Made by a program: the position numbers and the translations under genes. Below the pieces are notes generated by a model, which saw nothing but the letters and a program-made list of their open reading frames with translations, searched no databases and had not been told where the DNA came from. From Chloroflexota bacterium (GTDB taxonomy: Bacteria; Chloroflexota; Anaerolineae; Anaerolineales; DRMV01), in NCBI GenBank assembly GCA_011322445.1, contig DRMV01000042.1, positions 1 to 45,162 of the forward strand: a DNA stretch of 45,162 bases. Direction: 5' to 3'. Positions 1 through 45,162 of the stretch are shown here, piece after piece. Positions within the stretch are counted from its first letter, which is position 1. Each line of letters starts with the position of its first letter.

Positions 1-52
1 AAAGCGAGGCGGCACACAGCCGCCCCGCCAAAGCGCATGGGGGAGAAGGTTG

Positions 53-235
53 CTATTTCTCCACTTCGATGACTTCCCTGCCGTTGTAGTAGCCGCAGTG
101 GGGGCAAACGGTGTGCGGCAGGTGCTTTTCGCCGCAGTTGGGGCAGGCTACCAGGTGCAGGGCTTTCAAAGCATGGTGCGAGCGCCGCTTGTCGCGGCGG
201 GCGCTGGAAACACGGCGTTTAGGAAGGGGAGGCAT
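53..235 (-). CDS. rpmF: 50S ribosomal protein L32
   Basis: Sixty-residue basic protein of the large ribosomal subunit. It begins MPPLPKRRVSSARR and carries two zinc-binding CxxC pairs (CPNC and CPHC) about 14 residues apart, as in the zinc-containing form of L32. The start at 235 is chosen because AAGGAG lies 8 nt upstream and the family begins at this point; a longer in-frame start at 283 has no ribosome binding site. A consensus promoter lies about 85 nt upstream. Bacteria often place rpmF beside fatty-acid or phospholipid genes, and here an acyltransferase gene diverges from it. Confidence 0.95.
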   Translation of the reverse strand: MPPLPKRRVSSARRDKRRSHHALKALHLVACPNCGEKHLPHTVCPHCGYYNGREVIEVEK

Positions 236-289
236 GGTTGAACTCCTTGTTTCGTTGAGGTTGCTCAACGGGAATGGGCGCAAGACGCT

Positions 290-310
290 AAAAAGCCCGC
301 CGCTGGCGGG
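290..310 (-). terminator. Terminator-like hairpin at the 5' end of the rpmF leader
   Basis: Read on the minus strand, CCCGCC (305-310), loop AGC, GGCGGG (296-301), then C and five T. This has the form of an intrinsic terminator but sits about 2 nt after the predicted transcription start. It may therefore be a 5' stabilising stem, or act on transcripts coming from further upstream. A second small hairpin (253-259 with 264-270, loop GTTG) lies just before the ribosome binding site. Confidence 0.5.
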
Positions 311-318
311 TGCGGCAG

Positions 319-348
319 ATTATACTCGATGGTGGGCAGGGGTGTCAA
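319..348 (-). promoter_or_regulatory. Consensus sigma-70 promoter for rpmF
   Basis: On the minus strand TTGACA (343-348) and TATAAT (319-324) are separated by 18 bp, so both hexamers match the primary-sigma consensus exactly. Transcription would start near 312, giving a leader of roughly 77 nt before rpmF. Confidence 0.8.
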
Positions 349-413
349 GCAAAAATTGACGTTGCGTTTACGTTGCCGGCGCGCTGCGCGGCCGAGGTGG
401 GGGTATAATGTGC

Positions 414-419
414 CCGTTT
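414..419 (+). promoter_or_regulatory. -10 box for the acyltransferase gene
   Basis: TATAAT lies 17 nt before the chosen ATG, and GGAGG follows at 427-431, so the leader is very short. I see no good -35 hexamer at the expected distance. Confidence 0.55.
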
Positions 420-436
420 GAAAACTGGAGGTGCGT

Positions 437-1168
437 ATGGCTGTTGCTCGGCGGGTGCTGAATGCGGTTTTTCGCCGCTTTTGGCCGTATGAGGTTCACG
501 GGAAGGAGAATTTCCCTTCGCATGGCCCGGCGGTGATTGTCGCTAATCATGCTTCGCTGTTGGATGGCGTGTTGCTGTATGTTGCTTTGCCCGAGGTGCC
601 GCGGTTTATCGTGTGGACACAGCACTACGAACAGGCGCTTTTGGGCTGGCTTTACCGCCGGCTGGATGCCATTCCGGTGGATGGCTGGCGGAAGGACGTG
701 CCCCCCATTGGGCAGGAAGCCTATCGGACAGCGCGGGAGCACCTGGAAAGCGGTGGGTTGCTGGCGGTGTTCCCCGAAGGCGGGCGTACCCCCGATGGCC
801 GTTTTATGTGCTGGCGCACGGGGGCGGCCCGCCTGGCGTTGGCGGCTACCGCGCCGATTGTGCCGATTACCATCAACGGCATGTACGAAGCCTGGCCCAT
901 TCATCGGGAACGCCCGCGACGCTGGCATCTTGAAATCATTGTGCATCCGCCCGTTGCGCCAGAGCCGTGGCTGGCGATCCGGCGCCGACGGGAAGCGGCT
1001 TTGGCGCTGACCCGCCACGTGCGTAACATTGTGGCGAGTGCCTATCGGCTTCCCGGCGTGGAATACGCGCCGCCCCCTGGCTGGCGAAGCCCGCACCCCG
1101 ATTTGCCTTGCCCCCTGGCCGAATTAGACAATACCCCCCCGCCCTATGGTGTGGGGCGCGGGGGGTAG
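437..1168 (+). CDS. plsC: PlsC-type 1-acylglycerol-3-phosphate acyltransferase
   Basis: Protein of 243 residues of the LPLAT/PlsC family, which transfers an acyl chain to lysophosphatidic acid or a similar lipid at the membrane. The catalytic HX4D motif is NHASLLD (His38, Asp43) and the second block is FPEGGRTPDG. The ATG at 437 is preferred over the GTG at 431 because GGAGG (427-431) overlaps the GTG but lies 5 nt from the ATG. It diverges from rpmF and converges on an FAH-family gene. The exact substrate cannot be fixed from sequence; a second, distinct acyltransferase lies at 16128-16721. Confidence 0.88.
   Translation: MAVARRVLNAVFRRFWPYEVHGKENFPSHGPAVIVANHASLLDGVLLYVALPEVPRFIVWTQHYEQALLGWLYRRLDAIPVDGWRKDVPPIGQEAYRTAREHLESGGLLAVFPEGGRTPDGRFMCWRTGAARLALAATAPIVPITINGMYEAWPIHRERPRRWHLEIIVHPPVAPEPWLAIRRRREAALALTRHVRNIVASAYRLPGVEYAPPPGWRSPHPDLPCPLAELDNTPPPYGVGRGG
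1132..1167. terminator. GC-rich hairpin between convergent genes
   Basis: A long stem pairs TACCCCCC-CGCCC (from 1132) with GGGGCG-C-GGGGGGTA (to 1167) around a TATGGTGT loop, overlapping the end of the acyltransferase gene. There is no T-run, but its place between two converging genes suits a bidirectional transcription barrier. Confidence 0.5.
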
Positions 1169-1195
1169 GTGGCCGAATCGGTGGGGGGAAGCGGG

Positions 1196-1990
1196 TTAGC
1201 GCGGTGTCGCGGCGCGCACCGGGTTTTGTAGCACGCCCAGGTCGGCAATTTCCACTTCCACGCTGTCGCCGTCGTGCAGGGGGCTTACGCCTGCCGGCGT
1301 GCCGGTGAGAATGACGTCGCCCGGCTCGAGGGTCATCACGGACGAAATGAAGGCCAGCAACTGGGGAATGCGGAAGACCATGTCGCGGGTGGAGCCCATT
1401 TGGCGGACATCGCCGTTGACGCGGCAGGTGATGAGCGCGTCGGCGGGGTCGAAGTCGGTGTCGATCCACGGGCCGAGAGGGCAAAAGGTGTCGAAGCCTT
1501 TGCCTCGCGTCCATTGTCCGTCGCGGCGTTGCAGGTCGCGCGCGGTGACGTCGTTGGCGATGGTGTAGCCAAGGATGTATTCTTGAGCCTCTTCGGGAGC
1601 AATCCACCGGCCGCGTTTGCCAATCACCACCGCCAACTCGGCTTCGTGTTCTACCTGTTGCGACTGTGGCGGTAGAATGATGGTGCCCCCTGGCCCGATG
1701 AGGGCAGAGGGCGGCTTGAGGAAAATCAGCGGGATTTCGGGCACTTCGGCCTGATGTTCCGCCGCGTGGGCAGCGTAGTTGCGCCCAACGCAGATGATTT
1801 TGGAGGGCTGTACCGGCGGCAGCACGCGAATGGCTTCCCACGGCAGCGTGGCTTCTTCGCGTTGCCGTTCTCCGAAGGGGGTGCCGTGCACAGCGCCGAC
1901 CTTGAGCGTTTCGCCTTCCTTGGTGGGCGTGCGTTCCACCCACCCATAACGGGGCGGCTCGTCTTGATATTGGTAGCGGATCCAGCGCAT
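1196..1990 (-). CDS. Fumarylacetoacetate hydrolase (FAH) family protein
   Basis: Protein of 264 residues with the FAH fold, matching the 2-hydroxyhepta-2,4-diene-1,7-dioate isomerase / acylpyruvase group. The family metal-site blocks are visible: IICVGRNYAAHAAE, then EHEAELAVVIGKRG, IANDVTARDLQ and GDVILTGTPAGV. The start at 1990 has GGAG 6 nt upstream; a start at 2008 lacks this. Family members cleave or decarboxylate 1,3-diketo acids such as oxaloacetate, acylpyruvates or aromatic ring-cleavage products. No catabolic neighbours are present, so a housekeeping oxaloacetate decarboxylase or acylpyruvase role is more likely than an aromatic pathway, but this is inference. Confidence 0.88.
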   Translation of the reverse strand: MRWIRYQYQDEPPRYGWVERTPTKEGETLKVGAVHGTPFGERQREEATLPWEAIRVLPPVQPSKIICVGRNYAAHAAEHQAEVPEIPLIFLKPPSALIGPGGTIILPPQSQQVEHEAELAVVIGKRGRWIAPEEAQEYILGYTIANDVTARDLQRRDGQWTRGKGFDTFCPLGPWIDTDFDPADALITCRVNGDVRQMGSTRDMVFRIPQLLAFISSVMTLEPGDVILTGTPAGVSPLHDGDSVEVEIADLGVLQNPVRAATPR

Positions 1991-2020
1991 GAGATGCTCC
2001 GTAAACAATGGGGTGGCTGC

Positions 2021-2026
2021 ATTATA
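2021..2026 (-). promoter_or_regulatory. -10 box for the FAH-family gene
   Basis: TATAAT on the minus strand lies about 30 nt before the start codon. It is bracketed by direct GGGGTGG copies at 2010-2016 and 2035-2041, which could be an operator. The -35 candidate TTCCAC is weak. Confidence 0.45.
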
Positions 2027-2156
2027 GCATGGCTGGGGTGGCGGTGGAATGGTACCAAAATCCAGTAGCCAAAACCTGCAGGATAGGGTAAACTTATACC
2101 GTCCCCCTTTGTGGGATGCAAAGGCGTTATCACGCGTTTTTTAAGGAGGCTCAAGG

Positions 2157-3308
2157 ATGAAACTCGGCCGAGTGTTGATACTGGTTGCCCTGATTTTGAT
2201 TCTGGGGGTTGCAACCGCTTTCCTGTGGTTAAAGCGGTCGGCTGCTCCCGCAGCGCCCGGTGGGGGTGAAATGGCAACCCCTGAAGCAGCGCAGAACATG
2301 CTGCCGGTGGTGGTAGCCGCTCAGCCTATTCGCCGTGGCACCAAGATTACCGATGCTATGCTCACGACCGTCAAGTTGCCTGCCGACCGCGTGCTCGCGG
2401 TGCAGTTGACTGACCCGAAGCAGGCTATTGGCAAACTGGCGGTGCGTGATCTGGCGCAAGGGATGTTCATCACGCGAGGCGATGTGGCCGAGAAACTTTC
2501 GGTGAGTGCCGAGGGGTCGTTGGCTTCGTTGCAGATCCCACCTGGCTCGGTGGCGATTTCTATCCCGATGACGCGGTTGAGCGGGGTGGCTTACGGCATT
2601 CGGCCGGGCGACCACGTCGCGGTGCTGGCCTCGTTCCCCTTTGTGGATGTGGATCAGGACTATCAGAGCGTTTTGCCGAATAAAATCGCGGTGGTGATGC
2701 CGCCGCAGACGAATGAGCAGGGGCAATCGACGATGACGGCGGGCGTGCAGCCTTCGGAAGCCCCGATGGGGCGGTCGTTGAACGACGACAACCTGGGGGT
2801 GCCGTTCTATGTCATTCCTTCGGAAGCCCAGCGGGCGCGCCTGGTGAGCCAGATGCTCATTCAGGATGCCGCGGTGCTGTATGTGGGCACCTTCCCCTTG
2901 ACGCCTCAAAAGCCTGTTCAGCCTACCGGTGAGGGCCAGCAGGAGAACAACCAGCAACAGGCCGCCCAGCCGACGCCGCCGCCTCAGGCCCAGCAAGGGC
3001 AGCAGACGGGCACGGAGAACACCCAGCAGCAGAACACGCCACCAGACATTATCACCCTGGTGGTTTCCCCGCAAGAGGCTGTGACGCTCAAGTATTTGAT
3101 GGACCGCCAGGTGCCGCTTACTCTGGCTTTGCGGGCTGGTGGCGATACTACGGAACTTTCCAGCGAAGCGGTGACGCTGACCTACGTGTTGGATACTTAC
3201 AAAGTGGTCGTGCCGGCGAAGTTGCCTTACGACATTCAGCCTCGCATGGATCAGGTGGTGCCGCCGACGTTGCAGAACGATATGCAACTGGTGCAGCCTC
3301 AGCAGTAA
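2157..3308 (+). CDS. cpaB: Flp/Tad pilus assembly protein CpaB (RcpC-like)
   Basis: Protein of 383 residues: an N-terminal membrane anchor (about residues 5-23), then an SAF-like domain (VVVAAQPIRRGTKITDAML) followed by the RcpC/CpaB body. Residues about 255-300 form a Gln/Pro-rich low-complexity linker, and the chain ends Gln-rich. AAGGAGG precedes the ATG. It is the first gene of the cpaB-cpaE-cpaF-tadB-tadC run. In Gram-negative Tad systems CpaB acts next to the outer-membrane secretin; no secretin gene is present here, so in this organism it probably acts in the cell wall space. Confidence 0.88.
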   Translation: MKLGRVLILVALILILGVATAFLWLKRSAAPAAPGGGEMATPEAAQNMLPVVVAAQPIRRGTKITDAMLTTVKLPADRVLAVQLTDPKQAIGKLAVRDLAQGMFITRGDVAEKLSVSAEGSLASLQIPPGSVAISIPMTRLSGVAYGIRPGDHVAVLASFPFVDVDQDYQSVLPNKIAVVMPPQTNEQGQSTMTAGVQPSEAPMGRSLNDDNLGVPFYVIPSEAQRARLVSQMLIQDAAVLYVGTFPLTPQKPVQPTGEGQQENNQQQAAQPTPPPQAQQGQQTGTENTQQQNTPPDIITLVVSPQEAVTLKYLMDRQVPLTLALRAGGDTTELSSEAVTLTYVLDTYKVVVPAKLPYDIQPRMDQVVPPTLQNDMQLVQPQQ

Positions 3309-3431
3309 GTTTGAAACTAAATGCCCCACGGGGATGACCGCCAGCGGGTGGCTTCCCCGTGGGGTGGCAGATGGGTTTCCTTGCCTCAAGCGTGTAGGCC
3401 ATTTTGACTTTGGAGCGACGAAGGGACAAAC

Positions 3432-4664
3432 ATGGGCGTGAATCCAGATGTGATCAGCGTGTTGATTGTCGATGACATTGCCGAGACTCGCGAAAACATT
3501 CGGCGGTTGTTGCAGTTTGAAAAGGGTGTTGAAATTGTAGGTTCGGTGGGAAGCGGGCGTGAGGCCGTGGCCCTGGCCGAGCGGGTCAGGCCCGATGTCG
3601 TCATTATGGATATCAACATGCCTGACATGGACGGCATCACGGCGACCGAATTGGTGCGTGAAAAAGTGCCGTATGCGCAAGTTGTCATTTTGACAGTGCA
3701 AGACGACCCTAACTACATGCGGCGGGCAATGCTGGCCGGAGCCCGCGATTTTCTTGCCAAACCGCCCACGATCGACGAATTGACCGCCGCCGTGCGGCGG
3801 GCAGGGCAATTTGCCCATCAGGAAAAAGAGCGCTTGGGGAGCGCAGGGCAGGTGGCGATGCCGGGAGGCGGCGCCGCAGGAGGCGGCACGGGCATGCTCG
3901 CGACCGGCAAAGTCATCACTTTCTTTAGCGGCAAAGGCGGCCTGGGCAAAACAACGCTGGCCGTCAACCTCGCGATGGCGCTGCAGAGCCCCGACACGCC
4001 CGTGGTGATTGTGGATGGCAATCTTCAGTTTGGCGATGTGGTTTTGCTGCTCAACGAGCACGGCCGCCATAACATCCTCGACCTGGCGCCCCGGGCTGAT
4101 GCGTTAGACCCCGATGTGGTCGAGAGTGTGCTGATTACCTATCAGGATACGGCGCTGAAAGTGCTGGCAGCGCCGACGACTTTTGAGGAAGCCAACCAGA
4201 TCAGCGGCGAACAGTTTGGGCAATTGATCACGTTCCTCAAGACCATGTTCGAGTATGTGATTGTAGATACCTCGTCGGCGTTGGACGAAATTACGCTGGC
4301 GGCGCTGGATGCCAGTGACCTGGTAGTGGCGCTGGTGGCACAAGACATCCCTTCTATCAAAGATGCCCGCGTGTTTTTGAACTGGCTGCGGGGTGCTGGT
4401 GTGCCGGATGAGCATATCTTCCTGGTGATGAACCGTTACGACAAGCGCATCGGCATCACCCCCGAGCGCGTGGGTGATAGTTTCCGCCATCCGGTGGCGC
4501 TGGCGATTCCCGATGATTTCCGGCATATTTTGCCGGCCATCAACAAAGGCACGCCGGTGTTGCGGCTGAGCCGAAGCGCGCCCATTGCACGCAGCATTGT
4601 CAAAATGGCCGAACTGGTGCGGCGACGGCTCACCGAACTGGAAACGGCCGAGTTGAGCGATTGA
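3432..4664 (+). CDS. cpaE: CpaE/TadZ-type pilus localisation ATPase with N-terminal receiver domain
   Basis: Protein of 410 residues. Residues 8-125 are a complete response-regulator receiver: acidic pair Asp14/Asp15, phospho-acceptor Asp60 in VIMDINMPDMDG, Thr88 and Lys110. After a Gly/Ala-rich linker (about 140-158), residues 160-400 are a MinD/ParA-type ATPase with deviant Walker A SGKGGLGKTT (Lys168, Lys173). TadZ proteins place the Tad machine at the pole or membrane. Many have a degenerate receiver; this one keeps the phosphorylation residues, so control by a histidine kinase is plausible. No kinase gene lies in the window. Confidence 0.88.
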   Translation: MGVNPDVISVLIVDDIAETRENIRRLLQFEKGVEIVGSVGSGREAVALAERVRPDVVIMDINMPDMDGITATELVREKVPYAQVVILTVQDDPNYMRRAMLAGARDFLAKPPTIDELTAAVRRAGQFAHQEKERLGSAGQVAMPGGGAAGGGTGMLATGKVITFFSGKGGLGKTTLAVNLAMALQSPDTPVVIVDGNLQFGDVVLLLNEHGRHNILDLAPRADALDPDVVESVLITYQDTALKVLAAPTTFEEANQISGEQFGQLITFLKTMFEYVIVDTSSALDEITLAALDASDLVVALVAQDIPSIKDARVFLNWLRGAGVPDEHIFLVMNRYDKRIGITPERVGDSFRHPVALAIPDDFRHILPAINKGTPVLRLSRSAPIARSIVKMAELVRRRLTELETAELSD

Positions 4665-4680
4665 GCCTGGAGGTTTGGGT

Positions 4681-6066
4681 ATGTCCCTTTTGAAACGCAT
4701 CGAGCGTGAGGGGGGCTCACAAGGCAATAAGGCGCAAGGTCGCCCCAGTGGCTTGCAATCCCGCCGGGCGGTTGCGCCGCGCCCCAAAGCCGAACAGAGC
4801 ACCTTGGCAGACCTCAAAACAAGGGTGCAGCAGCGGCTTTTGGCCGAACTCGACCCGGCAATGGATATCAGCCAGGCCGCGGAGGTGCGCCGCACAATTC
4901 GGGACCTCTTTGAGCAGATTTTGCAAGAGGAAAACATCGTGCTTTCGCGGCCCGAGCGGCATCGCTTGTTTGAAGCCATCGCAGCCGAAATTTTGGGCTT
5001 TGGCCCTCTGCAACCGTTGCTGGAAGATGACTCGATTACAGAAATTATGGTCAACGGCCCTAAGAATATTTACGTGGAACGCGCGGGTAAACTTCAGCGG
5101 GTGCCGGTGGCCTTTGAGGACGACGACCATGTGATGCGCATTATTGAGCGCATCGTGGCGCCGCTGGGGCGGCGTGTGGATGAGTCCAGCCCTTATGTGG
5201 ACGCTCGTTTGCCCGATGGCTCTCGTGTGAACATTGTTATCCCGCCCATTTCTCTCGTAGGGCCTGTGGTGACCATCCGTAAGTTCTTCAAGACGCCCCT
5301 GACGGTGCAAGACTTGATCAAGTTTGGCTCCATTACGCCCGAAGCAGTGCAGTTTCTGGAAGCCTGCGTCAAAGCCCGCCTGAACATCGTGATTTCTGGT
5401 GGTACGGGTTCGGGTAAAACGACGTTGCTGAATATCCTTTCGGGCTTCATTCCTCACGACGAGCGCATCATTACGGTGGAGAACGCGGCTGAGTTGCAAT
5501 TGCGGCAGGAACATGTGGTCACGCTGGAGTCGCGCCCGCCGAACATTGAAGGGCGCGGCGAAGTGACAATCCGCCAATTGGTCATCAACACGTTGCGTAT
5601 GCGTCCCGACCGCATCATCGTGGGTGAGGTGCGCGGTGCAGAGGCGTTGGATATGCTGCAGGCCATGAACACCGGGCACGAAGGCTCGATGACGACGGTG
5701 CACTCCAACAGCCCGCGCGATACGCTTTCCCGTATGGAAACCATGACCCTGATGGCAGGTATGGAATTGCCGGTGCGGGCCATTCGCGAGCAAATCGCTT
5801 CGGCCATTGACCTGATCGTCCATCAGTCCCGTATGCGTGATGGTAGCCGCAAAGTGGTGGCTATTTCGGAAGTGTCGGGGATGGAAGGGGACGTCATCAG
5901 TATGACTGACTTGTTCGTCTTTCAGCATGGCGGTTTCCGAGAGGGCAAAGTTTATGGGCGTTTGACCCCCACGGGGCTACGGCCTAAGTTCATGGATAAA
6001 ATTGAGGCGGCGGGCATTCATTTGCCGGCCTCGATTTTCGGCATTGGAGCCAGACGACGGGCATGA
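4681..6066 (+). CDS. cpaF: CpaF/TadA pilus assembly ATPase
   Basis: Secretion ATPase of 461 residues (type II/IV, VirB11-like) that powers Tad pilus assembly at the cytoplasmic face. An N-terminal helical domain (LLEDDSITEIMVNGP) is followed by Walker A GGTGSGKTTL near residue 240, the catalytic Glu region ITVENAAELQL, a Walker B-like MRPDRIIVGEVRGAEA and the His box TGHEGSMTTVHSNS. ATG 4681 is chosen over TTG 4675 because GGAGG (4669-4673) is 7 nt before it. It lies 16 nt after cpaE and upstream of tadB, in the usual gene order. Confidence 0.95.
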   Translation: MSLLKRIEREGGSQGNKAQGRPSGLQSRRAVAPRPKAEQSTLADLKTRVQQRLLAELDPAMDISQAAEVRRTIRDLFEQILQEENIVLSRPERHRLFEAIAAEILGFGPLQPLLEDDSITEIMVNGPKNIYVERAGKLQRVPVAFEDDDHVMRIIERIVAPLGRRVDESSPYVDARLPDGSRVNIVIPPISLVGPVVTIRKFFKTPLTVQDLIKFGSITPEAVQFLEACVKARLNIVISGGTGSGKTTLLNILSGFIPHDERIITVENAAELQLRQEHVVTLESRPPNIEGRGEVTIRQLVINTLRMRPDRIIVGEVRGAEALDMLQAMNTGHEGSMTTVHSNSPRDTLSRMETMTLMAGMELPVRAIREQIASAIDLIVHQSRMRDGSRKVVAISEVSGMEGDVISMTDLFVFQHGGFREGKVYGRLTPTGLRPKFMDKIEAAGIHLPASIFGIGARRRA

Positions 6067-6085
6067 TGCTGCCGAGGAGAGCGGT

Positions 6086-7072
6086 ATGACCAACATCAAT
6101 CCGATGTTGATATTGATTGTCGGCGGTGGGTTGGCGCTACTTTTGCTGCTGGTAGGTGTGGTGCTGACTTACCGCTCCAGCCGTTCATTGGTAGAAGAAC
6201 GGTTGGATAAATACCTCGGCGAAGAGACTTTGCAGGCCATCGAAGCCGAGCGCGAAGCCCAGCGCCAGCGCGAGGGCCGGATGGATAAGCAACTGGCGCG
6301 CACCGGCTGGTGGGAAAAGGTTTCGCGCGATCTGGCGCGGGCCAACCTTCGCCTCAAACCTATGGAATACATTTGGCTGCGCCTGGGCCTTACCGTGGTT
6401 GGTACGGCGTTGGGCTACGGCCTTGGTGGGGGGACGTTGGTGTTTACCCTCGCCGGCCTGGTGTTGGGCTATTTTTCGCTGGGGATGTTCGTGAAAATGC
6501 GCCAGGGCCAGCGCTTGCGCCGTTTCAATTCCCAGTTACCCGATATGCTCAATCTGATGGTGAATGGTCTGCGGGCAGGGTATTCCACTTTGCAGGCGCT
6601 GGAAGCCGTGAGCCGCGAGATGCCTGACCCCATTTCTACCGAATTCCGACGGGTGGTGCGCGAGGTGCAAATCGGCATTCCGCTGGAAGACGCCCTCGAC
6701 AATATGCTGCGCCGTATCCCCAGCGACGACCTGGACCTGGTGGTGACGGCCATCAACATTCAGCGCGAAGTGGGTGGTAACCTTGCCGATATTTTGGAAA
6801 CCATTTCTACCACCATTCGCGACCGGGTGCGGCTGAAGGGCGAAATTCGGGTGTTGACTTCCCAGGTGCGGTTTTCGGGTACGGCGCTGGCTATTTTGCC
6901 CATCGCTCTTTTCTTCCTCATCTACCGCATGAACCCCTCGTACATGGGGCAACTCATCAAACCCGACAACCCGGCAGTCAAGCCGATAGGTTATTGCATC
7001 ATCGGCACCGGCTTGATTTTGATTGCTGTTGGTTACGTGGTGATGAACAAAATCGCTGATATTGAAGTGTAA
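6086..7072 (+). CDS. tadB: TadB-type pilus inner-membrane platform protein
   Basis: Protein of 328 residues with an N-terminal membrane helix (MLILIVGGGLALLLLLVGV), a charged cytoplasmic stretch, a hydrophobic pair near residues 95-135, a GspF-type T2SSF domain (RRFNSQLPDMLNLMVNGLRAG) and two C-terminal helices. TadB and TadC together form the platform that couples the CpaF motor to pilin. The start at 6086 has GAGGAGA 5 nt upstream; a longer reading frame from 6002 runs inside cpaF and has no ribosome binding site. Confidence 0.92.
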   Translation: MTNINPMLILIVGGGLALLLLLVGVVLTYRSSRSLVEERLDKYLGEETLQAIEAEREAQRQREGRMDKQLARTGWWEKVSRDLARANLRLKPMEYIWLRLGLTVVGTALGYGLGGGTLVFTLAGLVLGYFSLGMFVKMRQGQRLRRFNSQLPDMLNLMVNGLRAGYSTLQALEAVSREMPDPISTEFRRVVREVQIGIPLEDALDNMLRRIPSDDLDLVVTAINIQREVGGNLADILETISTTIRDRVRLKGEIRVLTSQVRFSGTALAILPIALFFLIYRMNPSYMGQLIKPDNPAVKPIGYCIIGTGLILIAVGYVVMNKIADIEV

Positions 7073-7083
7073 GGATTGGTGCC

Positions 7084-8034
7084 ATGCTTGTCGTCTGGCT
7101 TGTGATTGCTCTTCTCATTATTGGCGCGATCCTGCTGGCTATTATTGGCTTGCGGCAGAGCGAAGCGGAAAGCGAAGACCCGCTGCAAGAGCGCCTGGCC
7201 GAATATATGGACAGTGGCCGTGAAATTCATTCGCTGGAAGAGGTGGAACTGGAGCAGCCTTTCAGCCAGCGTGTGATTATGCCACTGGCGCGTGCTTTGG
7301 GTAACCTGGCGCTGCGTTTCACGCCGCAAAGCGCCATTCAAGCAGCCCAGAGGAACCTGGAACTGGCTGGCCGTCCCAATGGGCTGGAAGCCTCGACGTA
7401 CGTTGCCATGCGCTTTGTGCTGGCTATTGGGCTGGGGCTGGGCACCTTTTTCCTCTTGAAAGTGGCGCCCAATGCCGGGCTGCGTTCCAAGGCCTTGCTG
7501 TTGATGATTGTCTTTGGCATTTTGGGCTATTTTATGCCCGAATTGTGGCTGCGCAGCAAAATCAACAAACGGCAAGACGCCATCCTCAAAGCCATGCCCG
7601 ATGCCCTCGACCTGTTGACGATTTGTGTGGGGGCAGGGTTGGGGTTCGACGCGGCCATGCAGAAAGTGGTGGAAAAGTGGGATAACGAACTGGCTTTTGA
7701 GTTTGGGCGGGTGTTGCGCGAAGTGCAATTGGGGAAAACCCGCCGCGAAGCCCTGCGCGATATGGCCGACCGTGTCGATGTTCCAGAGATGACCAGTTTC
7801 GTGGCCGCGATCATCCAAAGCGAGCAGTTAGGTGTTAGCCTGGGCAAAGTGTTGCAAATTCAGGCTGATAACATGCGCGTCAAGCGGCGCCAACGGGCGC
7901 AGGAAGCCGCCCAAAAAGCGCCGGTGAAAATGCTGTTCCCGCTGGTCTTTTTGGTGCTGCCTGCGCTCTTCCTCGTGTTGCTGGGCCCGGCGGCCATGAT
8001 CGTCATTCAGATGTTCGTGACAGGTGGCTTCTAA
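7084..8034 (+). CDS. tadC: TadC-type pilus inner-membrane platform protein
   Basis: Second GspF-domain protein of 316 residues, paralogous to TadB. It has an N-terminal membrane helix, a central hydrophobic pair (about 95-155), the T2SSF core (MPDALDLLTICVGAGLGFD) and a very hydrophobic C-terminus ending in MIVIQMFVTGGF. It starts 11 nt after tadB and its end overlaps the comF start by 11 nt, so these genes are probably co-translated. No pilin, prepilin peptidase or TadG-like gene follows, so the rest of the system must be encoded elsewhere. Confidence 0.92.
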   Translation: MLVVWLVIALLIIGAILLAIIGLRQSEAESEDPLQERLAEYMDSGREIHSLEEVELEQPFSQRVIMPLARALGNLALRFTPQSAIQAAQRNLELAGRPNGLEASTYVAMRFVLAIGLGLGTFFLLKVAPNAGLRSKALLLMIVFGILGYFMPELWLRSKINKRQDAILKAMPDALDLLTICVGAGLGFDAAMQKVVEKWDNELAFEFGRVLREVQLGKTRREALRDMADRVDVPEMTSFVAAIIQSEQLGVSLGKVLQIQADNMRVKRRQRAQEAAQKAPVKMLFPLVFLVLPALFLVLLGPAAMIVIQMFVTGGF

Positions 8035-8773
8035 CCCCTGGCCTTTTCGGCTTTATCACACCTTTTGGCTTGCTCTCGATTGGCTTTTCCCGCCCCGATG
8101 CGTTGGTTGTGGACGCGTCGGGGCGCGTTTTTGTGATGCCTGCCGTGCTGCGGTGCCGCGAGTGCCTGAGCCGCGCTGCCTTCGTTGTGGGAACCCCCTC
8201 CCCGCGCCCGCAGCGGACGGGCTGTGCTCGCGCTGCCGTTTGCATCCTCCCGCGTTTGATGTGGCTCGCGCCTGGGCCCCGATGACGGGCACCGTGCGCA
8301 AGGCGGTGCATCAGTTGAAATACCACCGGGACCTGGCGCTTGCCGAAACCCTGGCAGGGTTTTTGCTTGCCCTGGTGGACGCGTTGGGGTGGCGCGTGGA
8401 TGTGGTGGTGCCTGTGCCCCTGGGGAAGGCGCGCTACCGGGCGCGCGGGTACAATCAGGCGGCGTTGCTGGCTTTCCCTCTGGCTTTGGGGTTGGGGGTT
8501 CCCTATGAAGGCAAGGCGCTGGTGCGTGTTCGCGAAACCCCCTCGCAGGTAAATCTGAGCGCCGAGGCCCGGCGGCGTAATGTGGCGGGGGCGTTCACCG
8601 TGGTGCAGCCGCAGGCCGTGGCGGGCAGGGCGGTGTTGCTGGTGGATGATGTCATGACGACCGGTGCTACGCTCGACGCTGCCGCGACGGCGCTTAAAAC
8701 CAGCGGCGCGCGCCAGGTCTTTGCAGTGACCGTCGCACGCGCCGTGTTGCGCGGCACGAGACTGGTGCCATAG
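8024..8773 (+). CDS. comF: ComF family phosphoribosyltransferase-like protein
   Basis: Protein of 249 residues of the ComFC/GntX family, needed for DNA uptake in competent bacteria such as Bacillus. Its N-terminus holds four CxxC-type pairs (CVGC, CDAC, CLRC, CSRC), expected to bind zinc. The C-terminal half is a type I phosphoribosyltransferase fold with the PRPP loop VLLVDDVMTTGATL and a VVPVPL flexible-loop region. The start is the GTG at 8024, inside the end of tadC. Linkage to a Tad pilus operon fits a role in DNA uptake, though this is association only. Confidence 0.85.
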   Translation: MASNPWPFRLYHTFWLALDWLFPPRCVGCGRVGARFCDACRAAVPRVPEPRCLRCGNPLPAPAADGLCSRCRLHPPAFDVARAWAPMTGTVRKAVHQLKYHRDLALAETLAGFLLALVDALGWRVDVVVPVPLGKARYRARGYNQAALLAFPLALGLGVPYEGKALVRVRETPSQVNLSAEARRRNVAGAFTVVQPQAVAGRAVLLVDDVMTTGATLDAAATALKTSGARQVFAVTVARAVLRGTRLVP

Positions 8774-8790
8774 CCTTGTGCGAGGCTGTT

Positions 8791-9063
8791 TCAGGCGACG
8801 CTGTTTCTTCTGCGATGCCGGAAGAAAAGGAAAATAGTCAGCCCGGCCAGGGCCAACAGCGTGCCGCTCAGTCCCCCGAAAATCAGCCATGCCTGTTGCC
8901 AGGTGCGTGCCTGGGGCACGTAAAGCGGCCGCGAAGTTTGCAGACGGGTGCGCATTTCTTCCACGAAAGTGCGGTCGGCTTCTACCGGCACCAGGGATGC
9001 CCGCAATTGGGCTTCCAGTGCGGCCATCTCTTCGGCAGAAAGACGCTCACCCCACAGCGGCAT
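8791..9063 (-). CDS. Small single-pass membrane protein, possible anti-sigma partner
   Basis: Ninety-residue protein of no recognised family. An amphipathic N-terminal region of about 60 residues (MPLWGERLSAEEMAALEAQL) precedes one strong membrane helix (WLIFGGLSGTLLALAGLTIFLFF) and a basic tail RHRRR. The start at 9063 has GGAGG 5 nt upstream and overlaps the end of the DegV gene by 17 nt. It is the third gene of a unit headed by an ECF-like sigma factor. The layout and the shape (cytosolic helix plus one membrane segment) resemble a sigma/anti-sigma pair, but there is no zinc HxxxCxxC motif. Confidence 0.75.
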   Translation of the reverse strand: MPLWGERLSAEEMAALEAQLRASLVPVEADRTFVEEMRTRLQTSRPLYVPQARTWQQAWLIFGGLSGTLLALAGLTIFLFFRHRRRNSVA

Positions 9064-9910
9064 TTTCGACCTCCACCGGATAGGCAACCAGCCCTGCGGT
9101 TTGCGGCCCCAGGTGCACGGTTACGGCCGTGGAAAGCGAGGTAGTGACGAGTTCCCGAACATTCAGCGCCGCGCGGGCCATTTCGGCCAGTTTGGCGGCG
9201 TCTTTGGGGGCCCGTGCATGCACGATGGCTACATCGGCCAGCCGTCCGCCCATCTCCGCTTTCATTCGCTGCACAACGTGCTCCAGTGCGCGTTTACGGG
9301 TGCGCACTTTGTCGGTGGCGACCAGTTCGCCGTCGATGAGTTCGATAATGGGTTTCAGTTGCAGCAACGAGGCCACCAGCGCCTGGATGGCTTTCACGCG
9401 GCCGCTCATGCGGGGGTAGTCCAGATTGTCCACGGTAAGCACCACGCGGGCGCTCTCGCGAATGGCTTCCAGACGCCGCAAAATGGCCTCAGGGGAAGCC
9501 GCGCGGTCGGCCATTTCACGGGCTTCCTTGCACATGAAAGCCAGGGCGGCTGCACCGGCTGCGCTGTCGAAGGGAATGACACGGATTTTGCCTGCCAGCC
9601 TGCGGGCGGCGATGACAGCGGATTCGTAAGTGCCCGAGAGTTTGCTGCCCACGTGAATGGAAAACACCGTGTCGCCGGGTTGGGCAACTTCTTCGTAGAC
9701 GGCTTCCAGTTGCTCGGGGGAGGCTTGGGAAGTTTTGGGAATGATGCCGCGCTCGGCAATCAGGCGGTAAAAACCTTCTTCGTCGATGTCGACGTTTTGG
9801 ATGAAGGTCTCTTCACCGAAGTGGATGCGGAAAGGCACCACGCGAACGCGGTATTTTTCGATCCATCCGGGGGGGAAGTCGGCTGTGCCGTCGGTGACGA
9901 TGTGAATCAT
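9047..9910 (-). CDS. DegV family fatty-acid-binding protein
   Basis: Protein of 287 residues of the DegV/EDD family, which binds a fatty acid and in Firmicutes (FakB) presents it to a kinase. Family blocks are visible: IVTDGTADFPPGW at the N-terminus, the lipid-contact stretch PKTSQASPEQ, HVGSKLSGTYESA and the SGRVKAIQAL region. The start lies 1 nt after the sigma-factor stop codon, so translation is likely coupled. No FakA-like (Dak-domain) kinase gene is in the window. plsX and two acyltransferases elsewhere in the window would use the same acyl chains. Confidence 0.9.
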   Translation of the reverse strand: MIHIVTDGTADFPPGWIEKYRVRVVPFRIHFGEETFIQNVDIDEEGFYRLIAERGIIPKTSQASPEQLEAVYEEVAQPGDTVFSIHVGSKLSGTYESAVIAARRLAGKIRVIPFDSAAGAAALAFMCKEAREMADRAASPEAILRRLEAIRESARVVLTVDNLDYPRMSGRVKAIQALVASLLQLKPIIELIDGELVATDKVRTRKRALEHVVQRMKAEMGGRLADVAIVHARAPKDAAKLAEMARAALNVRELVTTSLSTAVTVHLGPQTAGLVAYPVEVENAAVG

Positions 9911-9911
9911 T

Positions 9912-10490
9912 TCAGGCCTCGGGAGGTTGGTTTTTGAGCTCGGTGCGTAAGGCGATCAGGGTGCGGTGGTAAAGGCTTTTGATCGCGCCTTCGCTGCGCC
10001 CTAAAATTTGTCCGATCTCGGCATTGGAAAGCCGGTCGACGAATTTCAAAATGAGCAGTTCCTGGCGGTCAGGGGGTAGTTTTCGTATAGCCATAAGAAG
10101 GCGCTCTTCTTCTTCGTGGCGGATGAGGCGCTCTTCGGGGTGCGGGTCGTGGGCTGCCGGTGGGTTCCAGGCGGTCTGCTCTAAGGCAATTTCTTTACGA
10201 CGGCTTTGGTCGCGATGCCAGTTGGCGACCAGGTTGTGTGCGATGCGGTAAAGATAAGCCGAGAAAGGCAGCCCGCGCTCTTCGTAGCGGTGAATGTTCT
10301 GAATCGCCCGGTAGAACACCCGGGCGGTGAGGTCTTCGGCTTCCTGGGGGTGCCCAACGCGGTAGTAAATGTAACTGTAAATCCGTTGCACGTACCGCTG
10401 GTAAAGGATGCCGAAGGCTTCCTGGTCGCCTTCGCGCGCGCGGGCGATGGCTTCGCTATCGGAAAGTTCGGCGGTTTGCGTGTCGTCCAT
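9912..10490 (-). CDS. ECF-like RNA polymerase sigma factor
   Basis: Sigma-70 family protein of 192 residues with only region 2 (about 10-90, including EAEDLTARVFYRAIQNIHRY and AYLYRIAHNLVANWHRD) and region 4 (about 130-185, LPPDRQELLILKFVDRLSNAEIGQILGRSE, a helix-turn-helix). Length and domain make-up match extracytoplasmic-function sigma factors. It heads a unit with a DegV protein and a small membrane protein. Its leader contains one copy of a 36-bp repeat whose second copy overlaps the end of the upstream sirtuin gene. Confidence 0.88.
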   Translation of the reverse strand: MDDTQTAELSDSEAIARAREGDQEAFGILYQRYVQRIYSYIYYRVGHPQEAEDLTARVFYRAIQNIHRYEERGLPFSAYLYRIAHNLVANWHRDQSRRKEIALEQTAWNPPAAHDPHPEERLIRHEEEERLLMAIRKLPPDRQELLILKFVDRLSNAEIGQILGRSEGAIKSLYHRTLIALRTELKNQPPEA

Positions 10491-10504
10491 TAAAACCCGT
10501 CCAG

Positions 10505-10614
10505 GGGGGAAAAGTTACAGGCTTCAGGGATTTTGCTGGGAGTATCCGGAAGAGCGGCGCCCGGTGCGGCCGCGTTTCGGGGGAAAAGTTACAGGCTTCA
10601 GGGATTTTGCTGGG
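10505..10614. repeat. 36-bp direct repeat, copies 74 bp apart
   Basis: Identical 36-bp copies lie at 10505-10540 and 10579-10614. Read on the minus strand each contains CCTGAAGCCTGTAACTTTT followed by a C-run, with the heptads CCTGAAG and CCTGTAA in tandem. The second copy holds the last codons and stop of the sirtuin gene. The first lies in the leader of the sigma-factor gene, 15 nt from its ATG. A -10-like GATACT lies just upstream of the first copy on the minus strand. Either this is a local duplication of the sirtuin tail or a regulatory element copied into the leader. Confidence 0.85.
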
Positions 10615-11356
10615 GCCATGCGGCGGCTACCAGCGCGGGCAGTGCTTCGCCTGCGGCTGCGCGCAGGATGGTGTTGGCCAGGTCGGAAAGCGGGGTGGGC
10701 TGGGGGTTGATTTCGACGACCCACGCGCCGTTTTCTTTCGCCAGGCCGGGCAGCGCCGCGGCCGGGTAAACCACACCCGACGTGCCGATGACAAGCATCA
10801 CGTCGGCATTTTGGGCGGCATGGAGGGCTGCTTCCAGCGCCTGAGGCGGCAGGTTTTCGCCAAAGAAGACCACATCGGGACGCAGCACGCTCCCACACTG
10901 GGGACAACGCGGGGCTTCCCCTTCCGCAGGCGGTTCCCAGGCTGTCACGAGGTGGCGGTTCGCGGCGCAGACGGTCCGCATGATGTTGCCGTGGAGTTCG
11001 ATGACCGCTCGGCTGCCTGCTTGCTGGTGCAACCCATCCACGTTTTGGGTGACGAGGGTAAAGCGGGGCGCCAGGCGTTCCATCGCGGCCAGCGCCCGGT
11101 GGCCTGCGTTGGGGGCGGCTTGCCGCACCAGGTTGCGCCGCCAGGCGTACCACGACCACACCAGGCCGGGGTTGCGGGCCAACCCTTCGGGCGAGGCCAG
11201 CGTTTGGGGGTCGTAGCGGGCCCACAGGCCGGTTTGGGCTTCCCGAAAGGTGGGAATGCCGCTTTCTGCTGAAATGCCCGCACCCGTCAGCGCCACAATG
11301 TGGCGGGCTTCCTGCAGGCGGCGAATGAGGTCAGCGGGAAAAGTCGAGGGGGGCAT
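10598..11356 (-). CDS. cobB: Sir2 family NAD-dependent protein deacylase (CobB-like)
   Basis: Sirtuin of 252 residues that removes acyl groups from lysine using NAD. Visible motifs: GAGISAESGIPTFR (NAD loop), TQNVDGLHQQAGS, catalytic His in ELHG, VVFFGENLP and GTSGVVYPAA. Near the start of the core it has WSWYAWRRN, whose Tyr-x-x-Arg matches the SIRT5/CobB class III signature for succinyl or malonyl lysine. The zinc module keeps the second pair (CPQC) but the first is CAAN, so one cysteine is missing, much like E. coli CobB. GGAG precedes the ATG. It diverges from plsX. Confidence 0.92.
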   Translation of the reverse strand: MPPSTFPADLIRRLQEARHIVALTGAGISAESGIPTFREAQTGLWARYDPQTLASPEGLARNPGLVWSWYAWRRNLVRQAAPNAGHRALAAMERLAPRFTLVTQNVDGLHQQAGSRAVIELHGNIMRTVCAANRHLVTAWEPPAEGEAPRCPQCGSVLRPDVVFFGENLPPQALEAALHAAQNADVMLVIGTSGVVYPAAALPGLAKENGAWVVEINPQPTPLSDLANTILRAAAGEALPALVAAAWPQQNP

Positions 11357-11365
11357 GGGCGCTCC

Positions 11366-11395
11366 TTCGATGTCTTTATTCTACCGCGTTATGAT
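11366..11395 (+). promoter_or_regulatory. Probable plsX promoter
   Basis: TTCGAT (11366-11371) and TATGAT (11390-11395) are 18 bp apart in the sirtuin/plsX divergent spacer. The -10 is good and the -35 only partial. Transcription would start near 11402, 30 nt before plsX. Confidence 0.5.
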
Positions 11396-11431
11396 ACACT
11401 TAACGCCACACAATCTTTTCGGAGGAAGGCT

Positions 11432-12439
11432 ATGCGGATTATTTTGGATGCGATGGGCAGCGATCGTCACCCAGAGCCCGAACTTCACGCTGCAGTGGAA
11501 GCAGCCCGGCTGTTTGGGGATGAGATCATTTTGGTGGGTAAAGAAGATGTGCTGCGCCCTCGGTTGGAAGCCTTGAACCCCGACGGCGCGCCAGTGCGCA
11601 TTGTGCACGCGCCTGAAGTGCTGGAAATGACCGACAAGCCAGCCCGCTCGGCGCGCACCAAGGCGCAAAATTCGATGGCGGTGGGCATGGAGTTGCTGAA
11701 GGCGGGGGAAGGCGATGCTTTTGTCACCGCGGGCAACACCGGCGGGGCGATGGCGAATGCACTGTTTCGGCTGGGGCGCATTCGCGGCGTCAAGCGCCCC
11801 GCGTTGGCGACGCGTTTCCCCACCCGCAAGGGCTATTGTGTGGTGTTGGATATCGGCGCAAATGCCGAATGCAAGCCGGAATACTTGCTGCAGTTTGCTG
11901 TGATGGGTTCGGTGTATGCCGAACGTTTGCTCGGCGTGCAGAACCCGCGGGTGGGGTTGCTTTCCAATGGTGAAGAAGCAGGCAAAGGGAACGATTTGGT
12001 GAAGGCCACTTACCCTTTGCTGGAAACAAGCGGGTTGAATTTCATCGGCAACGTTGAAGGGAAAGAGCTCTTTGGCGGTGAGGCCGATGTGGTGGTGACC
12101 GATGGGTTTACCGGCAATGTGCTTTTGAAGGCCTCAGAGGCGGTGACAAAGTTGCTGGTTGATGTGTTGAAGGAAAACCTGATGGCTTCCACGCGCACGA
12201 AACTGGGGGCGTTGCTGGCAAAACCGGCTTTTGACGCCCTCAAAGGGATGCTGGACCCTGAGGAAATCGGCGCGGCCCCGCTGTTGGGCATCAATGGGTT
12301 GGTGTTTGTGGGGCATGGGCGTTCCGATGCCCGGGCTTTGCTGAGCGCCATCCGCGCTGCCCGTCAGGGTGTGGAAAGCGATCTTTTGACCCAATTGGGC
12401 ACGGCAATTGCCGCTCGCCTGACCGCAGCCAGGGAGTAA
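11432..12439 (+). CDS. plsX: Phosphate acyltransferase PlsX
   Basis: Protein of 335 residues that makes acyl-phosphate from acyl-ACP, the first step of the PlsX/PlsY route to phosphatidic acid. It begins MRIILDAMGSDRHPEPE, the family signature, and contains TAGNTGGAMANA, DIGANAECKPEYLLQFA, GLLSNGEEAGKG and DGFTGNVLLK. The start at 11432 has GGAGGAAGG 2-10 nt upstream; a longer frame from 11300 extends back into the divergent sirtuin gene and is rejected. No fab genes follow. Confidence 0.97.
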   Translation: MRIILDAMGSDRHPEPELHAAVEAARLFGDEIILVGKEDVLRPRLEALNPDGAPVRIVHAPEVLEMTDKPARSARTKAQNSMAVGMELLKAGEGDAFVTAGNTGGAMANALFRLGRIRGVKRPALATRFPTRKGYCVVLDIGANAECKPEYLLQFAVMGSVYAERLLGVQNPRVGLLSNGEEAGKGNDLVKATYPLLETSGLNFIGNVEGKELFGGEADVVVTDGFTGNVLLKASEAVTKLLVDVLKENLMASTRTKLGALLAKPAFDALKGMLDPEEIGAAPLLGINGLVFVGHGRSDARALLSAIRAARQGVESDLLTQLGTAIAARLTAARE

Positions 12440-12446
12440 AACCATT

Positions 12447-13175
12447 ATGCGCGTGGTAACCAACGAAAAGTTCATCGCTCGGAACGCTCGCATTGGGCGG
12501 TACGCGAGTGTGGCTTCCATTGTTATTTTGGGCGCGGGTGTGTATTTGACCTTTGCCCGCCCCGACCTGGTCACTCTGACGTTCGCCCTTCTCATCGTGG
12601 GCTTCATTCTTTCCCAGGTGGGCATTTATTTCGGCAACCGCTGGGCCAAGCCGCCCCGTGTGGATGTCCAGATTTCTGCCGCGCTGAAAGGCATGGGGCG
12701 CAGTTACACCCTCTATCATTACGCTACCCCCGCTTCTCACTTGCTGGTGGGGCCTGGCGGGGTGTTTGTGATTGTGTCGCGCTTCCAGCGAGGGACGATG
12801 ACTTACAAAAAAGGTAAATGGCGACAACATGGCGGCTTGATGCTGTGGTATTGGCGCATTTTTGCGCAGGAAGGCATTGGCCGCCCCGATTTGGAAATCA
12901 AAGCCGAGGTAGATGCTGTCTCCGAGCAGTTGCGCCAGCACCTGGATGCAGAAGATTACGAGGCGCTGCAGCCCATCAAGCCCATTTTGGTTTTTACCAA
13001 CCCGTCGGTAGAACTGAAGGATGTGGAGGAAGCCCCCGTCCCCACAGTGAAAATCGATGACTTGAAGGCCACCGTCAAGCGCCTTGCCAGGGATACCCGC
13101 CTGACTGGTGAGCAACTCAAGCGCATTCGCGCCGCGTTGGGTGACGAGGGCAAGCGCGCCAGGGACGAAGCATAG
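12447..13175 (+). CDS. Membrane protein with degenerate NERD-like domain
   Basis: Protein of 242 residues. Two membrane helices (about 20-37 and 41-62) precede a domain resembling NERD (nuclease-related): LKGMGRSYTLYHYATPASHL, then LLVGPGGVFVIVSRFQRG and a GKW turn. Active NERD domains have an Asp before the VGPGG stretch and an E/D-x-K after it; here these are Ser and SR, so nuclease activity is doubtful. A charged helical tail follows. It starts 7 nt after plsX and is followed by two more small membrane proteins. Confidence 0.75.
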   Translation: MRVVTNEKFIARNARIGRYASVASIVILGAGVYLTFARPDLVTLTFALLIVGFILSQVGIYFGNRWAKPPRVDVQISAALKGMGRSYTLYHYATPASHLLVGPGGVFVIVSRFQRGTMTYKKGKWRQHGGLMLWYWRIFAQEGIGRPDLEIKAEVDAVSEQLRQHLDAEDYEALQPIKPILVFTNPSVELKDVEEAPVPTVKIDDLKATVKRLARDTRLTGEQLKRIRAALGDEGKRARDEA

Positions 13176-13181
13176 GGATCA

Positions 13182-13484
13182 ATGTTCAGCGAAGAAGAGC
13201 GCAAATTGTGGCGCGTGGCCGTAGCATTGGGGAGCGCAGCCTGGCTGGTGCTGTTGGTGGGCGGCGTTTATGAGGTGTTGCATCTGCTGGCTTTGGCTGT
13301 ATTGCCAAAGGATGCATTCATCATCTGGTCGGCGCAGATTGCGGGCGCGCTCTGGCAAATGTTGTGGGTTTGGGCAGCGTATTTGTTGCTGCGGGGCGCG
13401 TCCTTGAGCCTGCGCGTGATCATCGAAATTCGGCAAAATGTGGTCTCTCAAGAGGAGCAAGGGGAGGGGGAAGATGTTCTTTGA
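13182..13484 (+). CDS. Small membrane protein, unknown function
   Basis: Protein of 100 residues I do not recognise. Two hydrophobic segments (about 12-42 and 47-72, rich in Ala, Leu, Trp) are followed by a charged, acidic tail VVSQEEQGEGEDVL. It begins 6 nt after the NERD-like gene and its end overlaps the next gene by 11 nt, so the three probably form one translation-coupled unit downstream of plsX. Confidence 0.7.
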   Translation: MFSEEERKLWRVAVALGSAAWLVLLVGGVYEVLHLLALAVLPKDAFIIWSAQIAGALWQMLWVWAAYLLLRGASLSLRVIIEIRQNVVSQEEQGEGEDVL

Positions 13485-13974
13485 TGAACAGAGCGAGCGC
13501 ATCTATCGCCGCCTGCGTTTGTGGGAAACCGAGGATTTGTTGGAAGCCCTGCGCACCAGGGATGAAGAGGAGTGGACGCTGGAAGCGTTAGAGGTCATTG
13601 AGCGCATTGTGAAAGAGCGATTGGGCGAAGTGCCGAATTTTGAGGACGAAGAAGAGGAAGAGGAAGAGGAAGGGCCGGTTTTTTATGCTAAAGAAGAAGC
13701 GATGAGGTTGCTCTCGTTGTGGACACAGGCGCGGAAATGGCTGGTTTGGGCCATTGTGGCGATGAATCTTTGGGTGGTTTGGTCGTGGCACAGGCCCTAT
13801 CGTGGCGATGTAGGGGCGTTGATATGGTGGGGCGTGGATGGCGCGATTATGATGATTAGCGCGGCTGTGGAAGTGTTTATCGTGTGGTGGATTATGGGCA
13901 CGCTGGCAGCGATGTTGAAAGCCCTGCTGCAGATTGAAGAACAAACCCGCCCGAAGGCAAAAGCGGACTTGTAA
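13474..13974 (+). CDS. Acidic-linker membrane protein, unknown function
   Basis: Protein of 166 residues. The N-terminal 55 residues are a charged helical domain (MFFDEQSERIYRRLRLWETE), followed by a poly-acidic block (FEDEEEEEEEEGP, about 56-68), then two membrane helices (about 90-105 and 118-150) and a short basic end. ATG 13474 is chosen because GGAGGGGGAAG precedes it; an in-frame start at 13438 lies within the previous gene. No family recognised. The unit ends at the strong terminator just downstream. Confidence 0.72.
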   Translation: MFFDEQSERIYRRLRLWETEDLLEALRTRDEEEWTLEALEVIERIVKERLGEVPNFEDEEEEEEEEGPVFYAKEEAMRLLSLWTQARKWLVWAIVAMNLWVVWSWHRPYRGDVGALIWWGVDGAIMMISAAVEVFIVWWIMGTLAAMLKALLQIEEQTRPKAKADL

Positions 13975-14018
13975 CATTTTCCCCGTAAATTCCCCCTCTT
14001 CGAAGAAGTTTAAACGAG

Positions 14019-14057
14019 CAGGGCTTCTGCAAACGCAGAAGCCCTGAGTAGTTTTGT
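14019..14057 (+). terminator. Rho-independent terminator of the plsX unit
   Basis: Perfect 12-bp stem CAGGGCTTCTGC (14019-14030) with GCAGAAGCCCTG (14035-14046), loop AAAC, then AGTAGTTTTGTT. It lies 44 nt after the last gene of the unit. Confidence 0.85.
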
Positions 14058-14081
14058 TAACCTGAGTTGCGGATAGGCGTG

Positions 14082-14155
14082 TTGAGCGGAGATTGCGGAG
14101 CCAGCGTAGTCGAAACGCGTTGTTTGTGGCGTTTCGCACTTCGGCATGGCTCAGT
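14082..14155. repeat. REP-like intergenic element
   Basis: The stretch contains TTGAGCGGAG (14082-14091), TAGTCGAAACG (14107-14117), an inverted CGTTTCG (14130-14136) and CTTCGGCATGGCTCAG. The TGAGCGGA...AGTCGAA pattern is common in dispersed bacterial intergenic repeats, and a related copy lies at 39066-39110. The whole gap 13975-14217 has no gene: it holds the terminator, this element and little else. Confidence 0.5.
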
Positions 14156-14217
14156 GCAGGGGCTGTGGCTTCGCTGCCGTTGGTCGCTCCGCTCGGCACG
14201 AGATGTTGCCCGTGTGC

Positions 14218-15273
14218 TTATCCGCCTAAGAACTTCTCCAGCGCCTCGCGGCTGATGCGATAAGCCCGGCCGATCTTGCGCGCCGGCAGGTCGCCCGATT
14301 CGATGGCCGCAATGACGTCTTCCTCGGAAACCCGCAGCACTTGCGCCGCCTCGGCTGGCGTCATTACCGGCGGCAGGGCATTGCCTGCCCCCTGCTGCGC
14401 GCTTTGCTGAGGCTGTTGGGCCTGTTGGGTCATGCCGTTCATGGTTTGCGAAATCATGTTACCGATGCCCATGCCTGCGCCAATGCCCGCAGTCAGCCCG
14501 GCGCCGCCGCTGGGGTTTTGGGCGGCTTCCCGCATGGCGTCGGCAGCCTGCAACTGGGCGTACATCTGGGCATCCAGCAGGCCGCGGCTGCGCAATTCTT
14601 CGGCGGTGTTTTCCGAGGGCGTCATGCTGGCAATGACGAAGGTTTTCAGTTCCAGCCCGATGGCCTCGAACTCGGCGGCTGCCTTTGCCCGCACGCCTGC
14701 ACTGATTTCGTCCAGCCAGCCCAGAATATCTTGCACCGTCTGGTATTTCCCTTTCATTTCGCCGAACATGTCGGTCAGGCTGCGGAGCAGGCGGCTGCGG
14801 AGGTCGTTTTCGATGTCCGACATCAGGTAGATGCCGCGCGTGCCCACGATTTGCGTGACGAACTGTTGCGGGTTTTTTACCTGATACGAATAGGTGCCAA
14901 AGCCTTTTAGCAGCAACCAGCCCAGGCCCACGCCGGGGGTTTGCACCGGAATAGGTTGCGGGGTGCCCCATTTGCGGTCGCGGAATTCCCGCATGGAGAC
15001 GAAGTACACCTCGGCGGTGAAAGGTGAACGATCGTCGAAGGCCTTGCCGAGGAAGTTGATCAGCAGGGGGATGTTGGCCGTGGTGATGGTGTGCCGGCCG
15101 GGGCCAAGCACATCCAGCGCTTTGCCATCGCGGAAGAAGACGGCGGCCTGCGCCTCGCGCACGATGACCTGAGAGCCAATGCGGAAGTCGCCGGGGCCGG
15201 TCTCGGGAAAGCGATGGACGATTTCGTTGGGCATTTCGTCTGCCCATTCGATGACGTCGAACACACGTGCCAT
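14218..15273 (-). CDS. SPFH-domain protein with C-terminal excisionase-type HTH domain
   Basis: Protein of 351 residues. Residues about 1-235 are an SPFH/Band-7 domain of the virion-core-like type (MARVFDVIEWADEMPNEIVH, IGSQVIVREAQAAVFFRDG, GRHTITTANIPLL). A Gly/Met-rich hydrophobic stretch (about 255-280) and a Gln-rich linker follow. The last 50 residues (MTPAEAAQVLRVSEEDVIAA, then KIGRAYRISREALEKFL) look like a helix-turn-helix_17/excisionase domain. Such SPFH proteins scaffold membranes or respond to envelope stress; the DNA-binding-like tail is unusual. AAGGAG precedes the ATG. Confidence 0.85.
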   Translation of the reverse strand: MARVFDVIEWADEMPNEIVHRFPETGPGDFRIGSQVIVREAQAAVFFRDGKALDVLGPGRHTITTANIPLLINFLGKAFDDRSPFTAEVYFVSMREFRDRKWGTPQPIPVQTPGVGLGWLLLKGFGTYSYQVKNPQQFVTQIVGTRGIYLMSDIENDLRSRLLRSLTDMFGEMKGKYQTVQDILGWLDEISAGVRAKAAAEFEAIGLELKTFVIASMTPSENTAEELRSRGLLDAQMYAQLQAADAMREAAQNPSGGAGLTAGIGAGMGIGNMISQTMNGMTQQAQQPQQSAQQGAGNALPPVMTPAEAAQVLRVSEEDVIAAIESGDLPARKIGRAYRISREALEKFLGG

Positions 15274-15311
15274 GGGTTGTTCTCCTTAGGTAGATGAGGG
15301 GCGGTGGGCCG

Positions 15312-15833
15312 TCAAGTCCCGGTAATGGCTTCTTCGCGGCGATTGAAGGTTTCGATGGCTTTGCGGGCAATGGCCAGCAAGTCGCGCATGGCCTGCGGAA
15401 AACTTTCCGTGCCAATCGCGTTTTCCAGTTGGTCGACGCCCTGGCGAATTTCGTCGGTCAGGTCGAGCAGGGTGCTGTCGTAGGCGTAGAGTTTTGCCAG
15501 TTCGGCATCTTCTATTTTGACGGCGTCGAACAGGCCGGCGTAGCCGTAGGAAGCCGTGCGAACCTGGTCGGAAAAGGTGCGCAGGCGAATGGCAATGGCT
15601 TCCAGGTCGTCCAGGTAGCCGAACTCACCGGCGGCAGCCAGTTGGCGCTGCACCTCGGTCAGGCGGCGCCATTGCTCGTCGACGCGTTGGGCGACGGTCA
15701 CACGCAGCATTTTGTCGGCATCGCGGCGGTGTTCCTTTTCACGATAGCCGCGAAAGCCGGGGATTTGGCTTGCCAGGCGTTCCAGTGCGTTCTCGGCTTG
15801 CTGAATACGGTCGTTGAAATCGGGGTGTTCCAT
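15312..15833 (-). CDS. Coiled-coil-rich protein, unknown function
   Basis: Protein of 173 residues, almost all helical and charged (DRIQQAENALERLASQIPGF), with no signal or membrane segment. The start is ATG 15833 or the adjacent ATG 15836; AGAGG suits 15833 better. A longer frame to 16034 is rejected because it runs through an inverted-repeat element. It lies 38 nt upstream of the SPFH gene on the same strand, so the two are probably co-transcribed and may act together at the membrane. No family recognised. Confidence 0.72.
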   Translation of the reverse strand: MEHPDFNDRIQQAENALERLASQIPGFRGYREKEHRRDADKMLRVTVAQRVDEQWRRLTEVQRQLAAAGEFGYLDDLEAIAIRLRTFSDQVRTASYGYAGLFDAVKIEDAELAKLYAYDSTLLDLTDEIRQGVDQLENAIGTESFPQAMRDLLAIARKAIETFNRREEAITGT

Positions 15834-15958
15834 CATCACCTCTTTTGGGGAAAGCGAACAGACAGGTATAGGATAGCATAAAAGGGGCGGGGGCGCAACT
15901 TGCGCGCGGCGAGGGGTGCAGGCAAATTGTGTAGAAATGGCTGCCTTGTCGTGGGAAA

Positions 15959-16049
15959 CGCCCTCACCCCTCAAGCCGCCCTCTGAGCGAAGAGCGAGGT
16001 CGAAGGGGTGCAAACGGCGAGCGAAGCGAGCCAAAGTGGGGTAAGGGCG
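15959..16049. repeat. Intergenic element with 12-bp inverted ends
   Basis: CGCCCTCACCCC (15959-15970) and GGGGTAAGGGCG (16038-16049) are inverted copies with one mismatch, enclosing about 67 bp that include GAGCGAAGAGCGAGG and GAGCGAAGCGAG. It fills most of the 294-bp gap between 15834 and 16127, where I see no gene. This could be a MITE-like or REP-like element. Confidence 0.5.
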
Positions 16050-16127
16050 AAATCACCCCTCTACAGCATTTGCCCGCACCCGCCGCGAAAGCCCCTTGCG
16101 GTGGTGCATTTGGAACACGCGTGGGGG

Positions 16128-16721
16128 CTATTGCCGTGGCCTTACGCGAATGAGCCCGTGGTTTTCGGGATGAAAGCCACGCACGTGGGCATAGAAGTCG
16201 CGAATTTTCTGCAAATCGGCTTCGATGTCCCCTGAAGGTTCCAGATAGCCGCCGATGCCGCAGGTTTTGGAAGGGTAATCGCCGAATCCAAAGGCAATGG
16301 GCACCCCTGCTTCGCGGGCAATGTGATAAAAGCCGGTTTTCCAGTGGTCGGTGGCCTTGCGTGTGCCTTCCGGCGCAATGACCACCACGAAATCGCCCTT
16401 TTCTTGCTTGATGCGCTCGGCCATTTGCCCCACGAAATTGAGGCGAGCGCCGCGTTTGACCGGAATGCCGCCCAACAGGCGCATGATGGGCCCCAACGGC
16501 CCGCGGAAAAGGCTATCTTTGCCAATCCATCGCGGGCGGATGCCCAGGGCAGAAAGCAACGCCAAGGCGAGGAGCAGATCCCAGTTGGTGGTGTGGTAGG
16601 CTCCGATGATGATGTATTTGCGGTGTGGGGGGCGTTTGTCGATGAGTTTCCAGCCGCCGATTTTGAGCGCCCAGCGCCCGAGGCGCTGCCACCAGGGTTC
16701 TCGCGAGGTTGTCGTGCTCAT
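16128..16721 (-). CDS. Lysophospholipid acyltransferase-like protein
   Basis: Protein of 197 residues in the LPLAT superfamily. The catalytic HX4D is HTTNWD (His43, Asp48) and the second block is APEGTRK. It is shorter than, and distinct from, the acyltransferase at 437-1168 and resembles the group with HTTNWD and PEGTR in glycerol or polyprenol acyl transfer. The start at 16721 has AAAGGA upstream and lies 17 nt after the murJ stop. A longer frame to 17762 only reads through murJ in another frame. Confidence 0.85.
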   Translation of the reverse strand: MSTTTSREPWWQRLGRWALKIGGWKLIDKRPPHRKYIIIGAYHTTNWDLLLALALLSALGIRPRWIGKDSLFRGPLGPIMRLLGGIPVKRGARLNFVGQMAERIKQEKGDFVVVIAPEGTRKATDHWKTGFYHIAREAGVPIAFGFGDYPSKTCGIGGYLEPSGDIEADLQKIRDFYAHVRGFHPENHGLIRVRPRQ

Positions 16722-16738
16722 GGTTTTGTCCTTTCGTT

Positions 16739-18364
16739 TCAGGAATGCGCCAGCCGGCTGCGGACGGCGTGCCAGAGGGCGAAAATTTCGGCGTTGCGCA
16801 GCAGCAGCAGGGTTAAAGCATAAAACACCGCACCGCCTGTAATCGTTGCTGTTAGCGCCAGCCACAGCGGGAAGCCGCCCGTCGCGCGCCGCAGGGCTTC
16901 CACCACCAGCGCCAACACCGCGCTGGCGATGACTGCCTGCACAATGCCTGCCGAGAGGTGCCGGCTTTCCAGCCCTTGCAGGCGGCGGCGCATCAGAAAG
17001 AGCAGGCCGCTCATTTCCAGCGTGGTGGCGACGGTGTTCGCCAGCGCGAGGCCACCATGCGGCATCCAGCCCAGGGCGTTGAACAGCGCCACGAAGGCGA
17101 AACTCAGCCCCACATTCAGGCTCATCGCCACGCTGCCCACCAGCACCGGCGTTTTGGTGTCGTGCAGCGCGTAGAAGGCGCGTGACACGATTTCGACGAC
17201 CGAGTGGGAGACCAGCCCCAACGTGTACCACAGCAGTGCCCAGGCCACCAGGGCGGTGGAATGGGCGTTGAACTCGCCGCGCTGGAAGAGCAGCACAATA
17301 ATGGGCTTGCGAAGCAGAATCAGCCCCACGGCAGAAGGCAAGGCCAGCAGCACGACGCCGCGCAACGTGCCCGCCAAAGCGCGCCGCATGGCGGCGATTT
17401 CCTGCCGGGCGACCTGCGCCGAAAAAGTGGGCAGGGCTGCAATCGCGATGGATTGGGCAATGACGACCTGCGGCATGGTCATCACCGCCCATGCGATTTG
17501 AATGGCGGTCAGGCTGCCTTTGGGCTGCGAGGAAGCCAGCACAACGTTGATCCAGAAATTCAACTGCACGATGGCGACGCCCAGCACCCGCGGGGCCATC
17601 AGCCGTCCGACTTCCCGCACCGCGGCGTCGCGCAGGCCTAAGGTGAGGTGATAGGCCTTGCCGGGCAGTTTCAGCAAGCCGGGAATTTGCACCCCGAGGT
17701 GCAGCGCCGCGCCCAGCACTGCGCCCCATGCCAGCCCGAAGATGCCCCAGCGCGGCGCCCACACCAGCACGCCGAAAATCATCCCCAGCCAGTACATCGT
17801 GGGCGCTAACGCGGCCAGCAAAAAGCGCTGATGGGCGTTCAAAATGCCCATCACCAGCCCGCTGAGGCCGAAAATCAGTGGAGAAATCAGTAGCACCCGC
17901 AGCAACGATACGGTGAGCGCCTGCTGTTCGGGGCTGAAGCCGGGGGCGAGGATGTGCCGCACGATGGGCGTGGCAAAGGCATAGGCTATCACGCTGGTGA
18001 GTAACAGCGTGATGGTGACAAGGTTGGCGATGGATGAGGCTAAATGCCAGGCGCGTTTGCGTTCCCCCTTGGCGAGAAAGCCGGTAAAGGTGGGAATGAA
18101 GGCCGAGCCTAACGCCCCCCCTGCCACCAGGTTGAAGAGCAGGTCGGGCAGGCGCGAGGCGGCGTTGAAAGCATCAATGGCCGCACCGGTGCCGAAAGCC
18201 TGCGAAACCAGGATTTGCCGCGCCAGGCCCGCGAGGTTGCTGAGCACGAAGGCAGCCATCACCACCCCGGCAGCGCGAGCAATCTGCTGCCCGCCGCTTG
18301 GGCCGGGAGGTGTTTCTTCGATCGCGTCGAGAGGGGCCTCTTCAAAGGCGCTTTCTTCAAGCAT
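16739..18364 (-). CDS. murJ: Lipid II flippase MurJ (MviN)
   Basis: Membrane protein of 541 residues with about 14 predicted helices. It belongs to the MOP superfamily and moves lipid II across the cytoplasmic membrane for peptidoglycan synthesis. Signature stretches: VLSNLAGLARQILVSQAFG near the N-terminus, FNLVAGGALGSAFIPTF, and SRAFYALHDTKTPVLVGSVA. The start codon lies 7 nt after a TATAAT box and has no ribosome binding site, so the mRNA may be leaderless. It sits back-to-back with the isopentenyl phosphate kinase gene. Both serve the polyprenyl and cell-wall pathways. Confidence 0.93.
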   Translation of the reverse strand: MLEESAFEEAPLDAIEETPPGPSGGQQIARAAGVVMAAFVLSNLAGLARQILVSQAFGTGAAIDAFNAASRLPDLLFNLVAGGALGSAFIPTFTGFLAKGERKRAWHLASSIANLVTITLLLTSVIAYAFATPIVRHILAPGFSPEQQALTVSLLRVLLISPLIFGLSGLVMGILNAHQRFLLAALAPTMYWLGMIFGVLVWAPRWGIFGLAWGAVLGAALHLGVQIPGLLKLPGKAYHLTLGLRDAAVREVGRLMAPRVLGVAIVQLNFWINVVLASSQPKGSLTAIQIAWAVMTMPQVVIAQSIAIAALPTFSAQVARQEIAAMRRALAGTLRGVVLLALPSAVGLILLRKPIIVLLFQRGEFNAHSTALVAWALLWYTLGLVSHSVVEIVSRAFYALHDTKTPVLVGSVAMSLNVGLSFAFVALFNALGWMPHGGLALANTVATTLEMSGLLFLMRRRLQGLESRHLSAGIVQAVIASAVLALVVEALRRATGGFPLWLALTATITGGAVFYALTLLLLRNAEIFALWHAVRSRLAHS

Positions 18365-18371
18365 GGGTGCG

Positions 18372-18377
18372 ATTATA
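18372..18377 (-). promoter_or_regulatory. murJ -10 box, probably leaderless start
   Basis: TATAAT on the minus strand ends 7 nt before the murJ ATG, so the predicted transcription start coincides with the start codon. No clear -35 is visible. Confidence 0.55.
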
Positions 18378-18450
18378 GCACGTGATGCCCTGATGCCCGG
18401 TGTGGTGGTGCCGCGCGATGAGAAAAATTGCGAATTATGAATTCGAATTG

Positions 18451-18498
18451 CGAAACGACGAAACGACCAGACGACGAAACGACCACACGACTAAACGA
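18451..18498. repeat. 8-nt tandem repeat array (six units)
   Basis: Six consecutive octamers, CGAAACGA, CGAAACGA, CCAGACGA, CGAAACGA, CCACACGA and CTAAACGA, with a constant ACGA end. The array stops 10 bp before the TATAAT of the isopentenyl phosphate kinase gene. It is related to the octamer arrays at 20000-20122 and 34434-34473. Confidence 0.85.
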
Positions 18499-18508
18499 CG
18501 CGCCGCGG

Positions 18509-18514
18509 TATAAT
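18509..18514 (+). promoter_or_regulatory. -10 box of isopentenyl phosphate kinase gene, probably leaderless
   Basis: TATAAT is followed by 6 nt and the ATG at 18521, with no ribosome binding site in between. The -35 region falls inside the octamer array. Confidence 0.55.
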
Positions 18515-18520
18515 GCCCGC

Positions 18521-19315
18521 ATGGTCTTCCTCAAACTTGGCGGCTCGCTGATTACCGACAAGCACCGCCCCTACACCCCCCTGCCCGGCCGTCTGGCCGC
18601 TTTGGCCGGGGCGCTGGCTGCAGCCCGCCGTGCCCGCCCCGACCTGCGGGTGCTGGTGGGGCACGGCTCTGGCTCTTTTGGGCATTGGGCTGCCAAACAG
18701 GGCGGCGACATCCGCCACGGTGTGCGCCAGCCGGAAGACTGGCAGCATTTCGTGCGGGTGTGGCATGCCGCGCAGCGCCTCAACCGGCTGGTGGTCGATG
18801 CGTTGCTGGAAGCCGGTGTGCCCGCGGTGGCTTTCCCACCCTCGGCGGTGGCATTGGCCGAAGATGGCATCCTGCACCGCTGGGATACCGCGCCGCTGGA
18901 AGCCGCACTGGCCGCGGGACTGGTGCCGGTGACCTATGGCGATGTGGTCTTCGACGCGCGGCGCGGCGGCGTCATCGTTTCCACCGAAGAGATTTTTGCC
19001 TTCCTCGCTCCGCGTTTGCGCCCCCAGCGCATTTTGATTGCGGGGGTGGAACCCGGCGTGTGGGCTGATTTCCCGCAATGCACCCGCATCGTGCCGGAAA
19101 TCACCCCCGCGAACGCGCCTGCGCTCGCCGCAGCGCTGGGCGGCTCCGCAGCGGCGGATGTGACCGGCGGCATGGCTTCTAAAGTCGAAACCATGCTTGC
19201 TCTTGCTGCGGCTTCTCCTGACGTGGAAGTGCTGATTTTCGACGGGCGCCGCGGCGAGGATGTGCAGGCAGCGCTGTTGGGCGAGCCCCGGGGCACGCGG
19301 GTGGTGGCACAATGA
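18521..19315 (+). CDS. Isopentenyl phosphate kinase
   Basis: Amino-acid-kinase-fold protein of 264 residues. It phosphorylates isopentenyl phosphate to IPP, the last step of the alternative mevalonate pathway. It begins MVFLKLGGSLITDK (ATP loop). It has the IPK signature GHGSGSFGHW, whose His55 corresponds to the substrate-binding His that separates IPK from other kinases of the fold. VTGGMASKVE lies near the C-terminus. IPK is mainly archaeal but known in Roseiflexus. The ATG at 18521 follows TATAAT at 6 nt; a longer frame from 18428 runs through the octamer array. Its stop overlaps the next start (ATGA). Confidence 0.87.
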   Translation: MVFLKLGGSLITDKHRPYTPLPGRLAALAGALAAARRARPDLRVLVGHGSGSFGHWAAKQGGDIRHGVRQPEDWQHFVRVWHAAQRLNRLVVDALLEAGVPAVAFPPSAVALAEDGILHRWDTAPLEAALAAGLVPVTYGDVVFDARRGGVIVSTEEIFAFLAPRLRPQRILIAGVEPGVWADFPQCTRIVPEITPANAPALAAALGGSAAADVTGGMASKVETMLALAAASPDVEVLIFDGRRGEDVQAALLGEPRGTRVVAQ

Positions 19316-19998
19316 CGGCGTGGGAAATTCCGGTGTTATTTGCCGATGACTACCTGCTGGTGGTGGCGAAGCCCGCGGGCTTGCTCACGGTGCCCGACGG
19401 CTGGCAGCCCGATTTGCCCCATTTGGCCGCGTTGTTGGCGCCGCAGTGGGGGCGTTTGTGGGTGGTGCATCGGCTGGATAGGGAAACCAGCGGCGTGATG
19501 GTGCTGGCGCGCACCGCGGGAGCCCACCGCGCCCTCAACGCTCAGTTTGCGCAGCGGGAAATCCGCAAAACTTACCACGCGATTGTGTTTGGTGAACCAG
19601 TGTGGCGGCAACGCACGGTCAGCCTGCGTCTGACGCCCAACCGTGGCCGCCGTAAGCGCACCGTGGTGGATGCTCGCGGCAAGCCAGCCCGCACCGAGGT
19701 GCGGGTGTTGCAGCGGTTCGGCGCTTTCAGCCTGCTGGAAGCCGCGCCGCACACCGGAAGGCGGCATCAGGTACGGGTGCATTTGTTTGCGTTGGGGTTC
19801 CCCATTGTGAACGACCCGCTTTACGGCGACGCGACGGATGACCACCCTTTGCCCATTCAGCGGCTGGCATTGCACGCCCGGCGGCTGACTTTTCAGCATC
19901 CTGCTACGGGGGAAACGATGGGCTTTACGGCGCTCCACCCGCCCGATTTTGCCGCCGCGCTGGAAAACCTCGCGGCGTATGGGAATCTGTATGAATAG
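19312..19998 (+). CDS. RluA family RNA pseudouridine synthase
   Basis: Protein of 228 residues that converts uridine to pseudouridine in rRNA or tRNA. The catalytic motif is HRLDRETSGVMVLART, with the RluA-type HRLDxxTSG Asp; FADDYLLVVAKPAGLLTVPD and HTGRRHQVRVHLFALGFPI are also family blocks. There is no S4 domain, so it is a short RluA/RluC-type enzyme (TruC/YqcB length). The ATG overlaps the preceding stop codon, so the pair is translationally coupled. The target site is unknown. Confidence 0.9.
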   Translation: MTAWEIPVLFADDYLLVVAKPAGLLTVPDGWQPDLPHLAALLAPQWGRLWVVHRLDRETSGVMVLARTAGAHRALNAQFAQREIRKTYHAIVFGEPVWRQRTVSLRLTPNRGRRKRTVVDARGKPARTEVRVLQRFGAFSLLEAAPHTGRRHQVRVHLFALGFPIVNDPLYGDATDDHPLPIQRLALHARRLTFQHPATGETMGFTALHPPDFAAALENLAAYGNLYE

Positions 19999-19999
19999 T

Positions 20000-20122
20000 C
20001 GCGTCGTCGGATAGTCGGATGGTCGCTTGGTCGGTGGTTAATCGTTTCGTCGGGTAGCCGTGCAAGTTGCCCGACTACCCGACGATATGACTATCTGACT
20101 ATTTGACTACCCGACCACGCGA
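20000..20122. repeat. Inverted pair of 8-nt repeat arrays between convergent genes
   Basis: The left half repeats octamers of TAGTCGGA type and the right half the inverse type (GACTACCC, GACGATAT, GACTATCT, GACTATTT, GACTACCC, GACCACGC, GACTACCC). At the centre CGTCGGGTAG (20048-20057) and CTACCCGACG (20075-20084) form a perfect 10-bp stem with a 17-nt loop. It fills the entire gap between the RluA-type gene and rpoD, so it may serve as a bidirectional terminator. Confidence 0.8.
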
Positions 20123-21328
20123 CTACCCTAAATATTCCCGCAACTGACGGCGGATGTTGGGGTGGCGCAGGCGGCTGAGCGCCTGGGCTTCGATCTGGCG
20201 GACGCGTTCCCGCGTGACGCCCATTTTGCGCCCCACTTCTTCCAGCGTGTAGGCCTGCCCGTCGAGCAGGCCGTAGCGCAGTTGCAGAATGCGCACTTCG
20301 CGCGGCGGCAGCGAGTCGAGGATGCTTTCCAGATGTTCCCGTAGCAGATTACGGGTGGCCGCTTCGTCGGGCGCGGGGGAGTCTTTGTCTTCGATGAAGT
20401 CGCCCAGCACCGAATCTTCTTCGTCGTCGGTGGGCATTTCCAGGGAAAGCGGCCTGCGGGCAACCTTGAGCATGTATTCCACTTTTTTGGGCGGCACGCC
20501 GAGTTCCTCGGCCAGTTCGTTGATGTTGGGGTTGCGCCCCAGTTTTTGGGTCAGGTGGTGCTGCACCCGCAACAGTTTGTTGATTTGGTCGCCCATGTGC
20601 ACCGGCACGCGGATGGTGCGCCCCTGGTCGGCGATGGCGCGGGTGACGGCCTGGCGAATCCACCAGGTGGCGTAGGTGCTGAATTTGTGGCCGCGGCGGT
20701 AGTCGAATTTCTTGATGGCGCGAATCAGGCCGATGTTGCCTTCCTGAATCAGGTCGAGGAAGGGCACGCCGCGCCCCATGTATTTTTTCGCCACGCTGAT
20801 GACCAGGCGAGAATTGGCGGTGATGAGGTGCTCGCGCGCCCGCCAGCCATCCTCAATCAGGCGGCGGAGTTCCTGGCGGCGTTCCGGGTCGTCCACGCCC
20901 AGCGCCAGTTCCTCGCGCGCTGCCCGGCCAGCCTCAATGCGCTTGGCAAGGTCTACTTCCTCTTCCGCTGTCAGCAGCGGGATGCGCCCCACCTCTTTCA
21001 GGTAGAGGCCGATCATGTCGTCCGTATCGATGTTGGCCAGGTAATCTTCCTCGTCGATCTGCGGCGTCGCGTCTTCTTCTTCCTCTTCGGCCTCGAGTTC
21101 TTCGTCGGTGGGGTTTTCGACGATTTCGTCTTCAATGTAAGGAATGCCCGCACTTAGCAGGGCGGCGAAGGCTTCTTCCAATTGGTCAACGTTTTGTTCG
21201 GCTTCAGGGAAAAACTGCAGAATGTCGTCTAAAGTTACAAAGCCTTTTTGCCGCCCCAGGTCAACCAGGTGGGCAATGGGGGAGTATTCCTCTTCGATTT
21301 CGGTCAGTAACAGTTCTTCTTCAATCAT
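20123..21328 (-). CDS. rpoD: Primary RNA polymerase sigma factor RpoD/SigA
   Basis: Housekeeping sigma factor of about 401 residues. It has a region 1.1-like N-terminus ([20 protein letters not shown]), an acidic stretch ([15 protein letters not shown]), region 1.2 ([20 protein letters not shown]), region 2 ([20 protein letters not shown] and [20 protein letters not shown], which melts and reads the -10), region 3, and region 4 with [20 protein letters not shown]. The start at 21328 is supported by an upstream GGAGAG; ATG 21346 is possible. The promoter carries a palindrome over its -10. Confidence 0.95.
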
Positions 21329-21402
21329 GGTGCGTGTGCTCTCCATGCCAGGGGTTTTGTCGCTTCCCACGTGCGGGAATCAGGTGCTCGGTGGCACCAA
21401 AA

Positions 21403-21436
21403 CCGTGATTATATCACGGCAAAATGCGTCTCAGAA
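21403..21436 (-). promoter_or_regulatory. rpoD promoter with palindrome over the -10 box
   Basis: On the minus strand TTCTGA (21431-21436) and TATAAT (21408-21413) are 17 bp apart. The -10 lies inside a perfect inverted repeat, CCGTGAT-TAT-ATCACGG (21403-21419). A weaker repeat, GGTGC/GCACC (21383-21398), follows downstream. A repressor bound here would block the promoter. Confidence 0.6.
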
Positions 21437-21524
21437 CAATTTCAGCATACAGCCTTTCAAGGCAAAAATCAACCCTCTTGGCATCCTTTTTGGATTTTGT
21501 AATGGTTTTTTAATGGTTGTGCAG

Positions 21525-21580
21525 CGCGGGAATCTGCCCGCGTTGAAGGGCAACGGGGCAGCCTTCCGCAGGCTGCCCCG
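21525..21580 (-). terminator. Two adjacent hairpins after the Gld-type ABC operon
   Basis: CGGGGCAGCCT/AGGCTGCCCCG (21554-21564 with 21570-21580, 11 bp) lies just past the last gene of the operon, and CGCGGG/CCCGCG (21525-21530 with 21537-21542) follows it. No clean T-run is present, so termination efficiency is uncertain. The remainder of the gap up to rpoD holds only the rpoD promoter. Confidence 0.6.
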
Positions 21581-21597
21581 AGCGAGAGAGGAGGAGG

Positions 21598-22251
21598 TCA
21601 GGGAGTCGGCGTGGGAGGAGGAGGGCCGCCGGTGTTGTTGGATGTAGGCGTCGGTGAAGGCATGGGCGTTGGCGTGCTGGTGGGTGTAGGCGTCGGTGTG
21701 GGTGTGGGGGTCGCCAGCGGCGGCTTGTTCAACAGCGAGGCAATGCTGTCAACGGCGTATTTTTCGACCACCAGTAACTGGCCGTTTGCACGGGCGTAGT
21801 AGCCGCTGCCGATGGGGGTTTCTTTACCGATTTCGGCCTGCCAGGTTTTGCCGTTGGCAAGGCGCAGTTTGAGGATGTACGTTGGTTTGAGCAGCCCCAG
21901 AGCGTTCAGGTCAATGCCTTCCGGCACACTGTTTAGGGCGCTGAGAGTGGTGATGTTGAAAACGGCGGTGCTGATGCGCTGCTGGTCAGGGCGCTCGTTG
22001 CCTTGGGGTGCTGGCTGTACCACTTGCCACGGGCTTTTAGGGTCTTTGCGCTGCAAGACGACCTTGCGCCCTTGCCCGTCGATTTCCACGCTTACGATGT
22101 CGTTTTCGGTAAAGGTGATGACGTCGTTAGGTGTGGGGGAAGGCGTAGGATGCGTTTTGGCGCGCTGGTTCTTGTACGTGATGGCGCCATAGCCCGCGGC
22201 GGCCAACACGAGGAAGACGATGAGGGTAATCCATGTGCTTCGGCGAATCAT
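21598..22251 (-). CDS. DUF4340 domain protein with Pro/Thr-rich tail
   Basis: Protein of 217 residues: an N-terminal membrane anchor (about 7-25), an extracytoplasmic DUF4340-type body (VVLQRKDPKSPWQVVQPAPQ, LRLANGKTWQAEIGKETPIG), and a tail of about 50 residues made of Thr-Pro repeats. DUF4340 proteins commonly follow GldG-type genes, as here, and are thought to be extracytoplasmic parts of that transporter. AGGAGG lies before the ATG. The Thr/Pro tail probably spans cell-wall material. Confidence 0.85.
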   Translation of the reverse strand: MIRRSTWITLIVFLVLAAAGYGAITYKNQRAKTHPTPSPTPNDVITFTENDIVSVEIDGQGRKVVLQRKDPKSPWQVVQPAPQGNERPDQQRISTAVFNITTLSALNSVPEGIDLNALGLLKPTYILKLRLANGKTWQAEIGKETPIGSGYYARANGQLLVVEKYAVDSIASLLNKPPLATPTPTPTPTPTSTPTPMPSPTPTSNNTGGPPPPTPTP

Positions 22252-22260
22252 GGCTGCCTC

Positions 22261-23802
22261 CTATGCCCGCCGACGCCGTCGCGCCCATACCACCACGCCT
22301 GCCAGCAGCACAGCCCCAGGCAGCACGAACACGAAGGCCAGGAAGAGCAGCATCAGCGTATCACGTCGCGGCAGCACGACGACGCGCTGGGTGGGCGTGC
22401 GCGGGTTGAGGTGGATGAGTTCCTGCTGTTTGCTGAGCCAGTCGACGCTGTTGAGGAAGAAATCGGCATTGCCGTAAGCGGGGTAGTAGGCGTTGCTGGC
22501 AAAGTCGGCGTCACCCACGACCACCACGCGCCCGTGGGTTTTCAGGTTTTCCAGCGCTGCCGCGATGCCCACCGGCCCTTTGATGTCTTTATCGTCTTCT
22601 TTGGCTTGTTGCTTTTGCAGCGCGGCAAGGTTGGTCTCGGCCCACGATTTGGGCTCGCTGCGCACCAGGGTAATTTCGTCAAGCCCATCGGGTACGGGCA
22701 CTGGCACGCCTACGCTGCGTGCGGTGGGGAAGATGGTCGCGACGGTCTTGATGGGGTCGGTGATTTTGTGCGCACCATATTTGTAGGAAACGATAACCGT
22801 TGCCGGGTTAGCCAGTGGGTCGATGACCAGGTCGGGCGTGAGGTTGAGGTGCCATTTGGCTTCCAAATAGGTGACCAGCGGCCCGGGTTTCGTATCGGGC
22901 TTGAGGGGCGGTTCAAGCAGCACCATCACGCCGCCGCCGTTTTGGATGAAGAGTTCCAGCGCGGCAATCTCTTCTTGCGAGAGCGGCTTTTGCGGCGCAG
23001 CGATGATGACCACGTTGGCATCTTTTGGCACGGCTTTGTGTTTCAGCAGGCTGAGCGGCTTGACGGTGTAGTTTTTGTTTTCCAGTTCGCGCTTGGCGGT
23101 GGAATAGCCTTTGTCGTCGAAGTCGTCAGGCGAGCGCTCGCCGTGGCCGGTGAGGAAGTAGACCACCTGCTTCTTGGGGTGCATGAGGCGCACCAGGGCG
23201 CTGGTCAGGTCTTGTTCCGTCACTGCCGTGACCTTTTCGGTGCGGTCGCCCATTTGCAGCACCACGGTGCCGTCGCGGGTGATGCCCATTTGCTGCGCGA
23301 TGGTAGGTTGGGCTTCGGGGTTGACGAACTTGTAGGTAAACTTGCCGTGCGAAGCAAAGGCATACTGGTCGAGCAGGTTTTGGGCATTCCCTTTGGGCAT
23401 GCGCGAGGTGTAGAAGGCCGTGGCCGTCACTTTTTGGGGAAGTTTGGCTAACGTGTCTAACGTGACCTGGGTGAGCGTGTGGCTTTTGTCGGCTGTGAGG
23501 TCCCATCGCTTGGGAAACTGGTAGCCGACGTAGTTGATGACGGCCAGGATGCCGATGAAGGCCAGGCTCAAAATGAGCGCGTTGCTGCCATAACGGGCCT
23601 GTCTTCCGGTCAGGGCGCTTTGGACTTTTTCAGGCACCAGGAAGACATACAGGGCCAGCAATAAAACTGTCCATGTGAGGCTCACCGTCACCACAGGGGC
23701 GAAGGCGCGGTAAACGATGTAGCCGCCGAAAGCCACCGCCAGCCCTACGAGGGCAAGCGCCAGGACCAGTGGGGCATAGCGTTGACGTTGTTCGCGTTTC
23801 AT
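22261..23802 (-). CDS. gldG: GldG family ABC transporter auxiliary membrane protein
   Basis: Protein of 513 residues with N-terminal membrane helices (about 13-50 and 70-90), a large extracytoplasmic region with the GldG/IFT52-like domain (QVVYFLTGHGERSPDDFDDKG, VVIIAAPQKPLSQEEIAALE, GGGVMVLLEPPL) and a C-terminal helix followed by a basic RRRRR end. In Flavobacterium GldG belongs to the gliding ABC complex; in other phyla the role is unknown. The start has GGAGG upstream and overlaps the permease stop (ATGA), so it is coupled to it. Confidence 0.87.
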   Translation of the reverse strand: MKREQRQRYAPLVLALALVGLAVAFGGYIVYRAFAPVVTVSLTWTVLLLALYVFLVPEKVQSALTGRQARYGSNALILSLAFIGILAVINYVGYQFPKRWDLTADKSHTLTQVTLDTLAKLPQKVTATAFYTSRMPKGNAQNLLDQYAFASHGKFTYKFVNPEAQPTIAQQMGITRDGTVVLQMGDRTEKVTAVTEQDLTSALVRLMHPKKQVVYFLTGHGERSPDDFDDKGYSTAKRELENKNYTVKPLSLLKHKAVPKDANVVIIAAPQKPLSQEEIAALELFIQNGGGVMVLLEPPLKPDTKPGPLVTYLEAKWHLNLTPDLVIDPLANPATVIVSYKYGAHKITDPIKTVATIFPTARSVGVPVPVPDGLDEITLVRSEPKSWAETNLAALQKQQAKEDDKDIKGPVGIAAALENLKTHGRVVVVGDADFASNAYYPAYGNADFFLNSVDWLSKQQELIHLNPRTPTQRVVVLPRRDTLMLLFLAFVFVLPGAVLLAGVVVWARRRRRA

Positions 23803-24542
23803 CAGCGCCACCTCCGGGTTTCAATGATGACCGTGCCGGCAAACAAGCCCAGCGCGGCGCCGCTCAGGTAGTAGATGATGTCGCGCGTGTCGATGATGCC
23901 ACGGGCGAAGGTGTCGTAGAAATGATGGCTGAGGTCAAGGTATTGCCAAAGGTTGCTGCCGCCCATGCTCTGGCTGGGGAAGCCCAGCAGCCACAGCAGC
24001 AGGAAGAAAGCCAGCGTTGCCACGAAGGCTGCAATCTGGTTGTTGAACAGCGCAGACACGGCTGTGCCCAGCGCGGTCAGCGTGGCAGCCATCAGCAGCA
24101 GCCCCAGGAAGCCGGTGATGACCGGACCCCAATCGATGCCCGGCGAAACCAACTGGTTGAGCACCACGGGGTAGATCAGCGCAATGAGGATGAGCGTGGC
24201 AACGAAAAGGAAACTGCCCAGCCATTTGCCGATGATGAGTTCCGCGTCGCTCACCGGCGAGGTGAGCAGCAGTTCGATGGTGCCCATGCGCTGTTCTTCG
24301 GCCAGAAGCCGCATGGTGAGGGCGGGCACGATGAAGACCAGCAGTGTGGTCATGGGGTTGACGATGATGCTGATGTCGGGGGCTGAGCCGGGCATCATAA
24401 ACGAGCGCATGGTGGTCGCGGCGATGTTGGCGTAAAAGATGATGCCCAGCACGAGCAAGAAGAGGAAAGCGGCCAGGTATGCCGCCGGGGTGGTGAAATA
24501 GCGGCTGTATTCCCTGCGGGCGATAATCCACAATGTGCGCAT
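23802..24542 (-). CDS. gldF: ABC-2 type transporter permease (GldF-like)
   Basis: Permease of 246 residues with six predicted membrane helices, starting MRTLWIIARREYSRYFTTPA, and the ABC-2 feature EEQRMGTIELLLTSPVSDAE between helices. It pairs with the ATPase encoded 3 nt upstream. The set of ATPase, permease, GldG and DUF4340 is a recurrent cassette outside Bacteroidetes. Substrate unknown. Confidence 0.9.
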   Translation of the reverse strand: MRTLWIIARREYSRYFTTPAAYLAAFLFLLVLGIIFYANIAATTMRSFMMPGSAPDISIIVNPMTTLLVFIVPALTMRLLAEEQRMGTIELLLTSPVSDAELIIGKWLGSFLFVATLILIALIYPVVLNQLVSPGIDWGPVITGFLGLLLMAATLTALGTAVSALFNNQIAAFVATLAFFLLLWLLGFPSQSMGGSNLWQYLDLSHHFYDTFARGIIDTRDIIYYLSGAALGLFAGTVIIETRRWR

Positions 24543-24545
24543 GGC

Positions 24546-25553
24546 TCACGCCTCCTCGGTGGGTTCGGCTTCGGTGGCTTCGGCGCTCGCTTCGGCTTCG
24601 CTTTCGGCTGTGGCCTCTGCGGCTGTTTCTTCTCCGATGAGTTGCAGGAAGATTTCTTCCAGGCTCATCGCGAGACGCCGCATTTCCAGCAGGTTGTGGC
24701 CGCTTTCCAGCACCGTGCGGGCAATTTGAGGCCGCACTTCGCTGCCTTCCTCGGCCACGATTTCAATTTGGCCGTCGTCCTTGCCGGCAACCATTTGCAC
24801 GCCTTGCAGTGCCCGCAGCCGTTCAAGCAGGCTTTCCTGTGGCTTCCCTTGCACGGTGACCAGAATGCGAGTGCCGCCCTGAAGCCGCATTTGCAGGTTT
24901 TCAGGGGTGTCTTCTGCAACGATGTGCCCTTTGTTGATGATGAGCACCCGGTCGCAGAGCTGTTGGGCCTCGGCCAAAATGTGGGTGGAAAGCAGCACGG
25001 TGTGCTCTTTGCCGATCTCCTGAATGAGGTTGCGGACTTCCACCACCTGGGTGGGGTCGAGGCCGATGGTGGGCTCGTCGAGGATGAGCACTTCAGGCCG
25101 ATGCAAAATGGCCTGAGCCAGCCCCGCGCGCTGGCGCATCCCTTTGGAAAGTGAGCCGATGAAACTGTCGGCGCGGTCTTCCATGCCCACCTGTTCCAGC
25201 ACTTCCCAGGCGCGGTCTTCTACTTTTGGCACGCGGCGCAACTGCCCCATATAAACAAGGTAGTCGAGCACGCTCATGTCGTTGTAGAGGGGCACCGTTT
25301 CGGGAAGGTAGCCCACCCGTTTGCGCACTTCCAGCGATTCGTCCACCACGTGGAAGCCAGCAATGCGGGCTGTTCCCGTGGTGGGCGGCATGTAGCCGGT
25401 CAGGATGCGCATGGTGGTGGTTTTGCCGGCGCCATTAGGGCCCAGGAAGCCCAGAATTTCCCCTTTTTTGGCGCTGAAATCCAGGTGGTCGATGGCGACC
25501 CGCGGACCATACGTTTTGGTAAGGCCTTGCACGGCGATCATGGTTTGGGTCAT
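24546..25553 (-). CDS. gldA: ABC transporter ATP-binding protein (GldA-like)
   Basis: ATPase of 335 residues. Walker A GPNGAGKTTTMR, signature SLSKGMRQRAGLAQA, Walker B VLILDEPTIGLD and the switch His in LLSTHILAEAQQL are all intact. A C-terminal regulatory region of about 90 residues precedes an acidic Glu/Ala/Thr tail (about 305-335) of low complexity, which is unusual in the family. It is the first gene of the operon, behind a good sigma-70 promoter. Confidence 0.92.
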   Translation of the reverse strand: MTQTMIAVQGLTKTYGPRVAIDHLDFSAKKGEILGFLGPNGAGKTTTMRILTGYMPPTTGTARIAGFHVVDESLEVRKRVGYLPETVPLYNDMSVLDYLVYMGQLRRVPKVEDRAWEVLEQVGMEDRADSFIGSLSKGMRQRAGLAQAILHRPEVLILDEPTIGLDPTQVVEVRNLIQEIGKEHTVLLSTHILAEAQQLCDRVLIINKGHIVAEDTPENLQMRLQGGTRILVTVQGKPQESLLERLRALQGVQMVAGKDDGQIEIVAEEGSEVRPQIARTVLESGHNLLEMRRLAMSLEEIFLQLIGEETAAEATAESEAEASAEATEAEPTEEA

Positions 25554-25589
25554 GGCGTCGCTCCACGAGTGGAATCGAGGGCGCGCGCA

Positions 25590-25636
25590 GCGTCCCCACA
25601 GGCTTTACTATAGACCCGCGGGGACGCCATAGTCAA
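25590..25636 (-). promoter_or_regulatory. Promoter of the Gld-type ABC operon with flanking inverted repeat
   Basis: TTGACT (25631-25636) and TATAGT (25607-25612) are 18 bp apart on the minus strand. Inverted arms GCGTCCCC (25590-25597) and GGGGACGC (25620-25627) lie on either side of the -10, one in the spacer and one at or after the transcription start. This could be an operator. Confidence 0.65.
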
Positions 25637-25664
25637 GAGGGTATGTCAAATTTCTAATGAAATC

Positions 25665-26651
25665 CTAATCTTGGGGGGCAGAGGAAGGCGGCTGGGCCGG
25701 GGAGGGGGTGCTCGCTGCGGGGGTGGATTCTGCGGGCACAAGGCTATCGAGCCGCTGGAGTTTGGCATACAACTCTCGCCACTGCACTTTGGAAACCCCC
25801 AGTTTTTGCCGAATGGCGTTGGGTTCCATGCCGGCCCGTAAATCCATGAGCGCGGCTGTCCAGCGGCACATGGAGAAGGAAAGGTGCTTGTTCAGGCCTG
25901 CGGCCTCGCCCAATTCTTCCAAAAGGTATTCCAGCCGGCGCGCTGTCCAGGGGAAAAGGCGTTCCTGGAGGGCGTATTGGCTGCGATATTCTTCAAAGGC
26001 TTCCAGCCAGCCTTCTGGTAGAGGGATTTTGCGCTCGCGATAGCGATGCTGGGGGCTGGCGTAGCGCACAAAGAGGTAAGGCTCTGGGACGTCAAGAGCC
26101 AGGTGGTTGAGGTGGATGTTGACGGTTTCGCTTTTCTTGATGCCTGTGCCGAGCAAAAGGGTAAGCAACACGTAAGGGCGCGCGTCGGCGGGGCGGGCGG
26201 TGCGCAGGGCCTGGGCTGCCGCCACCACGGCTTCAACCTCGGCAGGGGAAAGCACTTCAGGCAAAGGGCTGAGGACGGAGTGCTGCACCAGCCGCTCGGC
26301 AGGGTTGGTGAGAATAACGCCGCCCTCGTATAGCCACTTGAAGAACGACTTGAGCGACGTGATGCGGCGGGCGCAGGTTTTGGGGCTGCAGGGCACGCCG
26401 CGCCCTTCTTTTACCCAATCCATGAAGCGGTTGAGGTCGTCAGTGCTGATGCGGCCGAGGGGGGTGTCGGGGGGCAGGTAACTGGCAAGCAGCCGCAGGT
26501 CGCCGGTGAAGGCCTTGATGGTGTGTGGGGAGCGCCCCTGGTCTTGTAAGTAGATGCTCCAGGCCTTGATCACAGGGGCCAGGGGCATCTCGGGCGTCAG
26601 GTGAGCGCCAGAAGGCTGGGTGTTGGGTGGAGGAACATTCTCAGGAGTCAT
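25665..26651 (-). CDS. Tyrosine recombinase-like protein with altered catalytic residues
   Basis: Protein of 328 residues with an N-terminal SAM-like core-binding domain (about 25-120, YLQDQGRSPHTIKAFTGDLR, typical of XerC/D) and a phage-integrase-like C-terminal domain. The first catalytic Arg is Lys (LLGTGIKKSE, Lys172), the HxxR box reads SMCRWTAAL with Arg263 but no His, and the later LGH reads LGV. A Tyr is present at 295 (WRELYAKLQ). DNA cleavage is therefore doubtful, and a DNA-binding role is possible. The Pro/Ser/Ala-rich tail is not typical. The start at 26651 is the most likely of several. Confidence 0.8.
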   Translation of the reverse strand: MTPENVPPPNTQPSGAHLTPEMPLAPVIKAWSIYLQDQGRSPHTIKAFTGDLRLLASYLPPDTPLGRISTDDLNRFMDWVKEGRGVPCSPKTCARRITSLKSFFKWLYEGGVILTNPAERLVQHSVLSPLPEVLSPAEVEAVVAAAQALRTARPADARPYVLLTLLLGTGIKKSETVNIHLNHLALDVPEPYLFVRYASPQHRYRERKIPLPEGWLEAFEEYRSQYALQERLFPWTARRLEYLLEELGEAAGLNKHLSFSMCRWTAALMDLRAGMEPNAIRQKLGVSKVQWRELYAKLQRLDSLVPAESTPAASTPSPAQPPSSAPQD

Positions 26652-26702
26652 AAAGACCTGCCTTGCGTGTAGTATGTTCGTATAGTCACTTGGTTGCTGT
26701 GC

Positions 26703-26708
26703 AGTATA
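26703..26708 (-). promoter_or_regulatory. Possible -10 box of the recombinase-like gene
   Basis: TATACT on the minus strand, about 52 nt before the start codon; no convincing -35. The gap from here to the rplU promoter at 26906 shows no gene. Confidence 0.35.
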
Positions 26709-26905
26709 GCCGAGTTTGACGGCGGCGTCAAGGGGCATGTGTGGCCGAAGCGGGTGTGTGTCGAGGCGTCTTGTTACCGCTCAGCCTGCTTGGCGGTGAC
26801 ATGCCGCAAGGAACTTTTGGAGAGGCGCCTGATGCTTGAACCTGAAAAAGAGGGTGCCCGGCACTTTCCCTTCCCCAATCACCGCGCGTTGTTTTTCTGT
26901 TTTCG

Positions 26906-26934
26906 TTGACATCCATCCCCCCTTTCAGTATAAT
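26906..26934 (+). promoter_or_regulatory. Perfect consensus promoter of rplU-rpmA-rpmE
   Basis: TTGACA (26906-26911), 17-bp spacer, TATAAT (26929-26934): an exact sigma-70 consensus. Transcription would begin near 26941, leaving a leader of about 140 nt before rplU. The leader is GC-rich with several short inverted stretches and could carry an L21-type autoregulatory site, which I cannot define. Confidence 0.88.
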
Positions 26935-27081
26935 TGCGTGGCCTTAGCCCCGGCGCGGCGCGCAGGGGCGGGGTTTTGTGTTGTCCGTTCCGAAAGCCTG
27001 CTGCTGCGGGCTTTACCCCAACTTCCCCGCTACGCGGCCCTGTTTGGCGGCGCTGGCGGCGAAGTGAAGTCGGAGGTTTGT

Positions 27082-27396
27082 ATGCAGTATGCCATTGTCG
27101 AGAGTGGCGGCAAGCAATATAAAGCCGTCCCCGGCGGCACCATTGAAGTGGACCGCTTGCCGCACGAAGAGGGCGCCCAGATTGAACTGGAGCGCGTGCT
27201 TCTCGTGGCTGATGGCGACGCGGTGCAGGTGGGTAATCCCACCGTGCCCGGTGCCAAAGTGAAAGCCACGGTTGAAAAGCATTTCAAAGGCCGCAAAGTT
27301 ATTGTGTTCAAGTACATTCCCCGTGAACGCTATCGCCGAAAGCGCGGCCATCGTCAGCAATACACCCGCTTGCGCATCGACGCGATTGAAGCCTGA
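27082..27396 (+). CDS. rplU: 50S ribosomal protein L21
   Basis: Protein of 104 residues of the large subunit, binding 23S rRNA. It opens MQYAIVESGGKQYKAVPGG and has the C-terminal signature KYIPRERYRRKRGHRQQYT. ATG 27082 has CGGAGG 5 nt upstream; a longer frame to 26836 would read through the promoter. It is followed by rpmA 18 nt later, the usual order. Confidence 0.97.
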   Translation: MQYAIVESGGKQYKAVPGGTIEVDRLPHEEGAQIELERVLLVADGDAVQVGNPTVPGAKVKATVEKHFKGRKVIVFKYIPRERYRRKRGHRQQYTRLRIDAIEA

Positions 27397-27414
27397 GTGG
27401 AGAGGAGTTGACCT

Positions 27415-27678
27415 ATGGCTCATAAAAAAGGCGGCGGTTCCAGCCGCAATGGTCGCGACAGTCAAGCAAAACGCTTGGGCGTGAAAAAATACGGCGGCGA
27501 ACGCGTGCGTGCCGGGAACATCCTCGTGCGCCAGCGCGGCACGAAAATCAAGCCGGGGCGCAACGTGGGCGTGGGTGGCGATTATACCCTCTTTGCCCTG
27601 GTGGATGGTATCGTGCAGTATGAAACCATTCGCGATGGCCGGAAGCGCGTCAGCGTTGTGCCGTTCTCCGAGAATTGA
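27415..27678 (+). CDS. rpmA: 50S ribosomal protein L27
   Basis: Protein of 87 residues beginning [20 protein letters not shown], the N-terminal tail that reaches the peptidyl-transferase centre. There is no cleavable N-terminal extension of the Firmicutes type. Next to rplU, as in most bacteria. Confidence 0.97.
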
Positions 27679-27717
27679 ACCCCGCTATTGTTGCGGATAG
27701 AAAAAAAGGAAGCAGCC

Positions 27718-28182
27718 ATGAAAAAAGGCATTCATCCCGAATACTACTACGATGCCAAAGTGATTTGCGCTTGCGGCAACACCTGGACGACCGGGGCGAC
27801 GGTGCCGGTGGTGCACACCGACGTGTGCTATAAGTGTCACCCCTTCTTCACCGGTGAACAGCGCATCGTGGACACCGAAGGCCAGGTGGAACGCTTCAAG
27901 AAGCGCCTTGAGCGTTACGAGCGTTATCGCCAGGAAGAGGAAGCCCGCGCGGCCGCCCGCACTTCGCCGGAGCGCCCACTCACCGATTTTGGCCTTAGCC
28001 AGCGCGCTGTGAGCGCGTTGAGCAAGGCGGGCATTACCACCGCCGGCCAGGCGTTGGAAAAACTTGCTGAGGGCCCCGAAGCCCTTTTGGAAATTGATGG
28101 TTTTGGCAGCAAGTCGCTCATCGACTTGAAAAAAGCCCTCCGGCGCGAAGGTTACACTTTGCCGGAAGCAGAAGCAGCATAG
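27718..28182 (+). CDS. rpmE: 50S ribosomal protein L31 fused to an RNA polymerase alpha-CTD-like domain
   Basis: Protein of 154 residues, twice normal L31 length. Residues 1-68 are zinc-containing L31 ([10 protein letters not shown]; Cys17, Cys19, Cys37, Cys40; [10 protein letters not shown]). A charged helical linker (about 60-83) leads to residues 86-148, which align by eye with the helix-hairpin-helix C-terminal domain of Rpo[21 protein letters not shown] and [16 protein letters not shown]. Arg96 falls at the place of the DNA-contacting Arg265 of E. coli alpha. The reading frame is continuous, with AAGGA before ATG 27718 and a terminator after it. What the extra domain binds is unknown. 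Confidence 0.9.
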
Positions 28183-28205
28183 TTTTTCCCTTGTTTTGCT
28201 TTGAG

Positions 28206-28239
28206 AAGCCACCGCGCAGCCCTGTGCGGTGGCTTTTTT
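28206..28239 (+). terminator. Rho-independent terminator of the rplU operon
   Basis: GCCACCGC (28208-28215) pairs with GCGGTGGC (28226-28233), followed by six T (28234-28239). It lies 25 nt after the rpmE stop. Confidence 0.9.
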
Positions 28240-28312
28240 GTTGGCTTGGCCCGCTGCTTGCACTGGAAATCGTGCTACAATCAAACCATCTCCCCTTGGC
28301 CGAGGTGAGGCT

Positions 28313-30031
28313 GTGGTTGCTCCTTCGCCTGAAAACCTGGAATGGATTCGTCATATTCACCTTTTCCACGATCTGCCGGATGAGGTGCTGGCAGGTTTTC
28401 TGGAATCCATGGAAGGCCGTCCTTTTCAGGCGGGTGACGTGGTGGCGCGCGCGGGCGAGGCGTGCCACGGCTTGTGTTTCGTCCGTCGCGGCAGGGTGGA
28501 ACTTTTTCGGCCTGTAGGGAAAATGCTGGAAGATGCCGAAGATTTGCCTCTCGAAAAAACGAGCAAGCGCGTGGGTGTTTTGGTCAGCCGCGACTATTGG
28601 GGAGAAGAGTGCGTGCTGGAAGAAGACTATCCCGCTTTTGAATATACGGGGCGGGCTTTGGATGCAGGGGAGGTGTATTGCTGGCCGTTGGAAGCCGTGG
28701 GCGAGGCTGTGGCCCAGTATCGAGACATTTGGGAGTTTTTGAGCCTTGTGCAACGCAGCCGCCGTCGCATTCGGCGTAAGCGCCCTTCCTGGATTCCGGC
28801 TGACGAGATGGTGTACCTTTTGCTGGGACGTCCGCCGATTGCGTTGGTGCCACGCACATGGTGGTTGTTGCTGGCAGGCACTGTGGCCGCGGCTTTGCTG
28901 GTTATCGGCTCGGTCAAAGGCAGCACGCTGCTGATGGGGGTGGGGGGCGTGATTGGCCTGCTGGTTTTGCCGGGGCTTGCCTGGGAGTTTGAGGACTGGC
29001 GGAATGACTATTGTGTGGTCACCAACCGCCGGGTGGCGTGGGTGGACAAGATTGTTTTTCTCTACGAGAGCCGGAACGAGGCTTCCCTGGAATCGGTGCT
29101 TTCGGTGCACGTGCGCACCGATTGGTGGGGACGCTTGTTGCATTACGGCGATGTGATCGTGCGCACGTATGCTGGCAAAATCATCATCAGTGAGGTGGCT
29201 TTCCCTTACGTCGTTGCTGCCCTGGTGGAGGAATACTGGCAGCGCGCCCGCAGCCATGTTCGCCGCCAATCCGAAGAAGAGCTGCGCCACATGGTGATGG
29301 AGCGGTTGGGTAAACTGCCACCTGCTTCGGAAAATCAAGCCCAAGGGGGGGCGGGGGTTTCAGGGGTGCAGCGCACGGAAGGCTGGTTGCCGCGCACGCT
29401 GCGCAAATACACGCGCTGGTTGAAGCAGCGTGTCGAGGAAAATGGCACGGTCACTTACCGCAAGCATTGGTTTTTGTTGCTGCGACGTGGCGGGTTCGAG
29501 GGCCTGCTGTTGGTGGGGTGGTGGGTGCTGGTGGTGGCAGGATGGGCCGCGTTCCCGCACGTGGCCTACGCCGCAATGTGGTGGGGCGTCGCGGTATTGG
29601 TGGGATTGGGGCTGGCGATCTGGTTTGGCTACAAAGTGTGGGATTGGAGCAACGATATTTACCAACTGACCCCCGAGCACATCATTGATATTTACCGCAA
29701 GCCTTTTGGTTCGGAAGACAAACAGTCCGCGCCGCTGGAAAGCATTGAGAACATGACCTACCAGCGGCGGGGGTTCCTGGGGTGGTTGTTCAATTTTGGG
29801 GATGTCGAAATTCGCGTCGGCACGACCACCATGATTTTCGAGGGGGTGGCCCGGCCTGATATGGTGCAACAGGAAATTTTTCACTATATGGAGCGCCGCC
29901 GACGGCAGAAAGAGGCAGCCGATACCCAGCGCGAGAGCGATCACATGCTGCGCTTGCTGAAAGCGTTTTACGAAATCACCATGGAGGAAGGCGGGCCGCC
30001 TTTGCCTGAGAAGCCCGAAAGTGAGGTATAA
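28313..30031 (+). CDS. Membrane protein with cyclic-nucleotide-binding-like and two PH-like domains
   Basis: Protein of 572 residues. Residues about 10-150 resemble a cNMP-binding (Crp-type) domain (HLFHDLPDEVLAGFLESMEG, GDVVARAGEACHGLCFVRRG). The phosphate-binding cassette is changed (RDYWGEECVLEEDYPAFEYT), so classic cAMP binding is doubtful. Two membrane helices (about 190-235) lead to a bacterial PH_2-like domain (CVVTNRRVAWVDKIVFLYES). A second helix pair (about 425-470) leads to a second PH-like domain (YQLTPEHIIDIYRKPFG, GFLGWLFNFGDVEIRVG). Start GTG 28313 follows GAGGTGAGG. Function unknown; membrane signalling or envelope sensing is a guess. Confidence 0.78.
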   Translation: MVAPSPENLEWIRHIHLFHDLPDEVLAGFLESMEGRPFQAGDVVARAGEACHGLCFVRRGRVELFRPVGKMLEDAEDLPLEKTSKRVGVLVSRDYWGEECVLEEDYPAFEYTGRALDAGEVYCWPLEAVGEAVAQYRDIWEFLSLVQRSRRRIRRKRPSWIPADEMVYLLLGRPPIALVPRTWWLLLAGTVAAALLVIGSVKGSTLLMGVGGVIGLLVLPGLAWEFEDWRNDYCVVTNRRVAWVDKIVFLYESRNEASLESVLSVHVRTDWWGRLLHYGDVIVRTYAGKIIISEVAFPYVVAALVEEYWQRARSHVRRQSEEELRHMVMERLGKLPPASENQAQGGAGVSGVQRTEGWLPRTLRKYTRWLKQRVEENGTVTYRKHWFLLLRRGGFEGLLLVGWWVLVVAGWAAFPHVAYAAMWWGVAVLVGLGLAIWFGYKVWDWSNDIYQLTPEHIIDIYRKPFGSEDKQSAPLESIENMTYQRRGFLGWLFNFGDVEIRVGTTTMIFEGVARPDMVQQEIFHYMERRRRQKEAADTQRESDHMLRLLKAFYEITMEEGGPPLPEKPESEV

Positions 30032-30032
30032 T
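30027..30032 (+). promoter_or_regulatory. -10 box of def overlapping the upstream stop codon
   Basis: TATAAT overlaps the TAA of the preceding gene and lies 21 nt before the def ATG; AGGAGG is at 30043-30048. TTGCCT at 30002-30007 is a weak -35 candidate. Confidence 0.5.
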
Positions 30033-30052
30033 TCGACTGCTCAGGAGGTATT

Positions 30053-30562
30053 ATGGCCGTTCGTGAAATCGTAACAGTGCCGCATCCGGTGCTCCGCCGC
30101 AAGGCCGCTCGGGTGACGGATTTTGGCCCCGCTTTGCAGAAGTTGATTGACGATATGATTGACACCATGCGGGACGCCCCGGGGGTGGGGTTGGCTGCAC
30201 CGCAAGTCAACGTGTCTCAGCGGGTCATCGTGGTGGAATATGAAGATCCCGAGGAGGGGGTGCCGCACCAGTTGTACGCGGTGGTAAATCCGGAGATTGT
30301 GGCGTTTTCCAAAGAGACTGAGGTAGGGGTGGAAGGCTGCCTTTCCATCCCGGGGATTATCGGTGATGTGGTGCGGGCCAGGAGCGTGGAAGTGCGCGGC
30401 CTTGACCGCCACGGCAAACCCTTCCGTTTGCGCACTTCCGGCTGGCTGGCGCGGATTTTTCAGCACGAGATTGACCACCTCAACGGCGTGTTGTTCACCG
30501 ATCGAGCGACGCGAGTTGAGCGGGTGTCGCCTGAGCGGGCAGCGGAATTGGATCGCGTGTGA
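30053..30562 (+). CDS. def: Peptide deformylase
   Basis: Metalloenzyme of 169 residues that removes the formyl group from new proteins. All three motifs are intact: GVGLAAPQV, EGCLSIPG (metal Cys) and QHEIDHLNG (two metal His and catalytic Glu). AGGAGG precedes the ATG. No methionyl-tRNA formyltransferase gene follows, unlike many genomes; recF comes next, after a terminator. Confidence 0.97.
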   Translation: MAVREIVTVPHPVLRRKAARVTDFGPALQKLIDDMIDTMRDAPGVGLAAPQVNVSQRVIVVEYEDPEEGVPHQLYAVVNPEIVAFSKETEVGVEGCLSIPGIIGDVVRARSVEVRGLDRHGKPFRLRTSGWLARIFQHEIDHLNGVLFTDRATRVERVSPERAAELDRV

Positions 30563-30589
30563 TTGGTTCAGGTGCCGTATTTTTTGCCG

Positions 30590-30621
30590 CGCTGCCACGG
30601 GCTTTCCCTGGCAGCGTTTTT
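30590..30621 (+). terminator. Rho-independent terminator after def
   Basis: CGCTGCCA (30590-30597) pairs with TGGCAGCG (30609-30616), extended inside by GGG/CCC, then five T. Transcription of recF would need read-through or its own promoter. Confidence 0.88.
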
Positions 30622-30645
30622 CACGCCATTTTCGGGTAGCCGCTG

Positions 30646-31842
30646 ATGCGTTTGTTACGCCTGTCTTTGCAGAACTTTCGGAATTACGTCCGCCTTGATG
30701 AAACGCTGCCCGCAGGGACGCTTTTGTTGGTGGGGGGCAATGCCCAGGGCAAGACGAGTTTGTTGGAAGCGGTATATTACCTGGCAACGTTTGCTTCGTT
30801 TCATTCCCGTCATGACCGTGAGTTGGTGAATTTTGGCGCCCAGCGTTGGGGGTTCCCGGCGGTGGGGCGTATTGTCGCGGAATTTCAGCGGGAAGGTGAA
30901 TCTTCGGCGCGCACCCTGGAAGTGCGCCTGATTCTGGAAGCCAACGGCAATGGAGTGCGTTTGCGTCGGGAGGTGTTGTTAGACGGCATCAAAAAGAAAC
31001 TGAGCGAGGCCCTGGGGACGTTCAATGCAGTGCTTTTTTTGCCCCAGATGACCGAAATGGTGACAGGCGCGCCGGAAACCCGGCGGCGTTATCTCAATAT
31101 GTTGCTTTCGCAGGCGCAGGAGGGGTATGCTCAGGCGCTGAGCGAATATACGCAGGCGCTTACTCAGCGTAATGCTTTGCTGAAGTTGCTGGCCGAGCAA
31201 GGCGGTGATTGGGAGCAGTTGAGGTATTGGGACGCGCGTTTGGCGCTGCGGGGGGCTGAGTTGATGGCTGCCCGCAGCCGCGCCCTTGTGGCGTTGGAGC
31301 GCGAGGCGCGTCAGGTGCATTGGCGTTTGACGCAAAACATGGAAAACCTCCGCCTGCGGTATTTGCCGGCGTATGACCCTTTTGGTGAGGGGCAATTGTT
31401 ACAAGCGACCGACAACGCGGCGCTGGCTTCCCTTTCAACGGAGGCATTGGCGCAGGGGCTGCAAGAGGCTCTGGCACGGCGGCGTGCGGAAGAGGTGGCC
31501 CGCGGCGTGACGACCATCGGGCCTCACCGAGATGACTTCCGCTTTTTGGATGGCAAACTCGACTTGGGCCTGTATGGCTCGCGAGGGCAGATTCGCACGG
31601 CGTTGCTTTCTCTCAAAATGGCAGAAATGGCATGGATGACGAGGAAGACCGGACGCCGCCCGGTGTTGCTGTTGGATGAAATCTTGGCCGAACTCGATGT
31701 CCGCCGCAGGGAAGATTTGCAGGCTTATCTCGCTGAGGCGGAACAGGTGATTCTAACTACCACAGATTTGGGCTTGTTTGATGCCGACTTTGTGGCGCAC
31801 AGCACGGTCTGGCATTTGGAAGAAGGGCGGCTGGTGGCATAA
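30646..31842 (+). CDS. recF: DNA replication and repair protein RecF
   Basis: SMC-like ATPase of 398 residues that loads RecA at single-strand gaps. It begins MRLLRLSLQNFRNY, with Walker A GGNAQGKTSLLEA, the RecF block TTIGPHRDDF and Walker B PVLLLDEILAELD. No good ribosome binding site precedes the ATG. Here recF is separated from dnaA, dnaN and gyrB, which are absent from the window. Confidence 0.95.
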   Translation: MRLLRLSLQNFRNYVRLDETLPAGTLLLVGGNAQGKTSLLEAVYYLATFASFHSRHDRELVNFGAQRWGFPAVGRIVAEFQREGESSARTLEVRLILEANGNGVRLRREVLLDGIKKKLSEALGTFNAVLFLPQMTEMVTGAPETRRRYLNMLLSQAQEGYAQALSEYTQALTQRNALLKLLAEQGGDWEQLRYWDARLALRGAELMAARSRALVALEREARQVHWRLTQNMENLRLRYLPAYDPFGEGQLLQATDNAALASLSTEALAQGLQEALARRRAEEVARGVTTIGPHRDDFRFLDGKLDLGLYGSRGQIRTALLSLKMAEMAWMTRKTGRRPVLLLDEILAELDVRRREDLQAYLAEAEQVILTTTDLGLFDADFVAHSTVWHLEEGRLVA

Positions 31843-31976
31843 GAGGTCGGGGAAGTGGTTCGTGGCAGGGGGAGTGAAGGGGGCAGGGTTTGCGCTAAGA
31901 CTTTTGGACTATGGCTGGCCGCGATGGCATTGGGTATACTGGGGGAAACGACTACCACGTTGTTGAGGAGCAGAGG

Positions 31977-32969
31977 ATGTTTGCAAGAGTGAGACGATTT
32001 GCAGGATGGGTAGCCGTCAGTGTGGTGCTGTTGGCTGCCTGTGCGGTGCCACCGATGCCGCAGGCTCAGGGGCCGCGGGTGACGACCGTTTGGCAAGGGG
32101 AAAGTACACCCACATGGACGCCTTTTGCCCCGTCGACGCCTTCGGTAGCGCCAAAGGCGACGATGCCACTGGCGTCACCTTCCCCTACGGCTGTTGTGCC
32201 CACGAATACGGCGGCAGCCCCGGCGACGCCGTTGCCTGCGGCCACGCGCGTGCCGCCCACCGCCACGCCGTTCCCTACGGCCACGGCAAAGCCCCCAACG
32301 GCCACGATGCCACCCACGGCCACGCGCATACCACCGACGCCGACGATGCTTCCTCCCACCGCGACGCACCCGCCCACGGCAACGCCAGCACCTATGGCGA
32401 CACCTGTGCCGCCTACGCCGACGCACCTTCCCACGGCAACGATGGTGCCACCAACGGCCACAGCCGTACCGCCTACCGCCACGCGGGTGCCAACTGCTAC
32501 CCCTGTGCCGCCTACTGCGACACCGGTGCCGCCAACACCGACACCTGCGGGATGTAGTTACAGCCTCAATGCTTCGTATGAGCAGCAATTGCTCGATTTG
32601 ATCAACCAGGAACGCCAGAATCGGGGCATCCCACCCTTGCGCATGGATTCGCGGCTGGTGGCGGCCGCTCGCGCTCACAGTCAGGATATGGGCTGCAACG
32701 GCTTTTTCTCTCATACGGGCTCTGATGGTTCTTCCCCCTTTGATCGGATGCGGCGACAGGGCTACACCTTTACTGCTGCTGCCGAGAACATCTATGCCGG
32801 TAGCGGTTCGTACAACTCGCCTCAGGCGGCTTTCAATGGCTGGATGAACAGCGACGGCCATCGGGAAAACATGCTCAATTCGGCGTATGTGGACGTAGGC
32901 ATTGGCTACGTGTATGTGGCCGGAAGCCCTTACGGTGGCTATTTCACGGCCGATTTTGGGCATCCATAG
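31977..32969 (+). CDS. CAP/SCP-domain lipoprotein with Thr/Pro-rich stalk (YkwD-like)
   Basis: Protein of 330 residues. The signal peptide ends in a lipobox (LLAAC), so it is a predicted lipoprotein. Residues about 40-195 are a low-complexity stalk of Ala-Thr-Pro-Pro-Thr repeats. Residues about 203-330 form a CAP/YkwD domain (LLDLINQERQNRGIPPLRMD, ENIYAGSG, DGHRENMLNSAYVDVGIGY) with the conserved His, Glu and His residues of the CAP cavity. ATG 31977 has GAGGAG upstream, and a TATACT box lies at 31935-31940. Anchored outside the membrane, function unknown. Confidence 0.87.
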   Translation: MFARVRRFAGWVAVSVVLLAACAVPPMPQAQGPRVTTVWQGESTPTWTPFAPSTPSVAPKATMPLASPSPTAVVPTNTAAAPATPLPAATRVPPTATPFPTATAKPPTATMPPTATRIPPTPTMLPPTATHPPTATPAPMATPVPPTPTHLPTATMVPPTATAVPPTATRVPTATPVPPTATPVPPTPTPAGCSYSLNASYEQQLLDLINQERQNRGIPPLRMDSRLVAAARAHSQDMGCNGFFSHTGSDGSSPFDRMRRQGYTFTAAAENIYAGSGSYNSPQAAFNGWMNSDGHRENMLNSAYVDVGIGYVYVAGSPYGGYFTADFGHP

Positions 32970-32991
32970 CCTGTTAGAGTGATGATTTCCA

Positions 32992-33019
32992 AAAGGGTGA
33001 TCCTCTGGGGTCACCCTTT
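32992..33019 (+). terminator. Terminator-like hairpin after the CAP lipoprotein gene
   Basis: AAAGGGTGATCC (from 32992) pairs with GGGTCACCCTTT (to 33019) around TCTG, with one G-T pair. The A-rich 5' arm gives a weak T-run within the 3' arm. Confidence 0.7.
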
Positions 33020-33106
33020 GAAAGTTTAAGGCGCCTTTTAGGGCTTTTAATCTCTGGTTTAGCGGATGCTGAGGATACTTGTCTGGCGGGGCTGGCGGGG
33101 CAGGAG

Positions 33107-33112
33107 TATAGT
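33107..33112 (+). promoter_or_regulatory. Candidate -10 box of the hem cluster
   Basis: TATAGT lies 43 nt before the hemA start. TTGTCT at 33079-33084 is too far (22 bp) to be a standard -35. Confidence 0.4.
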
Positions 33113-33154
33113 AAAGAGCGAGCGTTGTCTATTCCAGAAGTTTTGAGGTGCATT

Positions 33155-34438
33155 GTGCCAACCATTCATTGCCTGGGCCTCAACCATCGCACCGCCGACT
33201 TGGGTTTGCGCGAGCAGGTGGCGTTTTCGGAAGAAGACATTCGCGCCGCGCTGGCGCGGCTGGGGTGTGGAAAGAACGGCAGCCGCCCGGCGGGTGTTTC
33301 GGAAATGGTCATTCTTTCGACCTGCAACCGCACGGAAATTTACGCGGTTGCCCCCACTGAGGATTTCCAGACGCTGGAATCATTTCTGGCTGATGCCCGG
33401 CAGGTTGCCCCCGAGATTTTGCATCCTCATCTTTACCGCTACCGCGATGCTGACGCGGTAGCGCATCTTTTTCGTGTAGCCAGCGGGCTGGATTCTTTGG
33501 TGTTGGGCGAGCCCCAGATTCTGGGGCAAGTCACCCGCGCGTGGGAACTCGCCCGCGGGCAAGGCACCGTGCGCGCCGTGTTGGGACGGCTGTTCCAGGC
33601 CGCAGTGCATACGGGCAAGCGGGCGCGCACCGAAACGGCCATTAGCCATAATCCGGCTTCGGTTGCAACGATGGCGGTGCATTTGGCCGCCCAAACGGTG
33701 AAAGACTTTGATACCGCGCGGGTGTTGGTGTTGGGAGCGGGGGAAATGGCCGAGCAGGCGGTGGAAGCGTTGCGGGTGCGGGGTGTTTCCCATATTCGGG
33801 TAATGAACCGCACGCTGAGCAAAGCCGAGGCGCTCGCGGCGCGATGGGGAGGCGAGGCAACAACCTTTGAGGCGTTGTTGCCTTCCCTCGCCTGGGCAGA
33901 TATTGTGCTGACTTCTACGGGCGCACCGCATACCTTGATTGATGCTCGACACGTGCAAGAGGCGTTGGACGCACGCGCCGGTCGTCCTTTGGTGTTGCTG
34001 GATATTGCCGTACCTCGCGATGTAGAGCCCGCTGTGGGGGAGATGGCGGGGGTGCAGCTTTACGACCTGGATGCTTTGCAAGACCATTTGGAAGACGCAC
34101 TGGCATCCCGGCGGGCTGCTGTGCCGCAAGTGGAAGCGATTGTTGAAGAGGAAGTTGCTGCTTTCGTGGGCTACCTCCAGACCCTGGAAGTCGTGCCGAT
34201 TATTCGGGCACTGCGCACCCAGGCCGAAATGGTGCGCCAGGCCGAACTGGAGAAAACTCTGCGCAAGATGCCCCACCTCACGGAAGAGGAACGGGCGCGT
34301 TTGGAGGCTTTGACGAAAGCCATCGTGAACAAATTGTTGCATTCCCCCACGGTGGCGCTCAAAGAGGCCGCCCAGGGCCATCGCGCCGCGGAAACCGCCG
34401 CGGTCGCCCGTCGCCTTTTCGGTATTTCCACCAACTGA
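33155..34438 (+). CDS. hemA: Glutamyl-tRNA reductase
   Basis: Protein of 427 residues; first committed step of C5-pathway tetrapyrrole synthesis (glutamyl-tRNA to glutamate-1-semialdehyde, NADPH). The catalytic Cys is Cys57 in STCNRTEIYA; GLDSLVLGEPQILGQV and the NADPH-fold stretch VLVLGAGEMAEQAVEALR are intact. The start is GTG 33155, with GAGG 6 nt upstream; a TTG start at 33125 lacks this. First gene of the hem cluster; hemL, the next enzyme, is the last gene of it. Confidence 0.96.
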   Translation: MPTIHCLGLNHRTADLGLREQVAFSEEDIRAALARLGCGKNGSRPAGVSEMVILSTCNRTEIYAVAPTEDFQTLESFLADARQVAPEILHPHLYRYRDADAVAHLFRVASGLDSLVLGEPQILGQVTRAWELARGQGTVRAVLGRLFQAAVHTGKRARTETAISHNPASVATMAVHLAAQTVKDFDTARVLVLGAGEMAEQAVEALRVRGVSHIRVMNRTLSKAEALAARWGGEATTFEALLPSLAWADIVLTSTGAPHTLIDARHVQEALDARAGRPLVLLDIAVPRDVEPAVGEMAGVQLYDLDALQDHLEDALASRRAAVPQVEAIVEEEVAAFVGYLQTLEVVPIIRALRTQAEMVRQAELEKTLRKMPHLTEEERARLEALTKAIVNKLLHSPTVALKEAAQGHRAAETAAVARRLFGISTN

Positions 34439-34473
34439 CCAACGGCTCGCTGACCACCCGACTATGCGACTTA
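34434..34473 (+). repeat. 8-nt-phased repeat across the hemA/hemC junction
   Basis: CTGACCA occurs at 34434 and 34450, and CGACT at 34459 and 34467, so the octamer phase continues through the hemC start codon. The units resemble those at 20000-20122. No ribosome binding site for hemC is visible in this stretch. Confidence 0.55.
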
Positions 34474-35366
34474 TTTTTGCTACCCGCCCCTCAGCCCTGG
34501 CCCGCTGGCAGACCCAGTGGGTGATTCGGGCTTTAGAAGCAGTGCATCCTGGCTTGACCTGCCAGGAAGAGGTCATCGTGACCCACGGCGACCGTGTGCT
34601 TGACAAACCCCTGCCGGAGATCGGCGGCAAGGGGTTGTTCACACAGGAACTTGAAGCCGCCCTGCTCAATGGCCGTGTGGATGCCGCGGTGCATTCCCTC
34701 AAGGATTTGCCCACCGAAATGCCGCTTGGTCTGACCGTAGGCGCGATCCCGCAGCGTGCGGAAGTGCGCGACGCGCTGGTGTCCGCTCAGGGCTACACCC
34801 TGGAAACCCTGCCCCAGGCCGCGGTGGTGGGCACTTCAAGCCTGCGGCGGGCTGCACAACTGCTGGCTGTGCGCCCCGACCTGCAGATTCGCCCCCTGCG
34901 CGGCAATGTGGATACTCGTGTGCGCAAGGCTATGGAAGGCCAATACGACGCGGTGGTGCTGGCTGGGGCTGGGCTGACACGCCTGGGCCTGACAGAGCAC
35001 GTCAGCCAGTGGCTTCCTTTGGAAGTGATGCTGCCCGCGCCCGGGCAGGGCGCGCTGGCGGTGCAGTGTCGGGATGACGATGCCGAAACGCTGCGCCTTT
35101 TGACCGCGATAGAACATCCTGCCACCCGCGCCGCGGTGGATGCTGAGCGTGCGTTTCTGGAAGCCCTCGGCGGTGGCTGCGCGGTGCCTGTCGCGGCTTA
35201 TGCAGAAGCCTTGCCGCAGGGCGCGCTGCGTTTGACCGGCTTTGTAGGCGCACCCGATGGCAGTGGCCATTGGCGGGGTAGCCTTACGGGCGAGTCTGCC
35301 CGTGCCCTGGGGCAAGCCTTGGCCCAAAAGGCCATTGCCGAAGGCGCGCGGCGGTGGTTGAAGTGA
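34464..35366 (+). CDS. hemC: Hydroxymethylbilane synthase (porphobilinogen deaminase)
   Basis: Protein of 300 residues that joins four porphobilinogen units. It has HSLKDLPTEMP, GTSSLRRAAQLL, LRGNVDTRVRK and the cofactor-binding Cys239 in EALGGGCAVPVAAYA. It starts 25 nt after hemA. There is no Shine-Dalgarno sequence, and the octamer repeat runs into the first codons (MRLIF). A minus-strand gene pair follows immediately. Confidence 0.96.
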   Translation: MRLIFATRPSALARWQTQWVIRALEAVHPGLTCQEEVIVTHGDRVLDKPLPEIGGKGLFTQELEAALLNGRVDAAVHSLKDLPTEMPLGLTVGAIPQRAEVRDALVSAQGYTLETLPQAAVVGTSSLRRAAQLLAVRPDLQIRPLRGNVDTRVRKAMEGQYDAVVLAGAGLTRLGLTEHVSQWLPLEVMLPAPGQGALAVQCRDDDAETLRLLTAIEHPATRAAVDAERAFLEALGGGCAVPVAAYAEALPQGALRLTGFVGAPDGSGHWRGSLTGESARALGQALAQKAIAEGARRWLK

Positions 35367-35378
35367 TTGTGGAACGCT

Positions 35379-35606
35379 CTACCCCGAAATGAGGAGTTTT
35401 GCCTGAACGGTTTCCAAAAGCGCGTTTTGCAAAAATCGCCCCGCATTCAAGATTTCGATGCCGATAATGTCGCCCTGCGCGTTCAATTCCACGGTGATGT
35501 CTGGCGAAATTTCCACGCTGTTGGCTTCCGGCTCTTCCGAAAGCACCAAATGGAGCACATCTTCTTCTTCGAAATATCGCAACCGTGGTTTTTTATCCTT
35601 GGACAT
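35379..35606 (-). CDS. DUF2283 family protein, possible antitoxin-like partner
   Basis: Small protein of 75 residues matching DUF2283 (RYFEEEDVLHLVLSEEPEAN, VELNAQGDIIGIEILNAG). It is the second gene of a minus-strand pair; its start overlaps the end of the first by 14 nt. GGAAGG precedes the ATG. DUF2283 genes often sit beside small RelE-like or DUF4258-like genes, so a toxin-antitoxin or mobile cassette is plausible but unproven. Confidence 0.8.
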   Translation of the reverse strand: MSKDKKPRLRYFEEEDVLHLVLSEEPEANSVEISPDITVELNAQGDIIGIEILNAGRFLQNALLETVQAKLLISG

Positions 35607-35868
35607 GGAGATACCTTCCTACGCGCACACGTTGGAGGATTTGCTTTCGAGTTGTGGCATGTACTGTTACCGGCGTGATGGTTTCTGCCCGGATTTCGTA
35701 AGGGACGAGGCAGAGTTGTTTTCCGCAGCGTCCTACCACAACGAACCGCCCCGTTTGGGTGTCGTAGTACCGTTCGTTGCCATAGCGCAGTATTTCGTCC
35801 AGCCGCTTTAAATCAAAGCCACGCACGCGGGCACGGTAACGCAAATATGCTGTCCAGATGATTTTCAC
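35593..35868 (-). CDS. Small RelE/DUF4258-like protein, possible toxin
   Basis: Protein of 91 residues starting at GTG 35868 with GGAG upstream: VKIIWTAYLRYRARVRGFDL, then RYYDTQTGRFVVVGRCGKQL and a basic end. The pattern (two N-terminal helices, then strands ending in a VVGR-type core) resembles DUF4258/RelE-fold proteins. It is co-directional with, and overlaps, the DUF2283 gene. A minus-strand TATAAT (35914-35919) lies inside the start of hemD, so its promoter overlaps that gene. A frame extending to 36276 is an antisense shadow of hemD. Confidence 0.68.
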   Translation of the reverse strand: MKIIWTAYLRYRARVRGFDLKRLDEILRYGNERYYDTQTGRFVVVGRCGKQLCLVPYEIRAETITPVTVHATTRKQILQRVRVGRYLHVQG

Positions 35869-35905
35869 CGTATCTCTCCTGAGAGAAATACGAGGAAACG
35901 ATATC

Positions 35906-36697
35906 GTGACTTCTATTATACGCCAAAACGCCCCCACTGTCCTCATCACCCGCCCGGCGCACCAGGCCGGGCCTCTGGCCGCGCTGCTGGAAGCCCGCGG
36001 CTTTCGGCCTGTGCGCTTCCCTGCCATTGCCATTCGTGCCATAACGCCTAATCCGGCTTTGGATGCGGCGCTTCGCCACGTGGACGAATATGCTTGGATG
36101 GTGCTGACCAGCGTCAATGGCGTGCGCATTGTGTGGGAGCGCGCAGAAGCCTTGGGGCTTGCAAAGGCGTTGCAAAAGGCGCGCGTGGCCGCGATTGGGC
36201 CTAAAACTGCCCGGGCTTTGCGCCAGCGGGGCATCACGCCCGCTTTTGTGCCCCAGGAATATGTGGCCGAGGCCATTTTGCCGGGCTTGGGCGATGTGCG
36301 CGGCCAAAAAGTGTTGCTCTTGCGGGCCTTGCAAGCCCGCCCAACCCTGGCAGAAATGATTGCCGCCGCGGGCGGCGAGGCTCATGAGGTGCCGGTTTAC
36401 GACACGCTGCCCGCGCAGCCTTCCCTTGAAGGCCTGGAAGCCTTGCGCCGTGGGGTGGATTATTTGACCTTCACCAGCCCTTCCACCGTGCGCAACTTCG
36501 TTGCCCTGACGCGGCAGGCCGGACTGGACCCGCTGGCCCTGCCTGGCAACCCGCAGGTGGTGTGCATTGGCCCGATTACCGCCCAGGCCGCCAGGGAAAT
36601 GGGCTTCCCCGTGGCCGCCGTAGCAGACCCTTACACTGCCGAAGGTTTGGTTGAGGCCATCGTCCGTCTATCCCGACACCTGACACCTGACACCTGA
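35906..36697 (+). CDS. hemD: Uroporphyrinogen-III synthase
   Basis: Protein of 263 residues that closes and inverts ring D of hydroxymethylbilane. Sequence conservation in HemD is low; the call rests on VLITRPAHQAGPLAALLEAR, WMVLTSVNGVRIVWE, VAAIGPKTARAL, DYLTFTSPSTVRNF, CIGPITAQAARE and the position between hemC and hemB. GTG 35906 with GAGG upstream is preferred over ATG 35858. Its last codons and stop are made of a 7-nt repeat array (HLTPDT), so the C-terminus may vary between strains. Confidence 0.92.
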   Translation: MTSIIRQNAPTVLITRPAHQAGPLAALLEARGFRPVRFPAIAIRAITPNPALDAALRHVDEYAWMVLTSVNGVRIVWERAEALGLAKALQKARVAAIGPKTARALRQRGITPAFVPQEYVAEAILPGLGDVRGQKVLLLRALQARPTLAEMIAAAGGEAHEVPVYDTLPAQPSLEGLEALRRGVDYLTFTSPSTVRNFVALTRQAGLDPLALPGNPQVVCIGPITAQAAREMGFPVAAVADPYTAEGLVEAIVRLSRHLTPDT

Positions 36698-36702
36698 CAC
36701 CT
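36675..36702 (+). repeat. 7-nt tandem repeat GACACCT x4 at the end of hemD
   Basis: Four perfect heptamers. The array encodes the end of HemD, supplies its TGA stop and ends just before the hemB ribosome binding site. Adding or losing a unit would shift the hemD stop. Confidence 0.95.
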
Positions 36703-36715
36703 CTCGGAGGCTCTC

Positions 36716-37735
36716 ATGGCAAAATTCCCCCTTTTCCCCACCAGCCGCCCGCGACGCCTGCGGCACACGCCTGCCCTGCGCCGCATGGTGCGGGAGACCG
36801 AACTCAACCCCAGTGATTTCATTTACCCCCTGTTCGTCCGTCATGGCCGCAACATCCGCCGCGAAGTGCCTTCCATGCCCGGCGTGTTCCAGTTTTCCGT
36901 TGATCAGTTGGCCGCGGAAGCGCGGGAAGTGTGGCAATTGGGCATTCCCGCGGTGATTTTGTTTGGTATTCCTGCAGAAAAAGACCCCGTGGGGCTGGAA
37001 AATTTTGCGCTGGAAGGCATCGTCCAGCAGGCCGTGCGGGCGATCAAGGACGCGGTGCCTGAAATGGTGGTGGTGACCGATGTTTGCCTCTGTGAATATA
37101 CCGACCACGGGCACTGCGGCCTGCTCAACACGGGCGACCCGCGCCCCCACCCGCATTTGCCCGAGGGCTATGTGCTCAACGACCCCACGCTGGAAATTCT
37201 TGGTCAGGTCGCGGTTTCCCATGCGGAAACCGGCGCGGATATGGTTGCCCCGAGCGGCATGATGGACGGCATGGTGCAGGCCATCCGCCGCGCACTGGAT
37301 GAGGCGCAGTTTGAGCATATTCCGATTTTGTCGTATGCGGTGAAATACGCGTCGGCTTTCTACGGCCCTTTCCGCGACGCCGCGGAATCGCCCCCGAAAT
37401 TCGGCGACCGCCGCTCGCACCAAATGGATCCCGCCAATGCAGCCGAGGCCCTCAAGGAAGCCGCACTGGATGTGGCCGAAGGCGCGGACATGCTCATGGT
37501 CAAACCTGCCTTGCCTTATCTGGACATCATCCGGCAAGTGAAAGACGCGTTTCCCGAATTGCCGCTGGCCGCGTACAATGTTAGCGGCGAATACAGCATG
37601 ATCAAGGCCGCTGCGGCCAACGGCTGGCTGGACGAGCAGCGCACAGTTTTGGAAGCCCTCACCGCCATCAAGCGCGCGGGGGCGGATTTGATCCTGACCT
37701 ACCACGCCAAAGATGCGGCGCGGTGGTTGAAGTGA
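36716..37735 (+). CDS. hemB: Delta-aminolevulinic acid dehydratase (porphobilinogen synthase)
   Basis: Protein of 339 residues that condenses two ALA molecules. The zinc triad [11 protein letters not shown] (Cys124, Cys126, Cys134) marks the zinc-dependent type. The Schiff-base lysines are Lys210 (YAVKYAS) and Lys263 ([10 protein letters not shown]). CGGAGG precedes the ATG. Confidence 0.97.
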
Positions 37736-37740
37736 AACCG

Positions 37741-37781
37741 CAGATTACACAGATTTACTCAGATTTTTTCTGTGTAATCTG
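37741..37781 (+). repeat. Inverted CAGATTACACAGA element after hemB
   Basis: CAGATTACACAGA (37741-37753) and TCTGTGTAATCTG (37769-37781) form a perfect 13-bp stem with a T-rich loop. The left arm continues in ~10-nt phase (CAGATT, AGATTTACTC, AGATTTT). A related stretch, CCGCAGATTACGCAGAT, ends hemE at about 40796. This is a dispersed intergenic repeat that may also attenuate transcription. Confidence 0.75.
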
Positions 37782-37822
37782 TGAAATCGGTGGTTTCTCA
37801 CCGTTGTTTTACGGAGTGAGGA

Positions 37823-39013
37823 ATGACCGTACCCCAAGACCCCTACGCTAACCTTTCCCCCGAAGCCGCGCGCGAGCGGCGCACCCACGACCGCCGCTAC
37901 GCGGAAGTGGATTTCAACAAAGCGCCGTTTACCATCGCGTGGGAAATTACCCACGCGTGCGCGTACGCGTGCAAACATTGCCGGGCCAATGCCCAGCCCC
38001 AACGCCATCCCGACGAATTGACCACCGAGGAAGGCTTCCGCCTGATTGACCAGTTTACCGAATTTGGCAATCCCATCCTCATTTTCACCGGCGGCGACCC
38101 TATGATGCGCAGGGACCTTTTTGACCTGATCGCCTATGCCACGGAAAAGGGCTTGCGCTGCTCTCTGACACCAACGGCCACCGCGCTGCCCACGGTGGAA
38201 CGCCTGCGCAAGGCCAGGGAAGCCGGCATCCGCCGCATTGCCCTCAGCCTGGATGCACCTACGCCCGCGGTGCACGATGATTTTCGTGGGGTGGATGGTT
38301 CCTGGCAGCGGACGATGAACATCTTGCACAACGCCCACGAGGTGGGGCTGAGCGTGCAGGTCAATACCACGGTGACCAAATTCAACGTGGATTTGCTGCC
38401 TGAGATGGTGCCCTTCATTGAGGAAGTCGGCGCGGTGCAGTGGTCGGTCTTCTTCCTGGTACCCACAGGGCGCGCCCAGGCGCAGTGGATGATCTCTGCT
38501 CAGGAACACGAGCGGGTGTTCAATTGGCTGTATGACCTTTCCAAGGCTGCACCCTTTGACATCAAGGGCACCGCGGCGCCCATGTACCGCCGGGTGAGCA
38601 TTGAACGGCGGCGGGCAGAGTTGGGTGGCGGCGCTGCGGTCACATTCCAGGGCGCAGGCTTCCAGTATGCCGATGGCCTTAACCGCCCCACCAAGGGCGT
38701 GAACGATGGCAACGGCTTTTTGTTCATCTCCCATTTGGGCGAAATCATGCCTTCGGGCTTTTTGCCCATTTCGGCGGGCAACGTCCGAACCCACAACGTG
38801 GTGGACGTTTACCGCAATGCTCCCTTGTTCCGTGACCTGCGCGACCCTGACAGGCTCAAAGGCCCCTGCAGCACATGCCCCTATCGCGATGTCTGCGGCG
38901 GGCAGCGCGGACGCGCCTACGGCGTGTTTGGCGATTACCTGGCCTCTGACCCCGCGTGTGTGCTGGTGGACGAAGCCATCCGCCGCGGGGAGTATCGGCC
39001 AGACGAGAAATAA
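37823..39013 (+). CDS. Radical SAM/SPASM protein, AhbD/NirJ-like (TIGR04053-type)
   Basis: Protein of 396 residues. The cluster motif is CAYACKHC (CxxxCxxC) after FTIAWEITHA, followed by TGGDPMMRRDLF and a C-terminal SPASM region CSTCPYRDVCGG with another Cys near the end (DPACVLVDE). AhbD turns iron-coproporphyrin III into heme by oxidative decarboxylation; NirJ acts in heme d1 synthesis. Placement between hemB and hemE favours a heme role, and the sequence is unlike HemN. Exact activity is inferred from context and needs the whole-family comparison. Confidence 0.82.
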   Translation: MTVPQDPYANLSPEAARERRTHDRRYAEVDFNKAPFTIAWEITHACAYACKHCRANAQPQRHPDELTTEEGFRLIDQFTEFGNPILIFTGGDPMMRRDLFDLIAYATEKGLRCSLTPTATALPTVERLRKAREAGIRRIALSLDAPTPAVHDDFRGVDGSWQRTMNILHNAHEVGLSVQVNTTVTKFNVDLLPEMVPFIEEVGAVQWSVFFLVPTGRAQAQWMISAQEHERVFNWLYDLSKAAPFDIKGTAAPMYRRVSIERRRAELGGGAAVTFQGAGFQYADGLNRPTKGVNDGNGFLFISHLGEIMPSGFLPISAGNVRTHNVVDVYRNAPLFRDLRDPDRLKGPCSTCPYRDVCGGQRGRAYGVFGDYLASDPACVLVDEAIRRGEYRPDEK

Positions 39014-39065
39014 TGCGCAAGAATTGCCTTGTAACTTGTAAGTGGTGTTTGTATTAGGTTGAAGT

Positions 39066-39110
39066 GCCCTGAGCGGAAGCATGAGCGTGAGCGAGGGCTG
39101 CAGTCGAAGG
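39066..39110. repeat. REP-like element between the radical SAM gene and the RelE-like gene
   Basis: GCCCT (39066-39070) and AGGGC (39094-39098) bracket three GAGCG repeats, followed by CAGTCGAAGG. It is the same TGAGCGGA...AGTCGAA type as the element at 14082-14155. The rest of the 130-bp gap has no gene. Confidence 0.5.
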
Positions 39111-39143
39111 ACGCAACACTCGGAGCCAAGGCTGGCGCAGTGT

Positions 39144-39494
39144 TCAATGCTCGCTTTCCTGAATAATTTGTCGCAGACGTTGGATGCTGACGTCCGCCTG
39201 GTCGCTTTTGGAGTAAATCGTGATCAAAATTGCCTTGTCCGGTGTGGGTAAGTAATAAATGATGCGATAACCCCCTCGTGCGCCCTTGCGAGCGTCTGAA
39301 TTTTTGGCCCGTACTTTGAAAACAGCGTATTTGACACCAGGAATTTGTTTCCCAGGCGTGTCGCCGTTCTGGATACGCTCCAGAATAGGCTCAATATCCG
39401 AGCGGATATGACGATAGCGCCGACTTAGAAGCCGTATATTCCGTTTGAATTCCGGCGTATAGGCTAACGAGCGTTTGCCATCCTCATTCGGCAT
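39144..39494 (-). CDS. RelE/ParE-superfamily toxin-like protein
   Basis: Protein of 116 residues resembling the RelE/HigB/YafQ fold: LAYTPEFKRNIRLLSRRYRH (two helices), NGDTPGKQIPG, KVRAKNSDARKGARGGYRII and YLPTPDKAILITIYSKSDQA. RelE-type toxins cut mRNA on the ribosome or, as ParE, poison gyrase. ATG 39494 (not the TTG one codon upstream) overlaps the end of the preceding small gene by 11 nt, the usual antitoxin-first arrangement. It lies antisense inside the hem cluster. Confidence 0.85.
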   Translation of the reverse strand: MPNEDGKRSLAYTPEFKRNIRLLSRRYRHIRSDIEPILERIQNGDTPGKQIPGVKYAVFKVRAKNSDARKGARGGYRIIYYLPTPDKAILITIYSKSDQADVSIQRLRQIIQESEH

Positions 39495-39693
39495 CAATAT
39501 CTTCCCACAAGGTTTCGATATCTTGGGTTTCTCCGTTCAGGGCTTCTTGCCAACCTTGGCGGAAAGATGCTTTGGCTGGTTTCAGTGTAATGGCTTCTCG
39601 AAACGTGCGAATGAGTTGTAACAGCGCAGGCCAATACTCTTCGGGCGTGCGTTGTACTTCTTCCAGCATGAGGTTAAGTTCTTTATTGTCCAT
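39484..39693 (-). CDS. Probable antitoxin partner of the RelE-like protein
   Basis: Protein of 69 residues, helical and acidic (LNLMLEEVQRTPEEYWPALL, ending TLWEDIDAE). No family recognised. The central segment ALLQLIRTFREAITLKPAKA and its position just upstream of, and overlapping, a RelE-like gene support an antitoxin role. The start at 39693 has GGGAG 8 nt upstream; ATG 39708 has none. Confidence 0.72.
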   Translation of the reverse strand: MDNKELNLMLEEVQRTPEEYWPALLQLIRTFREAITLKPAKASFRQGWQEALNGETQDIETLWEDIDAE

Positions 39694-39745
39694 TGCTAAT
39701 GCTCCCATTCGGGTTCGCTCATTTTGCTACTAAGGACATTATACA

Positions 39746-40822
39746 ATGTCACAACATGTTTCTGCAACGTCACCCCTCCCTCGCTTCCTCCGCGCCTGCC
39801 GCCGCCTGCCGGTGGACGCCACGCCGGTGTGGTTTATGCGTCAAGCCGGGCGCTACATGCCCGAATATCAGGCCGTGCGCGCGAAATACAGCTTGCTGGA
39901 AATCACCCGCCGCCCCGACGTTGCTGCGGAAGTCACCCTTCAGCCCGTAGACGTCCTGGGCGTGGATGCCGCCATCCTTTTCGCCGACATCCTGCTCCCT
40001 GCCGAGGCGATGGGCCTGCAACTGGAATTCGTCCCCGGCAAGGGGCCAACGTTCCACAACCCTGTGCGCACTGCCGATGACATTGCCCGCCTTCGCCGCC
40101 CCGACATCACCGCGGATTTGGGGCACGTGCTGGAAGCCGTCCGCCTGACCCGCCAGGCCCTGGAAGGCCGCGGCGTGCCCCTGATTGGCTTTGCTGGTGG
40201 CCCGTTTACCGTGGCTTCCTACATGGTGGAAGGCGGCCCGTCGCGGCACTACCGCACCACCAAGACCATGATGTACGCCGCGCCCGACCTCTGGCACGCG
40301 TTGATGGACAAACTCAGCGACACCCTGGCCGCCTATCTGGTCGGCCAGGTGGAAGCCGGCGCGCAGGCCGTGCAGATGTTCGATTCCTGGGTAGGCGTGC
40401 TCAGCGTGCCCGACTACCGCCGCTATGTGCTGCCTTACAGCCGTCGCGTGCTTCAGGCCGCGCAGGAAACTGGCGTGCCGGTCATTCACTTTGGCACGGG
40501 CACCAGCCATTTGCTGGAAGCCATGCAGGAAGCCGGTGGCACCGTGATGGGCATTGATTGGCGCGAGCCGCTCGACCGCGCGGCTTCCCGCCTGGGCAAC
40601 GCACCCCTGCAGGGCAACCTGGACCCCTTAGCCTTGTTTGCTCCTACCAGGGAACTCGCCGCCCAGGTGGAAGGCGTCCTGCGCCGCGCGCCGCGGCGAG
40701 GGCATATCTTCAACCTCGGCCACGGCATCCTGCCCGATACGCCAGTAGAAGCCGTGCGGGATGTGGTCGCGATGGTGCACGAGCGGACAGCAGCCGCAGA
40801 TTACGCAGATGCCACAGATTGA
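39746..40822 (+). CDS. hemE: Uroporphyrinogen decarboxylase
   Basis: Protein of 358 residues that turns uroporphyrinogen III into coproporphyrinogen III. Signature MRQAGRYMPEYQAVR near the N-terminus, FADILLPAEAMGLQLE, GFAGGPFTVASYMVEGG and FDSWVGVLSVPDYR are intact. TAAGGA lies 9 nt before the ATG, and a TATACA stretch touches the start. It starts 52 nt from the divergent antitoxin gene, so it may have its own promoter. The last codons (DYADATD) fall in a CAGATT-type repeat. Confidence 0.97.
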   Translation: MSQHVSATSPLPRFLRACRRLPVDATPVWFMRQAGRYMPEYQAVRAKYSLLEITRRPDVAAEVTLQPVDVLGVDAAILFADILLPAEAMGLQLEFVPGKGPTFHNPVRTADDIARLRRPDITADLGHVLEAVRLTRQALEGRGVPLIGFAGGPFTVASYMVEGGPSRHYRTTKTMMYAAPDLWHALMDKLSDTLAAYLVGQVEAGAQAVQMFDSWVGVLSVPDYRRYVLPYSRRVLQAAQETGVPVIHFGTGTSHLLEAMQEAGGTVMGIDWREPLDRAASRLGNAPLQGNLDPLALFAPTRELAAQVEGVLRRAPRRGHIFNLGHGILPDTPVEAVRDVVAMVHERTAAADYADATD

Positions 40823-40831
40823 ACACCCTTT

Positions 40832-40880
40832 GCATCCTGCATCCTGCATCCTGCATCCTGCACCCTGCACCCTGCAACCT
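40832..40880 (+). repeat. 7-nt tandem repeat array between hemE and hemY (seven units)
   Basis: GCATCCT x4, GCACCCT x2, GCAACCT x1, in exact phase. It fills most of the 72-bp spacer, ending 14 nt before the hemY ATG. The unit pattern GCANCCT is close to that of the array before hemL. Confidence 0.95.
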
Positions 40881-40894
40881 GATCAAAGGCAACC

Positions 40895-42346
40895 ATGACA
40901 ACACCCCTTTCTATCAAATCCAAGACTTTAACCTTAGCCATTGTTGGCGGTGGCATTTCGGGCCTGGCTGCGGCTTACGAGGCGCTTCGTATAGCCAGAA
41001 AAGAAGGCGGCCAGAGTGGGAAAGCCGCCTCGCCGAATATTGCCCTCTTTGAAGCCGCGCCGCGCCTTGGCGGTAAGATTACCACCCATCGCCGGGATGG
41101 CTTTGTGGTGGAGGGCGGCCCCGACACCTTCCTCGCAACCAAGCCCTGGGCTGTGGAACTCTGCCGCGAACTGGGCATCGAAGACCGCCTGCGGGGCACC
41201 AACCCTCACCGCAAGGCCACCTATGTTTTGCATCGGGGCAGGTTAGAGCCGTTGCCCGACGGCCTGACCATGATGATCCCCACCCGCTTTAGCCCCATGA
41301 TCCGCACCCGCTTGCTGTCGTGGCCTCAGAAGGCCCGCATGGGGCTGGATTTCTTCCTGCCGCCCCGCCGCGAGGATGGTGACGAAAGCCTGGGTGCATT
41401 CCTCACCCGCCGCCTGGGGCGCGGGGCTTACGAAAATCTGATTGAGCCTTTGCTGAGCGGCATCTATGCGGGCGACGGTGACCAACTCAGTATGCCCGCG
41501 ACGTTCCCGTATTTACGGGAGTTGGAACAAAAATACGGCGGCCTGATCAAGGGGGCGCTGGCCATGCGCCGCAAAATGGGCAAACGCGCCCCCGGCACCC
41601 GCAGCGCCTTCCTCACCCCCGAAACCGGCCTCGCCGAAATCGTGGAAGCCCTGGAAGCCACTTTGCGCGCGGGCGGCGTGGCGCTGCACACCAGCGCGCC
41701 TGTGCAGGCGCTTACCCCCACCGCGGACGGTTTCCACCTGACCACGCCCCAGGGCGAATATCACGCTCGCGCGGTGGTGCTCGCGACCCCGGCCTATGCC
41801 ACCGCGGATTTGGTCGCACCCTTTGCCCCGGAGGCCGCCGCGGCCCTGCGCGGTATTCTTTATGCCACCACCGCTACCGTTTCCCTGGCCTATCGGGAAA
41901 CCGATCTGCCCCGCCCCCTCGACGGCTACGGCTACGTCATTCCGCACAGCGAAGGACGGGAAGCCCTCGCCTGCACGTGGACTTCCACCAAATTCCCCCA
42001 CCGCGCGCCTGAAGGCTACGCGCTGGTACGGGTGTTCGTGGGCCGAGCGGGCCAGGAAGCCGACATTTCCTGGAACCACGCGGCTCTGGAAGCCATCGCC
42101 CGCCGCGAATTGGCGCAGACCGTGGGTATTACCGCAGAGCCGCTGTTTGCCGAGGTGTTTGTGTGGCCCCAGGCCATGCCGCAGTACACGCTGGGACATC
42201 TGGATCGGGTGCGGACCGCAGAAGGTGCGCTTTCCCCCTGGCCCAACCTCGCCCTGGCCGGCAATGCCTACCGCGGCATCGGCATTCCCGATTGCATCCG
42301 TTCAGGGCGGGAAGCGGTGGAACGAATTATGAATGGTGAGTTATGA
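40895..42346 (+). CDS. hemY: HemY-type protoporphyrinogen/coproporphyrinogen oxidase
   Basis: FAD enzyme of 483 residues. The dinucleotide motif is [16 protein letters not shown] near residue 15; [13 protein letters not shown] and [17 protein letters not shown] are family blocks, as is the C-terminal [20 protein letters not shown]. HemY oxidises protoporphyrinogen IX; in Gram-positive-type pathways (then called CgoX) it oxidises coproporphyrinogen III. The two cannot be told apart here by eye. An insertion of about 12 residues ([12 protein letters not shown]) lies in the first loop. AAAGG precedes the ATG. Confidence 0.94.
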
Positions 42347-42386
42347 GTGGCGTGTTATAAAAGGCCCCCCTCGCCATTCGCGATTC

Positions 42387-42435
42387 GCAACTTGCATCTT
42401 GCATCTTGCAACTTGCAACTTGCATCTTGCAAGCA
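42387..42435 (+). repeat. 7-nt tandem repeat array between hemY and hemL
   Basis: Six heptamers of GCAACTT or GCATCTT (42387-42428) plus a decayed seventh (GCAAGCA). It ends about 20 nt before the hemL ribosome binding site. A frame through it gives repetitive Cys/Leu/His peptide (residues of an upstream extension), so it is non-coding. Confidence 0.95.
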
Positions 42436-42467
42436 GCTCCTCACTCGCAATTTCCTCGGAGGTTCCC

Positions 42468-43754
42468 ATGCACATTCCCAATTCCATCCGATGGTTTGAG
42501 CGCGCGCAGCAAATTCTCCCCGGCGGAGTGGATTCGCCTGTGCGCGCGTTCCGCGCCGTGGGCGGTCAGCCCTTGTTTATCGCCCGCGGGGAAGGCCCCT
42601 ACCTTTACGACGTGGACGGCAACCGTTATATTGACTATGTCCTTTCCTGGGGGCCGCTCATCCTCGGCCACGCGCACCCTGATGTAGTGGAAGCCCTGCA
42701 AGAGGCCGTGGCCAGGGGCACCAGTTACGGGGCGCCCAGCCCGCTGGAAGTGGAACTGGCCGAGTTGGTGCGTGCCTTCCTACCCTCGGTGGAAATGGTG
42801 CGCTTCGTCAACAGCGGCACTGAGGCCACCATGAGCGCGCTGCGCCTGGCGCGAGCCTACACCCAGCGTGACAAAATCGTCAAATTCGAGGGTTGCTACC
42901 ACGGCCACGCGGATATGCTGTTGGTGCAGGCGGGTTCCGGCGTTGCCACTTTGGGGCTGCCTGATTCTCCCGGCGTGCCGCGCGGGGCAACTCAGGATAC
43001 CCTGGTCGCCCGCTACAACGATCTGGAAAGCGTGCGCGCGCTGTTCGCGCAATATCCTGAGGAAATCGCCGCAGTCATTGTCGAGCCGGTGGGCGGCAAC
43101 ATGGGCGTGGTGCCGCCTGTTGAGGGTTTCCTGCAGGGTCTGCGGAAAATCACCCAGGAACACGGCGCGGTCCTCATTTTCGACGAGGTGATGACCGGCT
43201 GGCGGGTGCACCCCCACGGCGCGCAGGGGCTATACGGTGTCACGCCCGACCTGACCACCCTGGGCAAGGTCATCGGCGGCGGCCTGCCTGTGGGCGCTTA
43301 CGGCGGTAAGCGGGAAATCATGGAAATGGTCGCACCGTTGGGGCCGGTGTATCAGGCTGGCACCCTTTCGGGCAATCCCTTAGCCATGACCGCGGGCATC
43401 GTGACACTGCGGGCGCTGCAAAAAGAAGGCGTGTGGGAGCAAATGGAAGCCGCGGCCCAGCGCCTGACCGCGGGCATTGGCGAAGCCGCACGCGCCGCAG
43501 GCGTGCCCGTGCAGCAAACCCGCGTGGGTACCATGTTCGCCACCTTCTTCACCGAAACGCCGGTGCGTGACTGGCCTACGGTGAAAACGTGCGACACCAA
43601 ACGCTTTGCCCACTTCTTCCAGGCCATGCTGGAACGCGGCGTGTACCTCGCCCCCTCGCAATTCGAGGCTGGTTTCATCAGCCTGATGCACGACGATGCG
43701 GTGATCGACGCAACGGTGGAAGCCGCGATGGAGGCGATGCAAGAAATTGCATAA
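42468..43754 (+). CDS. hemL: Glutamate-1-semialdehyde 2,1-aminomutase
   Basis: PLP enzyme of 428 residues that makes 5-aminolevulinate from glutamate-1-semialdehyde. [46 protein letters not shown] and the PLP lysine Lys267 in [18 protein letters not shown] are present. ATG 42468 has CGGAGG 5 nt upstream; a frame from 42333 reads through the heptamer array and is rejected. Last gene of the hem cluster. Confidence 0.97.
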
Positions 43755-43777
43755 GGCGCAACGGCGCCAAGCGTGTC

Positions 43778-43807
43778 AGCCTTCTCTATAAAAAGGCTAT
43801 CGTTTTT
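43778..43807 (+). terminator. Probable terminator after hemL
   Basis: AGCCTT (43778-43783) pairs with AAGGCT (43793-43798), followed by ATCGTTTTT. The stem is short (6 bp) but the T-run is good. Confidence 0.55.
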
Positions 43808-43933
43808 GTGCTAAATTTCATGGTGGATCTCCTGGTGGTTGGGGTTCTGTTGCTTCCCTACCTTTACCGGGAGATTTCTCTTTTTTCTACAACACTTGCT
43901 CGCGTCCTGTTCCCCTGACTCCTCAGAAAAGAT

Positions 43934-43987
43934 TTTACAATCCCCTTACATCCTACTAAAGTTCTATTAACCACGCCTCGCTACAAT
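43934..43987 (+). promoter_or_regulatory. 11-bp-phased direct repeats before a TACAAT box
   Basis: Four units in 11-bp phase, TTTACAATCCC, CTTACATCCTA, CTAAAGTTCTA and TTAACCACGCC (43934-43977), end 4 bp before TACAAT (43982-43987). PhoB/OmpR-family regulators bind direct repeats of 11-bp period and can replace the -35 contact. The surrounding 500-bp gap 43755-44254 is clearly more AT-rich than its neighbours and has no convincing gene. Confidence 0.45.
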
Positions 43988-44175
43988 GACAACACTTGGG
44001 AATCACCGCACTCCCAATATTGCCTTCCACTCATCAGAAAAGCAAAACTCTACCACATTACAATCGTAATAATGAGGGTGCTTCCTTCATAAGGGCTGGC
44101 TTATTCGAATCACTGATTTCCGCCGTGCAGGCCCTCGACTCTTTCCTTTGCTGATCTGAGCCTGAGCCACTCTCC

Positions 44176-44214
44176 TTGGTCTCGCCTCTATCAGGGGCGA
44201 GACCAATTTATAAC
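44176..44214 (+). terminator. Terminator-like hairpin upstream of the HlyD-type gene
   Basis: TTGGTCTCGCC (44176-44186) pairs with GGCGAGACCAA (44196-44206), an 11-bp stem with a 9-nt loop, followed by TTTATAAC. It lies about 180 nt after the predicted start at about 43994, so it would close a short non-coding transcript or attenuate the gene downstream. Confidence 0.6.
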
Positions 44215-44254
44215 AGGCATGATACACTCATCTCTATACAACAAGGACAACGCC

Positions 44255-45021
44255 ATGAGCAAACTGTTCAGAAACAAATGGTTATTGACCCTTCTGGTGC
44301 TCTTGCTGGCCGGCGGCGGTTACTATGGTTACAGCCGCTATCAGCAAACGAAAGAGGCCGCGCAAGCCCCCACAGAAAGCGAACTCAAAACCGCGAAAGT
44401 CCGCCGAGGCGATTTAGTGCTTTACGCCAATGGTAGTGGCAATCTGGCCCCGGCCTATGAAGTCGCTTTGGGTTTCGATACCGGCGGCGAAGTGGTGGAA
44501 GTGCTGGTCGAAGTCGGCGATCACGTCGAAGAAGGCGACCTCTTAGCCCGCCTGGACGACACCGACGCCCGCCTGCGGCTGGAACAGGCTCAGCGCAACC
44601 TGCGCGAACTCACTTCCCCCAGCGCACTGGCTGAAGCCGAATACGAACTGGCCGCGGCCGAAGATAACCTGGACGAGAAGAAAGGCCACCTCATCTGGCT
44701 GGTCAGCCTGGGCGTGTTCAATTGGACTGAACGACTTCAGCAAGCCCAGGCCCATCTGGCCGAGCTCAAAGCCGAATACGGCGATAACCCCACCGAAGAA
44801 CAGCAAGAAGAAATCAAAGCCGCGGAACGGGCTGTCAAAGAAGCCGAAGCCGGATTGCGGGTTTCCCAGCGGTATTACGAAGACACCTACATTATTGAAA
44901 CCTTCGCCCAAACCGTCGTCAATCCTCGCACGGGCGAAGAGCGAATCGTGTACGAATACGACCCCGACACTGGTCGAAATGAGCCGGTGGTCTATCCACC
45001 TTCTGAATACGAAATCAACTT
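44255..45021 (+). pseudogene. HlyD-type membrane fusion protein, interrupted by an insertion sequence
   Basis: First ~255 codons of an ABC-exporter adaptor (HlyD/MacA type). An N-terminal membrane helix (WLLTLLVLLLAGGGYYGY, about 9-26) precedes a barrel strand and a lipoyl-like half-domain (GEVVEVLVEVGDHVEEGDLL, LDDTDARLRLEQAQRNL), then a long charged coiled coil (about 110-215). AAGGA is 7 nt before the ATG. At about 45021 the sequence changes into the end of an insertion sequence; the frame stays open to the window edge but no longer reads as HlyD. The second half and any partner ABC genes lie beyond the window. Confidence 0.8.
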
Positions 45022-45162
45022 AGAGTCTATCCGAAAAAAGCCAAATCGTGCACAATGGAGGCAGCAGCGAATAACACAAAGGCCAAATAGTTTTCCGGTT
45101 TTTTGCACCAACGGGTGCGTACACTCCGGCGTTTCACCAGCCAACTTAGGGTGCGCTCCACG
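45022..45162 (-). mobile_element. End of an IS5-like insertion sequence
   Basis: From about 45022 the sequence begins GAGTCTATCCGAAAAAAG, typical of an IS end, just after TTA, a likely target sequence. The transposase reads inward on the minus strand and stops 5 nt from this end. The other end lies outside the window, so target duplication cannot be checked. Confidence 0.75.
45027..45161 (-). CDS. DDE transposase, IS5-like, C-terminal part
   Basis: The last 44 residues of a transposase whose start is beyond the window: VERTLSWLVKRRSVRTRWCK, then a hydrophobic end. VERTxxWL is the conserved Glu block (the E of DDE) of IS5-family transposases. The stop TAG is at 45027-45029. The DNA-encoded Glu is intact, so the copy may be active. 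Confidence 0.78.
   Translation of the reverse strand: MERTLSWLVKRRSVRTRWCKKPENYLAFVLFAAASIVHDLAFFG

Follow-up and report, generated by a model that had tools for sequence, protein, structure and literature searches.

Tandem heptanucleotides of Calothrix are repeats of the STRR type, that is, short-unit tandem arrays. They are mentioned in Rehm et al. 2015 (PMC4692102), which describes dispersed, mostly intergenic arrays of G-rich heptamers, GGGAATC in Xanthomonas and GGGGA(C/T)T in Nostoc. According to the parts of that study dealing with position, the G-rich strand lies near an ORF, either upstream in antisense or downstream in sense, and the study depicts an inverted pair whose G-rich strands converge. 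In two xanthomonads the arrays lie mostly between the same genes and vary in length and sequence. The Xanthomonas and Nostoc units carry G-tracts, quadruplexes were shown in vitro, and the intergenic arrays are about equally sense and antisense (PMC4692102). The TAACTGA repeats of marine Beggiatoaceae are mostly intergenic and run forward toward start codons, the largest class ending 1 nt before the start (MacGregor 2015, PMC4679880). Summing the columns of the published table gives 147 of 170 repeats forward toward starts and 12 of 170 toward stops, and some overlap the preceding ORF at its end. The sets comprise two to six copies of a 7-nt unit, mostly one exact heptamer, and, where that paper treats folding, neither orientation has a predicted structure. 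Scattered (GATAGRA)n satellites are described for Chloroflexus aurantiacus (PMC6749651). No published octamer arrays were found in the open-access literature for the bacterial group considered here.

The window (the whole 45,162-nt stretch of Chloroflexota DNA that was analyzed) contains arrays of a degenerate octamer at the three sites where an earlier note on this DNA had placed them: ahead of the promoter -10 box of an isopentenyl phosphate kinase (IPK) gene, in the gap between an RluA-family gene and rpoD, and over the start of hemC. Family models identify the neighboring genes as RluA subfamily (TIGR00005), a sigma factor with sigma-70 regions 1.1 to 4, MurJ and hemC (TIGR00212), and the IPK gene matches NF040647 at 141 bits (cut-off 120). 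Through the RluA protein, Anaerolineales and Chloroflexota MAGs come out as the three closest named relatives. A known RNA family was considered and dropped, as the window has no Rfam match at gathering thresholds. The coordinates are collected in Table 1.

Table 1 Repeat arrays and associated elements of the window
Feature	Position	Strand	Basis or remark
AATTGCG-type heptamer run	18426..18454	+	Tandem Repeats Finder, sequence; directly beside octamer array
Octamer array, six CGAC cores, divergent murJ/IPK gap	18456..18499	+	sequence; upstream of IPK -10 box
TATAAT -10 box of IPK	18509..18514	+	sequence
Left arm, inverted octamer pair	19994..20033	-	sequence
Hairpin core, 77 bp	20033..20109	.	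75/77 identical in sister species G003
Left half, perfect 11-bp central stem	20047..20057	+	sequence
Right arm, inverted octamer pair	20072..20127	+	sequence
Right half, perfect 11-bp central stem	20075..20085	+	sequence
Decayed three-unit octamer array over hemC start	34451..34474	+	sequence; hemC by TIGR00212
CAHYYTG array	40826..40881	+	fills gap between two co-directional genes
CAHYYTG array	42388..42429	+	between two co-directional genes

A profile built from 200 units picked by YGAC gave the consensus YGACYAHN. The near invariance of GAC in this profile is a consequence of how the units were picked, whereas 91% of the units have T or C at position 5 and 88% have A at position 6. Across the 2.63-Mb genome to which the window belongs (the home genome, G000), a pattern of three CGAC cores (CGACNANN repeated) had 50 matches versus 0 for the reversed control, and a four-core YGACN4 pattern had 137 versus 1. 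A scan with the unit profile at a threshold of 15 found six arrays in 185 kb versus 0.2 expected under a first-order Markov model. The window accounts for four of these arrays; of seven further 20-kb stretches, one has the other two arrays and six have none. At least 46 octamer arrays were resolved in the home genome, and they are dispersed and mostly intergenic (42 of 46). The earlier note had regarded the octamers as members of a wider family, and the genome-wide counts bear this out, since further arrays do exist.

The arrays have a direction, a regularity that the earlier note does not mention. Genes were called with a purpose-written hexamer gene finder and the distances of the array ends to the flanking genes were measured, an end being scored as abutting when it fell -30 to +15 nt from a start or stop. 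The gene starts are predicted and may be wrong by several codons or more (the finder misplaced the IPK start), and the counts omit the four of 46 arrays that the finder placed within genes (window 18456, window 34451, L051 9901 and L056 2575). Among the 42 intergenic arrays, the 3' end of the YGAC strand abuts a start in 21 and a stop in 12, whereas the 5' end abuts a start in none and a stop in 10; seven arrays adjoin no gene edge at either end. The 3' end is the one closer to a gene in 32 of 42 arrays (p=0.0009), and among the 31 arrays whose two ends differ by over 15 bp in this distance it is the closer one in 27 (p=3.4e-5). Arrays in co-directional gaps are sense in 26 cases and antisense in 9 (p=0.006), and all 15 octamer inverted pairs found with members within 120 bp of one another, which represent about nine distinct loci by shared flanks, are in the order minus then plus (head-to-head). 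Start-anchored arrays reach a Shine-Dalgarno-like motif or the start codon itself, and in many of them the first base is at, or falls within, the stop codon of the gene upstream. Stop-anchored arrays overlap the gene end by 5, 13 or 29 nt in 10 of 12 cases, which fits a stop codon that is the in-frame TAG of GGTAGTCG units.

Sister genomes follow the same rule, the 3' end being closer in 12 of 15 arrays of G003 and 14 of 16 of G004. The polarity is not seen in G002 (5 of 9, a small number) and is not significant in the distant genomes, where 15 intergenic arrays were sampled from G236, G204, G138, G118 and G062 and the numbers are again small (G236 4/8, G204 1/2, G138 1/2 and G062 0/1). Exceptions outside the home genome, with the 5' end at a predicted start, are G004 L059 (where the predicted start is doubtful), G002 L090 and G138 L195. 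In the home genome, G003 and G004, then, the neighboring gene edge lies in the 5'-to-3' direction of the YGAC strand and inverted pairs are head-to-head, and on the arrays sampled the rule is shown for only part of the genus. G-quadruplex formation as the cause of the polarity is unsupported here, as arrays poor in CCC, or G3 on the complementary strand (CCC at fewer than half of the unit junctions, 32 of 42 arrays), still follow the rule in 24 of 32 cases.

This geometry can be set beside the published systems. As with the heptamers of Rehm et al. (PMC4692102), the G-rich strand of the octamers starts at an ORF edge, a likeness shown for the home genome, G003 and G004. Unlike those heptamers as described there, the octamers have a period of 8, coexist with a separate heptamer family, do not carry G-tracts throughout (the 32 of 42 CCC-poor arrays noted above) and are mostly sense rather than about equally sense and antisense. 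The likeness to the TAACTGA repeats (PMC4679880) lies in the 21 of 42 arrays that abut a start in forward orientation, with none in reverse; unlike the TAACTGA repeats in the account given of them, the octamer units are degenerate, are also found antisense at stops and recur as head-to-head pairs. The Calothrix repeats mentioned in PMC4692102 are heptamers and share with the octamers the trait of being short-unit tandem arrays, and the Chloroflexus (GATAGRA)n satellites (PMC6749651) come from the same phylum and are also scattered short units, the unit being a heptamer of another sequence. The octamers differ from published polar arrays in unit length, in degeneracy and in having no obligatory G-tracts, and otherwise look like arrays of a similar kind. 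On this resemblance and these differences we class them as a variant of the known polar arrays.

RNA folding predictions suggest a consequence of the orientation. Folds of the region from -45 to +30 around the predicted starts gave -6.7 kcal/mol in 25 array genes versus -16.4 in 56 gap-matched genes (p=1e-7), and flipping the array leaders gave -20.7 versus -6.7 kcal/mol as oriented (p=3e-7). At the other gene edge, the 12 stop-anchored arrays gave -0.155 kcal/mol per nt as read from the ending gene versus -0.045 when flipped (p=0.001). The orientation of the octamers is thus predicted to leave leaders open and trailers structured, an effect that follows from composition. The array genes start with ATG in 24 of 25 cases versus 116 of 156 controls (p=0.018). 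Shine-Dalgarno-like motifs were about as common as in controls (11 of 25 array genes versus 29 of 56); a role of the arrays as a Shine-Dalgarno replacement is therefore unsupported, and no special role in initiation is shown.

The reading that we favor, with a probability of about 0.5, is of polar intergenic short-tandem-repeat arrays in which slippage or unequal exchange would add and remove whole units within spacers, while selection at the RNA level would settle the orientation retained at each place. Ahead of a start codon, an mRNA carrying the G-poor strand would keep the region of initiation unfolded. Past a stop codon, an mRNA carrying the G-rich strand would have a structured trailer together with in-frame TAG stops, and a head-to-head pair would form a long hairpin. 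Folding cannot be the universal cause of such polarity, because the Beggiatoaceae TAACTGA unit is reported to be structureless in both orientations and yet points to starts.

The earlier note had also remarked on the coexistence of repeat families of period 7 and period 8, and a heptamer family, CAHYYTG, does accompany the octamers, with 117 three-unit matches in the home genome versus 0 in the control. Elsewhere in the genus this pattern had 20 matches in G003, 11 in G004, 1 in G001 and none in G002 or G005. The 17 CAHYYTG arrays in the fetched stretches of the home genome were measured in the same terms. The 3' end is closer to a gene in 9 of 11 decidable arrays (p=0.065), nine of the 17 end at a stop and three at a start, and seven are sense and ten antisense in co-directional gaps. 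Six inverted heptamer pairs were seen by eye among the matches listed (C6, C22 and C43 of the home genome and C73, C165 and C222 of G003), all in the order minus then plus. The heptamers share the octamer geometry, so defined, but sit mostly behind stop codons. In 2 of 17 arrays the 5' end lies 12-13 nt from a start with the G-rich side reading into it. Placement of the G-rich side within 15 nt of a start is not predicted by selection on RNA structure, which is weakened to that extent, and together with the sense/antisense lean these arrays speak partly against the RNA explanation. A further heptamer array, of GACACCT units, overlaps a gene end at window 36675-36702.

The RluA/rpoD gap holds the inverted pair of the window. 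The stop codon of the RluA-family gene (TAG, 19996-19998) lies inside a unit of the left-arm array and that of rpoD (CTA on the plus strand, 20123-20125) is supplied by the last right-arm unit, so that, from one stop codon to the other, the pair occupies the whole gap, as the earlier note had described. In G002 and G004, rpoD has a glycine codon and then TGA where the home-genome rpoD ends on the array TAG. A perfect central stem of 10 bp had been reported; the stem is indeed perfect and its length is 11 bp. The predicted folding energy of the gap is -63 to -74 kcal/mol, varying with the strand and the ends taken, and a 146-nt segment gave -74 kcal/mol on either strand, with a z score of about -9 and none of 200 shuffled sequences equally stable. 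The gap thus has, in its predicted fold, one feature of an intrinsic terminator, a stable G+C-rich hairpin after a stop codon. No U-tract follows the hairpin, which leaves intrinsic termination at the gap unproven, and a terminator scan lists no site in 19990-20140.

The hairpin core is much more similar between the home genome and G003 than its surroundings, since its identity (Table 1) compares with 279/474 at 4-fold sites of the RluA/rpoD locus (p=3e-15) and 82% over the whole locus (p=5e-5). G000 and G003 each have a single copy of the central 40 bp, and the four other genus members have none when up to three mismatches are allowed; a REP/BIME-like or mobile hairpin element was rejected on the grounds of this single copy per genome. 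The earlier note had pointed to comparison with close relatives. Made with an RluA query that is blind to arrays, this comparison finds the inverted pair kept in G003 and different, ordinary hairpins in G002 and G004, the G001 gap being unreadable because of a contig end. The G002 hairpin is terminator-like by the scan and has a U-tract (L061 1444-1467); in the G004 gap the scan passes over the long hairpin and lists a smaller site (L059 1201-1214). The proposal that the inverted pair is a terminator therefore stands in part: the long predicted hairpin, its conserved core and the sister hairpins agree with it and the missing U-tract does not. A terminator function between RluA and rpoD is plausible. 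Most likely the gap hairpin stands in for the ordinary hairpin terminator of the sister species and separates the converging transcripts, acting by structure and not as a classical intrinsic terminator.

At the IPK promoter, the six units that the earlier note had placed just before the -10 box proved to be six CGAC cores at period 8 that stop 9 nt short of TATAAT. The IPK ATG is at 18521 and the gene looks leaderless, judged from the position of the -10 box relative to this codon; a sigma-70 scan listed no full promoter in the stretch. The TATAAT box is read in the home genome, G001, G002, G003 and G004. The array has the same place and orientation in G003, has the opposite orientation in G004 and is absent from G001 and G002, and upstream of the -10 box it is probably a dispensable spacer. 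Note that window 18521-19315 encodes a bacterial isopentenyl phosphate kinase scoring above the cut-off of NF040647 (IPPK_Arch) beside an RluA-family gene and rpoD. A different arrangement is seen at L037 2957-3004 (G000 C43:52656-52703), where the array follows a TATAAT box, precedes the start codon and would thus form nearly the whole 5' leader of the mRNA. Over the hemC start, the decayed octamers reported at 34434-34473 resolve into three units (Table 1), and the hemC ATG (34464) sits inside the array unit CGACTATG.

Five of the six genus members carry the three-core octamer pattern, with 21 matches in G003, 28 in G004, 34 in G002 and 3 in G001 beside those of the home genome. Neither the octamer nor the heptamer pattern matched in G005, a genome of the same genus estimated to be 100% complete. 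The three-core pattern was found in 2 of 12 other family members, and the four-core YGACN4 pattern in 98 of 249 class genomes, often with other unit types (TGACAGAA, TGACAAGG and TGACTCGC); the reversed controls of YGACN4 also match in many class genomes, so part of the 98 are other simple repeats. For this loose pattern a genus-restricted family is rejected by the 98 matching genomes. The class relatives G138, G118, G062, G166, G236 and G204 have octamer families of their own (TGACAGAA, TGACAAGG and YGACTAYC), some of them apparently in predicted coding sequence.

Between sisters, arrays in several gaps differ in length by 8, 16 or 56 bp, that is, by whole octamers, and unit-number variation between species is thereby observed; other differences, such as the 47 columns in L038, do not amount to whole units. 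Arrays are often retained in the orthologous gaps of G003, G004 and G002. Gene-anchored mapping into 371 kb of G003 placed 3 of 46 arrays, of which two were kept and one had decayed below threshold; the sister genomes are fragmented and the distant ones thinly sampled. Identity to G003 was 409/455 in arrays versus 2949/4076 at 4-fold sites and 2022/2646 in other intergenic columns. The corresponding values were 143/177, 1055/1832 and 441/691 for G002 and 188/244, 1179/1616 and 1223/1666 for G004, in which arrays are hardly above 4-fold sites. The GAC positions were identical in 165/171 (G003), 82/93 (G004) and 66/66 (G002). All of these array conservation figures are inflated, since most sister arrays were found via the CGAC pattern. 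The octamers are thus a genome-wide family with the unit YGACYAHN, whole-unit length differences between sisters and retention at a number of orthologous gaps. One array of the home genome, L055 2269-2308 (G000 C27:5768-5807), lies antisense and appears to have rewritten the last codons and the stop of its neighbor; in the G004 ortholog (in L107) the array is missing and the gene end is different.

Several other readings would account for the polarity. It is possible, if unlikely, that the octamers are neutral slippage tracts tolerated in spacers, the direction arising from start and stop codons recruited from the units (the ATG in CGACTATG and the TAG in GGTAGTCG) and from counter-selection of harmful orientations. 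Whole-unit indels between species, the stop-anchored overlaps expected from an in-frame array TAG, the IPK promoter array that is flipped or lost while TATAAT is kept and the lack of an octamer match in the essentially fully recovered G005 genome all fit such tracts. Neutral tracts agree less well with the conservation of the arrays and the gap hairpin, which exceeds that of 4-fold sites in G003 and G002 (figures biased by the arrays found through CGAC), or with the placement of start-facing arrays: of the 10 that leave over 100 bp between their 5' end and the next gene, eight end 0-32 nt from the start and the other two 40 and 84 nt from it. It seems improbable to us that the octamer rule and the similar rules published for the unrelated heptamers of Xanthomonas, Nostoc and Beggiatoaceae reflect a single general directional process in bacterial spacers, in which arrays grow in the direction of genes, replacing spacer as they go until coding sequence halts them and even rewriting stops, independently of unit sequence, unit length and G-quadruplex formation.

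The strand reading into genes is G-poor, weakly structured and rut-like, rut sites being G-poor, weakly structured RNA, and the polarity is present at starts and stops alike, as would be the case if the arrays were directional insulators at which polymerase entering a gene (sense at its start, antisense at its end) makes G-poor, C-rich RNA that recruits Rho and so ends stray transcription. We consider such insulators very unlikely, for most octamers in co-directional gaps are sense (26 of 35), where termination would silence the downstream gene, and units such as CGACTAAA lack pyrimidine-C pairs, which Rho prefers. That the arrays are sites at which a regulatory protein binds RNA or DNA (ribosomal protein S1, Csp, Csr or similar), an idea put forward for the TAACTGA repeats, is assigned a smaller chance still: arrays that are antisense at gene ends or upstream of an apparently leaderless promoter are hard to reconcile with such sites, whatever is made of their TAACTGA-like position ahead of start codons and of a GAC core more conserved than the other unit positions in G003 and G002 (a figure biased by array finding).

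Unrelated short repeats in several phyla have a similar geometry, and this points to a constraint or mechanism that the spacers between bacterial genes have in common. To judge from the octamers, it may require neither a unit of seven bases nor a G-tract in each unit, and they offer a simple case for asking whether the polarity rule is set by the folding of RNA at the two edges of genes, starts and ends. G005, which has neither octamers nor heptamers, is a natural comparison for what maintains the arrays. At the loci described here, the repeats supply stop and start codons to their neighbors and possibly replace a terminator.
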